This document shows positions 1-64,000 of a stretch of DNA of 64,000 bases, piece by piece; the first letter of the stretch is position 1; every line of letters starts with the position of its first letter. This DNA comes from Collinsella sp. AM34-10. Its GTDB lineage: Bacteria; Actinomycetota; Coriobacteriia; Coriobacteriales; Coriobacteriaceae. Below the pieces are notes generated by a model, which was not told where the DNA came from, searched no databases, and saw only the letters and a program-made list of their open reading frames with translations. The stretch spans positions 130,339 through 194,338 of the forward strand of contig NZ_QSIL01000005.1 in the NCBI RefSeq assembly GCF_003469185.1, given 5' to 3'. A program made the position numbers and the translations under genes.

Positions 1-1
1 C

Positions 2-709
2 GTACCGACCGGCAACTTTGGCGATATCCTGGCCGGTTACTATGCCAAGCGCATGGGTCTGCCCGTCGCCAAGCTCATCGTCGCGAGCGACAAGAACAAC
101 GTGCTGGCTGACTTCCTGAGCACCGGCGTCTACGACCGCAACCGCCCGTTCTTCACGACCATCTCGCCTTCGATGGACATCCTCATCAGCTCTAACCTGG
201 AGCGCATGCTCTACTTCCTGTCCGATGGCGACTGTGAGCTCGTTGCCGGCCTTATGGAGCAGCTGGCGCGGACTGGTCGCTACGAAGTTCCCGCCGACCT
301 GCTGGCAAAGATTCAGAGCGTCTTTGGCTGCGGTTGGGCCAGCGAGGACGAGGTACGCACTGCCATCAAGAGCTGCTGGGACGCGAACGGCTACGTGATC
401 GACCCGCACACCGCCTGCGGCTATCACGTCTTTGAGCAGGTCGCTCCCGCCGAGGGCGCCAAGGCCCGCGTGCTGCTTTCGACCGCCAGCCCCTACAAGT
501 TCCCGCGCGCCTGCTGCGACGCCCTGGGCCTCGACGTTCCCGAGGACGACTTTGAGGCCATGCGCGTGCTCGAGCAGGCAACCAACACGGTTGCCCCGGT
601 CCAGCTCGCCGAGCTCGAGTCCAAGCCCGTCCGCTTCGAAGACGTCTGCGACGTAGCCGACATGGCCAACTACGTAGAGCAGGCTGCAAAAAAGATGGCT
701 ACCAACTAA
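2..709 (+). CDS. thrC: Threonine synthase, C-terminal part (5' end outside window)
   Basis: PLP enzyme that converts O-phosphohomoserine to threonine in the cytoplasm. The frame is open from base 2 and begins with VPTGNFGDILAGYYAKRMGLP, typical of the large domain of threonine synthase; the PLP-binding lysine region lies upstream of the window. About 235 residues remain, ending KKMATN and TAA at 707-709. A strong terminator follows at 721-750, so thrC is probably transcribed apart from thrB, which lies 200 bases downstream on the same strand. Family assignment is secure; only the 5' end is missing. Confidence 0.93.
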   Translation, partial: VPTGNFGDILAGYYAKRMGLPVAKLIVASDKNNVLADFLSTGVYDRNRPFFTTISPSMDILISSNLERMLYFLSDGDCELVAGLMEQLARTGRYEVPADLLAKIQSVFGCGWASEDEVRTAIKSCWDANGYVIDPHTACGYHVFEQVAPAEGAKARVLLSTASPYKFPRACCDALGLDVPEDDFEAMRVLEQATNTVAPVQLAELESKPVRFEDVCDVADMANYVEQAAKKMATN

Positions 710-720
710 ACCCTTACTAG

Positions 721-750
721 GCGCCGGCGAAAGCCGGCGCACCTTCTTTT
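721..750 (+). terminator. Rho-independent terminator after thrC
   Basis: An 8-bp perfect GC stem (GCGCCGGC / GCCGGCGC, 721-728 and 733-740) with a GAAA tetraloop is followed by CTTCTTTT. It lies 11 bases after the thrC stop codon. Confidence 0.8.
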
Positions 751-785
751 ATCAGATACTCACCGGGATAATGACGAGCTGACAT

Positions 786-897
786 GCGGGTCTGCCTGTT
801 TAGTTCGTCGCGAGTTCCGCACGAGCCGGAAAGCACTTAATGTGCTTTCCGAGCGAGCCAGGACTGCCCGAGCAGCGAACTAAACAGGCAGACCGCC
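786..897. repeat. Nested palindromic repeat, copy A
   Basis: Outer arms of 19 bp (789-807 and 876-894) enclose an inner perfect hairpin (CGGAAAGCAC 827-836 / GTGCTTTCCG 842-851). The motif TTCCGCA sits at 815-821, between the outer and inner 5' arms. It shares this layout and TTCCGCA with the elements at 1813-1941, 12815-14562 (interrupted) and 53523-53647, although the arm sequences are unrelated. It fills the thrC-thrB gap and ends 13 bases before the thrB start. Confidence 0.7.
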
Positions 898-909
898 CAG
901 GAGATTCCC

Positions 910-1791
910 ATGATCAAAATCACCGTCCCCGCCACCAGCGCGAACCTAGGCATTGGCTACGACACCCTCGGCATGGCCGTCAGCCTCTACTCGCACTTCA
1001 CCTTCGAGCGCGCCGACAAGCTCACCATCACGGGCTGCCCCGAGGAATTCCAAAACGAGAACAACCTGGTCTACGTTAGCTTTGTCGATGCACTGGCCGC
1101 ATGGGGCGAGCCGGCCTTCCCCGTCGCCATCGACATTCAGACTGACGTTCCCGTCGCCCGCGGCCTGGGCTCCAGCTCCACCTGTGTCGTCGCCGGCATT
1201 ATGGCCGCCGCCGCGCTGACAGGCCACACCGTCGACCGTGCCGAGCTCGTCCGCATTGCCACCGAGGTCGAGGGCCATCCCGATAACGTCGCCCCCGCTA
1301 TCCTGGGCGGCGCCGTCTGCTCCTTTACGCCGACCGATTCGCTCCCCCAGTGCCTGCGCTACGAGGTGAGCGATCGCCTGCGTTTTATTACCGTGATTCC
1401 TCCCTACGAGGTGCATACGAGCGAGGCGCGCAAGGTCGTGCCGCAGGAGGTTCCGCTCTCCACCGCCGTATGGCAGATGGGCCGCATCGCCGGCATGACG
1501 CGCGGTCTTGAGTCCGGCAACCTCGACCTGATTGCCGCCGCCAATGACGACCGCATCCAGGAACCCTATCGTCGCCGTCTGATTCCCGACTACAACGCCG
1601 TGCGCGACACCTGCCTTAACGGCGGCGCCAAGACCATCTGGATCAGCGGATCGGGCTCGACCCTTATGGCTGTGACCGACGACACCATCGTGGCAAAGTT
1701 CCTGCAGGTCAAGCTGCGCGAGCAGTTCCCTAAGTGTGATACGCATATTCTGACGTGCGACACGGAAGGCGCTCAAATCGAGTACCTGTAG
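910..1791 (+). CDS. thrB: Homoserine kinase
   Basis: Phosphorylates homoserine with ATP to give O-phosphohomoserine, the substrate of the upstream thrC product. It is a GHMP kinase of 293 residues, near the usual length. It has an N-terminal TVPATSANLGIGYDTLG and the ATP-loop PVARGLGSSST at about residues 81-91, then EGHPDNVAPAILGG and a C-terminal ISGSGSTLMA. The ATG at 910 follows a purine-rich CAGGAGATTCCC. The thrC-thrB order matches threonine biosynthesis clusters of actinobacteria. Confidence 0.93.
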   Translation: MIKITVPATSANLGIGYDTLGMAVSLYSHFTFERADKLTITGCPEEFQNENNLVYVSFVDALAAWGEPAFPVAIDIQTDVPVARGLGSSSTCVVAGIMAAAALTGHTVDRAELVRIATEVEGHPDNVAPAILGGAVCSFTPTDSLPQCLRYEVSDRLRFITVIPPYEVHTSEARKVVPQEVPLSTAVWQMGRIAGMTRGLESGNLDLIAAANDDRIQEPYRRRLIPDYNAVRDTCLNGGAKTIWISGSGSTLMAVTDDTIVAKFLQVKLREQFPKCDTHILTCDTEGAQIEYL

Positions 1792-1812
1792 ACATCGCCG
1801 ATCGGTCTGTCC

Positions 1813-1941
1813 GGGCCACCCAGGGGCATCCCCTTAAAAACGTCCTCGCACTTGAGGCCCGCTTATCCTGCTCCTTCGGAGCTGCGGATAAGCGGGCCTC
1901 GTGCTGCGGAATATTTTTAAGGGGATGCCCCTGGGTGGCCC
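1813..1941. repeat. Nested palindromic repeat, copy B
   Basis: Perfect 28-bp outer arms (1813-1840 and 1914-1941) enclose perfect 15-bp inner arms (1854-1868 and 1886-1900) and a small GCTCC-TTCG-GGAGC-like tip. Read on the minus strand it carries TTCCGCA (complement of 1905-1911) next to one outer arm and GCGAGGACG next to the other, as in copies C and D. It lies between the convergent ends of thrB and ysxC, with no clear U-tract. Confidence 0.75.
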
Positions 1942-2049
1942 TATGGCAACGTGGCGAGCGATGTCTACAGGGACCCACGCTTTGAAGGGGCGCCGGGCTG
2001 ATAATTTGGCTCTTTATTGGGGAGGGCTCTTGCTAGGCTGGGGCACTTA

Positions 2050-2640
2050 TTAGAGGCAGGCTTCGGCGATGCGGCGCTTGAGTTCGTCGATGCCGGTGCC
2101 GGTTTGGGAGCTTGTGATGATTACGTTTTCGGCCGGGACGTTGAGTTGCTTTTTGATGGCAGCTGCCTGGCGGGCCTGCTGGGTGCGGCTGAGCTTGTCG
2201 GCCTTGGTGAGGCAGACGATAAAGTTGAACTCGTTGCCCTGCAGATAGTCGATCATGTCATGGTCGAGCTTGCTCGGGTCGTGACGAATATCCACCAGCG
2301 ACACGACCAGGTTAAAGCTGCGCTCCGAGTCAAAGAAGTCGCCGATAAGTTCTGCCCAGCGGTCACGCTCGGCCTTGGAACGACGGGCGAAACCATAGCC
2401 CGGCAGGTCCACAAAGTGCACGTCGTCGGCCTCGAAGAAATTGATGTTGCTCGTCTTGCCCGGCGTGCTCGAAACCTTCACCAGGTTCTTGCGGCCAAAG
2501 AGCTTGTTCATAATGGACGACTTGCCCACGTTGGAGCGGCCAACAAAGCTCACCTCGGGACAGGTGGACTCGGGGATCTGCGAAACCTTGCCGTAGCTGG
2601 CGACGAACTTGGCAAGCTGGTAGTTAATGGAATCGGCCAT
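2050..2640 (-). CDS. ysxC: Ribosome-biogenesis GTP-binding protein YsxC/EngB
   Basis: Small GTPase needed for assembly of the large ribosomal subunit. The 196-residue product shows the G1 P-loop GRSNVGKSS, a TPGKTSNINFF G2 region, G3 DLPGYG, G4 TKADK and G5 TSS, in the usual order and spacing for TrmE-Era-EngA-EngB GTPases. The start MADSINYQ (2640) was chosen because AAGGAG lies six bases upstream; the frame stays open further upstream, but that part overlaps mtnN and is not family-like. It follows mtnN by 37 bases on the same strand, so the two are probably co-transcribed. Confidence 0.93.
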   Translation of the reverse strand: MADSINYQLAKFVASYGKVSQIPESTCPEVSFVGRSNVGKSSIMNKLFGRKNLVKVSSTPGKTSNINFFEADDVHFVDLPGYGFARRSKAERDRWAELIGDFFDSERSFNLVVSLVDIRHDPSKLDHDMIDYLQGNEFNFIVCLTKADKLSRTQQARQAAAIKKQLNVPAENVIITSSQTGTGIDELKRRIAEACL

Positions 2641-2677
2641 GGACACTCCTTGGTCGTAGGATCTTGCAAAAAACGCG

Positions 2678-3418
2678 CTATTGCGCAGCGGCAATGCGTC
2701 GAACGATATCGAGCGTGATATCGCTTGCGGCACGCGCATACTCGAACAAATCGAACTCGCGGTCGCAAATCGCATCATACGCCTCGTCACAATTATCGCT
2801 GATAGCACGCAGCACCAGGCAATCGACACCATTTTTGGTTGCGACATGGGCAATTGCCGCGCCCTCCATGCCGACACAATCGGCATGCGTCGCCTCGATG
2901 GCATCATTGCGCATAGCGGCGCCCGTCACAAAGCGGTTACCCGTGGCAATCGTGCCGACCAGGAACTGCTTTGCACCCTCGTTCGAAGCGGTCTCATTTG
3001 TCGAAGCATCAACAAACCCACGCTCAGCAAGCACATCGGCGGCAATATCGACCAGCGCGGGCGTCGAGACAAACTCCTCGAGCCCCGGTGCAGACTCGGC
3101 GATAAGCGCGGTATCGGTATCTAGATAGCGCAGGCATTTGCCAATGACGACATCGTCGATATGGAGCTTGGGATTCAGGCCACCTGCGATACCAGAAAAC
3201 ACAACTGCCTGTGGAGCATACTTGCTAATGAGGTGCTGTGTTGCGGCGGAAGCGTTTACCGTGCCCATACCCGCCGTCGTGGCGACAATCGACAGGCCGT
3301 CGAGCCCGCCGGTCACAACGTTCAAGCCCGCCTCCTGTACCATGCAAACGTTGCTCAACTCTTCCTTAATCTGCATGATCTCTTTTTCGAGCGCACCGAT
3401 AATCGCGATGGTAGCCAT
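2678..3418 (-). CDS. mtnN: 5'-methylthioadenosine/S-adenosylhomocysteine nucleosidase
   Basis: Hydrolyses MTA and SAH to adenine and the thioribose or homocysteine moiety, feeding methionine salvage and relieving product inhibition of methyltransferases. The 246-residue product begins MATIAIIGALEKEI and has the glycine-rich VVFSGIAGGLNP, the substrate-binding CVGMEGAAIAHVA with its glutamate, and the catalytic aspartate in RAISDNCDEAY. ATG at 3418 has GGGGA just upstream; a TTG four codons earlier is possible. It precedes ysxC by 37 bases. Confidence 0.92.
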   Translation of the reverse strand: MATIAIIGALEKEIMQIKEELSNVCMVQEAGLNVVTGGLDGLSIVATTAGMGTVNASAATQHLISKYAPQAVVFSGIAGGLNPKLHIDDVVIGKCLRYLDTDTALIAESAPGLEEFVSTPALVDIAADVLAERGFVDASTNETASNEGAKQFLVGTIATGNRFVTGAAMRNDAIEATHADCVGMEGAAIAHVATKNGVDCLVLRAISDNCDEAYDAICDREFDLFEYARAASDITLDIVRRIAAAQ

Positions 3419-3496
3419 GCCATTCCCCAAACCTATACGAAATTCTCAACCACGGTATGGTACCAGCATTTTGTTTGACCTCGTCAAACGAACACG

Positions 3497-4594
3497 TTAG
3501 GCCAGCGCAGCTCGGGTATCAAAGAATGTCTTAGCAATCGCAGCCACCAGCTCGCTCGAGCGATCGCTCCATGGCATCGATGTCATGATACTCATAATGT
3601 AGGTGTCGCCATCGACATCGATGAGGCCCGCATCGCATGTCGAATAGCAACCATCCTCGCTAATCCAGCCGGCCTTGTTGCGCACCAGGGCTTGGTCGTC
3701 CGCAATGCCGTCGCGGATAAAGGACCGGGTCGTAGAGGCCAGAAGATCCGATAGCCATTGCGACGTCTCGGTATCACGGCTCAAATACTCGCTCATCTCG
3801 CGCCACAACTTGGCCGAGGTGCGCGGGCAATAGGTGGGAAAATCACTCATCGGATCGAGTGCGGTATCGTAATCGATGCCAAGACTGGCAATCCAATCCT
3901 CGTAACCGACACGGTCAAACGTCGCGCGTAACGCAATAAACGAATCGTTGTCCGAATTAACGATCGCGGCCTCGATCAGGTCGCGCACCGTCTGCCAACC
4001 CATGTTGTAGCCACCATAGGTGCCAAGGGAATCATCGAGTGAAACCTGACCCGTCTCGACCAGAAATTCGCAGATGTACAACGCATAGAGCGCCTTGTAG
4101 CTACTCGCGCCGTAAACCTCGACATCGGGGTTATACGTCACGCCCTTGCCGCTTGACAGGTCGTAGAACACCACGCCCACATCGCCTAGCTCCTGCGCCC
4201 GACTCAGGGCATCCTGGAGCAAGGCAAGGCTCTCATCCTCCAAGGTAGGAGTCTTGTTATCCACCAACGAGAAGGCCTGAACGGTATCACCCGAAGGGAT
4301 ATCGTTGAAGTCCGCCTTCGAAAGTCTCGTCTTGAGATCTGCCGACGCTTTGGACTTTGAAACCTTCTCGTTTTGCGTCTGTACCGTTGACGCATCTGAG
4401 TGTGCCATTCGCTCCGACGCGTAGGTTTTGGCGGTAATTCCGAGGATAATAATCGCCAACGTTAGCATCCCAATGGCGGCAATCTTCGTCACGCGGACGC
4501 GAGCGTCGGCAAGGCCACGCGAAGATGTGCCCTTCGTCTCATATCTGCTGCTATGCTGCGGCATATACTCGTCCCGCGATGCGTTATTTCGCAC
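3497..4594 (-). CDS. Membrane-anchored serine hydrolase, class A beta-lactamase fold
   Basis: Predicted exported serine hydrolase of the beta-lactamase2 type. A charged N-terminus is followed by one hydrophobic segment (about residues 36-55, IAAIGMLTLAIIILGI), acting as signal anchor. The catalytic domain shows SxxK in ASSYKALYAL, an SDN motif (NSDNDSF) and a KAG triad (RNKAGW) in place of KTG, the standard class A order. It has no clear omega-loop ExxLN that I can recognise, so a peptidoglycan-related role is as likely as beta-lactam hydrolysis. The GTG at 4594 is preferred because AGGAGA lies five bases upstream. Confidence 0.75.
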   Translation of the reverse strand: MRNNASRDEYMPQHSSRYETKGTSSRGLADARVRVTKIAAIGMLTLAIIILGITAKTYASERMAHSDASTVQTQNEKVSKSKASADLKTRLSKADFNDIPSGDTVQAFSLVDNKTPTLEDESLALLQDALSRAQELGDVGVVFYDLSSGKGVTYNPDVEVYGASSYKALYALYICEFLVETGQVSLDDSLGTYGGYNMGWQTVRDLIEAAIVNSDNDSFIALRATFDRVGYEDWIASLGIDYDTALDPMSDFPTYCPRTSAKLWREMSEYLSRDTETSQWLSDLLASTTRSFIRDGIADDQALVRNKAGWISEDGCYSTCDAGLIDVDGDTYIMSIMTSMPWSDRSSELVAAIAKTFFDTRAALA

Positions 4595-4752
4595 GTGGTC
4601 TCCTGACTGCTACCGTTCATATACGAGCAGCATAATACCGAGCAGGCATTTCTTTCCAAAGATATTCAGCGGCGTTTAAGGCGTCTTTAAAGAAACCACA
4701 AGCGTATTTATCCAAATGGCGCGATTCTGTTGCGCATCTCCGCCCAAAACGC

Positions 4753-4819
4753 AGTTGCGGTGGAATAGTTCCTATTTGGGCGGCATAAGCCGAAAAACAA
4801 GAACTATTCCACCGCAACT
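4753..4819. repeat. Long perfect palindrome
   Basis: Perfect 19-bp arms (4753-4771 and 4801-4819, core GTTGCGGTGGAATAGTTC) surround a 29-nt loop. On the minus strand the loop starts TTGTTTTTCGGCTT, resembling the loop of the palindrome at 25811-25890. It lies in the 316-base gap between the serine hydrolase start and the pflA stop. No U-tract follows either arm. The rest of this gap holds only the hairpin at 4856-4888. Confidence 0.65.
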
Positions 4820-4855
4820 TGACGGAGCTCTTTGGCAATCAACTTGGTGCCCAGG

Positions 4856-4888
4856 GGCACTCATTTAAGTCTGTCCCCAATGAGTGCC
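4856..4888. repeat. Constant-loop hairpin H1
   Basis: Perfect 10-bp stem GGCACTCATT / AATGAGTGCC with the 13-nt loop TAAGTCTGTCCCC. The loop type recurs with different stems at 24412, 30046, 34847, 42293, 46877, 55682, 25779 and 61359. It lies 23 bases beyond the pflA stop codon. Confidence 0.7.
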
Positions 4889-4910
4889 TTTGGGGAGCGA
4901 AAATGGCTCG

Positions 4911-5729
4911 CTAGCCGATAGCGTTTTTGAGTTCCGCGCGACGCTTTTTCATGCCCGTCATGACGGCGTTGCGCAGCTCGGGCATGCGCGCGGTATCCAT
5001 CTGTGGAACGCCCTCGAGCTTATAGGGAATGCCCAATTGCTCGTACTTGACGACACCCATCGTGTGATACGGCAGCATTTCCAGGCCCACCACGTTGTGC
5101 CATGGAGCGATGAGGCGGCCGAGCGCCTCGCACTCCTCAACCGTATCGGTAATGCCGGGCACCACCACGTGGCGGATAACGACCTTAATCTTGCGACGGG
5201 CAAGCTCATCACCAAACGCCAGAATGCGTGCGGGATCGCAACCGGTCAGCTTTTTATGCTCAACGGGATCGGCATGCTTGATGTCGAGCAGCACCATGTC
5301 GGTCTCGTTGAGAACAGTATCGAACTTCTCGGGATGGTTGGGGTCAAACGCATAGCCGCAGCTGTCGAGGCAGGTATGCACGCGGCCATCGGGGTTGTTG
5401 TGCATTGCACGGAACAGGTCGGCTAAAAACGCGGGCTGCAAGAGCGGCTCGCCGCCGGACACCGTAATACCGCCGCTGCGGTAAAACTCATGGTTGCTCT
5501 GGAACTCGTCCATCAGGTGCTCGACGGTCACCATGGTGCCGCCGCTAACCGACCAGGTATCGGGGTTGTGGCAATACGCACAGCGCATGGGGCAGCCCTG
5601 AACAAACACCACAAAGCGGATGCCGGGTCCATCGACCGTTCCCATCGTCTCAATCGAATGTACGCGGCCCAGGGCAAACGCAGAGTCCTCGGGACGAGCG
5701 TCCACACCCTCGAGCGTCATCTCAGCCAT
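4911..5729 (-). CDS. pflA: Pyruvate formate-lyase activating enzyme (radical SAM)
   Basis: Installs the glycyl radical in pyruvate formate-lyase using S-adenosylmethionine and a 4Fe-4S cluster. The cluster motif CPMRCAYC sits at residues 46-53 of a 272-residue product, followed by HNPDTW, GGITVSGGEPLLQ and DIKHADPVEHKKLTG, all typical of PflA. Start M(AEMTL) at 5729 is chosen, with AAGG upstream; an ATG at 5750 has no ribosome-binding site. Its substrate is encoded 9 kb away (14585-16973), where the radical domain is a separate protein. Confidence 0.9.
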   Translation of the reverse strand: MAEMTLEGVDARPEDSAFALGRVHSIETMGTVDGPGIRFVVFVQGCPMRCAYCHNPDTWSVSGGTMVTVEHLMDEFQSNHEFYRSGGITVSGGEPLLQPAFLADLFRAMHNNPDGRVHTCLDSCGYAFDPNHPEKFDTVLNETDMVLLDIKHADPVEHKKLTGCDPARILAFGDELARRKIKVVIRHVVVPGITDTVEECEALGRLIAPWHNVVGLEMLPYHTMGVVKYEQLGIPYKLEGVPQMDTARMPELRNAVMTGMKKRRAELKNAIG

Positions 5730-5915
5730 TCCCGCTACCTTGCCTCTCATTGGTTTTAGCTACATAAATGCCAGAATCATTCTAGCCCATACGCATGATG
5801 GCGAAACGGTTTAGCGGTCAATTGGGTTGTCCTATTTGGCCCTACGCAAGAGCGGCGGGAAGGTTATCGCAACCCGCCCGCCGCTGAGGCAATAGAAATC
5901 GATAGACGCCAGACC

Positions 5916-6776
5916 TTACGCCTTAAGCGTGAGCACCGCACCGAAGGCGGTCGGGCCGCAATGGCTCGAGATGACACCGCCGACCTGAGTCCAGGTAACG
6001 TCCTTAAAGCCCAGGTCGTGCGCATAGACTTCCATGTCGTCGCGCAGCTCCTGGGAAAGGCCTACCGAATACGCCAGGCCAATATGCGAGTAGTCAATCT
6101 CGCCCTTCGCAACCATGTGGTCAATAAAGGCGCGGGCGCACTTGAGCATAGAGCCGCGGAACTTCTTGGTTGCCACGAACTTGCCGCCCGTTACCTCAAT
6201 GCAGGGCTTAATCTTGAGCAGATGGGCACCGAGGAATGCCACGTTGGATAGACGACCGCCCGCCTTAAGGAAGGCTAGGTCGGTAGGAACAAAGCCCAGC
6301 AGCACACGGTCCATGACGGAATTCGTAAATGCAAAGATTTCGTCGACGGTGGCATCGGGGTGAGCCTCGATGTATTTGGCGGTCTCGACGGCAACAAGCG
6401 ACTGGCCCACCGAGACAAAACGCGTGTCCATGGAGTAGACGTAGTCGCGACCCTTGGCGGCAATCTTAGAAGACTGGTGTGAGCAGGTCGTGGCCTCGGA
6501 ATACGCAAGGTGCAGAATAGTCGCATCGGGCTGCTCGGCATGGATGCGATCGTACACGTGCGCAAAATCTGCCGGCGCGCAGCCGCTGGTCTTGGGCATC
6601 ACGCCAAACTCGTTGCAGCGCGAATAAATCTCGAGCGGATCGATCGAGCCGTCCTCGACGGTCTCGTCACCAATCGTGACATGCATAGGTACGCGCACGA
6701 TACCGTAGCGTTCGCAGAGCTCCGGCGTCACATCCGAACCAGACTCAACCACGATTACGTACTTGCCCATTATCAT
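5916..6776 (-). CDS. DegV family fatty-acid-binding protein
   Basis: Likely a fatty-acid carrier (FakB type) that presents acyl chains to a fatty acid kinase. The 286-residue product starts MIMGKYVIVVESGSDVTPEL and has the family's N-terminal SDV motif, PKTSGCAPADF, FVPTDLAFLKAGGRLSN and GPTAFGAVL near the end. The open frame extends upstream to 6881, but that region is not DegV-like. Start 6770 (MGKY) is an equal alternative. A GC hairpin at 5851-5885 lies beyond the stop and could be a terminator, though it has no clear U-tract. Confidence 0.82.
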   Translation of the reverse strand: MIMGKYVIVVESGSDVTPELCERYGIVRVPMHVTIGDETVEDGSIDPLEIYSRCNEFGVMPKTSGCAPADFAHVYDRIHAEQPDATILHLAYSEATTCSHQSSKIAAKGRDYVYSMDTRFVSVGQSLVAVETAKYIEAHPDATVDEIFAFTNSVMDRVLLGFVPTDLAFLKAGGRLSNVAFLGAHLLKIKPCIEVTGGKFVATKKFRGSMLKCARAFIDHMVAKGEIDYSHIGLAYSVGLSQELRDDMEVYAHDLGFKDVTWTQVGGVISSHCGPTAFGAVLTLKA

Positions 6777-7047
6777 CACGACCCATCTCAACATTGGCTT
6801 TTCAACACATGGCACGCGCCGCCGCACTGTTGCACAACGGCGGCAGAGCGCCAAAGAGACGCCGCCCCTTGCACACAACAAAGGACAGCGTCTCCCTGGA
6901 AAAACTCCGTGCTAATCTGAGATTCTACACGGTTTATTACTAAGTGTTACTTACTCCGCAAACGGTCGCTATACGCGATAAACGGTAGTTCGCTGCGGCA
7001 ACTGCGACACATTCCGCCCAGCAAGTCCAATCGTGCTCCACACACGG

Positions 7048-8496
7048 TTAATGCGCGAGGCGGTAGAAATTCATCGATGCCGCGCCCTCGGCGTGCAGCT
7101 CCATCGCCGGAACCGCCGGCGAATAGGTACGGCTCGTAAGTGCCGCCTCGCCGCCATTTGCAAAAATCTCGACCATCGTAGTGTCCGAAAGCACGCGCAG
7201 GTCGCGAAGCTCGCTGAGCTCAATCGACCTCTGGTCGCGCCCATAGCCTTCGTCACCCATGTCGAGGGTAAGCATCCCGTCTGCATAGCGCACAAAGACA
7301 CCCTTGCGGATTTCGAGCTCGACCATCTTGGCGCCCTCGCAGGAAACCACAAGATCAAACAGGCGGCCCGGCTCCTCAACGGTTTCACCGCCTATCGCGC
7401 GAACGCAGTCACCGCGCATCCTCTCAATCTCGTGCGCCGGCCGCTGGCAGAGCTTACCATCGCGTATGCTCAGCTCTCGCGGCACCGTCAACGCGCACTG
7501 CCACCCGCGCGCCACCGTCGGGTTTTCTGCCGTCGCGTCGGGGCAACCCGACCATCCGATCATCAAACGCCGGCCTGCAGTATCCTCAAAGGACTGCGGA
7601 GCATAGAAATCAAAACCGGCATCGACCATCGGGGGCATGCCCTGCCCGACGATTTTAAAGCTCGGCGCCTCCCAATCGGCCTCGATGGAGAACCACACGC
7701 ACTGATGCGGATTGCGGTAATGCCAACCATCGGCAGGCACACCCTGCGGACAGCAAACGAGAATAAGCTCGCCATCGAGCTCAAACAGATCGGGGCACTC
7801 CCACATAAAGCCAAACTTCTCGTCCAACTCAATGCGCGTCGCATAGCTCCAGTCCTCAAGATTGCGCGAGGTATAGACAAGCACGCACCCGCGATCGTCT
7901 TTCGTACGAGCGCCGAGAACCATGTAGTAGATACCGTCGTGTTCAAGGATCTTGGGGTCGCGCACGTGCGTACCGATATCGTCGGGGTAATCGACCGGCC
8001 CAACAGCTATGCGCTTCTCGCCCAATTCGTCGGGATTCTCGGCAACCATATGAATCTGGTTTTGCTCACGGCCCGTCAACACGTAGTCGTAATCATCGCG
8101 GTCAAAATGCTTAACGTTGCCGGTATAGAAGTAGTGAATCTTGCCATCACGTACAAAGGCAGAACCAGAATACGCTCCACTCGAATCCAAATCGGAATCG
8201 GGGAACAACACGGGGCCGCGATTCTCGTACGTCACAAAATCCTTTGTCGTCAGATGGTTCCAAAGCACTGGACCGCCATGCGCAGCATCGAACGGATCGT
8301 ATTGATGATAGATGTGATACGTATCACCAATCTGAACCAAACCGTTGGGGTCGTTGAGCCAGCCAAGCTCAGGCTCCACATGGAACAAAAGCCTATCGGG
8401 GTCGGACGCGATGCGAGCCGCCGTCTCATCCTGTCCAGCTCGCCACTGCTCATAGTCCGCACGCATCACCTTGTTTTTTTGATTAAACATCGCCAT
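7048..8496 (-). CDS. scrB: GH32 sucrose-6-phosphate hydrolase / beta-fructosidase
   Basis: Cleaves sucrose-6-phosphate, or a related fructoside, after PTS uptake. The 482-residue product has all three GH32 catalytic motifs: WLNDPNG (46-52, nucleophile Asp49), RDP (179-181) and ECPDL (acid/base Glu233), with a C-terminal beta-sandwich region. No signal peptide is visible, so it acts in the cytoplasm. It is the last gene of a minus-strand cluster: LacI regulator, second GH32, PTS EIIBC, this gene. Substrate assignment is from context. Confidence 0.9.
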   Translation of the reverse strand: MAMFNQKNKVMRADYEQWRAGQDETAARIASDPDRLLFHVEPELGWLNDPNGLVQIGDTYHIYHQYDPFDAAHGGPVLWNHLTTKDFVTYENRGPVLFPDSDLDSSGAYSGSAFVRDGKIHYFYTGNVKHFDRDDYDYVLTGREQNQIHMVAENPDELGEKRIAVGPVDYPDDIGTHVRDPKILEHDGIYYMVLGARTKDDRGCVLVYTSRNLEDWSYATRIELDEKFGFMWECPDLFELDGELILVCCPQGVPADGWHYRNPHQCVWFSIEADWEAPSFKIVGQGMPPMVDAGFDFYAPQSFEDTAGRRLMIGWSGCPDATAENPTVARGWQCALTVPRELSIRDGKLCQRPAHEIERMRGDCVRAIGGETVEEPGRLFDLVVSCEGAKMVELEIRKGVFVRYADGMLTLDMGDEGYGRDQRSIELSELRDLRVLSDTTMVEIFANGGEAALTSRTYSPAVPAMELHAEGAASMNFYRLAH

Positions 8497-8591
8497 TGAC
8501 CTTCTCGTCTATGGGAAAGGACGCTCGACTCACACGAGCCGAACGCCCTTCCTCAAATGGACTTATCCTCAGATTACGCTGAACGGCTCAA

Positions 8592-10043
8592 CTAGAAGCT
8601 GACATCGAAGCCAGCGCCAGCGCCCTCTTCATCAGTGGTCGGCACGCCCTTTGCCTTGTTGTAGGCAAAGATCAAGACGATCGGCACGATAAAGGCGATG
8701 AGATTGCCAGCCACATACCACATGAGCGTCTCGGGCGTGACGATGAGCAGGCCAAGCACGCCGGTCAGACCCTGACCGATGGCGCGCACCTCAAAGAGCT
8801 TCACGAAGGCACCGCCGCAGCCTGCACCGATGCAAGCGCAGATGAACGGGATGATCGAGTAGCGCATGTTTGCAGCGAAGATAGCGGGCTCGGAGATTCC
8901 GACCAGCGTCGGGATAAAGGACGACATGCAGATGTTGCGCTCTTTGGAATGCTTCTTATGAATGAGGTACATGCCGATGGCGCCGCCGCCCTGGGCGATA
9001 ATGGAAACCGACCAGATGGCCTGGATGTAGTTGAAGCCAGTCGTGGCGACGAGGTTTGCCTCGATACCCTGGATGAACTGATGCGTACCGGTAACGACAA
9101 GCGGCTGCAGGAACGCGGCGAAGACAAAGGCACCAAAGACGCCCATCCTGTTGTACAGGATATCGATTACGCCGCCGAGGACGTCGCCGATCAGGTTGCC
9201 GAGCGGGCCGAACACGGTGAACAGGGCGACGTTAGCAAGAATCAGGGTAACGGTCGGGACAAAGACGAACGAAACGACCTCGGGGATGTACTTCTGGGCA
9301 ATCTTTTCGACCTTGGCCATAAACCAGGCAGTCAGGATTGCAGGGAACACGCCGCCCTGGAAAGCAACCATGGGAATGGATAGCGGACCAAAGTTCCAGT
9401 ACTCAGCACCCGTCGGGTCCATAACGAACGTGTTGCGGTTCATAAGGCTCGGGTGAACCATGACGATACCGACGAGGATGCCCAGGATCGGGTTACCGCC
9501 AAAACGCTTGACCGCGCTGTACATAACCAGGACAGGCAGGTAGTCGAACGTGGTGGCGATAATGGCAAAGAAGCTTGCGAGGTTCTTGAGGAACTCGCTG
9601 TGATCGGCGAGGCTGCCTTCCATGCCAAAGAGGCCGTTGGCAACGATCAGCGACTTAAGGCCGATGATGATTGCAGCGCCGACGAAGGCAGGAATGATGG
9701 GGATAAAGATATCCGAGAATACCTTGAGGACCGAGAAGAACTTGCCCTTCTTGTCCGCCTCGGCGCCCTTGACCTCGGAAGCACTGATCTCCTTAACGCC
9801 CGTCAGAGCCATAAACTCATCGTAAACCTTGTTGACGGTACCGGTACCGAAGATGATCATGAGCTGGCCGCTGTTGTACAGCACGCCCTTGACGCCATCG
9901 ATGTTCTCGAGCTCGGCCTTGTTGTATTTGCTCGTATCCTTGAGCACCAGACGCAGACGGGTCACGCAATGCGTGGCGCCCTCGATGTTCTCCAGTCCGC
10001 CGACGTTGTCGACGACTTGCTGGGACACTGCCTTGTAGTCCAT
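8592..10043 (-). CDS. scrA: PTS EIIBC component, sucrose-type
   Basis: Phosphotransferase permease that imports and phosphorylates a disaccharide, probably sucrose. The N-terminal EIIB domain has the phosphorylated cysteine in THCVTRLRLVL (about residues 25-35). From about residue 100 a multi-helix EIIC domain follows, with GISEPAIFAANMR, equivalent to the family GITEPAI motif. There is no EIIA domain, so EIIA must be supplied by another gene. ATG at 10043 has GAGAGGA upstream; 10055 is an alternative. Neighbouring GH32 hydrolases and the LacI regulator support sucrose or fructan use. Confidence 0.88.
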   Translation of the reverse strand: MDYKAVSQQVVDNVGGLENIEGATHCVTRLRLVLKDTSKYNKAELENIDGVKGVLYNSGQLMIIFGTGTVNKVYDEFMALTGVKEISASEVKGAEADKKGKFFSVLKVFSDIFIPIIPAFVGAAIIIGLKSLIVANGLFGMEGSLADHSEFLKNLASFFAIIATTFDYLPVLVMYSAVKRFGGNPILGILVGIVMVHPSLMNRNTFVMDPTGAEYWNFGPLSIPMVAFQGGVFPAILTAWFMAKVEKIAQKYIPEVVSFVFVPTVTLILANVALFTVFGPLGNLIGDVLGGVIDILYNRMGVFGAFVFAAFLQPLVVTGTHQFIQGIEANLVATTGFNYIQAIWSVSIIAQGGGAIGMYLIHKKHSKERNICMSSFIPTLVGISEPAIFAANMRYSIIPFICACIGAGCGGAFVKLFEVRAIGQGLTGVLGLLIVTPETLMWYVAGNLIAFIVPIVLIFAYNKAKGVPTTDEEGAGAGFDVSF

Positions 10044-10088
10044 GTTCCTCTCCATTCCTTTTCTAAATCATAAAACGGTTCGTTGCCG

Positions 10089-11471
10089 CTACAGAGACGC
10101 GATCGTTGCGTTTGCGCACTTGAGCGCACCGTCGGTGACGGTAAGCGCCACACCCTGGCCCTGCTTGTTGCAGAAGCGAGCGTTGAGCGCAACATCATCG
10201 ACAAAGATGGTCGCGATGTCGTCGTCGACGACCAGACGCACATGGTGAGTGCCCTCGCCCTTAAAGAACAACGGACGCTCGAGGCCCATGTTGTTGACCT
10301 GGAACCACGGATACTGGGGGGCCGCCGTAAACTCGAGTTTGCCCTCACGCAGGTTGGCGCGGAACTCATAGGCAAGACCGGACTCGGCGTCCTCGGCAAG
10401 CTTCACCGAGAAGCCGGCAGCGTCACCGGCGAGCTCGATGTCGGCGTCGAGCATATAGGTAGAACCGGCATCCGCGGCGAGCACCTGCTCGACCTTGCCC
10501 GACTCGCACGAAAGCTCAAAGGCCTCGACTGCCTTAGCCTCGCCAAAGGCGCCAAGCATGCTGTCGGGAAGCTTGGTGCCGAGCGTTCCGTCGGCACGCT
10601 GAACGATCTCGAGAGGCATAAAAGTGCCACCCCACAGGTAAGAGCTGGGGTCGCCGCCCTCGTCGCGCGTAGGAACCCAACCAAAGAGAACGCGGCGCTC
10701 GCCGTCAAATGCGGTACGTGCAGCATAGTACGCGCGGCCATCGAAGGAATCGTCCGCAGGAGTGATCCAAGGACCGTTGATAGAGCGAGACATGCGGTAA
10801 CGGGTCTTGTTGCCATCACTGTACTCAGAGAACACCAGATACCACCAGTCGCCCATCTTAAAGAGATCAGGCATCTCGAACATGGTGTACAGGCCCGGAT
10901 TCCACCAGTCGCCCTGGAACTCCCAGGTATCCAGGTCCTTGGAGGTGAACTTGACCAGACGACCGGTCATCAGACGCTTGTCCTCGCCCACACGCGTGCC
11001 GAGGATGAGCATGTACTCTTCGTTCTCCTCATCCCAAAGAACAAAGGGATCGCGCCAGTTGCGGTCATCGTAACCCTCCTGGGGCGGAAGCAGCGTCTCG
11101 GCGATGTTCTTCTCCCACTTGACGGCGTCGTCACTCGTTGCGTGAAGAAGAACCTGCTTCATCAAGCGCGCGCGGACCTTATCGCGATTGCAACCAGTGT
11201 AGAGCGCATGGTACTTGTCGCCCACCTTAAACACTGTGCCGGCATAAACATACTGGTCGACTTCCTCGTCGCCGCCACGCTCAAGGCTCTCGCCAAAGTC
11301 CTTGTAGTTGACGAAATCCTTGGTCGTCGCGAGTGCCCAGCCAAACGGCTCTCCGAAAGGTCCGGGGTTACGCGTGTCACGCTGATGATAGAGATAGAAC
11401 GTGCCGTCCTCGCCGTACGGCATGATGTCGCCTACCCAAATTCCCTCAGGCTGGTAATACACCTTGTGCAT
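10089..11471 (-). CDS. GH32-like glycoside hydrolase (divergent)
   Basis: A second GH32-type protein, 460 residues, in the sucrose cluster. Motifs are divergent but in order: VGDIMPYGEDGTFYLYHQ around the presumed nucleophile Asp15, RDPF (140-143) and EMPDLF with acid/base Glu199. A beta-sandwich tail follows from about residue 330. The absence of the classic NDPNG suggests a substrate other than sucrose-6-phosphate, for example a fructan or levan oligomer. MHKVYY (11471) is preferred, with AGGAAG upstream. No signal peptide. It lies first after the operator region at 11521-11600. Confidence 0.8.
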   Translation of the reverse strand: MHKVYYQPEGIWVGDIMPYGEDGTFYLYHQRDTRNPGPFGEPFGWALATTKDFVNYKDFGESLERGGDEEVDQYVYAGTVFKVGDKYHALYTGCNRDKVRARLMKQVLLHATSDDAVKWEKNIAETLLPPQEGYDDRNWRDPFVLWDEENEEYMLILGTRVGEDKRLMTGRLVKFTSKDLDTWEFQGDWWNPGLYTMFEMPDLFKMGDWWYLVFSEYSDGNKTRYRMSRSINGPWITPADDSFDGRAYYAARTAFDGERRVLFGWVPTRDEGGDPSSYLWGGTFMPLEIVQRADGTLGTKLPDSMLGAFGEAKAVEAFELSCESGKVEQVLAADAGSTYMLDADIELAGDAAGFSVKLAEDAESGLAYEFRANLREGKLEFTAAPQYPWFQVNNMGLERPLFFKGEGTHHVRLVVDDDIATIFVDDVALNARFCNKQGQGVALTVTDGALKCANATIASL

Positions 11472-11520
11472 CCGAGACTTCCTTTCCCACAAGATACTAA
11501 CTCGGTACAACTGCAAGATA

Positions 11521-11600
11521 TGTCAATCGTTTTCATATGTCAAACGTTTTCACATCAATACGTCTTTTCGCAGTTCCAGTCGTCGGCAAACGGTTGACAT
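11521..11600. promoter_or_regulatory. LacI-type operator array upstream of the GH32/PTS genes
   Basis: Two similar sites lie back to back, TGTCAATCGTTTTCATA (11521-11537) and TGTCAAACGTTTTCACA (11538-11554). A third, read on the minus strand, is TGTCAACCGTTTGCC (complement of 11586-11600). Each is centred on CG, as expected for LacI-family operators. A similar site, TGTCATACGTTTACATA, precedes the regulator gene at 12687. They lie upstream of the GH32-like gene at 11471. Confidence 0.7.
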
Positions 11601-11655
11601 ATGCCGGCGAACGGTCATCAGAGGCGTTTGAGGAATTCTTTTGGCACGGGATGAA

Positions 11656-12666
11656 CTACGCGGTTTTGCCCTCAATGAGTTCAACGGGGAGCTTGATATT
11701 CGATTCAGGATTATCGCCGTTAACAAGAGCGATGATGGATTGCGCCGCGAGCTCTCCGATGCGATCGATATCTTGGCGTACGGTTGTTAAGTCAGGCATA
11801 AACGTCATAGTGCGGCGGGCACCATCCGCGCCCACGACCTTAATATCGTCCGGAGCGCTCAAGCCGCGCTGCTTCATAATGTTGAGACAGATGGCCGCCA
11901 TCGTGTCGTCTCCCGCAAAGATGCCGTCAATATCGGGGTTCTCATCGAGGATCTTCGCAACGACCGCGCTCTTTTCGTCATCGGGCTTAACGAACTCGAC
12001 CTCACGGACAAGCGCGGGCAAACCGGCCTGCTCAACAACATCGAGGTAGGCATCGGTACGCTTATTGGCAGGCATGCGCATGCGGCTATTGCTGCGCAGG
12101 CACAGGATGCGTGAACACCCGTCATCGATCAAGCGACGCGTGGCAAGTTCGCCGATGCTATAGCTGTCGCTCGCAATCTGAACAGAGGCCTCGCCAAGGT
12201 CGCAGTCGATACCAACCAGGCTCAAGCCCATCTCGGCATATGCCTCAGCACCGATATTGAGGGAGTTGACGATGACGCCGTCGACCATATTGCGGCGGAG
12301 CATGTCAATATAGGAACGCTCAAGATCGGGTCGATTGGCGCTGTTGCACAGCAACATCTTAAAGCCGTTTTCCGCCAACGTGCGCTCGACCGCCTGCACA
12401 ACCTGAGCATGGAACGGGCTGCTCACAAAGGGAACGATCATGCCGATAAGGTTCAGGCGACCGTTGAGCATGGCACGGGCGATATCGTTGGGCGTATAGT
12501 TGATGCGCTCCATCGCGGCATGGACCTTATCGCGGGTTTCTTGGCTAATATAGCCGCGATTATTAAGCACGCGAGATACCGTAGTGGGCGAAACCCCCGC
12601 CACCGCTGCAACTTCCTTGATGCCAGGCTTAGCAGAATCCTTAGAACGAGCGCCCTCGCGAGCCAT
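11656..12666 (-). CDS. LacI-family transcriptional regulator of the sucrose/fructan cluster
   Basis: DNA-binding repressor or activator, 336 residues. The N-terminal HTH reads IKEVAAVAGVSPTTVSRVLN, followed by the hinge NYTPNDIARAMLNGR and a periplasmic-binding-like effector domain ending in the ligand region VVGADGARRTMTFMPDLTTV. The start at 12666 has GGGGGAGGG upstream. It is upstream of, and on the same strand as, the two GH32 genes and the PTS permease. Matching operator-like sites occur before it (12687) and before the structural genes (11521-11600), implying autoregulation and control of the cluster. Confidence 0.88.
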   Translation of the reverse strand: MAREGARSKDSAKPGIKEVAAVAGVSPTTVSRVLNNRGYISQETRDKVHAAMERINYTPNDIARAMLNGRLNLIGMIVPFVSSPFHAQVVQAVERTLAENGFKMLLCNSANRPDLERSYIDMLRRNMVDGVIVNSLNIGAEAYAEMGLSLVGIDCDLGEASVQIASDSYSIGELATRRLIDDGCSRILCLRSNSRMRMPANKRTDAYLDVVEQAGLPALVREVEFVKPDDEKSAVVAKILDENPDIDGIFAGDDTMAAICLNIMKQRGLSAPDDIKVVGADGARRTMTFMPDLTTVRQDIDRIGELAAQSIIALVNGDNPESNIKLPVELIEGKTA

Positions 12667-12686
12667 AGCACCCTCCCCCATCAACA

Positions 12687-12703
12687 TGTCATACGTTTAC
12701 ATA
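12687..12703. promoter_or_regulatory. LacI-type operator upstream of the regulator gene
   Basis: TGTCATACGTTTACATA matches the operator repeats at 11521-11554 and lies 20 bases upstream of the regulator start codon. Autoregulation is inferred. Confidence 0.6.
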
Positions 12704-12927
12704 CGAACAAAGCATACCCCAACAACAGCGGGAAGACGGTAACAGTACAAGTAAGTAAACGACTCATCCAAATAATTAGGAGAGTTTCGCCTAAAGGGTG
12801 ACTACACAGGACCCCGCCGGGGCTGTTTGGGCTACCTCCCAAAACATTCCGCACTGATATTTTCTGTATTGAAGACGTCGATGATGCGCCCGTATACCAT
12901 TGACGTCGACACCATCAGACGCGGTCC

Positions 12928-13103
12928 GCGCGGTGACCCCACATTCCGCTGGCGCCCACAGGGCTGCCCTCGTTTCCTGACATGTCCCGCGCGGGCCGCG
13001 GCGAGCCGAGACCGCCGCATGACCTAATAGGAGCATGGAGCGATACCGCGGACCCGAACAACCGCATTCTATCGCGCCCCGTCAGTGTGCCGTCTGCCCG
13101 GTC
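12928..13103 (+). ncRNA. Predicted IS110 bridge RNA in the left end
   Basis: The left end contains two guide-loop modules. Target module: stem GCGCGG/CCGCGC (12928-12933 / 12987-12992) encloses ACATTCCGC (12941-12949), identical to the left target flank 12844-12852; then the small hairpin AGGG-CTG-CCCT (12960-12970); then TCCTG (12975-12979), the reverse complement of the right target CAGGA (14469-14473). Donor module: AATAGGAGCAT (13026-13036) matches the right end of the element at 14458-14468 in 10 of 11 bases; then hairpin GCGATA/TATCGC (13040-13045 / 13070-13075); then TCAGTG (13082-13087), the reverse complement of CACTGA at the left junction. This order is the known IS621 layout. Ends are approximate; expression is inferred. 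Confidence 0.7.
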
Positions 13104-13133
13104 CAGGCGAGCACGGAAAGAACGGAGCGAGAC

Positions 13134-14462
13134 ATGAGAACCGAATCGACACCCGGCGCCCGCGGGCCGGTCTTCTGCGGGGTCGACACCCACGCCGACT
13201 CGCACTGGCTGTGCGTCCTCGACTGGAGGGGCCGCAAGGTCCTGTCCCGCCAGTTCCCCGCCGACGCGGCGGGATACGAGGCGCTCGCCGGGGCGATCGC
13301 GGCGGCCGGGGAGCCGGCCTGCGTCGCGATGGAGGGGACGTCGTCCTACGGGGCGGGCCTCACCAGGCACCTCGCGTCGCTGGGGATGCCCGTGCGCGAG
13401 GCGCTCTCCCCGGCGAGGATGCAGAGGAGGCGCCCGGGGCAGGGAAAGTGCGACGAGTCGGACGCGGAGAGGGCGGCCCGCGCGGCGATGTCCGGCTCAA
13501 AGCTCGGGACCCCCAAGAGCCAGGACGGGTGGGTCGACGGGGTGCGCTGCATGCTCGCGGCGCACCCCGGGAGCGGCCCCCCCCGGGGCGGTGAAGGCGC
13601 GGACCTCGGCGATCAACACCGCGAGGTCGCTGCTCACCACCGCCCCGGAGGGGCTCAGGTCGAGGTTCCGCGGCATGGGAGGGCCGAGGCTGATGGAGGA
13701 GCTCCCCTCCGTGCGCGCCGAGGGCGCGCTGGGCGCCGCGCTCGGCGCGCTGGCGGACCTGTGGGCGGCGGCGCGCGACGCGGCGCTCGACATGGAGCGC
13801 GCGATCGAGGCGTCCCTGGAGGAGAACTGCCCCGCGCTGCTGGCGATGTACGGGTGCGGGCCCGTGAGCGCGGCCAAGCTCGCGGTCGCGGCCGGGGACA
13901 ACCCGGGCAGGCTGCGCTCCGAGGCGTCGTTCGCGGCGATATGCGGGGCCTGCCCCATCCCCGCCTCGAGCGGCAAGACCGTGAGGCACAGGCTCAACAG
14001 GGGCGGCGACCGGCAGGGGGACAGCGCGCAGACCGGCAGGCGAACAGCGCGCTGCACGAGATCGCGAGGCAGAGGGTCATGCGCGACCCCGAGACCGCCG
14101 AGTACGCCGAGAGGGCCAGGGGGCGGGGAAAGAGCGACAGGGAGGTCATGAGGTGCCTCAAGCGCTACGTGGCCAGGGAGGCGTACCGGGCGCTGATGCA
14201 CCCGCACGAGATCAGGAGGCCCGAGGACGCCTCGGAGCTCGTGGCGGCCAGGCGCGCGGCGAAGGTCAGCCAGGCGAGGGCGGCGTCCATATTGGGAACC
14301 AGCGAGAAGTACATCTCGATGCTGGAGAGGGGACAAAGGGAGCTCAAGCCCATAAGGAGGGCCTACGAGGCATGGGTCGAGGCCGGACTTCCGCTCGATT
14401 GGGACAGGCAGGCCTTCGAGGCCGAGCGCAAAAAGGATTCTAAAAAACACCTTGCCAAATAG
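13134..14462 (+). pseudogene. IS110-family recombinase, frame-disrupted, with C-terminal HTH
   Basis: DEDD/serine recombinase of the IS110 group. The N-terminal RuvC-like domain keeps FCGVDTHADSHW, VAMEGTSSYG and CDESDAERAARA (D, E, D, D). The C-terminal domain keeps GCGPVSAAKL and PASSGKTVRHRLNRGGDRQ with the catalytic serine region. Reading needs a frame change near 13570 at an eight-C run, and another near 14022-14044, where a 23-nt segment ending in a second ACCGGCAG breaks GGDRQANSALHE. The two changes restore the original frame. The last 80 residues (AAKVSQARAASILGTSEKYI, then SMLERGQRELKPIRRAYEAW) look like an XRE/Cro-type HTH, unusual for this family. Start ATG 13134 has GGAGCG upstream. 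Sequencing error at the C-run cannot be excluded. Confidence 0.8.
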
Positions 14463-14584
14463 GAGCGTCAGGACGCAAGAAGCCCTCGCCGCACGAAGTG
14501 CGCAGCGAGGGCTTCTTGCATGTCCGAGGACGTTTTGGGAGGTAACCCAAACAGCCCCGGCGATCCTGCGGGAGTTAAATCCTT

Positions 14585-14836
14585 TTAGAACTTGTCGTGG
14601 AAGGTACGCGAAATGACCTCGTCCTGCTGCTCCTTGGTGAGCGTGTGGAAGTTCACGGCATAGCCGGAAACGCGGATGGTCAGCTGCGGATACTTCTCGG
14701 GGTGAGCCTGAGCGTCGAGCAGCGTCTCACGGTTGAAGACGTTGATGTTCAGGTGGTGGCCACCCTTCTCGGCGTAAGCGTCGAGCATGTGGACCAGGTT
14801 ATCGGCCTGAGTCTCGGAAACTTCAGAAACCTTCAT
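14585..14836 (-). CDS. grcA: Stand-alone glycyl-radical subunit of pyruvate formate-lyase
   Basis: An 83-residue protein equal to the C-terminal glycyl-radical domain of PflB and to the stand-alone YfiD/GrcA. It has [20 protein letters not shown] and the radical loop RVSGYAVNF with Gly58, then the family tail SRTFHDKF. It lies 85 bases downstream of a pflB gene that ends just before this domain, so the pair likely assembles into one working PFL. ATG at 14836 has GGAGA upstream. PflA (4911-5729) is the presumed activator. It differs from E. coli GrcA in that the adjacent large subunit has no radical domain of its own. Confidence 0.88.
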
Positions 14837-14859
14837 AATGTGTCTCCTTCGATTGATAG

Positions 14860-14920
14860 GCGCCGGCCGAAACCGGCGCGCCAATCAGTAATCGTTATTG
14901 TTAGTATAGCACTAACAATA
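14860..14920 (-). other. Two hairpins in the pflB-glycyl-radical gene spacer
   Basis: Directly after the pflB stop codon is a perfect 10-bp AT-rich hairpin (14896-14905 / 14911-14920, TATTGTTAGT / ACTAACAATA). Then comes a GC hairpin (14860-14866 / 14873-14879, GCGCCGG / CCGGCGC). Neither is followed by a good U-tract in the transcribed direction. They could protect or process the mRNA and set the ratio of the two PFL subunits; this is inference. Confidence 0.6.
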
Positions 14921-14921
14921 G

Positions 14922-16973
<2,052 letters not shown>

Positions 16974-17368
16974 TGTGTAACCACGCTCCTAGTTACGTGT
17001 AATGCGGCGCTCTCTCACACCGCTGCTTATTGAATTCTTGAATTTTCGGCTTGCACTACCGGCTTCTTCCGTTCTTCACCACATGTTGGTGCAGGGAAAA
17101 ACGTTTGTCCACCTTGGAACTGCAACCCAAACCCAAGATTTCACCCGTCTGAGAAGGATAACATAGCCACCCCCTTCATCAGGGCTGTTATATGTTTCTT
17201 TTTTTATACCATTATGGCGTTTTTAACAAATCCGCAGGAAATACGAGCGCGAACAACTACCGTTCACCGATTTGTTGGGTATTTTTCCTTGCCTTTGTAC
17301 GACGTTCACTCTAGCTGTTATGCCAGCTTTAGCAGGGTAAAGTGCCCCAGAGACCCTACAGAAACTGA
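16974..17368 (-). promoter_or_regulatory. pflB upstream region
   Basis: About 395 bases with no gene. It must hold the pflB promoter. A hairpin lies at about 17160-17193 (TAACATAGCC / GGCTGTTATA) next to a T-rich run on the plus strand, and TACCGTTCACCGA occurs near 17257-17270, resembling GACCGTTCAC found before two LuxR-linked agmatine genes. I could not fix -35/-10 boxes or an FNR-type site. Confidence 0.4.
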
Positions 17369-17402
17369 AGGGCGGCCACGGGATTTTCCCCGTGGCCGCC
17401 CT
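17369..17402 (-). terminator. Terminator after the KdgT gene
   Basis: Perfect 14-bp stem (17369-17382 / 17389-17402, GGGCGGCCACGGG) with a short ATTTTC loop, 41 bases beyond the permease stop on the minus strand. The downstream TTCAGTTTCT is a weak U-tract. Confidence 0.65.
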
Positions 17403-17442
17403 GTGGCGTGGCTAGTTTTTTAGCTTTGATTGCCACTTGGCA

Positions 17443-18459
17443 TTAGGCGGCTGAGGCGGCCTTGTCGGTCGCTGCCTTGCTGTTGCTCTGCTGGCCCTCA
17501 AAATGCTTGTAGCACCAGCTGGTGACCAGCGGGGTCAGAATGGCCGTCACGATAGCACAGGCTGCAACCTGAGCCGTAGCCGTCGCGAGCACCGCGCCGC
17601 CGTACATGGCCTCGTTGACGCTTGCCATAGCGGCAGGCGTTGCCACGTTGGCGCCAGCGCAGCTGGAGATTGCCGCACCTGCGACACCGGTGCCACCGGT
17701 AAGCTTATCGACCGCAACAACGGGGATAGCGAAGACCACCGAGCAGATTACGCCGAGCAGAATACCGGGAAGACCGCCATTAATGAGCTGGCCAAAGGTC
17801 ATGGTCGAGCCCATGGCAAAGAAGACGAGCACGATGATGGCGGAAAGTGCCGGTGCCATCATCTTCTTAAAGCTCGGGAAGAGGTTACCCAGAATAATGC
17901 CGACGACGATCGGCAGGATGGCGCCCACGAGCGACCAGCCGATCGGAGCCTGACCGGCAGCGCCAAGCACAATCATCGTGACCGGAGGGCCGACAACGAG
18001 CGTGGTGATGGCAACGGCGCCACGCTCGGCCTCGTTGCCCATGGTGCCCATCAGACCAGCGTACATAGCGTTGTTGGCGCCGGTGCAAGCGGCCAGCATT
18101 ACCATGGCCGAGATGCCAAACAGGTTGTCGTTGAACACATAAAGGATGAGCAGCGACACGGCAACGACCACGATCTGCTTGACGGCGATGATGATGGCAC
18201 CGCGGGCAGCAGCGGCAGGAGCACTCTTAAACGAAATCGTCGTGCCGACGATGAGCAAAAAAGCGCCCACGAGCGGGCCTGCACCCTGCTGGGTCATGCC
18301 AAGCGTAAAGCTGCCGAGCGTTTTGAATAGGTCGGGGAATAGCGTGTTGAGCAGGCAGCCCAGCAAAAGCGGCACCAAAATATTGGCACCCGGGATGGAG
18401 GACATCTTAAAGAACGGCTCCTTTGCCGCCGGCGCCTCCACCGCAGTCGATTCACTCAT
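17443..18459 (-). CDS. kdgT: 2-keto-3-deoxygluconate permease
   Basis: Proton symporter for 2-keto-3-deoxygluconate, an intermediate of pectin and uronate breakdown. The 338-residue product has about ten membrane helices and family-like segments: IPGANILVPLLLGCLLNTLFPDLF, GAGPLVGAFLLIVGTTI, AACTGANNAMYAGLMG, and GGTGVAGAAISSCAGANVATPAA. Start MSESTAVEA (18459) has AGGAG seven bases upstream. The SDR gene 108 bases upstream on the same strand resembles KduD/gluconate dehydrogenases, suggesting a small uronate-related unit. Confidence 0.88.
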   Translation of the reverse strand: MSESTAVEAPAAKEPFFKMSSIPGANILVPLLLGCLLNTLFPDLFKTLGSFTLGMTQQGAGPLVGAFLLIVGTTISFKSAPAAAARGAIIIAVKQIVVVAVSLLILYVFNDNLFGISAMVMLAACTGANNAMYAGLMGTMGNEAERGAVAITTLVVGPPVTMIVLGAAGQAPIGWSLVGAILPIVVGIILGNLFPSFKKMMAPALSAIIVLVFFAMGSTMTFGQLINGGLPGILLGVICSVVFAIPVVAVDKLTGGTGVAGAAISSCAGANVATPAAMASVNEAMYGGAVLATATAQVAACAIVTAILTPLVTSWCYKHFEGQQSNSKAATDKAASAA

Positions 18460-18567
18460 ATATATCTCCTTTGGATGCATGCGAATCGTAGCCGCACGCG
18501 CCTATGTCAGAAAGAAGGCGACAACCCCGAGTCGCCAGGGTCGCCGCCAAACGATCACCGCGGGGTA

Positions 18568-19317
18568 TTACCCGTCCAGGACGATGCCGCCGTCGCAGTC
18601 ACCGATCTCGCCGTTCACGAAGCTGGCGAGGTCGGAAGCGAAGAACAGCACCATCTGCGCAGGCTCGCTGGCCTGGGCGGCGCGGCCCAGAGGAATACCG
18701 TTGATGATGCGCTGAGAGTTCTCGTCAGAGAGAATCGAGGTCATATCGGTCAACGTGAGCGACGGGCATACAGCGTTGCAGCGGACACCAAACTTGCCGC
18801 CTTCCTTGGCGACTGCCTTGGTTAGACCGTTAACACCGGCCTTGGAGCTGGCGTAGGCAGCGGTGCCGAGCAAGCCGCCACCGATCTTGCCAGCAACGGA
18901 GCTCACGTTGACGATAGTGCCGGCATGTGCCGCCTTAAAGTGCGGGTACACGGCATTCATCATAGTGAAGGTACCGTTGAGGTTGATGTCGATGGTGCGA
19001 CGCCACTCGGTGTCATCGATCTCGTCGAACTTCTTGGTGCTGATGACGCCAGCGCAGTTGATCAGGATATTGGTTTGCGGCAGGTCCGTAAAAATCTGCT
19101 CGACGGTCTCGCGCGCCTTGGGCGCATCGGCGACATCGAGCTGATAGAACTTGTTGCCCTCGCCAAGCTCGGCCACAGCGGCCTCGCCCTTAGCAGCGTT
19201 CCTTGCGATGAGCGCGACATGTCCGCCGCCCGCGACGATGCCCTTGGCGATCTCGAGGCCAATGCCCTGAGTGCCGCCCGTGACAATCGCGGTCTTGCCC
19301 GTGAAGTCAAATGCCAT
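18568..19317 (-). CDS. SDR-family oxidoreductase (KduD- or gluconate-5-dehydrogenase-like)
   Basis: Classical short-chain dehydrogenase of 249 residues. It has the cofactor loop TGGTQGIG, NCAG motif (INCAGV), catalytic serine region NVSSVAG, and YASSK with catalytic Tyr and Lys. The C-terminus FASDLASFVNGEIGDCDGGIVLDG is typical of sugar-alcohol and ketogluconate reductases. Its place beside kdgT suggests 3-deoxy-hexulosonate or gluconate metabolism; the exact substrate cannot be read from sequence. Start 19317 has GGGGGATGGAG upstream. Confidence 0.82.
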   Translation of the reverse strand: MAFDFTGKTAIVTGGTQGIGLEIAKGIVAGGGHVALIARNAAKGEAAVAELGEGNKFYQLDVADAPKARETVEQIFTDLPQTNILINCAGVISTKKFDEIDDTEWRRTIDINLNGTFTMMNAVYPHFKAAHAGTIVNVSSVAGKIGGGLLGTAAYASSKAGVNGLTKAVAKEGGKFGVRCNAVCPSLTLTDMTSILSDENSQRIINGIPLGRAAQASEPAQMVLFFASDLASFVNGEIGDCDGGIVLDG

Positions 19318-19529
19318 GACTCCATCCCCCTTTATATAAGGTGTCTCCTCGCGGGAAGTTGGAGCATCGCACGTGGCGATTATATAAGTCCCAGTCGTCA
19401 TGGTGGTGACAACCCCTCGCCTAACCGCGTGCATAATAGTTCTTTGAAACGCTTCAGCAATTGAATGATTTTAAGTCTTTATGCGCTCTTTATATTGCCC
19501 GCTGCATGAGGCCCGCATATGGGGGTATC

Positions 19530-19578
19530 ATCTTCCACCGAAAATAGTTTCTAGTGTTAGGGGTTTTCGGTGGAAGAT
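19530..19578. promoter_or_regulatory. 15-bp perfect inverted repeat overlapping the MarR start codon
   Basis: ATCTTCCACCGAAAA (19530-19544) and its exact complement TTTTCGGTGGAAGAT (19564-19578) are separated by 19 bases. The right arm contains the GTG start at 19570 and the spacer contains the ribosome-binding AGGGG. It could be the MarR operator or an mRNA hairpin that hides the start. Confidence 0.7.
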
Positions 19579-20019
19579 ACCGATTTCCATGAGCTTGGGC
19601 GTCAGCTCTTAACTGAGTTTGGCAGCATGCATCAGCGCATTTCACGCTTTGCGGACAAAGCTCTCGGCGGCGAGATGGCTGTCATGCGCGCCCTCATGCT
19701 CGCTGGCGGCTCGCTCACGCCGAGCGAACTCGCCGATCGCGCCTGGGTCTCGAGCGCCCGCATCGCCAATATCCTACGCGCTCTCGAAGCCAAGGGCTGG
19801 GTCGAGCGCGAACACTCAAAGACCGATCGTCGTCGCGTACACGTCACGGTGACCGACAAGGGATTCCAGGATCTCGAAATCAAACGTCGGGAATTCGAGA
19901 ACCGCACCGCGGCTTTCCTCGAGCAGCTCGGCGAAACAGATACCCAAGAGATGGTGCGCCTTCTTAGACGTGCCAACGAAATTATCGACCGCAATCAAGA
20001 AAGGAGAGATGCCGAGTGA
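19570..20019 (+). CDS. MarR-family transcriptional regulator
   Basis: Dimeric winged-helix regulator of 149 residues, first gene of an operon with two ABC exporters. The HTH reads LTPSELADRAWVSSARIANILRALEAKGWVERE, followed by the wing SKTDRRRVHVTVTDKG. The GTG start at 19570 has AGGGG upstream. The stop overlaps the next start (GTGA). A 15-bp inverted repeat covers the start, suggesting autoregulation. MarR-ABC-ABC operons commonly respond to the compounds they export; the ligand here is unknown. Confidence 0.88.
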   Translation: MEDTDFHELGRQLLTEFGSMHQRISRFADKALGGEMAVMRALMLAGGSLTPSELADRAWVSSARIANILRALEAKGWVEREHSKTDRRRVHVTVTDKGFQDLEIKRREFENRTAAFLEQLGETDTQEMVRLLRRANEIIDRNQERRDAE

Positions 20020-22385
20020 GGATTCTCAAGCTCTTTAAAAAGCATATTCCGGCACTGTTCACAGCTATCGTACTTATCGTAATCAGCTGCAACGCCGATC
20101 TGGCGCTGCCTACCTATATGAGCGACATCGTCGACGTGGGCGTGCAGCAAGGCGGCATCGCGTCGCCCGTACCCGACACCATCCGCGCCGAATCGCTCGA
20201 CGACCTCGAACTCTTTATGAGCGCCAAGGACGCCAAAGCTGTGGAGGCCGCGTTTAGCAAGGCGGACAATAACGGCATTCGCACGTACAAGGGAACCGAG
20301 GACGAGCGCGCCGACGGCAGCAAGCTCGCCGACATTATGAGTCTGCCTGAGACCGTCGTGCTCGCCTTCAACCAGGGCATCGACGCCGACTCCATGGGCG
20401 ACATGACCGGCGCATCCACCGAGAAAAGCGATGGCGCCGCCGCCCAGGCCATGCCCACCCCCGAGCAGATGGCGGCGATGACGCCCGAGCAGCTCGCCGA
20501 GATGCAGCGGAAGGCCGCTGCGGCGCAGAACATGCAAAAGCAGATTGATGCCGACGGCGGTAAGATCACCATGAAGAGCCTGCGTCTAAGCGTTGAAGGC
20601 GGCCTAATCGACCAGGGCAAGCTCGTCGAGGGCGCCAACGATATGGCTGACAAAATGGGCTCCATGTCGGGCTCCATCGTCACCCAGCGCGCCGTGAGCT
20701 ATGTGCAGGACGAGTACAAGGCACAGGGCATCGACCCCGCCGACGTGCAAAACGCCTACCTGGGCCGCATGGCGACCACGATGTTTGGTCTGTGTCTGGT
20801 GTCGCTGGTCGCCACCATCCTGACCGGCGCCGTGGCTTCGCGCACCGCCTGCTCCATCGCCCGCGACCTGCGCCGCGAGACCTTCAACAAGGTTATGCAC
20901 TTCTCACCGGCCGAGGTGGGCAAGTTTAGCCAGGCCTCGCTCATCACCCGCTGCACCAACGACATTCAGCAGATCCAGATGGCCGCAACCCTGTTTATCC
21001 GCATGTGTCTGATGGCCCCCGTCATGGGCATCGTCGCCGTCATGCGCGTCCTGGCCAACCACACCGGCCTCGAGTGGACCATCGCCGTGGCCATCATCGC
21101 GGTCTCGGCCGTCGTCGGTGTGCTTATGGGCCTCACCATGCCCAAGTTCAAAAAGATGCAAAGTTACGTGGACCGTGTGAACCTTACCGCTCGCGAGCTG
21201 CTCGATGGCCTTATGCCCATCCGCTCGTTCAACCGCGAGGAACATGAGCTCGAACGTTTTGACAAGGCGTCACTCGACCTGATGACTACGCAGCTCTACA
21301 CCAACCGCGCCATGAGCTTTATGATGCCGCTCATGATGCTCGTCATGAACTGCATCACCGTGCTTATCGTCTGGTTTGGCGCGCAGGGCGTGTCCGACGG
21401 CGTGATGCAGGTCGGCAACATGATGGCGTTTATCTCCTACACCATGCAGATCGTCATGGCGTTTATGATCCTCACCATGGTTTCGGTCATCCTGCCCCGT
21501 GCCGAAGTCGCAGCCGAGCGCGTGGAAGAGGTCATCACCTGCCCCACGAGCATCAACGACCCCGTCTCGCCCAAACTGCCCGCGGCCAGCGCGCCGCGCG
21601 GTGAGCTCACCTTCCGCGACGTGAGCTTCCAGTACCCCGATGCCCGCGCCGATGTCATCAGCGGCGTGAACTTCACCACACATGCCGGTCAGATGCTCGG
21701 CATTATTGGCTCCACGGGCTCGGGCAAGTCCACGCTCGTGCAGCTGATTCCGCGCTTATACGACGTCACGGGCGGCAGCATTTCGCTCGACGGCATCGAC
21801 GTGCGCGACATGACCCTTTCCGAGCTGCGCCGCCGCATTGGTTACATCCCGCAGCAGGGTCGCCTGTTCTCGGGCACCGTCAAGAGCAACCTCAAGTTTG
21901 CCGGCGACATGGTGAGCGACGAGGACATGCACGAGGCCGCACGCATCGCACAGGCCGAGGACTTTATCGCCGAGCGCGAGGGCGGCTACGACTCCCCCAT
22001 CAGCCAGGGCGGCTCCAATGTCTCGGGCGGTCAGCGCCAGCGTCTGGCCATCGCCCGCGCGTTGGCCAAAAAGCCCGAGATCGTGGTTTTCGATGACTCA
22101 TTTAGCGCCCTCGACTACAAGACCGACGCGCGTCTGCGCGAGGAGCTGGCTAAAAACGTTACCGACGCCGCACTCGTGGTCGTGGCCCAGCGCATCGCGA
22201 CCATCATGCACGCCGACCAGATCATCGTGCTCGACGACGGCCACGTGGTGGGCACCGGCACGCACGAGGAGCTGCTTCACAACTGCCCGGCGTACCTGGA
22301 GATTGCACAGTCGCAGCTTTCCGCCGAGGAGCTGGGACTTACCCAAGAAGAGATTGCAACCGTTATGGAAGGAGGCGAGCGCTAA
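20016..22385 (+). CDS. ABC exporter half-transporter with large inserted extracytoplasmic segment
   Basis: Type IV ABC exporter subunit of 789 residues, pairing with the next gene as a heterodimer. TM1 is near residues 12-32. A soluble segment of about 210 residues follows (about 40-245), containing a Met/Gln-rich stretch (TPEQMAAMTPEQLAEMQRKA), before TM2 at about 248. The NBD has Walker A GSTGSGKST (about 565), signature VSGGQRQR (about 669) and Walker B IVVFDDSFSALD. Asp in place of the Walker B glutamate suggests the degenerate site of a heterodimer. GTG start overlaps the marR stop; it shares one base with the next gene. Confidence 0.9.
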   Translation: MRILKLFKKHIPALFTAIVLIVISCNADLALPTYMSDIVDVGVQQGGIASPVPDTIRAESLDDLELFMSAKDAKAVEAAFSKADNNGIRTYKGTEDERADGSKLADIMSLPETVVLAFNQGIDADSMGDMTGASTEKSDGAAAQAMPTPEQMAAMTPEQLAEMQRKAAAAQNMQKQIDADGGKITMKSLRLSVEGGLIDQGKLVEGANDMADKMGSMSGSIVTQRAVSYVQDEYKAQGIDPADVQNAYLGRMATTMFGLCLVSLVATILTGAVASRTACSIARDLRRETFNKVMHFSPAEVGKFSQASLITRCTNDIQQIQMAATLFIRMCLMAPVMGIVAVMRVLANHTGLEWTIAVAIIAVSAVVGVLMGLTMPKFKKMQSYVDRVNLTARELLDGLMPIRSFNREEHELERFDKASLDLMTTQLYTNRAMSFMMPLMMLVMNCITVLIVWFGAQGVSDGVMQVGNMMAFISYTMQIVMAFMILTMVSVILPRAEVAAERVEEVITCPTSINDPVSPKLPAASAPRGELTFRDVSFQYPDARADVISGVNFTTHAGQMLGIIGSTGSGKSTLVQLIPRLYDVTGGSISLDGIDVRDMTLSELRRRIGYIPQQGRLFSGTVKSNLKFAGDMVSDEDMHEAARIAQAEDFIAEREGGYDSPISQGGSNVSGGQRQRLAIARALAKKPEIVVFDDSFSALDYKTDARLREELAKNVTDAALVVVAQRIATIMHADQIIVLDDGHVVGTGTHEELLHNCPAYLEIAQSQLSAEELGLTQEEIATVMEGGER

Positions 22386-24241
22386 TGGCAGACGAGACCA
22401 AGACTCAGATTCCCAAGCCCACCCGCCGGCGTGGTCCCATGGGCCGCATGGGCGGCATGGGCCGCGGCGAAAAGGCCAAGGACTTTAAGGGCACCATGAG
22501 GCAGCTGCTCGGCTATATCGGCCAGCACAAGATTGCCGTGTTTGCCGCCGTCGCCTTTGCCGTGTGCTCGGTCATCTTTAATATTGTGGGGCCAAAGGTA
22601 CTTGGCCAGGTTACGACCAAGCTGTTCGAGGGCCTGGTTGCCAAGGTCAACGGTACCGGCGATGTCGACTTTAACTGGATCGCCAAGACGCTCGGCTTTT
22701 TGCTCTGCCTGTACCTGGCAAGCTCTGCCTGCAGTCTGATCCAGGGTTGGCTCATGACCGGCGTCACGCAAAAGATTTGCTACCGCATGCGCAAGGAGAT
22801 CGCCGCCAAGATCGCCGTCGTGCCGATGAGCTACTTCAACGGTCACAGCAAGGGTGACGTGCTCAGCCGCATCACCAACGACGTCGATACGCTCGGACAG
22901 TCGCTCAACCAGAGCGTGACGCAGCTTATTACGTCCGTCACGCAGATTATCGGCGTGCTCGTCATGATGCTTTCGATCAGTCTGCCGCTCACCGGCGTCA
23001 CCGTGCTCACGCTGCCGGCAGCCGCGATTATCCTGACCGTTATGATTCACTTCTCGCAGCCGTATTTCCGCGAGCAACAGCAGGTCCTGGGCGCCGTCAA
23101 CGGCATTATTGAGGAGGATTTTGCCGGCCAGAACGTTATTCAGGTGTTCGACCGCGCCGAAGCCTCGATCGAGGAGTTCGACCGTCAAAACGACCGACTC
23201 TTTATTAGCGGCTGGCGCTCGCAGTTCCTGTCGGGACTGATGATGCCGCTTATGAGCCTGGTGGGCAACATGGGCTACGTGGGCGTCGTCGTGGTGGGCG
23301 CGCAGCTCGCGCTGACCGGCAATGCCACGCCCGGCGACATCCAGAGCTTTATCCAGTACGTTCGCAACTTTACGCAACCCGTGCAGCAGCTGGGCAATGT
23401 GAGCAACACGATGCAGTCGATGGCCGCCGCCACCGAGCGTGTCTTTGAGTTCCTGGCCGCGCCCGAGGAGGAGCAGAAGGCCGACGCGCAGATCCCCGAG
23501 AAGCGCCCCGGCCACGTGGAGTTTGACCATGTCAAGTTTGGCTACACGCCCGACAAGACCATCATCCACGACTTTAGCTGCGAGGCACAGCCCGGCCAGA
23601 CCATCGCCATCGTCGGCCCCACCGGCGCCGGCAAGACCACGCTCATCAAGCTGCTGCAGCGCTTCTACGACGTGGACGGCGGTTCGCTGCGCGTCGAGGG
23701 TGTCGACGTGCGAGACTGGGATCGCGCGGCGCTGCGCGGCGAGTTTGCCATGGTGCTGCAGGATACCTGGCTGTTTAACGGCACGATCCGCGAGAACATC
23801 CGCTACGGACGTCCCGATGCGAGCGATGCCGAGGTCGAGGCCGCCGCACGCGCCGCACGCTGCGACCACTTTATCCATACGCTCGCCGGCGGCTACGACT
23901 TTATGATCAACGAGGAAGGCACTAACCTGTCGCAGGGCCAGCGCCAGCTCGTGACCATCGCCCGTGCCATTTTGGCCGACCGCCCGGCGCTGATTCTGGA
24001 CGAGGCGACCTCCAACGTCGATACCCGCACCGAGGAGCTTATTCAGCGCGCCATGGATGCGCTGATGCAGGGCCGCACGAGCTTTGTCATCGCGCACCGC
24101 CTGTCCACGATCCGCAACGCCGACGTGATCTTGGTGATCCGCGACGGCGACATCGTCGAGAAGGGCACGCACGATGAGCTGCTCGCCCAGGGCGGCTTCT
24201 ACGCCGACCTGTACAACTCGCAGTTCGACGAGGCGGCGTAG
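22385..24241 (+). CDS. ABC exporter half-transporter
   Basis: Second subunit, 618 residues, of the MarR-linked exporter. A basic, Gly/Met-rich N-terminus (RRRGPMGRMGGMGRG) precedes six membrane helices. The NBD has Walker A GPTGAGKTT (about 411), signature LSQGQRQ (about 515) and Walker B ALILDEATSNVD with the catalytic glutamate. It overlaps the preceding stop codon (TAATG). A terminator follows at 24276-24307. Confidence 0.92.
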   Translation: MADETKTQIPKPTRRRGPMGRMGGMGRGEKAKDFKGTMRQLLGYIGQHKIAVFAAVAFAVCSVIFNIVGPKVLGQVTTKLFEGLVAKVNGTGDVDFNWIAKTLGFLLCLYLASSACSLIQGWLMTGVTQKICYRMRKEIAAKIAVVPMSYFNGHSKGDVLSRITNDVDTLGQSLNQSVTQLITSVTQIIGVLVMMLSISLPLTGVTVLTLPAAAIILTVMIHFSQPYFREQQQVLGAVNGIIEEDFAGQNVIQVFDRAEASIEEFDRQNDRLFISGWRSQFLSGLMMPLMSLVGNMGYVGVVVVGAQLALTGNATPGDIQSFIQYVRNFTQPVQQLGNVSNTMQSMAAATERVFEFLAAPEEEQKADAQIPEKRPGHVEFDHVKFGYTPDKTIIHDFSCEAQPGQTIAIVGPTGAGKTTLIKLLQRFYDVDGGSLRVEGVDVRDWDRAALRGEFAMVLQDTWLFNGTIRENIRYGRPDASDAEVEAAARAARCDHFIHTLAGGYDFMINEEGTNLSQGQRQLVTIARAILADRPALILDEATSNVDTRTEELIQRAMDALMQGRTSFVIAHRLSTIRNADVILVIRDGDIVEKGTHDELLAQGGFYADLYNSQFDEAA

Positions 24242-24275
24242 ATTCGGCCGCAGGGAACGGATAACGCCCGAGAAC

Positions 24276-24307
24276 GGGGGCGCAGGACAACCTGCGTCCC
24301 CTTTTTT
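24276..24307 (+). terminator. Terminator after the ABC exporter operon
   Basis: GC stem (GGGGCGCAGG / CCTGCGTCCCC) with ACAA loop followed by six T residues, 35 bases after the stop codon. Confidence 0.85.
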
Positions 24308-24411
24308 GTTCTGCGGCCCTCGAACTGCCTCCCCTGAAACTCGATCGACGACCTCTTCCAAGCCACGTGGCATCATTCCATTCCAGGACTAGCTGACGTT
24401 TACCCAGATAA

Positions 24412-24450
24412 AACCTGCCAAAATAAACCTGTCCCTTTTTGGCAGGTTTC
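24412..24450. repeat. Constant-loop hairpin H2
   Basis: Perfect 13-bp stem (AAACCTGCCAAAA / TTTTGGCAGGTTT) with loop TAAACCTGTCCCT. The flank GACGTTTACCCAGATA (24396-24411) recurs in inverse orientation beside the hairpins at 42293 and 46877, so these three copies form a longer repeat. It lies just upstream of the aroF promoter. Confidence 0.75.
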
Positions 24451-24465
24451 GTGGTGACAAGGGCT

Positions 24466-24494
24466 TGCACTTTAGCGTGCGACAGCGGATAATG
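24466..24494 (+). promoter_or_regulatory. Sigma-70-type promoter for aroF
   Basis: TTGCAC (24466-24471) and GATAAT (24489-24494) with a 17-base spacer, 51 bases before the aroF start codon. Confidence 0.6.
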
Positions 24495-24545
24495 CCGAGC
24501 ATTCGGCAATTCACACTTTGTCTTATTTGATTGAGGAGGCCCCGC

Positions 24546-25577
24546 ATGGCCATGGATTTTAAACGCAGGCTGCCGATCCCCATGGAAATCCGCGAGGAAA
24601 TGCCACTTTCCTCCGAGCTTACCGCCAAAAAGCAGGCATTCGACGCCGAGGTCGCCAAGATCTTTACCGGGGAGGACGCGCGCAAGGTGCTCATCATCGG
24701 CCCGTGCTCTGCCGACCGCGAGGACTCGGTCCTCGAGTACATGAACCGCCTGGCCAAGGTCGCCGAAGAGGTCAAGGACAAGCTCATCATCATTCCGCGC
24801 GTCTACACCAACAAGCCGCGCACCAAGGGCACCGGCTACAAGGGCCTGCTGCACAACCCCGACCCCGAGGCCCCCGACGACCTGCTCGAAGGCGTTAAGG
24901 CCATCCGCCACATGCACCTGCGCGTAATCGAGGAGACCGGCTTCTTTACCGCCGACGAGATGCTCTATCCGTCTAACTACCAGTACCTCGTTGACCTGCT
25001 GAGCTATGTTGCCGTGGGCGCACGCTCGGTCGAGAACCAGGAGCATCGCCTGGTGTCGAGCGGCATTTCGGTGCCCGTCGGCATGAAGAATCCCACCGCC
25101 GGTTCCACCACCGTCATGCTCAACTCCATCTACGCCGCCCAGGCACATCAGAGCTTCATCTTCCGTAACTGGGAGGTTGAGTGCGACGGCAACCCGCTCG
25201 CACACGCCGTCATGCGTGGCTACATCGGTCTCGACGGTCGCACCTACCCCAATTACCACTACGAGCACCTGGAGCGCCTGGCCGAGCGCTATACCGAGCA
25301 TGCCGGCTACGCCAATCCGGCGGCGGTCATCGACTGCAACCACGACAACTCGGGCAAGCGCCCGCTGGAGCAGTACCGCATTTGCAAGGAGGTACTCGAC
25401 AGCTGCCGCCGCAACGAGTCCATCTCCAAGCTGGTCAAGGGCTTTATGATCGAATCCTACCTGGAGGACGGTAACCAGCCTGTCGACGGCGGCGTCTTTG
25501 GCAAGTCAATCACCGATCCGTGCCTGGGCTGGGAAAAGACCGATTACCTCATCCACGAGATCGCAGAGCGGGTGTAG
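24546..25577 (+). CDS. aroF: 3-deoxy-7-phosphoheptulonate (DAHP) synthase, class I
   Basis: Condenses phosphoenolpyruvate and erythrose-4-phosphate, the first step of aromatic amino acid synthesis. The 343-residue product has IIGPCSADRED, IPRVYTNKPRTKGTGYKG, GARSVENQEHRL, VGMKNPTAGS and IDCNHDNSGKRP, the metal and substrate motifs of AroF/G/H-type enzymes. ATG 24546 is preferred, with GGAGG upstream. Which feedback inhibitor it responds to cannot be read. Its stop codon is followed at once by structured element S1. Confidence 0.93.
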   Translation: MAMDFKRRLPIPMEIREEMPLSSELTAKKQAFDAEVAKIFTGEDARKVLIIGPCSADREDSVLEYMNRLAKVAEEVKDKLIIIPRVYTNKPRTKGTGYKGLLHNPDPEAPDDLLEGVKAIRHMHLRVIEETGFFTADEMLYPSNYQYLVDLLSYVAVGARSVENQEHRLVSSGISVPVGMKNPTAGSTTVMLNSIYAAQAHQSFIFRNWEVECDGNPLAHAVMRGYIGLDGRTYPNYHYEHLERLAERYTEHAGYANPAAVIDCNHDNSGKRPLEQYRICKEVLDSCRRNESISKLVKGFMIESYLEDGNQPVDGGVFGKSITDPCLGWEKTDYLIHEIAERV

Positions 25578-25750
25578 GTTACGGCGTTTTACCAAACGCC
25601 GTAACCGGCCGACGCTGCAAACCCGCCAGAGCGGCAATCTGCCTTTCAGCTTCGACGGCATGACCAAAAGGTCAATGCCGCCTCGCTTCAAGGCACCTTG
25701 CTCGCTCTGGCCGGTTTTCGCTGACGTTTTTCTACCAGCGTCGTTGCCAA
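25578..25750 (+). repeat. Structured repeat element S1 (candidate ncRNA or 3' UTR element)
   Basis: Begins at the base after the aroF stop. Hairpin P1: GTTACGGCG / CGCCGTAAC with loop TTTTACCAAA (25578-25605). P3 pairs 25622-25632 with 25704-25714 (GCCAGAGC / GCTCTGGC). P4 is GGCATGACC-AAAA-GGTCAATGCC (25657-25679). Constant unpaired segments include GGCAATCTG, ACCTTGCTCGC and GTTTTCGCTG. A second copy (61413-61568, minus strand) has the same loops and P4 but changed P1 and P3 stems that still pair. Confidence 0.75.
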
Positions 25751-25778
25751 AGCTGGCACTTGGGGACGCTCCTTTTGG

Positions 25779-25811
25779 GGTAGTCGTTGGGGACATTCTT
25801 AAACGACTACC
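25779..25811. repeat. Constant-loop hairpin H8
   Basis: Perfect 10-bp stem GGTAGTCGTT / AACGACTACC. On the minus strand the 13-nt loop is TAAGAATGTCCCC. A half-element with a similar loop (GGGGACGCTCC, near 25762) lies just before it without a matching right arm. Confidence 0.65.
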
Positions 25812-25890
25812 CAGAATGAGAGTGGATAATCTCCCGTTTTTGTGGCCTGCTTTTCGAGCGAAAGTGGGAGATTATCCACTCTCATTCTGG
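25811..25890. repeat. Long perfect palindrome
   Basis: Perfect 25-bp arms (25811-25835 and 25866-25890) around a 30-nt loop beginning GTTTTTGTGGCCT. It abuts hairpin H8. With S1 these fill most of the 482-base gap between aroF and the acetyltransferase; the remaining 170 bases (25891-26059) show nothing recognisable. Confidence 0.7.
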
Positions 25891-26059
25891 TTAGTTCCGC
25901 CCATGCGCTGGGGTGGGGGATATGCGTCTTCCACCCTCATTCCTTCTTAGGGCCCTCCGTCCCCGAGTGATCGAGGCTCGTCTGCCGAATGGTCGATGCG
26001 GCCGTCCTGCGTCCATGTCACACTCAGAGATGGCCTGACCCAACCTGGAAGGAGCCTCC

Positions 26060-26710
26060 ATGAGCCTTGACAACGTAACTCTGCGCGCCGCCACGCTCGA
26101 TGACTTGACCGGCATCGCCGCCATTTACAACCAGCTGTGGTGCAACACACTACGCAACCGCGGCGACGTCGAAGCCGCCGATTTCTGCGCCCGCTTTAAC
26201 ATCGCTATGCAGCTGCAGCGCTCCCCCATCGCACTCGTCGCCGAGGCCGAGGGCCGCACTATCGCCGCCTGCTGTATCGGCATCTTCGAGGACGGCAAGC
26301 CGCGCACCAATCCCACGTGGGAGCCCTGCTACGACGAGATGCTCGCCCAGGCAACCGAGATGGCAAAGACCGCCGATGCCAAGCTCGAGGGCTCGCTCTT
26401 TGGCGACAGTCGTGAAAAGGCCACGGCCGACCGCTTTGCCGCCACGGGCAACGAGTATGCCCAGGGCCAGCTCAACCTGATCATCATCGTGCCCGAGTGG
26501 CAGGGCAAGGGACTCGGCCGCGCACTCATCGACCTTTCGCGCGCCGAGCTCGCCAAGGCAGGCTGCACCAAGTTCTTCCTGATGAGCGACTGCAACTCCG
26601 ATTGGCAGTTCTACGAGCACCTCAACATGAAGCGCATCCTGGAAGATCACAGCCAAGACACCGGCGACGGCTTTATCGTCTACATGTACGGAGGCGACAC
26701 GCAGGATTAG
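26060..26710 (+). CDS. GNAT-family N-acetyltransferase
   Basis: Acetyl-CoA-dependent acyltransferase of 216 residues, substrate unknown. The N-terminal VTLRAATLDDLTGIAAIYNQLW is typical of GNAT. The acetyl-CoA loop is LIIIVPEWQGKGLGRALIDL (Q/RxxGxG type), followed by FFLMSDCNSDWQFYEHLNMKR. ATG at 26060 has GGAAGGAG upstream. It is a single-gene unit. Confidence 0.85.
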   Translation: MSLDNVTLRAATLDDLTGIAAIYNQLWCNTLRNRGDVEAADFCARFNIAMQLQRSPIALVAEAEGRTIAACCIGIFEDGKPRTNPTWEPCYDEMLAQATEMAKTADAKLEGSLFGDSREKATADRFAATGNEYAQGQLNLIIIVPEWQGKGLGRALIDLSRAELAKAGCTKFFLMSDCNSDWQFYEHLNMKRILEDHSQDTGDGFIVYMYGGDTQD

Positions 26711-26745
26711 CCTGTGTGCCGCCTCACGGGCTTTCTCCAAGACAG

Positions 26746-27249
26746 TCAGCAATCAGCCAAGAGAGCTAACAGGGTGCGCTCTCCTCGACAATAGGGACAT
26801 TCATCCTGCGAAGCGTCGTATAGATGACCGCGCCGCGGACACTCAACCGTCGTCTCGGATAGATACAGGTCGAGTAGGCGCGCCCATGTGCGTGCGTCAA
26901 GGCGCTCCTCCGCCCTGCCATACAACGACCGGCGGAAAGCCTCGCTCATAAGGTGGCCAAAGTCATCGAGCTCGAGAGCGTACACCGGGATAAGGTGTCC
27001 GACCAGCGTCCCCACGAAGGGACTGCGCCCGTTACACGCGCAGTTGTTCAGCGACGGTGCAGGCGGTATGTCGTCATCCAGGTCAAAAATGCCCAAGTCA
27101 AGTTCGCCAGAACTGTACGGATGAATTCCGCGATTGAGCATCTTGAAGATATGGACCGCGAGTCCAAAGTCGTCCGTCTGAGGTGTAAACACCGGGGCAT
27201 TCGTGGACGCCGCCAAGCTCTCGAAATCGCTGATGCCGGCTATCTCCAT
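26746..27249 (-). pseudogene. Fragment resembling the C-lobe of a bacterial protein-kinase-like protein
   Basis: 167 codons. DDFGLAVHIFKMLNRGIHPYS resembles the helix after the activation segment in kinase-like proteins that normally carry an N-terminal ATP lobe. The end WARLLDLYLSETTVECPRRG followed by HLYDASQDECPYC resembles the cysteine-containing tail of that group. The N-lobe and catalytic loop are absent, so this is probably a 5'-truncated remnant, or a short gene starting at ATG 27249, which has only a weak ribosome-binding site. Family resemblance is by eye and moderate. Confidence 0.45.
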
Positions 27250-27324
27250 GAGCTAAAGCACTCGGAGGCAATATAGCCGGGAGCGGCGCATGCAGTCCTA
27301 TGTGTCACATCCGAAAGCGTAAAG

Positions 27325-27546
27325 CTATACGAGCGCCTTGATCGTATCCATACCCGCACGCGCCGAAACCTCGCAGCCCTTCTGCCCGTTGAGCACGCGC
27401 TCGAGCAGTTTATCGTATGCGCGCTGGGCTTCGGGGGCCAGGTGCGCCCCGTTAAACATGCCCTCGGGTCGCACGCTTCCCTTCGAATCGATCATACAAG
27501 CCCCCAATCCGTTTGGTTTCCCCAGATTGTGAGCCCGCACACCCAA
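27325..27546 (-). pseudogene. Unrecognised 73-codon reading frame, possible gene 3' remnant
   Basis: The GTG-initiated frame has no ribosome-binding site. Its last 45 residues (GAHLAPEAQRAYDKLLERVL... AGMDTIKALV) look like a well-formed helical C-terminus with normal codon use. I do not recognise the family. With the neighbouring kinase-like fragment it suggests gene decay between the acetyltransferase and aguA. Confidence 0.3.
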
Positions 27547-27577
27547 GCCGCACGGCCCGCCGTTCAGGTGAAACTAC

Positions 27578-27624
27578 CACACGAAAAGTCCGCCGACCGT
27601 TGAAGTCGGCGGACTTTCGTGTGC
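27578..27624. terminator. Long terminator hairpin downstream of the first agmatine deiminase
   Basis: A 20-bp stem with one bulge (27578-27597 / 27605-27624) around CACGAAAAGTCCGCCGAC. It lies 31 bases beyond the aguA stop on the minus strand and could act in either direction. Confidence 0.65.
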
Positions 27625-27655
27625 GGACAATCAAGCCCTGTTCACCATGGAACTG

Positions 27656-28777
27656 CTATTTACAGCGCGCCTTGGGCTGCTGCTGGGTGATACAGTGGAT
27701 GTTGCCGCCGCCGTAGATGACCTCGCGGGTCATAATGCCGATAACTTCGCGGTCTGGGTAGGCGGCCTGGATGTCCTTGAGCGCCTGTGCATCGTTGGGG
27801 TCGCCGAACTGCGGCACGAGCACCGCGCCGTTAATGGGCAGGAAGTTGAGGTAACTGGGCTCAAAGGCGTCCTCGGGCGTACGCGGCAGCACGCCCTCGA
27901 CGGGATCGATTGTAGAAGCCTCCTCCTCGGTCATGTATACCGAGGTCGCCGGCATAATTACCTTGTGCACTTTGAGCTTGCGGCCCTTGGCGTCGGTTGC
28001 CTCGGAAAGAGTCTTGTAGGCCTCCTGGCACTCCTTGTAGAACTTGTGGTTGGGATCGTCGGTCCACATGCAGCAAACCTCGCCAGGCGCGCTAAAGCAC
28101 GCAACGTCGTCCACATGACCGTTCGTCTCAAACGGGTCGATGCCGTCCTTGATCCAAATAACCTTCTCGATGCCCAGGTACTCGCTGAGTTTTGCCTCGA
28201 TCTGCTCCTTGGTGTACTGCGGATTGCGGTCCTCGTTGAGCAGGCACATCTCAGTGGTCACCACGGTGCCCTGGCCGTCGCAGTTAAACGAGCCCCCCTC
28301 GAGGATATAGTCCTCCGGACGATAACGGTTGACCTGCTCGAGCTGTGCCACCTGTAGGCCGATGCTCGCATCCTTGTCCCAGGGGAAGTACAGACCGTCA
28401 ATGAAGCCGCCATACGCGTTGAAGTGGAAATGCGATAGCGCCACATCGCCCTTGTCATTAACGAGGAACGCCGGACCGGGGTCGCGAATCCAGGAGTCGT
28501 TGTACTCCATGTGGATTACGCGCACGTTCTCCACGCCGTCAAAGATCTCGCACACCGCGGGGAAATCCTCAGCGTTGACGCCCACCGTAATGGGCTGGAA
28601 GCGTGCGACCGTTTTAATGATCTCGGTAAAGACCTTCTGAGCGGGCTTGGCACCGCAGCGCCACACGTCGGAGCGATGCGGCCAGAGAATCCAGGTGCGC
28701 TCCTGCTCCTCGTACTCGCCGGGCATATAGAAACCCTCTTTTTTGGGCGTTGATTCGCTCTCGTAAATGGTCTTCAT
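27656..28777 (-). CDS. aguA: Agmatine deiminase (first copy)
   Basis: Hydrolyses agmatine to N-carbamoylputrescine and ammonia. The 373-residue product has the guanidino-modifying fold motifs YMPGEYEEQERTWILWP, NDSWIRDPGP, HFHFNAYGG, ILEGGSF and NGHVDD, and the catalytic cysteine in GGGNIHCITQQ (about Cys362). It is transcribed away from a LuxR-type gene at 28959; the shared 180-base promoter region contains GACCGTTCAC, also found before the ptcA operon. A second agmatine deiminase is at 36789. Confidence 0.92.
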   Translation of the reverse strand: MKTIYESESTPKKEGFYMPGEYEEQERTWILWPHRSDVWRCGAKPAQKVFTEIIKTVARFQPITVGVNAEDFPAVCEIFDGVENVRVIHMEYNDSWIRDPGPAFLVNDKGDVALSHFHFNAYGGFIDGLYFPWDKDASIGLQVAQLEQVNRYRPEDYILEGGSFNCDGQGTVVTTEMCLLNEDRNPQYTKEQIEAKLSEYLGIEKVIWIKDGIDPFETNGHVDDVACFSAPGEVCCMWTDDPNHKFYKECQEAYKTLSEATDAKGRKLKVHKVIMPATSVYMTEEEASTIDPVEGVLPRTPEDAFEPSYLNFLPINGAVLVPQFGDPNDAQALKDIQAAYPDREVIGIMTREVIYGGGNIHCITQQQPKARCK

Positions 28778-28883
28778 GTTGGCTCCTCACTTTGGGTCGA
28801 ACCTGTTTGATGACACCCCCATTGTGCTGCGGCGACAACGGCGTCTCAATGGGCCTTGGGTACCCATTCGGCAGCCAAAAGTC

Positions 28884-28893
28884 GACCGTTCAC
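28884..28893. promoter_or_regulatory. Shared motif in the aguA/LuxR divergent promoter region
   Basis: GACCGTTCAC occurs identically at 41121-41130 between ptcA and its divergent LuxR gene. A role as regulator site is inferred from position only. Confidence 0.35.
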
Positions 28894-28958
28894 TGACCTA
28901 AAGTTCTAGTGGACCGGCACGCATGCCATACTGGCTAGATGGCACGAAAGGACTCCCC

Positions 28959-29753
28959 ATGACACATGCGAACAACGCAGATAACCAGAACGTTGAGCTC
29001 TTTGCTCAAGATTGGGCCGCTCTCAACGAATGCGCACTGTGGACACATGAGCAGGGGTCGCTCAGTGCACTGCAGGAAGGCCTACTCAAACGCATCGCAG
29101 ACGTGATTGTGCACCGTGTCTCGATGTTCGATATCGCCCAGACGGGGGCTCACGGACAAACGCAATTTGTTCGCCCCGTCGCATACGGAATGTCCGCACA
29201 GGCGCTTGATGATTATTACGAACGCTACGCCGCGTATGACTACACCATTTGGAGCTTTGACACGCGGGTGGTCGATGTATATCGCGATCTGGACCTGGTG
29301 GATGTCGAGCGCCGCAATGGCACGCCCATCTACCTGGAATGGATGCAGCCCCTGGGAATTTATTATGGCTGCACGGCCACACTGGCGCACAAGGCCACGC
29401 CGCTCGGCTCGATTACGCTGTTCCGCGCCGAGCAAGACGGCGACTTTACCGATTCGGAGCTCGAGATCCTCCGCCAGATTGCCCGGCACCTGAGCTTGCA
29501 CCTGCATCAGCTGCTCCCACACGGGTATGCCGAGGGCGCAGATGAAAGCCCCGCCAGCGTGCTTGCCATCAAGGCCGCTCTGCTCCCCCGCGAAGCCGAG
29601 GTCCTCAAGTTCATGCTCACCGGCAAGACCAACCACGAGATAGCTGTTGAGCTCTATATCTCCGAGTCGACCGTCAAAAAGCACGTCAACGCCATCTACC
29701 GCAAACTCGGCGTCAAAAACCGCATGGGTCTCATGGCGCTGCTGCAGCCGTAG
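28959..29753 (+). CDS. LuxR-type regulator with N-terminal sensor domain
   Basis: Soluble regulator of 264 residues. The N-terminal 190 residues have no membrane helix and look GAF/autoinducer-domain-like (ITLFRAEQDGDFTDSELEIL is typical of the last GAF strand and helix). The C-terminal LuxR HTH is LLPREAEVLKFMLTGKTNHE then IAVELYISESTVKKHVNAIY. ATG 28959 has AAAGGA upstream. Divergent from aguA, so it probably controls it. Confidence 0.85.
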   Translation: MTHANNADNQNVELFAQDWAALNECALWTHEQGSLSALQEGLLKRIADVIVHRVSMFDIAQTGAHGQTQFVRPVAYGMSAQALDDYYERYAAYDYTIWSFDTRVVDVYRDLDLVDVERRNGTPIYLEWMQPLGIYYGCTATLAHKATPLGSITLFRAEQDGDFTDSELEILRQIARHLSLHLHQLLPHGYAEGADESPASVLAIKAALLPREAEVLKFMLTGKTNHEIAVELYISESTVKKHVNAIYRKLGVKNRMGLMALLQP

Positions 29754-29822
29754 TGCACTCCCCCTCGGGACAGCATGGATCCACTTTGGTTTACAAACGG
29801 CGGATGAGCCAGTTGTAAATGA

Positions 29823-29866
29823 CTTGGCCGATAACAGATGATGTTGACCAACTGTTATCGGCCAAG
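29823..29866. repeat. 15-bp palindrome in the LuxR-MATE gap
   Basis: Perfect stem CTTGGCCGATAACAG / CTGTTATCGGCCAAG with a 14-nt loop, 70 bases after the LuxR stop. The rest of the gap (29754-30129) holds a direct repeat, AATCTTRTAGTAG, at about 29953 and 29977, and hairpin H3. Confidence 0.6.
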
Positions 29867-30045
29867 CGGATATCAACATGCAGCCTTTGTTTGCAGAAAA
29901 ACCTGAGACCCTAAAGGGATGAAATCTAATAAAAGGTCCTCGGTAATTACCATAATCTTGTAGTAGTGTTTTCCACAATCTTATAGTAGCCCAGTTCAGA
30001 AGCGTTATTTATAGAATCGATATCTCGGACCCTAAATAACAATAA

Positions 30046-30078
30046 CCACCACAATGGGAACTGTCCCCATTGTGGTGG
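30046..30078. repeat. Constant-loop hairpin H3
   Basis: Perfect 10-bp stem CCACCACAAT / ATTGTGGTGG with loop GGGAACTGTCCCC, lying 51 bases beyond the MATE gene stop. Confidence 0.7.
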
Positions 30079-30129
30079 CTTGCAGGCGAGTTGACTTATT
30101 CGACTATCGCGCGCCGGCCGTGTCCAAGT

Positions 30130-31506
30130 CTAGAGCGTGGCAAGGCGCTTGGACTCGTGCGCGGCGAGCGCAATGGAGATGATGCCGGTAATGGCGTCGG
30201 CCACCACCAGGGCGATCCACACGCCCTCAACACCCATCATGTTGCCGAGGAGGTACATAAGCGGCACTGAGCAGATCACATAGCGAAGCAGGCCGGTAAA
30301 CGTGGCGACACCAACCTTCTCGACCGCCTGGAAATATATCGACATGGTCATGGCAAGATAGCCCAGGGCAACAGCCAGGATGACGGTACGCGTGGCGTTG
30401 GCGGCAACCTCAACGAGCGCAGGATCGCTGCCGGCAAAGAAGGCGCACACCGGCGTAGCGGCAAACCAGAGTGCAACGGTGACCAGCGCCAGCGTCACAA
30501 CCTGGTACTTAAGCGTGCAAGAGAGCGTCTCCTTAAGGCGCGCCCAAGCCTTTGCACCGGCGTTGAAGGCAGCGATGGGCTGCAGACCGTAAGAGAAGCA
30601 CTGGGCAACCATCATGGTGATGTAGAGGATGTAGCCGTTGATCACGCCAAAGGCTGCGATGTAGAGCGAGCCCATGTCGCCGCCGAGCGAGCCCAAAAGC
30701 GAGTTGGCAACGGTGTTAAAGATAAAGGTCGCGCCCTGGACCAGGAAGAACGGGAAGCCGATTTTGAGGATCTGGCCGCAGACGGCGAGGTCGAGCTTAA
30801 GGTCGGCCAGGCTAATCTGGAGCTGGGACTTTTTGCCCCCGATGAACCAGAAGATACCGATGGCCCAGATACCGATGGAAAGCCCGTAGTACACGCCGGC
30901 GCCCATAACGCCAAACTTGAGCACAAACGTAGAAAGCGCGAGCCAGCAGATGGCAACGATGGCCGAAACGGTCATGAGGTTGGCCTGGACCTGAACCTTC
31001 TCGTCCACACGCATCACAGCGGTGACCATCTGGCCAATGACCGTGAGCGGCAGCAGCACGGCGAAGGTGCGCACGCCGGCAACGGTATCGGCCATGATGT
31101 CGGGCGTGGCGCCAAAGAATGCGCAGATGGGCTCGGTAAACACGGCCATCACCACAGCAAGCAGCACACTCACAATCGTGGTGAGCCAAAAGCCCTGGCT
31201 AAAAGCCTTGCTTGCGCCCTTGACGTCGCCGGCACCCAAAAGGTTGCCCACCACGGCGGGCACGCCGGTGCCAAACAGGTTGCCAAAGGCCAGGTTGATG
31301 TACTCGACCGACATGATGATCGAGACGCAGGCCAGGCCGTGGGCACCCAGGCCCCAACCCATCACGAGGCCCTCGAGGACCACCATGATGATCTGGGCGA
31401 GCATGCCCTGGCCGGTGACGATGGTGTACTTACGCACCAGACCGGGAATCGGTTGGGAGGCGAGCTCGCGCTCCTCCTCCACGGCAGCGGTTACTTCTTC
31501 TGCCAT
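30130..31506 (-). CDS. MATE-family multidrug/cation exporter
   Basis: Twelve-helix Na+ or H+ antiporter of 458 residues. MATE-like features are IPGLVRKYTIVTGQGMLAQI near the start, EYINLAFGNLFGTGVPAVVGNLLGAGD in the first half, and QPIAAFNAGAKAWARLKETL in the second. Start MAEEVTAAVEEE (31506) has GGGGAG upstream. It lies 87 bases downstream of an amidohydrolase gene on the same strand. Substrate unknown; polyamine export is possible from context. Confidence 0.9.
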   Translation of the reverse strand: MAEEVTAAVEEERELASQPIPGLVRKYTIVTGQGMLAQIIMVVLEGLVMGWGLGAHGLACVSIIMSVEYINLAFGNLFGTGVPAVVGNLLGAGDVKGASKAFSQGFWLTTIVSVLLAVVMAVFTEPICAFFGATPDIMADTVAGVRTFAVLLPLTVIGQMVTAVMRVDEKVQVQANLMTVSAIVAICWLALSTFVLKFGVMGAGVYYGLSIGIWAIGIFWFIGGKKSQLQISLADLKLDLAVCGQILKIGFPFFLVQGATFIFNTVANSLLGSLGGDMGSLYIAAFGVINGYILYITMMVAQCFSYGLQPIAAFNAGAKAWARLKETLSCTLKYQVVTLALVTVALWFAATPVCAFFAGSDPALVEVAANATRTVILAVALGYLAMTMSIYFQAVEKVGVATFTGLLRYVICSVPLMYLLGNMMGVEGVWIALVVADAITGIISIALAAHESKRLATL

Positions 31507-31593
31507 TGTTCTCCCCTTTCCTTGAGAGAGTAGTGCTGAATGGATGTCAGGCGGCTGACAACTGGCGCCAAGCCGCCCAACCAAACGATGGCG

Positions 31594-33222
31594 CTAGGCC
31601 TCAAAGACCACCTTGCCGGCGATCATCGTAAGGGCCGCGGTAGCCTCGAGCACCTCTGCCGGCTCGCAGGTAAAGAGATTGCGGTCGAGTACGCAAATGT
31701 CGGCTTGCTTGCCGCAGGCGAGTGTGCCGATGCGGTCCTCAGCATGCATAGCGTAGGCGCTGCCGTAGGTGTATGCGCGCAGGGCCTCGGCCATAGTGAT
31801 TCGCTCCTCGGGGAACCAACCCTCAGGATTAGATCCATCCTCGAGCATGCGGTAGACCGCTCCATAGACTTCCTCCATAGGCTCAAGCCCCACGACCGGG
31901 AAGTCGGAGCCCAGATGCACGCAGGCACCGCTCGCGAGCAGGCTATGAATTGGCCACGAGAGCGCCGCGCGCTCGGGACCAACGGCGTCGTCCTTTGCCA
32001 AGTCTGCCATATCAAGCAGCATATGCCACGGCTGCATGGCCGGACAGACGCCGAGCTCCGCATAGCGCGGCAAATCCTCAGGTTGAACAGTCTCGTTGTG
32101 CTCCATGGAGTGACGACGGCCCATAAGACCGTAACGCTTCTCGCCCTCCTCGAAGCAGTCCAGGATAAAGCGTACGGAACGATCGCCTATGGCATGGATG
32201 CGCGTGTCGACACCCCACTCAAGCGCTTTAAGGATGGCTTTGCGCACACGCTCAGGTTCCTCAGCCGGCTCGCCACAGGTCTCGGAAGCATTAGCATAGG
32301 GCTCGAGCATCCAAGCAGTATGATCGGAACACACACCGTCAATGAACTGCTTAAAGCCATGCCACTCGACTTGCGTGCCCGGGAAGTCGTATTTCGCCCG
32401 AATCTCCTCGAGCGTCATGGCCTCGTTCTCAAAAAGGTCTGTGTACATGAACACGCGCAACGGAAGTTCGCCCTTGCGGTTAAGCTCCGCGAGGAATTTA
32501 TAGGGGTTATCCATGCTCACAAAAGTGGGGTTTACCATGCCGACTGTCGTAATACCGAGAGCGTTGGCACGATGCGCGGTCTTGGCAAAGGAAGCACTAG
32601 CCACCTCGGGGGCAGGATTGTATACCTCATCCAAGAAAAGGGATCCCGCGTTGTTCGAGAAGACCCCAGTGGGGTTGCCAGCTTCATCCCTAAGAATCTT
32701 GCCGCCTGATGGGTCTGGCGTTTCAGCAGTAATGCCGACTTTCTCGATAGCGCAGGTATTGGCACTAAACGTATGCATGTCGACCTGCTGCAAAAATACC
32801 GGACGGTCCGAGATGTATTTGTCAATCATCGCGGCCGTGGGCATCTCGGGCACATCCCACTGGAACTGAATGATTTGGCAGCCCACAATCCACTCGTTGC
32901 TCGGGTGGCTTTCGGCAAATGCCTGAACACGCTCCATACACTGCTCGAAGCTTGTGCAATCGATGAGATTGACGGCAAAATCGGGATCAGTCATAAAGGC
33001 GCCCTGGGCAAAATGCGTATGCGAGTCGATGATGCCAGGCATGACGAGCCTATCGCCATAGTCGCGCACCTCAGTATCGGGGCCGATAAAAGCGTCGAGG
33101 TACTTATCTTCGCCGCACGCAACAATTCTGTCACCTGCGACGGCAACGCCGCCCTTGAACGGTGCCAGCCCGTCACCAGTGAACACAGCATTGCTTTTGA
33201 TGACTAAATCCGCTTTGTCCAT
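31594..33222 (-). CDS. Amidohydrolase family 3 (YtcJ-like) metal-dependent hydrolase
   Basis: Cytoplasmic amidohydrolase of 542 residues. It shows LVMPGIIDSHTHFAQGAF with the metal-binding HxH, HAIGDRSVRFILDCFEEG, RHSMEHNETVQPED and LGSDFPVVGLEPMEEVYGAVYR, the usual order for this family. The C-terminal composite-sandwich segment (IGTLACGKQADICVLDRN) is complete. Start 33222 has GGAGG upstream. Substrate cannot be inferred beyond amide or imide-type compounds. Confidence 0.85.
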   Translation of the reverse strand: MDKADLVIKSNAVFTGDGLAPFKGGVAVAGDRIVACGEDKYLDAFIGPDTEVRDYGDRLVMPGIIDSHTHFAQGAFMTDPDFAVNLIDCTSFEQCMERVQAFAESHPSNEWIVGCQIIQFQWDVPEMPTAAMIDKYISDRPVFLQQVDMHTFSANTCAIEKVGITAETPDPSGGKILRDEAGNPTGVFSNNAGSLFLDEVYNPAPEVASASFAKTAHRANALGITTVGMVNPTFVSMDNPYKFLAELNRKGELPLRVFMYTDLFENEAMTLEEIRAKYDFPGTQVEWHGFKQFIDGVCSDHTAWMLEPYANASETCGEPAEEPERVRKAILKALEWGVDTRIHAIGDRSVRFILDCFEEGEKRYGLMGRRHSMEHNETVQPEDLPRYAELGVCPAMQPWHMLLDMADLAKDDAVGPERAALSWPIHSLLASGACVHLGSDFPVVGLEPMEEVYGAVYRMLEDGSNPEGWFPEERITMAEALRAYTYGSAYAMHAEDRIGTLACGKQADICVLDRNLFTCEPAEVLEATAALTMIAGKVVFEA

Positions 33223-33529
33223 ATGAGCCTCCTCAGACGTTACAGGACAATGGATGAACGCCACGATACGGCGCGCCCAATCGGTGAGGGAGCATTTGTT
33301 GCTCCCTGCATGACACGTGCCTACGAGCGGTCGGGCGTCTGTCCAGCACCCTACTCCCCGTGTCAACACCCATTGACGCACCTCCTGCACAAGCTGCCAA
33401 GATGGAAGCAGGCGAACGGACGGGTTAAGCAGGTTTACACGTCTGACCAGGTATTTTATTGTCTAAGTTTATTGTCGCTTCTTTACGCCGAGTGGTCTGC
33501 GATATGCCGTCAGCCGATCCACCCCAGCC
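33223..33529. other. Intergenic region between LuxR and amidohydrolase genes
   Basis: 307 bases containing the amidohydrolase promoter side and the end of the membrane-LuxR transcript. An AT-rich stretch (about 33447-33485) is the only notable feature; I see no gene or strong hairpin. Confidence 0.4.
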
Positions 33530-34522
33530 TTACGAGCGCCAGAATGTCTCAATCAAGTCGTCGCGCGCCTTGACTTCGCTCTTTACATAGATGCGATGCA
33601 GGTGAGCCTTGACGGTACCTGGGCTAATCACAAGTTCATTAGCAATATTTTGGACATCGAGTCCACGCAATACGAGTGTAAGCACTTCCTGTTCGCGCTT
33701 TGAAAGCCCATGCTCGTCCGAGAAAATCGCAACACGCGAGACAAGGTCCTCCCGTGCATCACGGCGCTCTGTCGCTACCTCTTCATCGGCACGAGGGTGA
33801 CGCGAGAACACACGTAAGATATGGCTGAACTGTTTAAATAGCTGAACGGCTGCAGCAACAAACAATAAATTCTCTGAGATATTCCGCTCGCCCAGATACC
33901 ATAAAAAGGCGCTCACCATCACGTTGTCAACGTCAGGCGTGCAGAATAGGATCATATAGGTATCCTCGATAACCACCATCACGGTAAGCACGCAGGCTAT
34001 GCGAAAGAACGTCCGAGAGCGCTCAAGATCGAGCCGCTCAGCCCTATTCTCCGTCTTGCGATAGCGGGCGTAAGCATATACCAAGCAGAATGCCATTCCC
34101 AAATCGCGCGAAAGCCAAAAAAGATATTGCTGAACCTGGCCCGCAAAGCCAGTACGAGGCACCAGAGCAAGCTGAAGCACGGCGATCGGTACGACATATG
34201 CGGCAACGCGCTTAACGGTCACCTCATCGTGTAAGCGAAACGTTACCCAAAGCCATACGCACGCAAGAATCGCCACGCCCAGCGCGCAGCGCAGTAACGG
34301 ATGTTGAAGCGGCTCATCAAACGTCACCACATAGTCATATTTGAGCCGGTTGTACTCATCAAAGAAGATCACCGACATATCGAAGATATAGAGAAGGAAG
34401 CCCGCGGCCGCCACCAAACAATCGCGTCGACGAGTCATGAGCCATATTACGAGTGCAGTTGATGCCGTCACCAATCCAACGCCCATGACAAGAATCGTGT
34501 AGATAAAGAATGCGAAGCTCAT
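33530..34522 (-). CDS. Membrane-bound LuxR-type regulator
   Basis: 330 residues: seven predicted membrane helices in the first 240 residues (starting SFAFFIYTILVMGVGLVTAS), then a linker and a LuxR HTH (HGLSKREQEVLTLVLRGLDV then QNIANELVISPGTVKAHLHR). This 7-helix plus HTH layout is the same as in the regulator at 41329 and is frequent in coriobacteria. Start 34522 has GAGGG upstream. Partners are probably the neighbouring amidohydrolase/MATE pair or the APC permease. Confidence 0.87.
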   Translation of the reverse strand: MSFAFFIYTILVMGVGLVTASTALVIWLMTRRRDCLVAAAGFLLYIFDMSVIFFDEYNRLKYDYVVTFDEPLQHPLLRCALGVAILACVWLWVTFRLHDEVTVKRVAAYVVPIAVLQLALVPRTGFAGQVQQYLFWLSRDLGMAFCLVYAYARYRKTENRAERLDLERSRTFFRIACVLTVMVVIEDTYMILFCTPDVDNVMVSAFLWYLGERNISENLLFVAAAVQLFKQFSHILRVFSRHPRADEEVATERRDAREDLVSRVAIFSDEHGLSKREQEVLTLVLRGLDVQNIANELVISPGTVKAHLHRIYVKSEVKARDDLIETFWRS

Positions 34523-34611
34523 ACTACCCTCATTCCGCGCACAACCAGCTTGATTCCGCATTACAGTTATGGTAAGACATCGAACGAATACCAAGATCGA
34601 AAGGAGATGCC

Positions 34612-34803
34612 ATGGCGCCGATTGCACCGCTCAAGATTATTGTCGCGCCCGCCGCCAAGGCCATCGCCAGGATCGGTTCGACCATGACCTACGATGACGT
34701 TCCTTGCATCGTTGATGAGCGCAACGACAGTTGCCCTTACCTGGGCCACGTCCCCTACTTTGCGCCTAAGCTCGCTTCTGATCCCGAGCACCGCGAACAG
34801 TAA
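34612..34803 (+). CDS. Small protein of unknown function
   Basis: 63 codons behind an excellent ribosome-binding site (AAAGGAGATGCC-ATG). The product MAPIAPLKIIVAPAAKAIAR... has a hydrophobic, weakly helical N-terminal half and a polar half with two cysteines (DDVPCIVDERNDSCPY). I do not recognise it. It is divergent from the membrane-LuxR gene. Confidence 0.5.
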   Translation: MAPIAPLKIIVAPAAKAIARIGSTMTYDDVPCIVDERNDSCPYLGHVPYFAPKLASDPEHREQ

Positions 34804-34838
34804 TCCAAGATGCAGCAAGCGCCGCGCAGCTCGCGGCG

Positions 34839-36248
34839 CTACTGTTTTGGTGCAAAGAAACCTGTCCCCCTTGCACCAACGCCGGGATTATCGACACTGC
34901 GGCCGCGGCGCGATATGAGGCGCGAAACCTCGCCCAGCAACACGCCGACCACCACACCCATGAGAATGGGCAGCTTTGCCATTTCGGCGGGCGAGCTGTT
35001 GAGCGGCGCAATCGTAGCGACAATCGAAAGCACGAGCTCTACCACGGGAATCGCGAGCGCCACCGCGAGTACTTTGCCCTCGAAGGGCGCACGGAACACA
35101 CGCGGGCGACCGTCGTATTTGCGCAGACGCCAAAACGCCGGGAACATCGGGATATAGCTCATGAGCAAGAAGACGACGTTCATCGAGAAGAAAACCCAAA
35201 AGACGTCGGAGCCCTCGCCCAGCGGAATCTGAAGCAGTAGTACCAGGCTGGCAAAACATCCGTTAATGATTGCCGAGCCATTGGGCATGCCGGTCTTCTT
35301 GGACACCAGCGCAAAGGGACGCGGCATATTGCCATGACGCGCGGCATAGCTCGCCACGTTGTTAACGCCAAAGCTCCAGCAAATCATGTTGGCGAACAGC
35401 GTCACCAAAAAGGCCACGCCCACGACCATCGTCAGCGGATGGCTGCGCCCCAACATGGCGGCGACCGCGTCCACAATGCCCGAATCGAGCGAAAGCTGCT
35501 CGGTGGGAACCGCGGCTCCAATGCCGATGCCGCAGATAATGTAGATTGCCGCAATGGCAACGCCACCAGCGATAACCGCCTTGGGGATATCGCGCGATGG
35601 GTTTTTCATCGTGCTGGCAAAGGTCGCGACCACTTCGAAGCCCATAAAGTTGAACAGGATGATCGATAGGTACGTCAACGAATTGGTGTCGCCCAAATCT
35701 GGAATGAAGGTCTTAAACGACATATCGTTGGCAAAGCCGTTATTGCAGGCAAACCAAATGCCGACGATTCCCACCACAGCGGTAATGAGCACCTTGATGA
35801 CGGCGCCGCCGTCCATAACCCAATCGGCCTCCGCCACCGGCTGCATTGCCATGACCGTGACGCCCCACACAAAGGCAATCTCGATGGCAATTCGGATCCC
35901 GAGTGAAAACTCGATACCCCACACCGCATTAATGACACTGGGGAACATGCAGGCGATACTTGCCACCCACAGCGGAAAGTTAACCCAGTAGCACCAAGAG
36001 CAACGGGCGCCCCAACGGTCGCCCAGGCCCAAGCGAACCCAATCGTACAGGCCGCCCTCGGAGTCGAACGCCGTACCCAGCTCGGCCACCACCAGGCCAT
36101 AGGGGAGCAAAAACGTAATGATAAGGAAGATCCACCAGAAGAACTGCACGTTGCCCATGGCAGATGCCGGAGCCGCCGCCTCGATGGTAAACACGACGCA
36201 AATAACCGAAAGGATAACCTCGATCAGGGAGAACTTTTTACCTGCCAT
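34839..36248 (-). CDS. APC-superfamily amino acid/polyamine permease (first copy)
   Basis: Twelve-helix transporter of 469 residues, close to the second permease at 38355 (shared FWWIFLIITFLLPYG, LYDWVRLGLGDRWGA, LFNFMGFEVV and NMPRPFA-like segments) and to agmatine/putrescine antiporters. Its last codons (ARGTGFFAPKQ, then stop) are read from hairpin H4 (34847-34879), so that insertion rewrote the C-terminus. A 60-codon frame overlaps its start. It is downstream of aguA2, APC2 and ptcA, but a terminator at 36563-36592 separates them. Confidence 0.88.
   Translation of the reverse strand: MAGKKFSLIEVILSVICVVFTIEAAAPASAMGNVQFFWWIFLIITFLLPYGLVVAELGTAFDSEGGLYDWVRLGLGDRWGARCSWCYWVNFPLWVASIACMFPSVINAVWGIEFSLGIRIAIEIAFVWGVTVMAMQPVAEADWVMDGGAVIKVLITAVVGIVGIWFACNNGFANDMSFKTFIPDLGDTNSLTYLSIILFNFMGFEVVATFASTMKNPSRDIPKAVIAGGVAIAAIYIICGIGIGAAVPTEQLSLDSGIVDAVAAMLGRSHPLTMVVGVAFLVTLFANMICWSFGVNNVASYAARHGNMPRPFALVSKKTGMPNGSAIINGCFASLVLLLQIPLGEGSDVFWVFFSMNVVFLLMSYIPMFPAFWRLRKYDGRPRVFRAPFEGKVLAVALAIPVVELVLSIVATIAPLNSSPAEMAKLPILMGVVVGVLLGEVSRLISRRGRSVDNPGVGARGTGFFAPKQ
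34847..34879. repeat. Constant-loop hairpin H4, inside a coding region
   Basis: 9-bp stem TTGGTGCAA / TTGCACCAA around AGAAACCTGTCCCCC, containing the family loop GAAACCTGTCCCC. It overlaps the last codons of the APC permease gene. Confidence 0.65.
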
Positions 36249-36420
36249 GGCGCGCTCCCCCTACAGCAAAAAGGATGGCATCTGTACCGAAGGCGCAGCC
36301 CAAGGTAGGGTTGCAGGCCGCGTCACCGGTACAGGTGCCATCCCAAAGAGAGGAGAGGATGCAGTTGTTGGACCAACGCTCGCGGAACAGACGCGTGTAG
36401 ATGACGATACGCTGGTACAT
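36238..36420 (-). CDS. Small frame overlapping the APC permease start
   Basis: 60 codons starting at ATG 36420 with GGAG five bases upstream, ending 11 bases inside the permease gene. The product MYQRIVIYTRLFRERWSNNC... has four cysteines and no clear fold. Its overlap with the permease start would couple translation, so it may be a leader peptide or a small partner. Unrecognised; could be non-coding leader. Confidence 0.35.
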   Translation of the reverse strand: MYQRIVIYTRLFRERWSNNCILSSLWDGTCTGDAACNPTLGCAFGTDAILFAVGGARHGR

Positions 36421-36562
36421 AGATACTCCGATCAAAACGGCCGCGTTCACGACCGGAAACTTTCGGCAATTGAAAACGCGTCTGACCTGGGAAATTCAAG
36501 CGAACAATTGGCCTAACCCGCAAAAAATCCCAGGCCAAACGCGTATTCAATCAAAGAAAAAA

Positions 36563-36592
36563 GGCACTCCGATGTGGAGGCAACGGAGTGCC
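36563..36592 (-). terminator. Terminator of the ptcA-APC-aguA transcript
   Basis: Perfect 9-bp stem GGCACTCCG / CGGAGTGCC (36563-36571 / 36584-36592); on the minus strand it is followed by TTTTTTCTTTG. Confidence 0.8.
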
Positions 36593-36689
36593 CAAAGAAA
36601 ACCCAACCGACCAAGACATCAAGCAAATCAGCCATCAATGCCCCAAGATGGCCCGATTCACCGACCGTCCGATTGATCGGCTGGGTTTT

Positions 36690-36775
36690 CGAGGTGCCCC
36701 AGGTCGCCGCGAAAGAGGAGCGAAGCGTACTTTGGTACGCGAGCGACGGTTTGAGCGGCGAGATGGGGTGCCTCG
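36690..36775. repeat. Nested palindromic element E1 after aguA2
   Basis: Outer arms 36690-36710 and 36755-36775 (imperfect, several G-U), inner GCGTAC-TTTG-GTACGC (36725-36740). The inner 20 bases, CGAAGCGTACTTTGGTACGC, recur with two changes at 38304-38323 (E2). Confidence 0.5.
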
Positions 36776-36788
36776 GAAAGTCAGACGA

Positions 36789-37994
36789 TTAAGCGGACGG
36801 CTCCTGCTGCGTAATGCAGTGGATGTTTCCGCCGCCGAAGACGACCTGCTCGGACTGAACGCCGACGCACTTGTAGACGCCCTCGCCCCAGACCTCGTCA
36901 TAGATCTTCTGGAGCGTGTCAACGGCCAGCTGGTCGTTCTCGTCGCCGTACTGCGGGACGATAACGCCGTGGTTGGTGACAAGGTAGTTCATGTAGGAGG
37001 CGATCAGCGGCTCGTCGGGGACGCGCGGCTCGGCGTTCTCGTCGGCGTCGATGGTGTCGCAGGAAGCCTGGTCCATGAACAGCGGGTTCACGGGCATGCA
37101 GAGCTTGTAGACCTTCAGCTTGCGGCCCTTGGCGTCAACGGCGTTGGAGAGGGTCTCGTAGGCAGCGTGGCACTGCTCGTAGAACGGGTACTCGGGGTCG
37201 TCGGTCCAGATGCAGGCCATGACGCCCGGGGCAATGAACGTGGCGACGTCGTCGATGTGGCCGTTGGTCTCCTCGGGGTCGATACCCTCCTTGACCCAGA
37301 TGACCTTCTCGACACCCAGGTAATCCTTGAGGTGCTCGTTCATGTACTCGCGAAGCTCCTCGCTCCAGGGCTCGAACTTCTTGTGGTACTTGGGCCAGAT
37401 GGACTCGGGATCCTCTTCCTCCTCGAGCACCGCAGAGCAGGTGCGGCCGGGGGACAGGAGGCACTGGTCGGTAACGACAAGGGTGCCCTCGCCGTCGACG
37501 GTGATGGAGCCGCCCTCGAGGATCATGTCGTCGGGACGATAGCGACGGCAGCCGGAGAGCTCAGCCATCTTAAGGGCGATCTGCTCGTCCTTGTCCCACG
37601 GGAAATAGAGGCCGTCGACGAGGCCGCCGTAGGCGTTGAAGTGCCAGTGGTTGGCGCGCTTCTCGCCCTTGCCGTTGATGACGTAGGTGGCGGCGGTGTC
37701 GCGGAACCAGGCGTCGTCGGTGGTCATCTCGATGACGGTGACGTTCTCGTCGTTCTCGAAGACGGCCTTGCAGTTGGCATAGTCGACCTGGTTGGCGCAC
37801 ATATAGACCGGGGTGAACTCGGAGATGGCGCGGGCGATGGCGGCATACTGCTTCTGAGCAGGCTTGGCGCCGTGGGCCCAGGTGTCGGTGCGGTGGGGCC
37901 AGCCCATCCACACGCGATCCTGCGGGGCGAACTCGGCGGGCATGAAGAAGCCGTCGGCCTTGGGGGTGGACTCGGACTCGGTGATCGTACGCAT
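36789..37994 (-). CDS. aguA: Agmatine deiminase (second copy, with insertion)
   Basis: Same reaction as the copy at 27656, and clearly paralogous (FMPAEFAPQDRVWMGWPHRT, HWHFNAYGGLVDG, ILEGGSIT, catalytic GGGNIHCITQQE with about Cys393). At 401 residues it is longer than usual; the difference is an acidic insert around SAVLEEEEDPESIWPKYHKK. Start 37994 has GGAGGAAA upstream. It is third in the minus-strand order ptcA, APC permease, aguA, i.e. an agmatine deiminase operon without carbamate kinase. Confidence 0.92.
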   Translation of the reverse strand: MRTITESESTPKADGFFMPAEFAPQDRVWMGWPHRTDTWAHGAKPAQKQYAAIARAISEFTPVYMCANQVDYANCKAVFENDENVTVIEMTTDDAWFRDTAATYVINGKGEKRANHWHFNAYGGLVDGLYFPWDKDEQIALKMAELSGCRRYRPDDMILEGGSITVDGEGTLVVTDQCLLSPGRTCSAVLEEEEDPESIWPKYHKKFEPWSEELREYMNEHLKDYLGVEKVIWVKEGIDPEETNGHIDDVATFIAPGVMACIWTDDPEYPFYEQCHAAYETLSNAVDAKGRKLKVYKLCMPVNPLFMDQASCDTIDADENAEPRVPDEPLIASYMNYLVTNHGVIVPQYGDENDQLAVDTLQKIYDEVWGEGVYKCVGVQSEQVVFGGGNIHCITQQEPSA

Positions 37995-38354
37995 AAGATT
38001 TCCTCCAAATCGAACGATCGTTTGCCGCGGGCGGGTTACCCGCAGCCTAAAACCAAGAGATAGTGGGCGCCCGTCCCCCGGCAAAGGTCGGGGCGCCCGA
38101 TGTCGGTTTTCACGGAGCCGCACCGACGAGCGGCGACGTAGCCAAGTGCGCGGAGACAAACGCACGAAGGATACGGGAGAGAGATTGGGGCGGGCGGTGG
38201 TTTGCGGAGCTATCGCTCACACCCACCCCAGGGAATGGCTAGACAATTTGTCGCTTGGGCACGACCCCCGAAGAGGCTAGCGTGCCTGGAGTCGGAAGCG
38301 CGACGAAGCGCACGTTGGTACGCAAGGAGGGTTGGAGCCCCGAATTCGGGCGCT
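37995..38354. other. Intergenic region between APC permease and aguA2, with element E2
   Basis: 360 bases. It holds a GC hairpin at about 38065-38100 (GGGCGCC... GGCGCCC, interrupted) and element E2 around 38304-38323, sharing the 20-base core of E1. E2 starts right after the permease stop codon. No gene is visible. Confidence 0.45.
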
Positions 38355-39794
38355 CTAGTTCTCCTCAGCCTCGGCGGCCTCTTCAGCGAGACGCTGAGCA
38401 GCCAGCTCGGGGGTAAGACCCTTGTACTCGGTCTCGCGACCCTTGGCGCTGACGACGCGGACGACCTCGCCGATGAGGAGAAGCACGATGAAGATAACGA
38501 TCATCGGGGCCTTGTCGGCAATTTCGGCGGCGGAGAACGGGACCAGCGTTGCAACGATGGCCAGAATCAGCTCGATGCAAGGGATAGCGAGCATGACCTT
38601 CATCATGGCGCCCTTAAACGGGAACGTGAAGATGCGCTCACGGTTCGGGTCGTTCTTGCGAAGGTTGAGGAACGCCGGGAACATCGGGATATAGGTGAGC
38701 AGCAGGAAGACGACGGAGGTGCCGAAGAGCATCCAGAACACGCCGTTGGAGATGGCGTCGATGGGAACCAGCTGCAGGCACAGCACCAGGGAGGCAACGA
38801 TAGCGTTGACCAGGTTGGCGCCGTTGGGCATGTCGTCGTCAGAGATCATCGAAGCAAAGACCTTGGGCATGTTGCCGTGCTCGGCAGCGTAGCGAGCAAC
38901 GGAGTTAACGCCGAAGGACCAAGCAGCCATGTTGGCGAACAGGGTGATCAGGAAGGCGATGCAGATGACCTTAAAGATCATGGAGTCGCCGACCATGGTC
39001 TGGACTGCATAGATCATGCCGTAGTCGGGGTCGATGGAATCGGCCGGCACAGCAGCGCCAATGCCAAAGCCAGCGAACAGGTAGATCACGGCGATGGACA
39101 GGCCACCGACGATGATAGCCTTGGGGATATCGCGAGCGGGATCGGCCATGTCGTCAGTCATGGTGCAGATGACCTCGAAGCCCATGAAGTTAAAGATGAT
39201 GATCGACAGGTAGCCGAGAGCGTTGGTGTTGGTCAGCTCGGGCAGGAACGTGGCAGCGGACATGTCGTTCGCAAAACCGTTCTCCATGGCATAGCAGATG
39301 CCCAGAGCGCCGACGATAACGGCGACGGCGACCTTGATGATGGCGCCACCGTTAAGGACCCACTCGGAGTCGGCCGCCTTGGAGCGGCCCATAAGGTAGA
39401 CGATCCACACAAAGGCAAGATCGATACCCATCTTGGCGATCAGATTGAACTCAACGCCAAAGACCATGCCCAGGATATCGGGGAACATGGTAGCCAGCGA
39501 GGCGATCCACAGCGGGTAGTTAACCCAGTAGTAGTATGAAATGCGGGCGCCCCACTTGTCGCCCAGGCCATCGCGCACCCAGTCGTAAATGCCGCCCTCG
39601 CCGTCATAGGTGGTGCCGAGCTCGGTGACGACCATGCCGTAGGGAAGCAGGAAGGTCAGGATCAGGAAGATCCACCAGAAGAACTGCTGATTGCCAATGG
39701 CAGCAGCAGGAGCGGCGGCCTCGCAAACGAAGACGACGCAGATGATGGTCGAAATGACCGTCAAGAAGGAAAGCTTTTTCTTTCCGTCGCTCAT
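38355..39794 (-). CDS. aguD: APC-superfamily permease, probable agmatine/putrescine antiporter
   Basis: Twelve-helix transporter of 479 residues. FLTVISTIICVVFVCEAAAPAAAIGNQQFF, IYDWVRDGLGDKWGARISYYY and IIIFNFMGFEVICTMTDDMADP are typical of the amino acid/polyamine antiporter group. Ends with an acidic cytoplasmic tail (AQRLAEEAAEAEEN). Position between ptcA and aguA2 supports agmatine uptake coupled to putrescine export. Start 39794 has AAGGAG six bases upstream. Confidence 0.88.
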   Translation of the reverse strand: MSDGKKKLSFLTVISTIICVVFVCEAAAPAAAIGNQQFFWWIFLILTFLLPYGMVVTELGTTYDGEGGIYDWVRDGLGDKWGARISYYYWVNYPLWIASLATMFPDILGMVFGVEFNLIAKMGIDLAFVWIVYLMGRSKAADSEWVLNGGAIIKVAVAVIVGALGICYAMENGFANDMSAATFLPELTNTNALGYLSIIIFNFMGFEVICTMTDDMADPARDIPKAIIVGGLSIAVIYLFAGFGIGAAVPADSIDPDYGMIYAVQTMVGDSMIFKVICIAFLITLFANMAAWSFGVNSVARYAAEHGNMPKVFASMISDDDMPNGANLVNAIVASLVLCLQLVPIDAISNGVFWMLFGTSVVFLLLTYIPMFPAFLNLRKNDPNRERIFTFPFKGAMMKVMLAIPCIELILAIVATLVPFSAAEIADKAPMIVIFIVLLLIGEVVRVVSAKGRETEYKGLTPELAAQRLAEEAAEAEEN

Positions 39795-39924
39795 GATGAG
39801 CTCCTTCGCTCAGTCTTGGACAGATCCGAGGCCCGGGCAAAAGACGTGCGTTCAAGCCTCGGTGAGCGGGCGACAGGAGACGAGCATCCGCCGCCCGCAA
39901 ACGTGCGTTTAGCAGCCTTGAGGC

Positions 39925-40998
39925 TTAGAGCTGCTCGAGGGCCTCGAGAGCGGCGTGGAGCTCGGCCTTGGCGGAGTACTCGACACCCTCGTCGTTGAGC
40001 GGGGTGCGCTTGCCCAGAGCGGCAAGGAGAGCACGGATGGAGTGCTTGCGGTTCTCGGCCTCGACCCAGCACAGGGAACGCTCGGGATCGTCCATGACCT
40101 CGTCGACGACTTCCTCATTGCGGGTGGCCGGCAGGCAGTGCATGAACTTGGAGTTGGGGCCGGCGAAGTTCATCATATCCATGGTGACCTGATACTTGGG
40201 ATAGAACACGTCCATGTAGTTCTCGCCCGAGACCTCCTCGTCGTACAGGCCATACCACACGTCGGTGTAGATGAAGTCGGCGCCCTTGATGCACTCGATG
40301 TCGTCGGAGATGACGATGGAGCCGCCGGAGACCTTGCAGTTCTCCTCGGCGATGGCCATCATCTGCTTGCCGAACTCGGCGCGCTCCTCAACGGTGCCAA
40401 CGTGCAGGCCGCCGTCGGGGATCTGGTGGCCCTTAGGTCCAAACTGGACAAACCTCATGCCGACCTTGGAGGCAATGAACATAAGGGAGACGCAGACCTG
40501 GGTGGCGTCGCCGATGAAGGCCAGGGTGCAGTCCTCGATCTTCTTGCCCTCGGGGAGGTTCTCGAGCATGGTCATGAGGTCGCCCATCTCCTGCGTGGGG
40601 TGGTTGAACTCGGACATGCCGTTGATGACGGGCACAGCGGAGCCCTCGGCGAGGCCGACGACGTCCTTGTGACGGTCAACGCGAGCCATCATGATGTCAA
40701 GCAGGGAGCCCATGACGCGAGCGGTGTCGCCCAGGGACTCGTGGCCACCGAGCTGAATGGTGCCAGGGCCGTAGAACTGGGCGTGGCCACCGAGGTCGGT
40801 CATGGCGGTCTCGAAGGAAAGGCGGGTGCGGGTGGAAACCTGCTGGAAGATCATGCCAAGGCTCTGGTTGCGGAGCAGGTGCGGATAATAACCGTCAACC
40901 TTGATGGCCTTCTTCATTGCCAGGCCAAGATCCTCGATAGCCAGGATCTGCTCTTTGGTGAAGTCGTTGGTGTCGATGAAATCCTTAGGCAGTGCCAT
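39925..40998 (-). CDS. ptcA: Putrescine carbamoyltransferase
   Basis: Phosphorolyses N-carbamoylputrescine to putrescine and carbamoyl phosphate. The 357-residue product has the carbamoyl-phosphate loop [18 protein letters not shown], the substrate loop [19 protein letters not shown] and [11 protein letters not shown]. The text [13 protein letters not shown] and WYGLY, plus the extended C-terminal helix, fit putrescine rather than ornithine transcarbamylases. First gene of the operon; start 40998 has AAAGGAA upstream. Carbamate kinase is not found in this window. Confidence 0.9.
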
Positions 40999-41328
40999 GT
41001 CGATTTCCTTTCCGCCGGTCTTGCCGACTATTACTATGAGGCGCTCGAACATCACGCCTCGTGTTGACAAGACCATCATTCACCCATGTGCAATTTTTAC
41101 CTAGTTTATTCGGGATTAAAGACCGTTCACGGAGTTACACCCTTCCTAATCCAATATAAACCCGCAGGTAGCGAGCTTGCAGGGGGTTTACTATCTAGAA
41201 CCGCGAACGGTATACGGCTATCCTGTATCTCGGCGCCTAATCCGCAATGGAACGAAGGGTTGAGACGTCTATATCCCACAAGATATACAGGGCTCGGCCA
41301 TAGCTAAAATGAGATGGGACGGTGACAG
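40999..41328. promoter_or_regulatory. Divergent regulatory region between ptcA and its LuxR gene
   Basis: 330 bases controlling both directions. GACCGTTCAC at 41121-41130 and the facing CCGCGAACGGT near 41200 could be paired regulator sites. An imperfect palindrome TAAACCCGCAGG... GGGGGTTTA lies at about 41157-41190. No gene visible. Confidence 0.45.
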
Positions 41329-42294
41329 ATGAACACCTTGATGTTCTTCTATACCCTAGCGATACTCGTGATCTGTATTGTGACGGCTGTGCTTTCGCTT
41401 GCCGCCTACGCCTCGTCTCGTCGACGCTTCTTTATCTATGGCAGCGGCGTATTTATCTGCTATGCCATCGAGATGACCGAGATCTTCTTTTTTGAATACA
41501 CGCTGCAAAACCAGAGTTTTCCGGCCAGCGACTATTACTCAATTACCATGCCTGTGTTGCGGACCCTTGTGGCGACCGCTTCACAGGCTTTTATCTGGCT
41601 CATTGCCATGGACTTGCTCGACAAACATTCAAAGAAGCAGTTCGTTATCCCCGTCGCAACGTTTTTGCTGAGCGAGCTGCTGATTATCGTCGCTGTCCCC
41701 TACGGCCCCATGCATCAATGGCTCTACTACACGATGCGCCAGGTATTCCTGGGTTTTGTGGGGCTCTATATCTTTTGGACCGCACGCAAGAGTACGAAGG
41801 TTGAGCTGAAGGCGCGTGTCAACAATCAACGAAAGCACCTAGTCGTTGGCGCCATTTTGGTCGGCTGCATCATTGCCGAGGACTTCTACAACATCTTGGT
41901 CGTCCCCATGAGCCTGGCGCCCTCCTGGCTGCAGCTGTACCTATCCGAGCGCAACTTTAGCGAGAACGTCTTTGCGTGCTACTTTGCCATCCTGCTTATC
42001 CTGTACGCCTACCACGTGCTTTCGATTCGCATGCAGGAGGCGCCCGAGGAAAAGAACGTCAGCGATCTTGACAGACACATCGAAGAGCAGATGCCCTTCT
42101 ATCGCAACGCCTACAAGCTCTCCAACCGCGAGACCGAAGTCATGCGTCTGGTTGTACTGGGCAAATCGAACCAAGAGATCGCCGACGAGCTCTTCCTTGC
42201 CGTGGGCACCGTCAAAACCCACATCCACAACATCTTGGTCAAAACCGAGCAGCAAAACCGCACGACCTTGATCCTCCACTTTTGGAAACGATAA
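41329..42294 (+). CDS. Membrane-bound LuxR-type regulator of the agmatine operon
   Basis: 321 residues with about seven membrane helices in the first 230 residues (MNTLMFFYTLAILVICIVTA onward) and a C-terminal LuxR HTH (KLSNRETEVMRLVVLGKSNQ then EIADELFLAVGTVKTHIHNI). Divergent from ptcA-aguD-aguA, as activators of agmatine catabolism often are. The last codons (TTLILHFWKR) are also found as a remnant at 46846-46878. Confidence 0.87.
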   Translation: MNTLMFFYTLAILVICIVTAVLSLAAYASSRRRFFIYGSGVFICYAIEMTEIFFFEYTLQNQSFPASDYYSITMPVLRTLVATASQAFIWLIAMDLLDKHSKKQFVIPVATFLLSELLIIVAVPYGPMHQWLYYTMRQVFLGFVGLYIFWTARKSTKVELKARVNNQRKHLVVGAILVGCIIAEDFYNILVVPMSLAPSWLQLYLSERNFSENVFACYFAILLILYAYHVLSIRMQEAPEEKNVSDLDRHIEEQMPFYRNAYKLSNRETEVMRLVVLGKSNQEIADELFLAVGTVKTHIHNILVKTEQQNRTTLILHFWKR

Positions 42295-42329
42295 CCTACC
42301 AAAAAGGGACAGGTTTATTTTGGCAGGTT
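42293..42329. repeat. Constant-loop hairpin H5
   Basis: 12-bp stem AACCTACCAAAA / TTTTGGCAGGTT with one A-G mismatch; the minus-strand loop is TAAACCTGTCCCT. It begins in the LuxR stop codon and continues into TTATCTGGGCGAACGT, shared with 46877 and 24412. The region 42270-42395 is duplicated, with divergence, at 46846-46970. Confidence 0.7.
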
Positions 42330-42406
42330 TTATCTGGGCGAACGTTAAGACCGCCGCGGGGGAACTGCTTTCCCTCGCGGCGGTTTTCTGGCTCACGCTT
42401 TCTTTC

Positions 42407-42544
42407 GTCTCAATCTGTAACATATGGAGACCAAATCGCCGTCTTACTGTTACAGATCGAGACGAGTTACAGAGCGCGCGTCGAATAATCTCAATCTGTA
42501 ACAGGTAGAAGCGTTTTTGCCAGTCAGATGTTACAGATTGAGAT
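42407..42544. repeat. Tandem pair of palindromes with the same stem
   Basis: Two hairpins use CTCAATCTGTAACA: 42407-42422 / 42448-42463 (one mismatch) and 42488-42503 / 42529-42544 (perfect 16 bp), each with a 25-nt loop. A further half copy (GAGTTACAGA) lies between. The pair fills much of the gap between LuxR and the secreted peptide gene. Confidence 0.65.
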
Positions 42545-42614
42545 AAACGAAGGAGCGGTAGCGTTAAACAAGTCCGCCACAAAGTTATTCGGAGAGATCC
42601 GATCCTAGAGTTGT

Positions 42615-42968
42615 CTACCAGGTACGATATGTGCACTGATATTTTGTCTCAAACCCGGGCATCCCGTTGCCGCGTGGGCTTAACGCTGCACCCGTATAGA
42701 GAATCGTTTGCCCCGTACGAGAATACGAAGTTTTGAAAGACAGCCTCTTGTATGTCTGGTCGAAACAATCAACATTCTCGCTCGGGTGGTTCGCAGTGGA
42801 GAACGACTTGTAAGTGTCCAAGACGTCCGCTGTCACAAGACGACAAGGCGCGACAGAACCTGCATCTGGTTTCGCCGTCGCACAAACGGGAATTGTGACC
42901 ATCGACAGGGTAAGCATAAAACATGCGAACATTGCCTTCACAAAGTTCTTCGTTACATGGCGTTTCAT
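42615..42968 (-). CDS. Secreted small protein of unknown function
   Basis: 117 residues with a clear signal peptide: basic MKRHVTKNFVK, hydrophobic core AMFACFMLTLSMVTIPVC, likely cleavage after ATA. The mature part of about 85 residues has three cysteines and ends FETKYQCTYRTW. It starts two bases after the ABC fusion gene stop, with AGGAAG seven bases upstream, so it is co-translated with that transporter. A secreted peptide or bacteriocin-like product handled by the ABC protein is plausible, but I recognise no family. Confidence 0.65.
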   Translation of the reverse strand: MKRHVTKNFVKAMFACFMLTLSMVTIPVCATAKPDAGSVAPCRLVTADVLDTYKSFSTANHPSENVDCFDQTYKRLSFKTSYSRTGQTILYTGAALSPRGNGMPGFETKYQCTYRTW

Positions 42969-42970
42969 GG

Positions 42971-44884
42971 TTATCTTCCTTTCCTAGTTTTACTGTCGTT
43001 CGTCTTGAAAAGCTGCGCGTATACATTACCGATCCACTTCGAATCACCTCCCATTTCTCTGGTAACGACACGCGAGTCATCCCCTGTGAGCAATACGGAG
43101 GCATCGCAGAGCGATTCGAGGTTTCCGATAAGATGAGAAGAGATAATGACATGTGCTCCTCTACCCGCTTCATCTCTAAGAGCATTCGAAACAATCGCAA
43201 CGTGTCTCACATCAAGTGCATTCATGGGCTCATCCAAAAGGACGACTTCGCAATAGGACATATACGCCATCGCGACATTAAGTAATTGTCTATTTCCATC
43301 AGACAGCCTAGATACGGGCGTATTCTTCAACCCAGTCAAGTCAAAGCGATCAAGCACTTGGTCCAAAGTGCGAGGTGAATGCCAAATTCTCCTGCATCGG
43401 TCGAGATGAAAAGCGACGGTCATGTATGGAATCAATAGCGACGGCCTATTCGGAACCAAAAAGAATACCTTTCTCATTTCCTCACAGTCGACGCATACTT
43501 TTGCATGAAAACAGAAAGAACCTGACACGCGCACTGATGGCCCAGCATCTCCCCAAAGAGTATTCAGTAGCGTAGTCTTGCCATGTCCATTTGGCGCGAC
43601 AAGACCCCATATCTGGCCAGCGGGCATATCAAACTGCAATCCCTTTACCAGCTGGTTTTTTCCAACCGTCAACGCATCCAGCGACAGAGAGAGCAGGCTT
43701 TTCTCGCTCAAACTATCCGGGCGAATATGGTTCCAGGCCCAGCGATTCTTGCTTTTTAGACACGAAAACGAAATGACCCCCAACGCGCAAACAGCAAACG
43801 CGCCCATCACGGCAAAGAGGCAGTGCGATGCACTGGCTTCAGGAACGAGAGATACCTCCGCTCCATTGGCGTAAGATGCGCCGCCGAGCGCAAACGAAGA
43901 GGCAGAATAGCTCGACACCATATACGGCAGCAACGCATGCCATGGAGCATCTTTGCTCGCATAAAACGGAAGCTGGCTTATGCCCCCCACAAGAGCGATC
44001 ACCATGGACGAAATGGCCCTGTTTCTGCTTCCGGCGTACACGCACACGCCCAAGCAAGCAAACATCATCGACAGCACAGCTTCAAAGACGGCAAATAGCC
44101 CTAGCTGAACTAACACAGTTCTTTCGACTACGTCACCATACTGAATGAATACGACTGGGTACTCTGTCTGACCTACACCGTTAAACACCGTTGCCAATAC
44201 AAAACAGGGAGCCAACGCCAGAACCAAAACCAGCATCGATGCAATACCAGAGACGAGAACGCGGCATGCATTCATCTCTAACTTTGACAACAACGCTCGA
44301 TCGTAGAACCGCTTTCCATCCCCCTCAAGCGACATATAGAGGACGAGGACCGGGACCAAAAGCCACGCTATTGCAGGAACAGCGCCGCAATAATATGCGA
44401 GAAGAATCATCCCGGGCATTTTTGTTGTTGAGTCGTACGATTCCGGATGGGCCAGCATCGATATGGCTCGGGGAAGACGTTCTTGGGCTTCAAGCGATAA
44501 CTCCGAATCAACACCATTCAAATAACCGAGTCGGTATTCCTTGAGCAATAGATTGTCGTAATCGGCAATCGCATCGTAATACTCTCTGGAGTCCGTCTTG
44601 CTTTCAAGCGCCCGATCAAGGCACGCCCTTTCGTCGGCAATGATGCTGTTGAGCTCCTGTGGGGCAGTGTCATAAACGCCGTCAGAGACTTGAGAGACCA
44701 AAAGGGCTCTCTGGTCTTCGATGGAAGCTCTACCATATAGATAATCTGCTCCCGTTGGAACGGATAGAAATACCGGGATGCAGTATACGAGCGCGAGCAG
44801 CGCCGTCAGCAACATAATTCCCCGGTTGCGCGCAAGAACTTCTAAATTAAGCCGTACATATGTGAGGCAATCACAGGTCTTCAC
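42971..44884 (-). CDS. ABC transporter with permease fused in front of the ATPase
   Basis: 637 residues. The N-terminal half has membrane helices around a long extracytoplasmic loop (residues about 45-150) and a second helix cluster (about 150-400). The C-terminal third is an ATPase with Walker A VAPNGHGKTTLL, an altered signature LSDGNRQ, Walker B EVVLLDEPMNALD and H-loop SSHL. Permease-then-ATPase on one chain is the exporter order, but the permease resembles ABC-2 types that are normally separate. GTG start 44884 has GGAGG upstream. GC and codon use are lower than in neighbouring clusters. Confidence 0.82.
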   Translation of the reverse strand: MKTCDCLTYVRLNLEVLARNRGIMLLTALLALVYCIPVFLSVPTGADYLYGRASIEDQRALLVSQVSDGVYDTAPQELNSIIADERACLDRALESKTDSREYYDAIADYDNLLLKEYRLGYLNGVDSELSLEAQERLPRAISMLAHPESYDSTTKMPGMILLAYYCGAVPAIAWLLVPVLVLYMSLEGDGKRFYDRALLSKLEMNACRVLVSGIASMLVLVLALAPCFVLATVFNGVGQTEYPVVFIQYGDVVERTVLVQLGLFAVFEAVLSMMFACLGVCVYAGSRNRAISSMVIALVGGISQLPFYASKDAPWHALLPYMVSSYSASSFALGGASYANGAEVSLVPEASASHCLFAVMGAFAVCALGVISFSCLKSKNRWAWNHIRPDSLSEKSLLSLSLDALTVGKNQLVKGLQFDMPAGQIWGLVAPNGHGKTTLLNTLWGDAGPSVRVSGSFCFHAKVCVDCEEMRKVFFLVPNRPSLLIPYMTVAFHLDRCRRIWHSPRTLDQVLDRFDLTGLKNTPVSRLSDGNRQLLNVAMAYMSYCEVVLLDEPMNALDVRHVAIVSNALRDEAGRGAHVIISSHLIGNLESLCDASVLLTGDDSRVVTREMGGDSKWIGNVYAQLFKTNDSKTRKGR

Positions 44885-45008
44885 AGCAAGCACCTCCGGT
44901 TCGCAACACACGAGTCGTCGGACCCGTTGTCCGGAAGTATCGCCTTCATCGTCAGAACTGTCTGTAGACGTGTAGGATGGATTTACAATCTTATTTGTCT
45001 ACAGGCTT

Positions 45009-46742
45009 CTACCTGCTATTTTCTATAACATCTGCCATAAGACTAAAAACCCTATCTCTAAGTTCACACTCCGAGTGAACTCCAAGCAAGGCATAGCTCT
45101 TGTTCTTGGCCTCTTTGACGGTTCCCCGAGCAACGTTAAGATGCGCGCAAATCTCGGTGGTTCTATTGCCATCAAAAACGCATGTCATGATATCGGCATA
45201 AAGCGGCGTGAAACCAAGCCTCAAGAAGGCCTCACGCACGGTATCGCGTCGATCACCCACCCGAACCGTATCTTTCGAACGCAAGAATAGCAGCGAATTA
45301 GCCATAAGGATAAGTACGGCAAGGAACGCAGTCACGCGTAAGGCAGGCATAAGGCCGCCAACGGCCTCACCGCTCCCAACGGACTCAAAGAAAATGTACA
45401 GTCGACTTACCACATCGTGAACCCAGAACGCTGCTCCAGCACCCACAGACACCGAAGAAAGGGTGAGTTCAGGCGAAAGGCACAAGTGCATTTCAGACAT
45501 CCACCGTATAGCCGCACGGCAACACAGGGCCACAAGCACTATAGCTATCGATAGGATTATCGCATCATGCTCAAAGCCGAAGCATACGAGGATTTCCTCG
45601 ATGCCCATTCCAGACGCATACATAAACAGGAAGCAGACGAAGACTATCCTGCAGTTCTGATTGAACGATGAGGACCCCAGCGATTCTGAACGGTGATCAT
45701 GGCCTTTTGTTGCGTCAAGATGCCACGCATCCTTTGACAAGAGAAGTCCAGCCGTCGCCTCTGAAATGCTTTTATATCCGGTTTTAGTCAAGGCCCGCGA
45801 CAAATAGGTACGGGCAGTAGACGGGGAAATGTCCAAGGCAGAAGCAATCTCCTCGTACGTTTTTCCCTCTATCCTCATAGAGAAAACCGCGGACTCCCTT
45901 TGAGAAAAACCCGAAGCCGTAGGGATATCGGCAACTGCAGAGTGTTTTCCTCCTAATTTGGCGGCCGCAGAAAAAGCGCTCGTTAAGTCGGGGAAAAATC
46001 GCGTTATGGCCCTGGCAAGGATACTGCCCAAAACGGTAACCAGAAGCAATACGATCTCTTGATGCCCACCAAAGCTCAGGAGCACAGCTCCGATGTTTAT
46101 ATTGCGCGAAAACAAACAATCCGTATCGAGAATAACGGCGGCATTACCAAACGCAAGAGGTTCGACGAGCAAGGCAGCAACCCCCATCTCGGCGTTAACG
46201 GAAAGGAAAGAACCGATGGAGTCCATCAACGGGACGAGAAGAAACTGAAGGCCAACAAGCAAAGCAATCAAGAGCACAACGGGGCTGTAAAGTGCGAGCT
46301 CAGGATACCCGTGGAGAGCAGAGCTATCGGCCACATGTTTCCCCTTTAATCCCGCACGTATGTTTGCGAATTCACCGCCAAGCGCCCAAGAACAGCAAGC
46401 GACAAGCAAGGGGGCTAGTAACAACAAAATGAACGCGAGCACCGAAACCACAACATGAAATTGATGAAAGACATTAAGAGATATCGTGTACATCACAAGA
46501 AGTGCAATGTCTACGAGCATAAGTCCAAAAAGCCTTTTGGAAATACCCTGTCTCACAGGGCGAGAGATGAGGCCCACACAGAAGCCCGAAAGCAGATGCA
46601 GACCGATAAGAACGGTGCCAGAAAGGCCCGTATAAATACTTGGCGCCACACAATACAGACCAGCCGCCCCTATAAACAACATAATTGAATGCCAGAGGAA
46701 CGAGCGCGTCACGTTTTGCAGGGCAGCTGCCACGGTTGCCAT
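45009..46742 (-). CDS. Membrane regulator with two LuxR-type HTH domains
   Basis: 577 residues in the order membrane helices (about 15-260), HTH 1 (about 305-365: GFSQRESAVFSMRIEGKTYE, EIASALDISPSTARTYLSRA), second set of helices (about 395-505), HTH 2 (about 515-570: LGFTPLYADIMTCVFDGNRT, TEICAHLNVARGTVKEAKNK). It looks like two membrane LuxR regulators joined in one chain. ATG 46742 has AGGAG ten bases upstream. It lies 124 bases before the ABC fusion gene on the same strand and is its likely regulator. Confidence 0.8.
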   Translation of the reverse strand: MATVAAALQNVTRSFLWHSIMLFIGAAGLYCVAPSIYTGLSGTVLIGLHLLSGFCVGLISRPVRQGISKRLFGLMLVDIALLVMYTISLNVFHQFHVVVSVLAFILLLLAPLLVACCSWALGGEFANIRAGLKGKHVADSSALHGYPELALYSPVVLLIALLVGLQFLLVPLMDSIGSFLSVNAEMGVAALLVEPLAFGNAAVILDTDCLFSRNINIGAVLLSFGGHQEIVLLLVTVLGSILARAITRFFPDLTSAFSAAAKLGGKHSAVADIPTASGFSQRESAVFSMRIEGKTYEEIASALDISPSTARTYLSRALTKTGYKSISEATAGLLLSKDAWHLDATKGHDHRSESLGSSSFNQNCRIVFVCFLFMYASGMGIEEILVCFGFEHDAIILSIAIVLVALCCRAAIRWMSEMHLCLSPELTLSSVSVGAGAAFWVHDVVSRLYIFFESVGSGEAVGGLMPALRVTAFLAVLILMANSLLFLRSKDTVRVGDRRDTVREAFLRLGFTPLYADIMTCVFDGNRTTEICAHLNVARGTVKEAKNKSYALLGVHSECELRDRVFSLMADVIENSR

Positions 46743-46845
46743 AAAATCAAAGCTCCTAGATAGCATTTTGGTTATTTTAACATCGTTCCCGGCGTTAAAA
46801 AAACTGTTACCCGAATTAATCAATATCCCCCCTCCACCAAAAGGC

Positions 46846-46878
46846 ACCACGCTGATCCTCCGCTTTTGGAAGCGATAA
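46846..46878 (+). pseudogene. Remnant of a LuxR gene 3' end
   Basis: Codons for TTLILRFWKR and TAA match the last ten codons of the regulator at 41329-42294 (TTLILHFWKR). Homology continues downstream through hairpin H6 to about 46970. The remainder of the gene is missing; upstream sequence is unrelated. Confidence 0.65.
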
Positions 46879-46913
46879 CCTGCTAAAAAGGGACAGGTTT
46901 ATTTTGGCAGGTT
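46877..46913. repeat. Constant-loop hairpin H6
   Basis: 12-bp stem AACCTGCTAAAA / TTTTGGCAGGTT (one mismatch); minus-strand loop TAAACCTGTCCCT. Part of the same longer repeat as H2 and H5. Confidence 0.7.
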
Positions 46914-46985
46914 TTATCTGGGCAAACGTCAACAGCCGTAGGAGAGCTGCTTTCCCTCGCGGCGATCTTCTAACAGAAAAAACTG

Positions 46986-47102
46986 AGTGAGTAGACTTTT
47001 TGCAGGAGGCGAAGCACGCCCCAAAACGCCACAGCCCTGACCTGCGGTTTTATTGGGCGCCACCCGCGATGTGCTCGACAGATCCAAAAAAGTCTACTCA
47101 CT
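46986..47102. repeat. Inverted repeat with 16-bp arms and 85-nt interior
   Basis: AGTGAGTAGACTTTTT (46986-47001) and its exact complement (47087-47102). The interior contains CCTGACCTGCGGTTTTAT, which recurs as CTCTGACCTGCGGTTTCAT at 51452-51470 in another gap. Confidence 0.55.
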
Positions 47103-47127
47103 TGGCCTTGAGACTCATCAGTCAGAC

Positions 47128-47169
47128 AAAAAAACGCCGCGAAGGGGGGGCTGGACTCCCTTCGCGGCG
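47128..47169 (-). terminator. Terminator of the BceAB-type transporter operon
   Basis: Perfect 12-bp stem CGCCGCGAAGGG (47135-47146 / 47158-47169) followed on the minus strand by seven T residues. Confidence 0.88.
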
Positions 47170-47208
47170 GTTGTTCGCACTGGTTTTGCGACGATTTTGC
47201 CCCGCTTG

Positions 47209-49446
47209 TTACTCGCTGTAGCGGGTGGCGATGGCAGCTTGTACCATGCCGGTGCTCATGAGGTACGTCACCAGGAAGTAGCCACCGTATGCTGCCAGGA
47301 AGATTGCACAGGTGAGGCCCACGGTGCCGGCGATGCTCATATCGCCGAATACGCTCACCAGCTCGATGATCACCTTGAGCGCCACAAAGGAGTGCGCCAG
47401 GCCCACTGCCAGCGTGAACAGAAAGAACACCGCTTGCTGCGCCATCACCGAATGGCGAATCTGGCGGTCGTCACAGCCAATCTGTGCCAGCACACGATAG
47501 CTGCGGCTGCCGTCGGCCACATTGGAGAGCTGCTGGATCGACAGAATCGCCGCGCACGCAACGACCAGTACAAAGCCAATGTAGATGGCCAGATAGCTAA
47601 TCATGCCGTTCATCTGCGCTGCTTGCGTGTACATCTCGGAACGCGTGATGAAGACTCCCCACGACCCCGGCTCCTTGCCGTTAACGAGCAGATTGTCGAG
47701 CAAGGTGTATTTAATGCTCTCGTCTGCCTCGGTCGTATCCATACCCTGTTTGTAATTAACGAGCAGATTACTGGAATACGGTTGCAGATTAAGCTGGGAC
47801 AGCAGCTCATCGGCTACGACCACGGTACCGGGATTGCTGCCCATCGCCGAGTTGGCGATGGCCGCCGTGTCCTCGTCCGACTTATCGGTTGCGGGCTTGA
47901 GCTCATGCCCGCCCAAGGTGAGGGTATGGCCGCCGGCCATATATTTGGTGTACAGGTCGCCCAGCTCACCGCCCATATCACACGTGAGCAGATACTGGTC
48001 GCGGCCAATGCTCACCGGCTCCTCGCCCATCATCTGGCGCAGTTTGTTGTACTGGCTCGCCGGCGTCACATACAGACCCATCGCATCGGCGTTGCTTCCC
48101 TCGAGCGCCTTGGGAAGCTTTTCGCCCATGGCCTTGCACATCTCACCCGCCACCACCGAGGGGCCCGAGCCGCCAAGCGGGTAACTCAGATACGAATCGA
48201 TCTGCACATGCTCACCGGCAACATCGGCGATATTGACCTTCTTGCCGGTCTCGTCGTTGTTGTCCGCCGACTTGCCCTTAATAACGTCTGCAACGTTATC
48301 GGGATCTTTACGATCGCCATGCCATGCAGCGTACAAATCGACCGTTGCATCGGCCAGCACCATGCGATCGGCCTCAGACGGATTGACATACTCCTTGTAG
48401 TAGTCGAGCGTTTCGGGCGTGTAATAGACATACGTCTGAGACACGTCAACAGGGTTATAGCGCTCCAGGTTTTCGTTCATCACATTGGCAATAGACATAC
48501 CGCACGTCACCGAGGTAATGGCCAAAAACAGAATCATCGCGATGACGCCCATCGAAAAGCACACCGTGTTGACCTTGGCCGCAAGCTGGCGCACGGTAAA
48601 CATGTTAAGTCCGCGCCAATACACGCCGCGCAGGCTCTGCAGCAGCTTGATGAGCATGCCCGAGAGTCCCCAGAACAGGGCAAAGGTGCCTACCGTGACC
48701 ATGGCCGTGGTGATGCCAAACTGGCTCATTGCCCCGTCCAGCTTGTCGCCCGTCTCGGTTAGCGGGAACCCATCACGTAGCAGACGGTAATAGGCCACGC
48801 CCACAAGCACCACGCCCACAGCAAAGATGGCAATCGCGATCCAGGGGTTGCGTGTCTTGATGCTCTCGTTGCGACGCTCGGCACCCATAAGCTCGATGAG
48901 TTTGGTACGGCGCACGGCGCGAAGGTTCAGCAGGAGCGTGAGCACAAACATTACGAGCATGCAGGCAAGGGTCAGGTTGAACGCATGCACCGAGAAAAAG
49001 AAGCGGAAATTGGCGATCTGCGTCTTGAAGAGTGAGGCCGTAAAGAATGTCATGAGCTGCGAGAGCCCCACGCCCAGCACGATGCCGGCGACAAAAGCGC
49101 CGACCGAGACGATCACCGTCTCGAGCGCCATGATCGTGGCGACGCGCCCGCGCCCCATGCCGAGCACCTGGTACAGGCCAAACTCCTTTTTGCGGCGTTT
49201 CATGATGAAGTTATTGGCATACACCATCAAAAAGGCCATGACACCAGCCAAAAAGTACGTGAGGTAGCCGAGCATGGTGCCCATGAGCTCGGACAGGCCC
49301 TCTTCCTTAATGCCGGCGATATCGACCTGCATTGATACGGTGTTGAATGCATAGAAGACCGTGACGCCCAAGGTGAGCGTCAGCAAGTAGACGAGGTAAT
49401 CGCGGCCGGCGCGGCGGACGTTGCCCCAAGCGAGTTTACAGAGCAT
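47209..49446 (-). CDS. FtsX-like ABC transporter permease (BceB/antimicrobial peptide type)
   Basis: 745 residues with FtsX-type four-helix groups: an N-terminal helix (LAWGNVRRAGRDYLVYLLTL), helices around residues 50-330, a large extracytoplasmic domain (about 335-620), and C-terminal helices (YLAIYIGFVLVVACAAILSI onward). Pairs with the ATPase gene, whose end it overlaps by 11 bases. BceAB-type transporters give resistance to cell-wall-targeting peptides or act in flux sensing. No two-component system adjoins it here. ATG 49446 has GAGGG upstream. Confidence 0.87.
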   Translation of the reverse strand: MLCKLAWGNVRRAGRDYLVYLLTLTLGVTVFYAFNTVSMQVDIAGIKEEGLSELMGTMLGYLTYFLAGVMAFLMVYANNFIMKRRKKEFGLYQVLGMGRGRVATIMALETVIVSVGAFVAGIVLGVGLSQLMTFFTASLFKTQIANFRFFFSVHAFNLTLACMLVMFVLTLLLNLRAVRRTKLIELMGAERRNESIKTRNPWIAIAIFAVGVVLVGVAYYRLLRDGFPLTETGDKLDGAMSQFGITTAMVTVGTFALFWGLSGMLIKLLQSLRGVYWRGLNMFTVRQLAAKVNTVCFSMGVIAMILFLAITSVTCGMSIANVMNENLERYNPVDVSQTYVYYTPETLDYYKEYVNPSEADRMVLADATVDLYAAWHGDRKDPDNVADVIKGKSADNNDETGKKVNIADVAGEHVQIDSYLSYPLGGSGPSVVAGEMCKAMGEKLPKALEGSNADAMGLYVTPASQYNKLRQMMGEEPVSIGRDQYLLTCDMGGELGDLYTKYMAGGHTLTLGGHELKPATDKSDEDTAAIANSAMGSNPGTVVVADELLSQLNLQPYSSNLLVNYKQGMDTTEADESIKYTLLDNLLVNGKEPGSWGVFITRSEMYTQAAQMNGMISYLAIYIGFVLVVACAAILSIQQLSNVADGSRSYRVLAQIGCDDRQIRHSVMAQQAVFFLFTLAVGLAHSFVALKVIIELVSVFGDMSIAGTVGLTCAIFLAAYGGYFLVTYLMSTGMVQAAIATRYSE

Positions 49447-50221
49447 CGGAGCCCTCACCGCCCATCATGGCAACGACCTCCATAATGCGGTCGAAGAACT
49501 CTCGGCGGTCGGTGTCGCCGCGGCGCAGCTCGGTGAAGATCTTGCCGTCGCGGATAAACAGCACGCGGCTCGTGTAGCTGGCGGCAAAGCTGTCGTGCGT
49601 GACCATGAGCACCGTGGCGCGCAGGCGGCGATTCAGGGCCTCCAGGCTCTCGAGCAGCAGGCGGGCGCTCTTGGAATCGAGGGCGCCGGTGGGCTCGTCG
49701 GCCATGATCATGGTGGGGTCGGTGACGAGCGCGCGAGCAGCGGCGACACGTTGCTGCTGGCCGCCGGACATCTGGTAGGGGTACTTGTCGAGTACCTGGC
49801 TAATGGACAGGCGCGCGGCCACATCCTGCACGCGAGTCGAGATTTCGGCCGAGTTTGTGCGGGCGATGGTGAGCGGCAGGGCGATGTTCTCGCGTGCCGT
49901 GAGCGTATCGAGCAGGTTGGAATCCTGGAAGATAAAGCCCAGCTCCTCGCGGCGGAACTGCGAAAGCTTGGCCTGCTTCATGCGCGTCACGTCCTGGCCG
50001 TTGATGCGAATGGTGCCGCTCGTGGCGGCATCGATGGTCGACACGCAGTTGAGCAGCGTCGACTTGCCCGAGCCCGAGGTGCCCATGATACCGACGAATT
50101 CGCCGCGGTTGACGGTAAAGCTGACGTCGTTGAGCGCGCGGGTCACGTTGCCCAGCGCTCCATATACCTTTTCGAGATGCGCGACCTCCAGTACCGGGGT
50201 CGCCATTTGGGTGGTTTGCAT
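49436..50221 (-). CDS. ABC transporter ATP-binding protein (BceA/LolD type)
   Basis: 261 residues with Walker [11 protein letters not shown]-loop [22 protein letters not shown], signature [10 protein letters not shown], Walker [13 protein letters not shown] and H-loop MVTHD. The DEPTGALDS segment and length fit the MacB/BceA group. ATG 50221 has AAAGGA upstream; its stop overlaps the permease start. Confidence 0.92.
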
Positions 50222-50365
50222 ACCGAGTCCTTTCTTGCGATTAGTCTACGGCATCTATAGTCGCAAGGAGCCGAGTCGGCTACCATCGATATGGCTTACG
50301 CTTGCCTTACCGTTGTGTAAGGTAAGGGTAGCCTGCCATGTGTTGATGTGGAGAGAGGACTCCTG

Positions 50366-51352
50366 TTGAAGACTGTTCATGTTGCCGCTGGGATCATTCG
50401 CAAGGATGGATCTGACGAGCTGCTTGCCGTGCAGCGCGGCTACGGCGACATGCAGGGACTGTGGGAATTCCCAGGTGGCAAACTCATGCGCGGCGAAACA
50501 CCCGAAGGCGCTGTGCGCCGCGAGCTTATGGAAGAGCTACAGGTAAAGGTCACCAACCTACGTGATTTCTACACCGTTGAGTATGACTACCCCGATTTTC
50601 ATCTCTCAATGGAGTGTTACTACTGCTCGCTGGCTGATGAATCCGATGAGCCCCAGAAGCACGACCGCCAGCTCGATATCCGCTGGATTCCGCGCACCTC
50701 GCTTGCCACGGTGGAATGGATGCCCGCCGACAAGGGGCTCATTGATGCGCTGATTGAGCTAAAGGAAGACCGGCTTGAGGCTAATGGCGCTGCCAACGAT
50801 ACCGAGACCACGGCCGACGAGCCCGCTACCAAACCCAAGCGCAAGCCTAAGCGCCACAGCAAAAAGCGCCCCAAGCCCGGCCTGCTGGACGGCATCGATA
50901 CCTCGGACCTTTCCGCCGACGAGCGTGAGCTCGTGCGCCGTCGCGCCGCGATAAAAAAGTCCATGAAAGGAAACAAGCGCGCCAACACCAAGCCCGAGTT
51001 GCTCGTTCGCCAGCGCCTGCGGGCAGCAGGCCTCACGGGATACCGTCTGGAATGGAAGGTACCTGGCAAGCCCGACATCGCCTTCCCCGGGCGCAAGATC
51101 GCCATTTTTGTCAACGGCTGTTTTTGGCATCGCTGTCCCAAGTGCAATCCCAGCCAGCCCAAGCGCAACGTTGAGTTTTGGGAGGCAAAGTTCCGTCGCA
51201 ACGTCGAGCGCGACTGCGCTGCCGTGGCAGCACTCACTCAAATGGGCTGGACACCCATAACCATCTGGGAATGCGAGCTCAAAAAAGACCGCATCGACGC
51301 CACCATGGAAAAGGTCATCGAGCAGGTGCGGGCCGCAGAGCCGCAACGCTAA
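50366..51352 (+). CDS. NUDIX hydrolase fused to a Vsr-type mismatch endonuclease
   Basis: 328 residues in one frame. Residues 1-130 form a MutT/CTP-pyrophosphohydrolase-like NUDIX domain with GGKLMRGETPEGAVRRELMEEL. A Lys/Pro-rich linker (KPKRKPKRHSKKRPKPG) leads to a Vsr domain (about 200-320) with NTKPELLVRQRLRAAGL, VPGKPDIAFPGRKIAIFVNG, CFWHRCPKC and EFWEAKFRRNVERD, ending IWECEL. The presumed active-site Asp (KPDI) and His (FWH) are present. TTG 50366 has AGAGGA upstream; GTG 50348 is an alternative. Both halves would act against mutagenic lesions: oxidised nucleotides and T:G mismatches. No cytosine methyltransferase is nearby. Confidence 0.85.
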   Translation: MKTVHVAAGIIRKDGSDELLAVQRGYGDMQGLWEFPGGKLMRGETPEGAVRRELMEELQVKVTNLRDFYTVEYDYPDFHLSMECYYCSLADESDEPQKHDRQLDIRWIPRTSLATVEWMPADKGLIDALIELKEDRLEANGAANDTETTADEPATKPKRKPKRHSKKRPKPGLLDGIDTSDLSADERELVRRRAAIKKSMKGNKRANTKPELLVRQRLRAAGLTGYRLEWKVPGKPDIAFPGRKIAIFVNGCFWHRCPKCNPSQPKRNVEFWEAKFRRNVERDCAAVAALTQMGWTPITIWECELKKDRIDATMEKVIEQVRAAEPQR

Positions 51353-51605
51353 CAGCGAGCATTCACACGCTCCGCACGTCCGCGCCACATCCACGTCACA
51401 AACCTTAGAAAGCCCTTAAGCTCAAAACCTTTCAAGAGTGTCACTCGATAGCTCTGACCTGCGGTTTCATCGTAACGCCAAACCTCATTAAGCCTTTCTT
51501 TAGCGCTTCTTTGCGACGGCCGCGGCATAATACAGCCAACGCACGGGACCTAGCAGCACACCCCGTGCGCAACCTTTTGGTGGACATCGAGGAGGCCGCA
51601 TAAGC
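51353..51605. other. Intergenic region after the NUDIX-Vsr gene
   Basis: 253 bases. It contains CTCTGACCTGCGGTTTCAT (51452-51470), nearly repeated at 47035-47053, and the upstream region of the small frame at 51606. No strong terminator is visible. Confidence 0.35.
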
Positions 51606-51815
51606 ATGCATTCTTCCAATGACGCAGCGCAGCAGCCATCCCTAAAACATGCAGACCTTTTCTCCTTCCCCCCGACACAGAGAAACGGCCTCCTCGACTC
51701 CCCAACCACAAAAGCCAAACGCTCAACCGACCAGAGCCACAACTTGCGAGCATCGTTCGAAAAGCTCCAAGCATCCCTAGACAAGGCGTTCCCCGAACAG
51801 GCAAGAGCAATCTAA
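51606..51815 (+). CDS. Small hypothetical protein
   Basis: 69 codons with GAGGAGG nine bases before ATG 51606. The product is polar and Ser/Gln/Lys-rich, with a short predicted helix at the end (LRASFEKLQASLDKAFPEQA). No family recognised. It precedes the AraC gene by 25 bases. Confidence 0.45.
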   Translation: MHSSNDAAQQPSLKHADLFSFPPTQRNGLLDSPTTKAKRSTDQSHNLRASFEKLQASLDKAFPEQARAI

Positions 51816-51840
51816 GCCCATCGCGCTTTATACTGATGCC

Positions 51841-52779
51841 ATGCGAAACATGGATCACATAGAATTGCACCGCGGAGGACGCGAGGAAGCGTTTCCCGAG
51901 ACCGCCGAAGACTGGCCCTATATTGCCGAACGCGCAGAATTCGCTCGCTATCCGGGCAATTCCGTCCCCTGGCACTGGCATTCCGAAGTTGAGCTTTTCT
52001 ACATGGAGCAGGGAGCGATTGACTATCGAACGCACGCGGCTCATGAGCACGTATGCTTTGAGGAAGGGTCCGCCGGCTTTATCAACGGCGGCGTTTTGCA
52101 CAGCACGCTGCAATCACCCAATTCGGCGCCAGCCATTCAAATGCTGCATATCTTTCAGCCGTCGATGCTCGGCGATCCCGCGGGACGTCTCCAAAAGCGC
52201 TACATCAACCCATTGCTTCAATGTCGAGGCGTCGATGTGCTCAAATGGTCGCCCACCAATCCCGACGATATGCCCTTTATCGATTTGCTGAAGAGCTCCT
52301 TTAGCCACGACCTTCAACGGCCGCAGAACGAGATGGCGCTTCGAAATAGTTTGTCAGAGCTCTGGATTCAGATTAACGCCAAGACCGAACCGCTCTTTTC
52401 TTCCGACGGCGCCTCTTGGATGACCAGCCGCGACGTACAGTTCAAGGCAATCCTGGACTTTATCCGCGCAAACTATGCAGCCGCTATAGATGTGCCCCAG
52501 ATGGCATCTGCAGCCGGCGTAAGCGAAAGAGAGTGTTACCGCATTATCGAAACTTGTGCAGGAACGACCCCGGCGGCATATCTACGCGCATACCGCATAA
52601 ACCGTGCTTGCGAACTTTTGGCACACACCACGCGAACGGTACAGACAGTCGCGCGCCAATGCGGATTTATAACAGCAAGCCATCTTGGCCAGGTATTTAA
52701 AGAACAAATGGGGTGCACTCCTTCGAGCTATCGAGCAGCGAGGCAGAATCTCGATAGCACCAGGCAGAAATCCCGCTAG
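51841..52779 (+). CDS. AraC-family transcriptional regulator
   Basis: 312 residues. The N-terminal cupin-like sensing domain has the W-H-W-H-x-E pattern VPWHWHSEVELFYMEQG, and the C-terminal double HTH runs from about residue 205 (LDFIRANYAAAIDVPQMASA, AGVSERECYRIIETCAGTTP, then VQTVARQCGFITASHLGQVF). Sugar or small-molecule responsive regulators share this layout. It precedes the HAD phosphatase by 56 bases; the ligand is unknown. Confidence 0.88.
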   Translation: MRNMDHIELHRGGREEAFPETAEDWPYIAERAEFARYPGNSVPWHWHSEVELFYMEQGAIDYRTHAAHEHVCFEEGSAGFINGGVLHSTLQSPNSAPAIQMLHIFQPSMLGDPAGRLQKRYINPLLQCRGVDVLKWSPTNPDDMPFIDLLKSSFSHDLQRPQNEMALRNSLSELWIQINAKTEPLFSSDGASWMTSRDVQFKAILDFIRANYAAAIDVPQMASAAGVSERECYRIIETCAGTTPAAYLRAYRINRACELLAHTTRTVQTVARQCGFITASHLGQVFKEQMGCTPSSYRAARQNLDSTRQKSR

Positions 52780-52835
52780 CCCTTCTTCTGTCACTGCATC
52801 AAACTTGCAGGCAAACAACAGAGAGGAGCAATCAT

Positions 52836-53459
52836 ATGAAGCACTTTGACCATATCGTATTTGACGTTGATGGGACATTGGCAGATACAGAAGAAAGCGT
52901 TCTGTCATCGCTTGTCCAGATTGTCCAAGAAGAGACCAGCAAAACGCTTCCCCGACACGAGCTTGACTTTGCCCTCGGCATACCCGGCAAGGATGCCCTT
53001 GAGAAACTTGGGATCTACTCGCAGACAACGTTGGATCGCTGGTGCCAAGTTGCCGCCAGCTTTAAAAGCACCATCAGCGTGTTTCCAGGTTTGCTTGAAG
53101 TCATCGCAACACTCGCCGATAGCGGCTGCAAACTTGGCATCGTCTCCTCACGTGCGCGCGACGAATACGCAAAAGAAATTGCACCCCTTGGTTTCGATAA
53201 GTATTTTGAGCACATCATCCTTGTCGAAGACACAACCGAACATAAACCTGCACCCGCACCCATGCTCGAATATCTCCGACGTGCGGGCGCGAATCCTGGC
53301 AACGTCGTCTACGTTGGCGACACCGTCTACGACGAACAATGCGCAACTTCAGCAGGGGTCAGTTTTGCCCGAGCAGCATGGGGATCACACCAAGATATCC
53401 CAAACGCCACCTACAACCTCAAAACCCCCAACGACCTACTAACCCTAACAACCAAATAA
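52836..53459 (+). CDS. HAD-superfamily hydrolase, phosphoglycolate phosphatase-like
   Basis: 207 residues with HAD motif I DVDGTLADT, a helical cap, motif II IVSSR, motif III lysine in EHKPAP and motif IV VGDTVYDEQ. Likely a small-molecule phosphatase. ATG 52836 has GAGAGGAG upstream. Confidence 0.88.
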   Translation: MKHFDHIVFDVDGTLADTEESVLSSLVQIVQEETSKTLPRHELDFALGIPGKDALEKLGIYSQTTLDRWCQVAASFKSTISVFPGLLEVIATLADSGCKLGIVSSRARDEYAKEIAPLGFDKYFEHIILVEDTTEHKPAPAPMLEYLRRAGANPGNVVYVGDTVYDEQCATSAGVSFARAAWGSHQDIPNATYNLKTPNDLLTLTTK

Positions 53460-53522
53460 CCCACGCGTCCCACCCTTTCAGCCCCAACGCCACAAGGGCG
53501 ACGACCTCGAGTAGGTCAACCT

Positions 53523-53647
53523 GGGAGGGACGAGGGCTTAGTTCCCCAATCTTTCCGCAGGGGGCAAAAAGCCTCGCCGCACGAAGTGCGCAGCGAGGCT
53601 TTTTGCATGCCCGAGGACGATTGGGGAACTAAGCCCTCGTCCCTCCC
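53523..53647. repeat. Nested palindromic repeat, copy D (uninterrupted)
   Basis: Perfect 28-bp outer arms (53523-53550 / 53620-53647). TTCCGCA at 53553-53559 is followed by GGGGG. A 14-bp inner stem (53564-53577 / 53593-53606) has the tip CGCACGAAGTGCG, then GCCCGAGGACG. It is the empty-site counterpart of the IS110-split copy C and lies between convergent genes (HAD phosphatase and aldolase). Confidence 0.8.
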
Positions 53648-53680
53648 CGGGATATGTAGCGAGTCAGAGTACCCTTGCTG

Positions 53681-54538
53681 TTACTCTGCTTTGCCCACAG
53701 AGTTGAGGTTGGTCATGCGGATCTTAACCAGCTCGGTGATCTCGCGCATGCCCTCCTTGGCCGGCTTCTTGGGATCGAAGCAGGCGGGGTTCTCGGCCAT
53801 GTAGGCCATGAAGCCCTTGGTGTAGGCCTGACGCAGCTCGGTGGCGTAGTTGACCTTGCAGATGCCGTTCTTCACGGCCTCGGCAACCTGCTCATCGGGC
53901 ACACCGGAGGTACCGTGCAGAACCAGCGGCACGTCGACGGCGTCGCGAATGGCCTTGACCACGGACTGCTCGATGTGCGGATCGCTCGTGTACACACCGT
54001 GGCTCGTGCCAACGCCAATAGCGAGGGAGGTGCAGCCAGTGCGCTCGACGAACTCCTTAGCCTCGGCAGGATCGGTGTAGGGGCTCTCGCCCTCAACCGC
54101 GGGACCGTCGTCCTCCTTGCCGCCAACCTTGCCGAGCTCAGCCTCGACGGGCACGCCCATGGCGCGGCCAGCATCGGCGACGGACTTGGTCAGGGCGATG
54201 TTGTCCTCGAAGGACTCGTGCGAGCCGTCGATCATGACAGAGGTGTAGCCAGTGCGGAAAGCCTGCATGCAGCGGTCATAGCCATCGCCGTGATCGAGGT
54301 GCAGAGCGACGGGCACGGAAGCGCGCTCGGCGGCAGCCTTGACCATGCCATAGAAGTAGTCCAGACCAGCGGTCTTGATGGTGCCCGGGGTAGTCTGCAT
54401 GATGACGGGGGACTTGGTCTCCTCGGCAGCTGCCAGAACGGCCATAACAAACTCGAGGTTCTCGACGTTGAACGCGCCAACGGCGTAGTGGCCGGCCTGA
54501 GCGTCCTTGAGCATCTTTTCGGTGGTAACAAGTGCCAT
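53681..54538 (-). CDS. gatY: Class II fructose/tagatose-bisphosphate aldolase
   Basis: Zinc-dependent aldolase of 285 residues cleaving tagatose-1,6- or fructose-1,6-bisphosphate. HLDHGDGYDRC and MIDGSH carry the metal and catalytic residues, with EAELGKVGGKED, IGVGTSHGVY and VLHGTSGVPDEQ. Length matches GatY/KbaY, and lacA, lacB and lacC are 7-9 kb away, so tagatose-bisphosphate is likely, but fructose-bisphosphate cannot be excluded. Start MALVTTEK (54538). A DeoR-family gene diverges from it. Confidence 0.87.
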   Translation of the reverse strand: MALVTTEKMLKDAQAGHYAVGAFNVENLEFVMAVLAAAEETKSPVIMQTTPGTIKTAGLDYFYGMVKAAAERASVPVALHLDHGDGYDRCMQAFRTGYTSVMIDGSHESFEDNIALTKSVADAGRAMGVPVEAELGKVGGKEDDGPAVEGESPYTDPAEAKEFVERTGCTSLAIGVGTSHGVYTSDPHIEQSVVKAIRDAVDVPLVLHGTSGVPDEQVAEAVKNGICKVNYATELRQAYTKGFMAYMAENPACFDPKKPAKEGMREITELVKIRMTNLNSVGKAE

Positions 54539-54873
54539 GAGCGTTTGCTCCTCTCCCTCGCCCGCATCTGGACATCGGGCGTACGTGTCCGCAAGGCGTT
54601 TTACCTTGCGTTTTGCTGCGCTCATTGTATGAAATTCAGCGGCTTTGCACGTGCGAGATATTGAGCCCATGCAGGTCAATACAGTCGTTTTTGAAAAGTA
54701 AACGGAAGGAATTGGAGCCGAGTGGGCGTATTCGATATTGAATTTTGGGCGTTCAGCGTCTTTCTTTTATAGAAAAGATAAGTAATCGAAAGGCGTTTTC
54801 TTACTCAAAAAGAAAATGAACGAAAATAGAGTCAACACAATTCCTGCAAATTTCAGACGATGATGGAGCAGAT
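54539..54873. promoter_or_regulatory. Divergent regulatory region aldolase/DeoR
   Basis: 335 bases, markedly AT-rich from about 54740 to 54850. Several GAAA/TTTC-type boxes (for example TTTCTTTT near 54762, GAAAATGAACGAAAA near 54820) are of the kind bound by DeoR-family regulators. No gene seen. Confidence 0.45.
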
Positions 54874-55677
54874 ATGGCCCACGCAACAACCCGAGCTTTC
54901 GCCGACGAGCGTCGTTCCGCCATCATGGAGATGCTCGATCATAACGCCTCGGTGCAGGTAGCAGAAATCGCCCAGACCTTTGGCGTGTCCTCCGTCACCG
55001 CCCGCGCCGACCTGGACGCGCTCGCCGAAGCAGGCAAGCTGCGCCGCACGCATGGCGGTGCCGTATCGCTCCACAAACGCCTGACCGTTTCCACGCAGGA
55101 TCGCCGCATCAATGTCAACGTCGCCGCCAAGCAGGCCATCGCGCAAAGCGCCATCGAGCTCGTCAATGACGGCGACACGTTGCTCGTCGACTCGGGCACC
55201 ACGGCGCTCGAGTTCGTCCGGCTCCTCGATCAACGCGACGGTATCACCGTCATCACAGCAGACATTACCATTGCCGATTACATCGACGAGAGCATGCCCT
55301 CGGTCGATGTCGTCATGCTGGGCGGGGCGTTGCGCAAAGGCCATCGTTATTTGTACGGACCGCTCACGATGCAAGCGCTCCAAATGGTCCATGCCGATCT
55401 TGCCGTCATGTGCCCTGGCGCTTTTGTCCCCAGCTGCGGCTTTACGACCGACTTTCCGCAGATGGCCGAGACCAAAGCGGCTATGGTCGGTGCCGCCCGT
55501 CAAAGCGTCGCCCTCATGGACGCCAGTAAGGTCAACGGACGTGGCATGTACCGCTTTGCCGAGCTGACCGACGTCAACGCCATCGTGATGGACCGTGACC
55601 CCGATCACGCCGTCGCCATCTCAATCGCCGAGACCGTCGACAACGCCCGCCCAAATCTCGTCATCGCCGGCGCTTAA
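54874..55677 (+). CDS. DeoR-family regulator of sugar metabolism
   Basis: 267 residues with the N-terminal HTH ERRSAIMEMLDHNASVQVAE, then IAQTFGVSSVTARADLDALA, and the sugar-phosphate-binding domain marked by VDSGTTALEFVRLL and ITADITIADYI. Probably represses the divergent aldolase gene and perhaps the lac genes, responding to a phosphorylated sugar. Hairpin H7 follows the stop. Confidence 0.88.
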   Translation: MAHATTRAFADERRSAIMEMLDHNASVQVAEIAQTFGVSSVTARADLDALAEAGKLRRTHGGAVSLHKRLTVSTQDRRINVNVAAKQAIAQSAIELVNDGDTLLVDSGTTALEFVRLLDQRDGITVITADITIADYIDESMPSVDVVMLGGALRKGHRYLYGPLTMQALQMVHADLAVMCPGAFVPSCGFTTDFPQMAETKAAMVGAARQSVALMDASKVNGRGMYRFAELTDVNAIVMDRDPDHAVAISIAETVDNARPNLVIAGA

Positions 55678-55681
55678 ACAA

Positions 55682-55720
55682 AAACCACCACAAAGGTGCC
55701 TGTCCCCTTTGTGGTGGTTT
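55682..55720. repeat. Constant-loop hairpin H7
   Basis: Perfect 13-bp stem AAACCACCACAAA / TTTGTGGTGGTTT with loop GGTGCCTGTCCCC, between the convergent DeoR and flavo-diiron genes. Confidence 0.75.
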
Positions 55721-55742
55721 GAGCGTTAAAAGCGAAATATCG

Positions 55743-56903
55743 CTATTTGGAAAGCTCGTCGGCGAGGGCCTCGATCTGAGCGCGCGAGGCGTCGTTGAGC
55801 GAGCCCAGCACGGTCACCTTGTTCTGCGCCAGGGTGATGTCCTTCATGCCCTCGAGCTCCTTGGTCATAACCTTGGCAGCGGTGGGCGCCCAGGAGCCGG
55901 CCTCAACGAGCGCCACCGTACGGTTCTGATAGGCGTGCTCGGCAAGCGTGTGGATAAAGGTGCTCATAAACGGGAAGATATCGCCCTGATAGGTGATGGA
56001 GGCGAGCACCAGACGGTCATAGCGGAACGCATCCTCAACGGCCTCGGCCATATCATCGCGAGCCAGGTCAAAGACGGAGACCTTCTGGCCGCGGGCCTCG
56101 AGCGCAGAAGCGAGCTCCTCAACGGCAGCCTTCAGATGGCCGTACACGCTCGCATAGGCAATCGTGATGCCCTCGTCCTCGGGCTGATAGCTCGACCAGG
56201 TGTTGTAGGTGTCGAGGTAGTAGCCCAGGTTCTCGGTCAGCACGGGGCCGTGGAGCGGGCAAATAATCTGAATGTCCAGATCGGCGGCCTTCTTAAGCAC
56301 GGCCTGAACGAACTTGCCGAACTTGCCGACGATGCCAAAGTAGTAGCGGCGCGCCTCGCAGGCCCAGCCTTCCGGGTCCTCGATGTCGTTGGCGCCGAAC
56401 TTGCCAAAGCCGTCGGCACTAAAGAGCACCTTGTCGGTAGACTCGTAGGAGAAGATCACCTCGGGCCAGTGCACGTTGGGGGCGCAGACAAACGTTAGGC
56501 TGTGGCCACCCAGGTCGAGCACGTCGCCCTCTTTGACGACTGTCTTACGCTCGGGGTAGTCGGTGCCAAAGTAGTTGACCATCATGCGGAAGGCGCCCAT
56601 GCTGGCCACAATCTGTGCCTGGGGATAGCGCTCCATAAAGGCGGCGATACCGGCGGAGTGATCGGGCTCCATGTGATGGACGACCAGGTAGTCGGGCGTA
56701 CGGCCATCGAGCGCGGCCTCGAGGTTGCCGAGCCATTCGTCGACAAAGCCAGCGTCAACCGAATCGGCGACAGCGATTTTATCGCCCAAGATAACATAGC
56801 TGTTGTATGCCATGCCGTTCTCGGACACGTCGTACTGGCCCTCGAACAGGTCAATGTCGTGATCGTCGACACCGATGTAGCGGATATCCTTGGTGATCTC
56901 CAT
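55743..56903 (-). CDS. Flavo-diiron protein (FprA-like)
   Basis: Reduces O2 to water or NO to N2O in anaerobes. The 386-residue product has a metallo-beta-lactamase diiron domain with HHMEPDH (HxExDH) and further ligands (HWPE, PLHGP). A C-terminal flavodoxin domain begins ITIAYASVYGHLKAAVEEL. No rubredoxin or flavin reductase extension. Start 56903 has AGGAGG ten bases upstream. It suits a strict anaerobe meeting oxygen at the gut wall. Confidence 0.9.
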   Translation of the reverse strand: MEITKDIRYIGVDDHDIDLFEGQYDVSENGMAYNSYVILGDKIAVADSVDAGFVDEWLGNLEAALDGRTPDYLVVHHMEPDHSAGIAAFMERYPQAQIVASMGAFRMMVNYFGTDYPERKTVVKEGDVLDLGGHSLTFVCAPNVHWPEVIFSYESTDKVLFSADGFGKFGANDIEDPEGWACEARRYYFGIVGKFGKFVQAVLKKAADLDIQIICPLHGPVLTENLGYYLDTYNTWSSYQPEDEGITIAYASVYGHLKAAVEELASALEARGQKVSVFDLARDDMAEAVEDAFRYDRLVLASITYQGDIFPFMSTFIHTLAEHAYQNRTVALVEAGSWAPTAAKVMTKELEGMKDITLAQNKVTVLGSLNDASRAQIEALADELSK

Positions 56904-57032
56904 CAGGCAAAGCCTCCTAGATAGACAAAAGAACCCGTCTATCATAACACTCGCCTTTATAGCCACGGCTATCTGTCAGCATCCTTATCGATTGTTATTG
57001 ATGCGGAATATACCGCTTTTGACCTGCAAAAA

Positions 57033-58064
57033 CTATGCGCGAGGCTCTGCCGTGCTATGTCGAACGATGAGCTGACCGGGGATGCGAATGGCGACGGTTT
57101 TGTCCGTTGCCCCCGCCTTGGGAACCGCGTGCTCGAACACCTCGCGCCCACGCTGATGCAAATCAAATCGAACGGTCGTGAGCTCGTTGTGTGCGACAAA
57201 ATCGTCGAGCGAGTCGTCGACGCCCACCACGCTCACGTCCTCGGGCACGCGCAAGCCGCTATCGCGCAGCGCTGCAATGGCGCCATTTGCCATCTGATCG
57301 TTTGCCGCATAGATTGCTGTCATGGTGCGATCGTGTTCGGCCAGGTACCTACCGGCCTCGTAACCGCTGTTGGCAGACCAGTCGCCCTCAAGCGGCTCTA
57401 CCGGCTCGATGTGCTTACGCTCGAGCGCATCCTGCCAACCGGCGCGACGGAACTGCTCGTCGACCGAAAAGGACGGGCCGCCGATATAACGAATCTGCTC
57501 GTGTCCCAGCTCAAACAGATGATCCATGAGCAACAGCGAGCAGCCGTAATGATCGGAGTCAACCGTAGTCACCCGCGGGTGCGCATACATGGTAACGATG
57601 ACCGTGCCAATACCCGGCAACGGATCGAACGTCTCAAAATCGGGAGCCATACGGCTCATGCCGATAATGATGCCGTCCACGGGCAGCGCGGCCATACGAC
57701 GTGTTGCCTCGGCAAGAGAGAATTCCTCGGTCTTGGACATCTCGACCAGTGTGATGGCGCAATTATGCTCGCGAGCAGCGCTGGCGATGCCGTCGATCAT
57801 TGAGAGGTTGCCAAACTTGGTGACATCGTTGACGCACAGGCCGACCGAATGGTAACGGCCGTCACGCAACGAACGGCCGGCATAGCTCGGACGGAAGCCG
57901 AGCTCTTGCATAGCGGCTTGCACGCGCTGGCGCGTCTGTTCGTTAACGTTGGGCAATCCGTTGGCAACGCGCGAAACCGTCTGTTGCGAAACACCGGCAG
58001 CGCGGGCAACGTCGGCCATGGATACCGGACGCGTACCCGTATCGTTGGAAGGGCGCCTTGCCAC
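57033..58064 (-). CDS. LacI/GalR-family regulator of galactose genes
   Basis: 343 residues: HTH MADVARAAGVSQQTVSRVAN, hinge FRPSYAGRSLRDGR, effector domain ending SVVGVDDSLDDFVAHNELTT and PRA. Start GTG 58064 has AAGGTG upstream. Divergent from galK-galT; three GTTAAC-centred sites lie between. Confidence 0.88.
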   Translation of the reverse strand: MARRPSNDTGTRPVSMADVARAAGVSQQTVSRVANGLPNVNEQTRQRVQAAMQELGFRPSYAGRSLRDGRYHSVGLCVNDVTKFGNLSMIDGIASAAREHNCAITLVEMSKTEEFSLAEATRRMAALPVDGIIIGMSRMAPDFETFDPLPGIGTVIVTMYAHPRVTTVDSDHYGCSLLLMDHLFELGHEQIRYIGGPSFSVDEQFRRAGWQDALERKHIEPVEPLEGDWSANSGYEAGRYLAEHDRTMTAIYAANDQMANGAIAALRDSGLRVPEDVSVVGVDDSLDDFVAHNELTTVRFDLHQRGREVFEHAVPKAGATDKTVAIRIPGQLIVRHSTAEPRA

Positions 58065-58156
58065 AAAATCACCTTCGCTCTCGCAGGATCTGAATAGTGC
58101 GAATGTCGGCCCGGGCAGAAACACACCCCGCGCCGAAGTCCGCTATCGTCGGACGC

Positions 58157-58360
58157 ATGTTAACGTACTCTACTTTTTCTATCAGCGGTTCTTTTGCTCC
58201 ATATGTCCATACGGCCACACCGTTCACGGCCGAAAATCTACCGATTACCAGATTCTCAAAAATAGATATGCGTTGTGTTATGAGTACGTTAACATACCCA
58301 TTAACGTGCGGCGCCGCGACGTCTGGTTTGTGGTGCTCAAAATTGTTAACGTACTCATAA
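58157..58360. promoter_or_regulatory. GalR-type operator sites between the regulator and galK
   Basis: TTATGAGTACGTTAACA (58278-58294) has its exact complement at 58344-58360, and ATGTTAACGTACTC (58157-58170) is a third copy in the latter orientation. Spacing of 66 and about 120 bases would allow looping. Confidence 0.7.
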
Positions 58361-58401
58361 TGACACGGACCAATCTCTCCGGCGTCAAGGAAAGGACCCA
58401 T

Positions 58402-59607
58402 ATGACCGCCCCCGACGAAAAGACACTCGCCACCCTCACCAAGCTGTTTGAGGAGGAGTTTGGCCCCATCGGCGACCGCCAGGTGCTCTACGTGCACGCG
58501 CCCGGGCGTTCCGAGATCAGCGGCAATCACACCGATCACGAGGGCGGCCACGTTATCGCCGGCTCGCTCGATGTCGCCGTTGACGGCATCGCCGTAGCAA
58601 CCGACTCCAACAAGGTCCGCGTCGCCGACGAGGGCTACCCCACGTTTGAGATTACGCTCGACACGCTGGATGTTCAGGAGTCCGAGAAGGGCACGTCCGC
58701 AAGCCTCGTGCGCGGTATGGCCCACGAGGTCGTAGCACTTGGTGTTGAGCCCAAGGGCTTCGACTTCGCCTTTACCTGCTCCGTTCCCTCGGGTGGCGGA
58801 CTTTCGAGCTCCGCCGCCGTCGAGGCCGCGTACGGTCGTGCCATGGAAACCCTCTGGGGCGCACCCGCCATCGAGCCCGTCGCGCTCGCCCAGATGAGCC
58901 AGCGCACCGAGAACAACTATTACGGCAAGCCCTGCGGTCTGATGGACCAGGCCGCTGTGTGCCTGGGCGGCCTTGCCTACATGGACTTTGAGGATCAAGC
59001 CCAGCCTAAGACCCAGAAGCTCGAACTCAACTTTGAGGATCACGGCTACGCGCTCGTGCTCGTTAAGGTCGGCGCCGATCACGTGGCCGCCACCGACGAC
59101 TACGCCGCCGTTCCGCGCGAGATGCAGGACGTCGCCGCCGAGTTTGGCAAGGCACGCCTATGCGAGGTCGACGTTGCCGACTTTGACGCCAAGCTCCCCG
59201 AGCTGCGCGCCAAGCTGGGCGACCGTGCCTGCCTGCGCGCCGTTCACTACTGGTACGAGAACGGCCTGGTCGATAAGCGCTGGGCCGCCCTGAACGCCGG
59301 CGACATCGACCAGTTCCTGGTCCTGACGCGCAAGTCCGGCGCCAGCTCTGCCATGTACCTGCAGAATGTCGTTGCCAAACTGGGCTCCGAGCAGCCCTCG
59401 ATGTATGCCCTAGCACTGGCCGAGCATGTGCTTGACGGCCGCGGCGCCGTCCGCATCCACGGCGGCGGCTTTGGCGGCACCATCCAGGCCTTCGTGCCGC
59501 TCGACCTAGTCGACACCTTTATCACCAAGATGAACAGCTGGCTGGGCGAGGGCTCTGCCCGTCACTACGCCATCTCTGACAAGGGGGCTTACGCGGCATG
59601 GCTGTAA
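58402..59607 (+). CDS. galK: Galactokinase
   Basis: Phosphorylates galactose at C1 for the Leloir pathway. GHMP kinase of 401 residues: VHAPGRSEISGNHTDHEGGH replaces the usual GRVNLIGEHTDY signature, the ATP loop is VPSGGGLSSSAAVEAAYG, and the C-terminal IHGGGFGGTIQAFVP is standard. ATG 58402 has AAGGAAAGGA upstream. It overlaps galT by ten bases. Confidence 0.92.
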   Translation: MTAPDEKTLATLTKLFEEEFGPIGDRQVLYVHAPGRSEISGNHTDHEGGHVIAGSLDVAVDGIAVATDSNKVRVADEGYPTFEITLDTLDVQESEKGTSASLVRGMAHEVVALGVEPKGFDFAFTCSVPSGGGLSSSAAVEAAYGRAMETLWGAPAIEPVALAQMSQRTENNYYGKPCGLMDQAAVCLGGLAYMDFEDQAQPKTQKLELNFEDHGYALVLVKVGADHVAATDDYAAVPREMQDVAAEFGKARLCEVDVADFDAKLPELRAKLGDRACLRAVHYWYENGLVDKRWAALNAGDIDQFLVLTRKSGASSAMYLQNVVAKLGSEQPSMYALALAEHVLDGRGAVRIHGGGFGGTIQAFVPLDLVDTFITKMNSWLGEGSARHYAISDKGAYAAWL

Positions 59608-61226
59608 TGACCGACGTGTGCGAGGCCACGCAAGGCCTGATTGAGTATGCCATTCATCGATCCATGATCGGTCAGGACGATCGCATCTGGGCATACAACA
59701 CCATTCTGGAGTGCATCGGTGCTACGGGCCCGGCGCTCGACATGGCCTGGGCGCTCCAGGTCGAGAAACTCTCGCTCTTGCACCCCGATACCCTGCCCGA
59801 CTTTGACCTGGAGGGCACGCTCGCCGCGCTTTCCGAGGCCGCCGTTGCCAACGGTGCTGCCGAGGACACGGTGTCGGGCCGCGACCGCATCGCCATGCGC
59901 ATCATGGGCGCGCTCATGCCGAGGCCTTCGGTTGTAAACGAGGAGTTCAACGGCCGCATGGGCGTCAACGAGCCCCGCGCCGCGACCGACTGGTTCTACG
60001 GTCTGTGCTGCGACGCCGGTTACGTGCGCCGCGCCGCCATCGCGCGCAACATCAAATGGCGCACCCCCACCAACTGGGGCGACCTGGAGATCACCATCAA
60101 CCTGTCGAAGCCCGAGAAGGACCCGCGCGACATTGCCGCAGCCGGCGCCGCAAAGAACACGGGTGAGAAGTATCCCGCCTGCCAGCTGTGCATCGAGAAC
60201 GAGGGCTATCCCGGACGCTCCGCCGCAGCCGACGGCGGCGCTCACCCCGCTCGCCAGAACCTGCGCGTTATCCCCATCCAGCTCGACGGCGAGCGCTGGG
60301 GCCTCCAGTACAGCCCGTACGCGTACTTTAACGAGCACTGCATTGCTATGAGCTCCGAGCATCGCCCGATGCACGTCGACCGCAAGGGGCTGACCTGCCT
60401 GCTCGATTTTGTGGACCTGTTCCCGCACTACTTTATTGGCTCCAACGCCGACCTGCCCATCGTGGGCGGCTCGATTCTGTCGCACGACCACTTCCAGGGC
60501 GGCGCGCACGAGTTCCCCATGATGCATGCCGCCGAGGTCTCGCAGTTTAGCGTGCCCGGCTTTGACCAGGTCAGCGGCACCGTATTGCAGTGGCCGCTTT
60601 CGGTGCTGCGACTGCGCTCGCACGACCGCGCCCAGCTGCTCGACGCCGCCGAGAAGATTATCCTCGCTTGGCGCGAGTGGACCGATGAGTCGGTTGGCGT
60701 CGTCGCGCGCACAGCCGACGGCGTTGCGCATAACACCGTGACGCCCGTCATCCGCCGCGTCGACTCCCGCGGCAATGCTGGCGGCGAGATCTACGAGGCC
60801 TACCTGGCGCTTCGCTGTAACATCACGACCGACGAGCATCCGCTGGGTGTTTTCCACCCGCATGCCGAGTATCACCATATTAAAAAGGAAAACATCGGCC
60901 TGATCGAGGTCATGGGCCTGGCTATTCTTCCGCCGCGCCTGGTTCCCGAGCTCGGCGCTGTCCGCGAGCATCTGCTGGCAGCCAAGGCCGATGCCAGCTA
61001 CGACCTTGCCGGTGCGCTCGAGGGCGATGATCTATGCCGCAGCCACGCCGCATGGGCCGAGGATGTCTATGCCCGCCGCGCCGACGAACTTACGGCCGAC
61101 AACGCCATCGATATCCTGCACGAGGAGGTCGGCGTGGTATTTGGCCACGTGCTCGACAACGCCGGCGTCTTTAAGTGGGACGAAGCTGGCCGCGCCGCCC
61201 AACAGCGCTTTATCGACTCACTGTAA
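59598..61226 (+). CDS. galT: UDP-glucose-hexose-1-phosphate uridylyltransferase (class II)
   Basis: Swaps UMP between UDP-glucose and galactose-1-phosphate. The 542-residue product belongs to the long GalT group: WRTPTNWGDLEITINLSKPE, CQLCIENEGYPGR, and the active-site region VGGSILSHDHFQGG, where HDHFQ replaces HPHxQ of class I. Overlaps the galK end. A strong terminator follows at 61273-61313. Confidence 0.92.
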   Translation: MAVMTDVCEATQGLIEYAIHRSMIGQDDRIWAYNTILECIGATGPALDMAWALQVEKLSLLHPDTLPDFDLEGTLAALSEAAVANGAAEDTVSGRDRIAMRIMGALMPRPSVVNEEFNGRMGVNEPRAATDWFYGLCCDAGYVRRAAIARNIKWRTPTNWGDLEITINLSKPEKDPRDIAAAGAAKNTGEKYPACQLCIENEGYPGRSAAADGGAHPARQNLRVIPIQLDGERWGLQYSPYAYFNEHCIAMSSEHRPMHVDRKGLTCLLDFVDLFPHYFIGSNADLPIVGGSILSHDHFQGGAHEFPMMHAAEVSQFSVPGFDQVSGTVLQWPLSVLRLRSHDRAQLLDAAEKIILAWREWTDESVGVVARTADGVAHNTVTPVIRRVDSRGNAGGEIYEAYLALRCNITTDEHPLGVFHPHAEYHHIKKENIGLIEVMGLAILPPRLVPELGAVREHLLAAKADASYDLAGALEGDDLCRSHAAWAEDVYARRADELTADNAIDILHEEVGVVFGHVLDNAGVFKWDEAGRAAQQRFIDSL

Positions 61227-61260
61227 TGATCCCTTGGGGACGGAGGAAAACGGATCATTT
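61226..61260. repeat. Hairpin H10, variant of the constant-loop type
   Basis: 8-bp stem AATGATCC / GGATCATT around a 19-nt loop whose minus strand contains CCTCCGTCCCC. It starts at the galT stop codon. Confidence 0.45.
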
Positions 61261-61272
61261 CGTCTTCAAGAC

Positions 61273-61313
61273 AACTGCGCCCGCCGGCAACATCGCCGGC
61301 GGGCGCAGTTTTT
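61273..61313 (+). terminator. Terminator after galK-galT
   Basis: Perfect 16-bp stem (61273-61288 / 61295-61310) containing GCGCCCGCCGGC, followed by T residues. Confidence 0.88.
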
Positions 61314-61318
61314 GAGTG

Positions 61319-61388
61319 TAGTCATTGGGGTCATTCTTAAGGGGCGTTCTTAAACGACTAGTCATTAAAGAGCGTCCCCAATGACTAC
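61319..61388. repeat. Compound constant-loop hairpin H9
   Basis: Inner hairpin TAGTCATT / AATGACTA (61359-61366 / 61380-61387) with loop AAAGAGCGTCCCC. Immediately upstream is a second stem, TAGTCATT / AACGACTA, whose interior has two tandem loop-like segments (GGGGTCATTCTTAA, GGGGCGTTCTTA). GTAGTCATTGGGG and CCCCAATGACTAC also pair across the whole. Confidence 0.55.
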
Positions 61389-61412
61389 TTGCGACCAAGG
61401 CAACGCCGGTGT

Positions 61413-61568
61413 CTTGGCAACGACAGCGAAAACGCCCCTAAGCGAGCAAGGTGACGTGAAAGAGGAGGGCATTGACCTTTTGGTCATGCCCGACGATTGA
61501 ACGTCAGATTGCCGCTTAGGGGCGTTTGCAGCGTCGCGCCGTTACGCGGTTTGGTAAAACCGCGTAAC
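61413..61568 (-). repeat. Structured repeat element S2 (second copy of S1)
   Basis: Starts one base after the lacC stop, on the lacC strand. P1 GTTACGCGG / CCGCGTAAC with loop TTTTACCAAA (61541-61568). P3 GCCCCTAAGC / GCTTAGGGGC (61514-61523 / 61434-61443). P4 GGGCATGACC-AAAA-GGTCAATGCCC (61467-61491). Loops and single-stranded segments match S1 (25578-25750), while P1 and P3 differ by paired changes. Confidence 0.75.
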
Positions 61569-61569
61569 C

Positions 61570-62505
61570 CTACAGTTCAGTCACGACAACGCTGTTGTAG
61601 ATCTCGTCCCAGCGGTCCATGACCAGGTGGCCAGTCTTGGGATCCATGGCGTTGAGCTTGCCGCAGGTATTGGCGGTCTTGAGCACCGTGATGTCGTCGG
61701 CACCAGCAGCAATGGCATGCGCAAAGCCGGCGATGGTCGAGTCGCCGGAACCCGTCGCGTTCACTGCCGCAATCGCGGGCGTCTTGGCGCGGAACGCGCG
61801 ACCCTCATGGAAGCCCACCGAGCCGGCAGTGCCCATCGAAACGACAACCCAAGGGATACCGGCAAAGCGGCCATCGGCGGCAAGCGCCTCACGCAAGGCA
61901 TCGATATCATCGGTCGTAAAGGACGTACCTAGCAGGCCATTAATCTCGGTCAGGTTGGGCTTTACGAGCTCAGGCTTAGCGTCGGACTCCAGCGCGGCCT
62001 CCAGCGATGCACCCGAGGTGTCGAGCAGCACCTTAGCGCCCGCCTCCTCGGCGATCTTGACGAGCTCGGCATAGTAGCCGGCATCGACGCCACGCGGCAG
62101 CGAGCCCGAAAGCGTCACAACGTCCGCCTTCGCTGCAAGCTCGGCGAACTTGGCCGTAAAGGCCTCGAGCTCGGCCGGGGCGATCTGCGGGCCGCTCTCC
62201 AGCAGCTCGGTCTGATTACCCTCGTGCAGAATATTCAGGCAAATGCGCGTCTCACCGGCGATGGGCACAAAGTCATTCTTGACGCCATCGGCATCCATGA
62301 GCTCGGCCATATAGGCACCCATGTGGCCGCCAAGCAGGCCGGTCGCGAGCACGTCGTCACCCAGCTGCAGCAGCACACGGCTCACGTTGAGGCCCTTGCC
62401 ACCAGCGGTCTTTTCGGGCATCACGCGGTTAACATCGTCGATGATCAGCTTGTCGAGCTGATAGCGCGTATCAATCGACGGGTTCATGGTAACGGTCAGA
62501 ATCAT
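61570..62505 (-). CDS. lacC: Tagatose-6-phosphate kinase (PfkB family)
   Basis: Phosphorylates tagatose-6-phosphate to tagatose-1,6-bisphosphate. The 311-residue product begins MILTVTMNPSIDTRYQLDKL, has TAGGKGLNVSRVL and the C-terminal anion-hole/catalytic NATGSGDSTIAG, where GSGDST is the LacC variant of the GAGDS motif. 1-phosphofructokinase is the main alternative. lacB and lacA lie upstream on the same strand; with the class II aldolase they complete the tagatose pathway. Start 62505 has GGAG upstream. Confidence 0.85.
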   Translation of the reverse strand: MILTVTMNPSIDTRYQLDKLIIDDVNRVMPEKTAGGKGLNVSRVLLQLGDDVLATGLLGGHMGAYMAELMDADGVKNDFVPIAGETRICLNILHEGNQTELLESGPQIAPAELEAFTAKFAELAAKADVVTLSGSLPRGVDAGYYAELVKIAEEAGAKVLLDTSGASLEAALESDAKPELVKPNLTEINGLLGTSFTTDDIDALREALAADGRFAGIPWVVVSMGTAGSVGFHEGRAFRAKTPAIAAVNATGSGDSTIAGFAHAIAAGADDITVLKTANTCGKLNAMDPKTGHLVMDRWDEIYNSVVVTEL

Positions 62506-62702
62506 GTTGGACTCCTGTTTAGAAAACCGGCCCGCGCCCCTCACAGAAACGCGAGCCGTCAATTAAAAAGCTGCAGAATGCCGGGTACCGCCAAAACGAC
62601 GCACACGAGCTCAGCAAGCAAAAGTTTTATCAGAGTAGCTCGCACGCCAGATGGCTTCGCAGCGTCGACTGGTCTGGCGTTCGGTAGAACGCCGGAACCT
62701 CC

Positions 62703-63227
62703 TTAGTCGTGGTATTCGCCGCGGTCCCACTTCTCCAGGAACTCGTCAAAGAAGTGCAGGTCGGCCTGAGCCTCGGCGTCGGCCTTATTGCAGGCATCGA
62801 TCTTGGCGATCAAGGCATCGTGCTCGGGAGTCTTGTCGTAGGGCTCCTCCAGGAAGGCAAGCATGATGTCGGCCATCAGGAACTCGCCGGTGATCTTGCC
62901 GCCAAAGCCCACGATGTTGGCGTTGAGCTCGCGACGGGCATACAGGGCAGAGGTCATGTCGCGAACCAGGGCGCAGCGGGCGCCGGGAACCTTGTTGACG
63001 GCGTTGGTGATGCCGATGCCGGTGCCGCACAGGGCCACGCCAAAGTCAGCCTTGCCGCTGGCAACAGCCTCGCCCACGGCCTTGCCGTAGATGGGGTAGT
63101 GCGTACGGGTGTGGCTGTAGGTGCCGCAGTCGAGCACCTTGTAGCCAGCCTGCTCCAGGCGGTCGGCCAGATAGATCTTCTCGTCCGTAACGATATGGTC
63201 ACAACCGATTGCGATGGTCTTCTTCAT
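62703..63227 (-). CDS. lacB: Galactose-6-phosphate isomerase subunit B
   Basis: With LacA converts galactose-6-phosphate to tagatose-6-phosphate. 174 residues of the RpiB/LacAB fold: [17 protein letters not shown], catalytic [13 protein letters not shown] and [13 protein letters not shown]. The length and C-terminal extension ([19 protein letters not shown]) match LacB. It is 63 bases downstream of lacA. Confidence 0.92.
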
Positions 63228-63290
63228 CAGAACGTCCTTTCGTCTGAATTCACAAGTTGAGGTAGAAGTTCGAGTTCTCGGTGGCTCTCG

Positions 63291-63719
63291 TTAGGCCATC
63301 TTGTTGAGCATGTCGACACGGATCTGGTGACGGCCGCCAGCATACTGGGCGCGCAGGAACTCGCGGGCGATCTTCTTTGCGACCTCGGTGCCCACAACGC
63401 CCGGGCCCATGGTGACCATGCGCGAGCCGTTGTGCTCGCGGGTCATGTAAGCGGAACGCTCGTCGGAAATGTTGGCGACGACCATGCCCTTGATCTTGAC
63501 GGCGGCCATATAGGAGCCGACACCGTACTTATCGAATGCGAAGCCCTGGGAATCCTTGTGCTCCAGCAGGTCCTTGGCAACGGCGGTCGCGGAATCGACA
63601 AAGTCCGCGGCAGGGGTCTCGGAATAGTCGACGACCTCGTGACCGTCGGCGATGAGCATCTCCTTGATGGACTCCTTCATCGACATACCGTCGGCATCGG
63701 AAGCGATTACAACTCTCAT
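63291..63719 (-). CDS. lacA: Galactose-6-phosphate isomerase subunit A
   Basis: 142-residue partner of LacB: MRVVIASDADGMSMKESIKE, GSYMAAVKIKGMVVANISDE, and TREHNGSRMVTMGPGVVG. As in other LacA proteins, the cysteine-containing loop of RpiB is replaced (DKYGVGSYMAA). First gene of lacA-lacB-lacC; two TGTTC-type palindromes lie upstream. Confidence 0.92.
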   Translation of the reverse strand: MRVVIASDADGMSMKESIKEMLIADGHEVVDYSETPAADFVDSATAVAKDLLEHKDSQGFAFDKYGVGSYMAAVKIKGMVVANISDERSAYMTREHNGSRMVTMGPGVVGTEVAKKIAREFLRAQYAGGRHQIRVDMLNKMA

Positions 63720-63813
63720 GACATCCTCCTTGAGAGATACGCAGGTGCGTAGTTTCTGTTTGGAAGTGTTGAATCGCGTTCAGGTCCGGGCATCTGAATG
63801 TGCGGTTCTTCAC

Positions 63814-63889
63814 TGTTCATGTTTATTTGAACACATTCGAACAGTAACTGCAACAACTATTTGTTTATCTTTGTTCTTTTTTGAACAAA
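63814..63889. promoter_or_regulatory. Putative LacR-type operators upstream of lacA
   Basis: TGTTCA-N8-TGAACA (63814-63833) and TTTGTTC-N6-GAACAAA (63870-63889) share TGTTC half-sites, with centres about 56 bases apart in AT-rich DNA, 95-170 bases before lacA. Confidence 0.6.
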
Positions 63890-63960
63890 TATCGTTCACG
63901 GATGATTGCTGACCGTTTGAGCCGGGCGCGGACGTAGCGACCATGTGTTCAACAAATCAG

Positions 63961-63983
63961 AACCACCCTTAAAAAGGGTGGTT
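63961..63983. terminator. Bidirectional hairpin at the right edge
   Basis: AACCACCCTT-AAA-AAGGGTGGTT, 10-bp perfect stem. Which gene it serves lies outside the window. Confidence 0.5.
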
Positions 63984-64000
63984 TGCTCTTAGGGTATAAC

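Follow-up and report, generated by a model that had tools for sequence, protein, structure and literature searches.

A candidate bridge RNA gene of an IS110-group insertion sequence in Collinsella, with guides that vary together with insertion flanks among its relatives

In the Escherichia coli element IS621 (PMC11208160, PMC11208158), the left end (LE) carries an RNA composed of a 5' stem-loop followed by target and donor loops, the core lies within the right guides, a promoter is formed at the junction of the right end (RE) and LE (PMC11208160), the two letters that follow each right guide, the handshake guides, pair with the other DNA once strands have been exchanged (PMC11208158) and a repeated extragenic palindrome serves as target. 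REP palindromes are known targets of insertion sequences as well as of IS621 (PMC1525189; PMC11208160), with site-specific insertion into extragenic palindromes described for ISPpu9 and ISPpu10 (PMC1525189). A target-matching RNA upstream of the gene, as in the element described below, is also noted for the IS110 element ISEc21, for which a much shorter seekRNA (58 nt) suffices, and natural redirection is described for ISEc11 and ISXne4 in the same report (PMC11187229).

The DNA analysed here (the window, 64,000 nucleotides in all) is Collinsella aerofaciens-like, its nearest genome among those compared being G001 with 25% of sampled 31-letter words, and contains an element of this kind (Table 1), which resembles IS621 in each of the respects listed above, including guide order, and in the fold of its recombinase (Foldseek E 5e-9 to 5e-8, TM by target length 0.59-0.65). 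Differences from IS621 were noted in the core, which is CT there as opposed to CA or CG in the Collinsella element, in the targets, in the recombinase, which is 18-20% identical in the fold alignment and in the Collinsella element adds a C-terminal Xre-like helix-turn-helix (HTH), and in the left donor guide, the match of which falls short of the core, donor position 6 being mismatched. The non-coding stretch in LE is almost certainly a gene for the bridge RNA of this IS110-group element, with the circle promoter, two-loop pairing, exchange at CA and handshakes proposed below. This identification, already made in a first-pass annotation of the DNA, is supported by anatomy, conservation and guide-flank covariation, as well as by a promoter-like sequence, an empty site and the predicted fold of a relative's protein. 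The kind of RNA-guided element is known while its Collinsella member is new, and is unusual in its clean natural retargeting with handshake covariation, its HTH extension and its target palindrome. Among the available papers listed for IS110 in Collinsella, for IS110 transposases with helix-turn-helix and for repetitive extragenic palindromes in Collinsella, nothing on the element or the palindrome was found in listings or passages.

Table 1. Positions of the element, its predicted RNA features and its target in the window
Feature	Position	Strand	Remark
IS110-group insertion sequence, class A	12854..14468	+	lies between two CA core copies
Left core CA	12852..12853	+	
Right core CA	14469..14470	+	
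Left target plus core AACATTCCGCA	12843..12853	+	
-10-like box TATTTT, LE	12858..12863	+	
-35-like box TTGCCA, RE	14452..14457	+	usable only with RE and LE joined in a circle
Bridge RNA 5' stem-loop	12874..12907	+	single-sequence fold
Target-binding loop hairpin	12920..13000	+	-48.3 kcal/mol, z -3.69; comparative support, helices 1-3
Left target guide (LTG) ACATTCCGC	12941..12949	+	equals left target 12844-12852
Right target guide (RTG) TCCTG	12975..12979	+	reverse complement of CAGGA at 14469; core paired by final two letters
Target-loop handshake guide AC	12980..12981	+	complementary to donor GT 14467-14468
Donor-binding loop	13015..13097	+	comparative support, helices 4-6
Left donor guide (LDG) AATAGGAGC	13026..13034	+	equals 14458-14466, RE
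Right donor guide (RDG) TCAGTG	13082..13087	+	reverse complement of CACTGA at 12852, LE
Donor-loop handshake guide TG	13088..13089	+	pairs G-C and U.G with target CG 12850-12851
Recombinase piece 1, DEDD_Tnp_IS110	13134..13580	+	PF01548 E 5e-19; frame lost about 13565
Recombinase piece 2, Transposase_20	13591..14040	+	PF02371 E 1e-11; frame lost about 14008
Recombinase piece 3, C-terminal HTH_3	14043..14462	+	PF01381 24.4 bits, cut-off 23
Target palindrome, left arm and loop	12817..12850	+	fold of joined flanks, -121.5 kcal/mol
Target palindrome remainder: inner hairpin, second loop strand, right arm	14471..14561	+	

The ends of the element were fixed by means of relatives at other loci and of an empty site (L095), which is an uninterrupted version of the window's locus. 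The joined flanks of the window align with it across the junction without gaps (97%), and thus the insertion was scarless. The target sequence of the window's class, class A, is AACATTCCGCAGGACG. A core dinucleotide common to donor and target was found together with scarless insertion except in L003 (G041), which lies at the same locus as the window and has one CA more at its left junction (CCGCACACTGA) where the window has a single CA. In several other classes CA stands at the left, CG at the right, and the target core is CG. CACA was seen again in L078 (G188), an element that begins directly after the apparent right end of another; a two-letter duplication or a re-insertion may lie behind these cases. 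The genes beside the element, all on the minus strand, are, as judged from their translations, a lacI-type regulator (12687-11656) on one side and a short glycyl-radical-type gene (14884-14585) on the other, the latter followed by a formate acetyltransferase-like gene (16973-14922).

All four guide segments were present exactly at the positions claimed in the first-pass annotation, and the two right-side guides, TCCTG and TCAGTG, ended as claimed in TG, complementary to the CA core. The donor guides matched the element's own RE and LE. In 20,000 dinucleotide shuffles of 12874-13133, scored for matches as long as those observed, matches of equal length were obtained in 0.4% of shuffles for the nine letters of LTG, in 0.4% for the nine letters of LDG, in 11% for RDG (weakly unlikely) and in 84% for the five letters of RTG (chance level), and in none of the 20,000 for all four guides jointly. 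The right-hand guides are therefore not significant from the window alone, and the evidence for them is that of the relatives. Between the donor guide ATAGGAGCxT and the right end of the same element, a mismatch at x (donor position 6) was noted in the window (14467) and at the RE of classes B-E and I, that is, in classes for which both donor guide and RE were read, as if pairing at this position were avoided.

Upstream of the gene, LE encodes the conserved RNA, which has two loop-bearing hairpins. Hairpins flanked by the guides had been claimed at 12960-12970 and 13040-13075; the predicted limits are 12951-12968 for the inner hairpin of the target loop and 13037-13078 for the hairpin of the donor loop. 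The start given earlier for the RNA, 12928, is probably too far downstream, since the stem of the target loop begins at 12920 and the 5' stem-loop lies further upstream still. Folded alone, the donor loop did not surpass shuffled sequences in stability (z +0.71); its support is comparative. In an alignment of relatives, which was fitted to the same structure and is to that extent biased in its favour, 93.5% of 947 cells were paired compared with 76.0% after shuffling, and 17 of 26 pairs had changed on both sides; conservation of the two hairpin-flanked loops, on which the earlier reading had been made to depend, was thus found. No match to Rfam was obtained at gathering score in the whole window.

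When RE and LE of the window are joined, they resemble a sigma-70 promoter by sequence (TTGCCA-17-TATTTT, with TG before the -10), as good a match being found in 0.5% of 2,000 mononucleotide shuffles. Seven of eight other elements tried have a TTGAC-type -35, 17-18 nt spacing and GATAAT, so that such a sequence was present in eight of nine elements, the window among them; class K had no promoter-like sequence across its RE-LE junction at 16-18 nt spacing. No promoter was detected by scanning the integrated element, which agrees with a promoter that forms only on circularisation. Transcription of the Collinsella element, binding of its RNA and strand exchange are proposed by analogy with IS621. 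Thus, in the circularised element, RE would supply the -35 and LE the -10 of a sigma-70 promoter from which the left end would be transcribed, and the RNA would fold into 5' stem-loop, target loop and donor loop. The recombinase with the target loop would pair both strands of ACATTCCG-CA-GGA and, with the donor loop, both strands of AATAGGAGCGT-CA-CTGA; strands would be exchanged at CA, and the two handshake letters of each loop would then pair with the other DNA.

Class-A copies with a legible left flank numbered nine, with identical guides in all nine, and lay at six loci, as distinguished by comparing upstream flanks; three loci were common to two strains each (window and L003, L167 and L004, L168 and L006). 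Insertion of intact copies at sites unlike 12941-12949, named earlier as an observation that would count against the annotation, was looked for in these flanks, and LTG matched its own flank at nine of nine positions in five copies, at eight in three and at six in L168. Compared with L006, which occupies the same locus, the L168 site has one base more. After the core, GGACGCAA was read in each of the four copies whose right flank is legible (window, L003, L004 and L006).

The usual target of class A is a long palindrome, in which the site forms one strand of the internal loop, and insertion there parallels the targeting of REP palindromes by other insertion sequences and by IS621. The arms of the palindrome are site-specific yet complementary while the internal loop is fixed (TCCGCAGG / CCGAGGAC). 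The pattern TCCGCAGG-N(36-66)-CCGAGGAC was found in 30 of 43 genomes of the genus, up to 11 times per genome, compared with a single match for the backwards control; a small number of the places listed resemble chance matches in coding sequence. Among 23 folded palindrome loci, the outer stem was unbroken over 17-38 pairs, G.T included, in 18 and over 2-6 pairs in the remaining five. Compared with the REPs entered by ISPpu9 and ISPpu10, the Collinsella palindrome differs in its long site-specific arms round a fixed loop. A comparison of six palindrome loci with Rfam, in which matches up to E 1 were accepted, gave at the palindromes themselves nothing but sub-cut-off matches to microRNA-precursor models, a likeness of hairpins; the palindromes therefore have no Rfam family. 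An FMN riboswitch, unrelated, was recorded above cut-off beside one palindrome site. A count of short-loop palindromes over the order (66 of 395 genomes) was discarded, many of the listed matches having no hairpin.

Since all four class-A copies with a legible right flank, of the nine, lie in the internal loop of such a palindrome, its shape (hairpin or cruciform) rather than its sequence might be the target and the guide match secondary. This explanation is unlikely. One class-A copy, L165, is inserted at CAATCCGC in an open reading frame, which we take to be flavodoxin-like, with a guide match of eight of nine; palindromes of the same family with another loop edge (e.g., TTTTCCGC) hold none of the nine copies; and the flanks of other classes are unrelated. 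Thus, from the position of L165 in a coding-like frame, sequence rather than shape seems decisive. The CA core and palindromic natural target of the earlier annotation were borne out, except that the core is CG in several classes and that L165 lies outside a palindrome.

Relatives were collected over 395 genomes of the order. A donor-loop pattern gave matches in 23 of these but was rejected as a census, since it takes in matches without RNA context (e.g., L074, L076), and an RNA model was used instead. A covariance model was built from 15 sequences and found the bridge RNA in 30 of the 395 genomes, also recovering classes absent from its building set (I, J, B2 and C2); class K (G120), which it missed, was read by hand. 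A plasmid search gave a single record, from Collinsella, of 899,693 bases. Guides and flanks were read from an alignment of 47 matches (52 sources). Of the 46 full matches, 43 had a left flank that could be read, one of these entered by hand. The guides were at first sorted into twelve classes, the hand-read class K included; among them are ACATTCCGC (window), GACCTGC, TACACCAAC, ATTGGGGAC, AAGCGAAAGC, TTTTCCGTC and GTTGTCATC. Targets are alike within B, B2 and J and within C and C2, which leaves about nine unrelated targets. For a merged test, classes of like target were joined and class K was left out, giving eight clearly different target classes.

The covariation that the earlier annotation had proposed as a test was found between guides and insertion flanks. 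Thus, LTG matched its own left target at 7.55 of 9 positions on average compared with 4.15 for guides of other classes over the 12 classes (0 of 20,000 class permutations), and at 7.45 compared with 3.94 over the merged 8 classes (0 of 20,000). Corresponding values for RTG and the right target were 5.33 of 7 and 2.76 over 7 classes (3 of 20,000 permutations) and 5.24 and 2.55 over the merged 6 classes (25 of 20,000). Exceptions to the match of target guides with both flanks were the left guides of class D (4-6 of 9), L168, and the right guides of L144 (4 of 7) and L145 (3 of 7). Where the right end of a class was legible, the letters of RTG that pair with the core mostly tracked the target core, again with the exception of L144 and L145, RTG ending in TG where the core is CA (classes A, I and C, the last from L008 and L147) and in CG where the core is CG (classes B, B2, D and E). 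On the donor side, RDG matched LE at 4-6 of 6 positions in 42 of 43 rows and at 3 in L056, although, since a CACTGA-like pattern was used to locate LE in most relatives, this agreement is partly by construction; a compensatory change was seen in L150 and L151, in which LE reads CACCGA and RDG TCGGTG.

The handshake guides likewise followed the other DNA. In all seven classes with a legible right end, the target-loop handshake was the complement of the donor dinucleotide that precedes the core, the pairs being GT/AC in four classes and TT/AA, AT/AT and CT/AG. It paired with its own donor at 2.0 of 2 letters compared with 1.40 after swapping (7 classes; 103 of 20,000 permutations), or 1.33 in the merged 6 classes, where the own value was again 2.0 (169 of 20,000). 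The donor-loop handshake tracked the target (TG/CA, AA/TT, GA/TC and GT/AC, with G.U in the window's class A), values for own and swapped targets being 1.82 of 2 and 0.96 over 11 classes (0 of 20,000 permutations), 1.75 and 0.88 over the merged 8 classes (12 of 20,000) and, with only Watson-Crick pairs counted in the merged set, 1.5 and 0.49 (23 of 20,000). Exceptions were L009, L077 and L176, each with one of two letters paired.

These results bear on the supposition that the guide-flank matches are due to chance or to leftover target sequence and that the recombinase protein recognises the target itself. RTG and RDG are not significant in the window, the guides of the nine class-A copies are identical, and class A alone cannot separate this supposition from recognition by RNA. 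Over the classes, in contrast, guides and flanks change together, and the donor-loop handshake tracks the target within an otherwise almost invariant donor loop, a pattern not predicted by direct recognition; recognition by the protein alone is thus very improbable. With recognition by bridge RNA, about nine natural guide-target classes with almost one donor loop display the pairing rules of bridge RNAs at work in nature, handshake guides that follow the other DNA included, and provide, from a gut commensal, ready matched sets of RNA, donor and target with a CA or CG core for testing rules of retargeting. The palindrome family hit by the element merits a description of its own. Identity of recombinases between classes was mostly 40-60% (30-63% with fragments included), and so no recent retargeting was caught.

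The recombinase combines a DEDD RuvC-like domain with a Transposase_20 domain, in one frame in relatives and in pieces in the window. Compared with L003, an intact relative with 98% identity over the letters aligned, the window's gene has 16 extra letters near 13565 and 23 near 14008, by which its frame is broken; the window copy is therefore dead or movable only by enzyme made elsewhere. An AlphaFold model of the L003 recombinase (429 aa, 11 sequences) had a mean pLDDT of 81.6, and its best matches among solved structures by Foldseek were ISCro4 (9t56) and IS621 (8wt6/8wt9), with E 4e-9 to 5e-8 and TM by target length of 0.59-0.66. ISCro4 is also the sole PDB relative by sequence (E 3e-5) and the top fold match (E 4e-9), but its chain of 341 residues is without the HTH extension. 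That the element is instead a seekRNA-type IS1111 relative, with which it shares the DEDD recombinase superfamily, has next to no probability, since its RNA lies upstream of the gene with LTG before RTG, which is the IS110 order (PMC11187229; PMC11208160), and not downstream with the guide order reversed.

The Pfam cut-off for a C-terminal HTH_3 was exceeded by the window piece, L007 and L008, and HTH matches under the cut-off were seen in L003, P0001, L010, P0107 and L009. By eye, a C-terminal HTH was seen in representatives of classes A, B, B2, C, D, E and I, while the class K protein stops before it and the frames of C2, J and H are incomplete. One may guess that the HTH controls the RE-LE promoter. 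A broader and rather doubtful suggestion is that an IS110 clade in the order fused a C-terminal Xre-like HTH, kept nearly one donor loop and re-aimed its target loop and two donor-loop handshake letters to some nine unrelated targets, that the HTH could bind the RE-LE promoter overlapping the donor guides, and that the prey of class A is a genus-wide palindrome without Rfam match, with perfectly pairing site-specific arms. If so, an HTH at the RE-LE promoter would make RNA supply and donor choice one regulated step.

Several further elements were noted among the relatives. L006 (G008) is an internally deleted element of 791 bases that has kept both ends and the whole bridge RNA, and P0107 is an internally deleted recombinase of 255 residues listed on 1000 contigs; both were possibly moved by intact copies. 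The left flanks of two class D elements (L066 and L067) lie inside apparent transposase genes of IS3 type, as judged by a motif, so that one insertion sequence appears aimed at another. In L007 (G039), a 44-base direct repeat upstream of the RNA duplicates the left end, so that two CACTGATAATTGTTCT starts follow one another at a distance of 44 bases.
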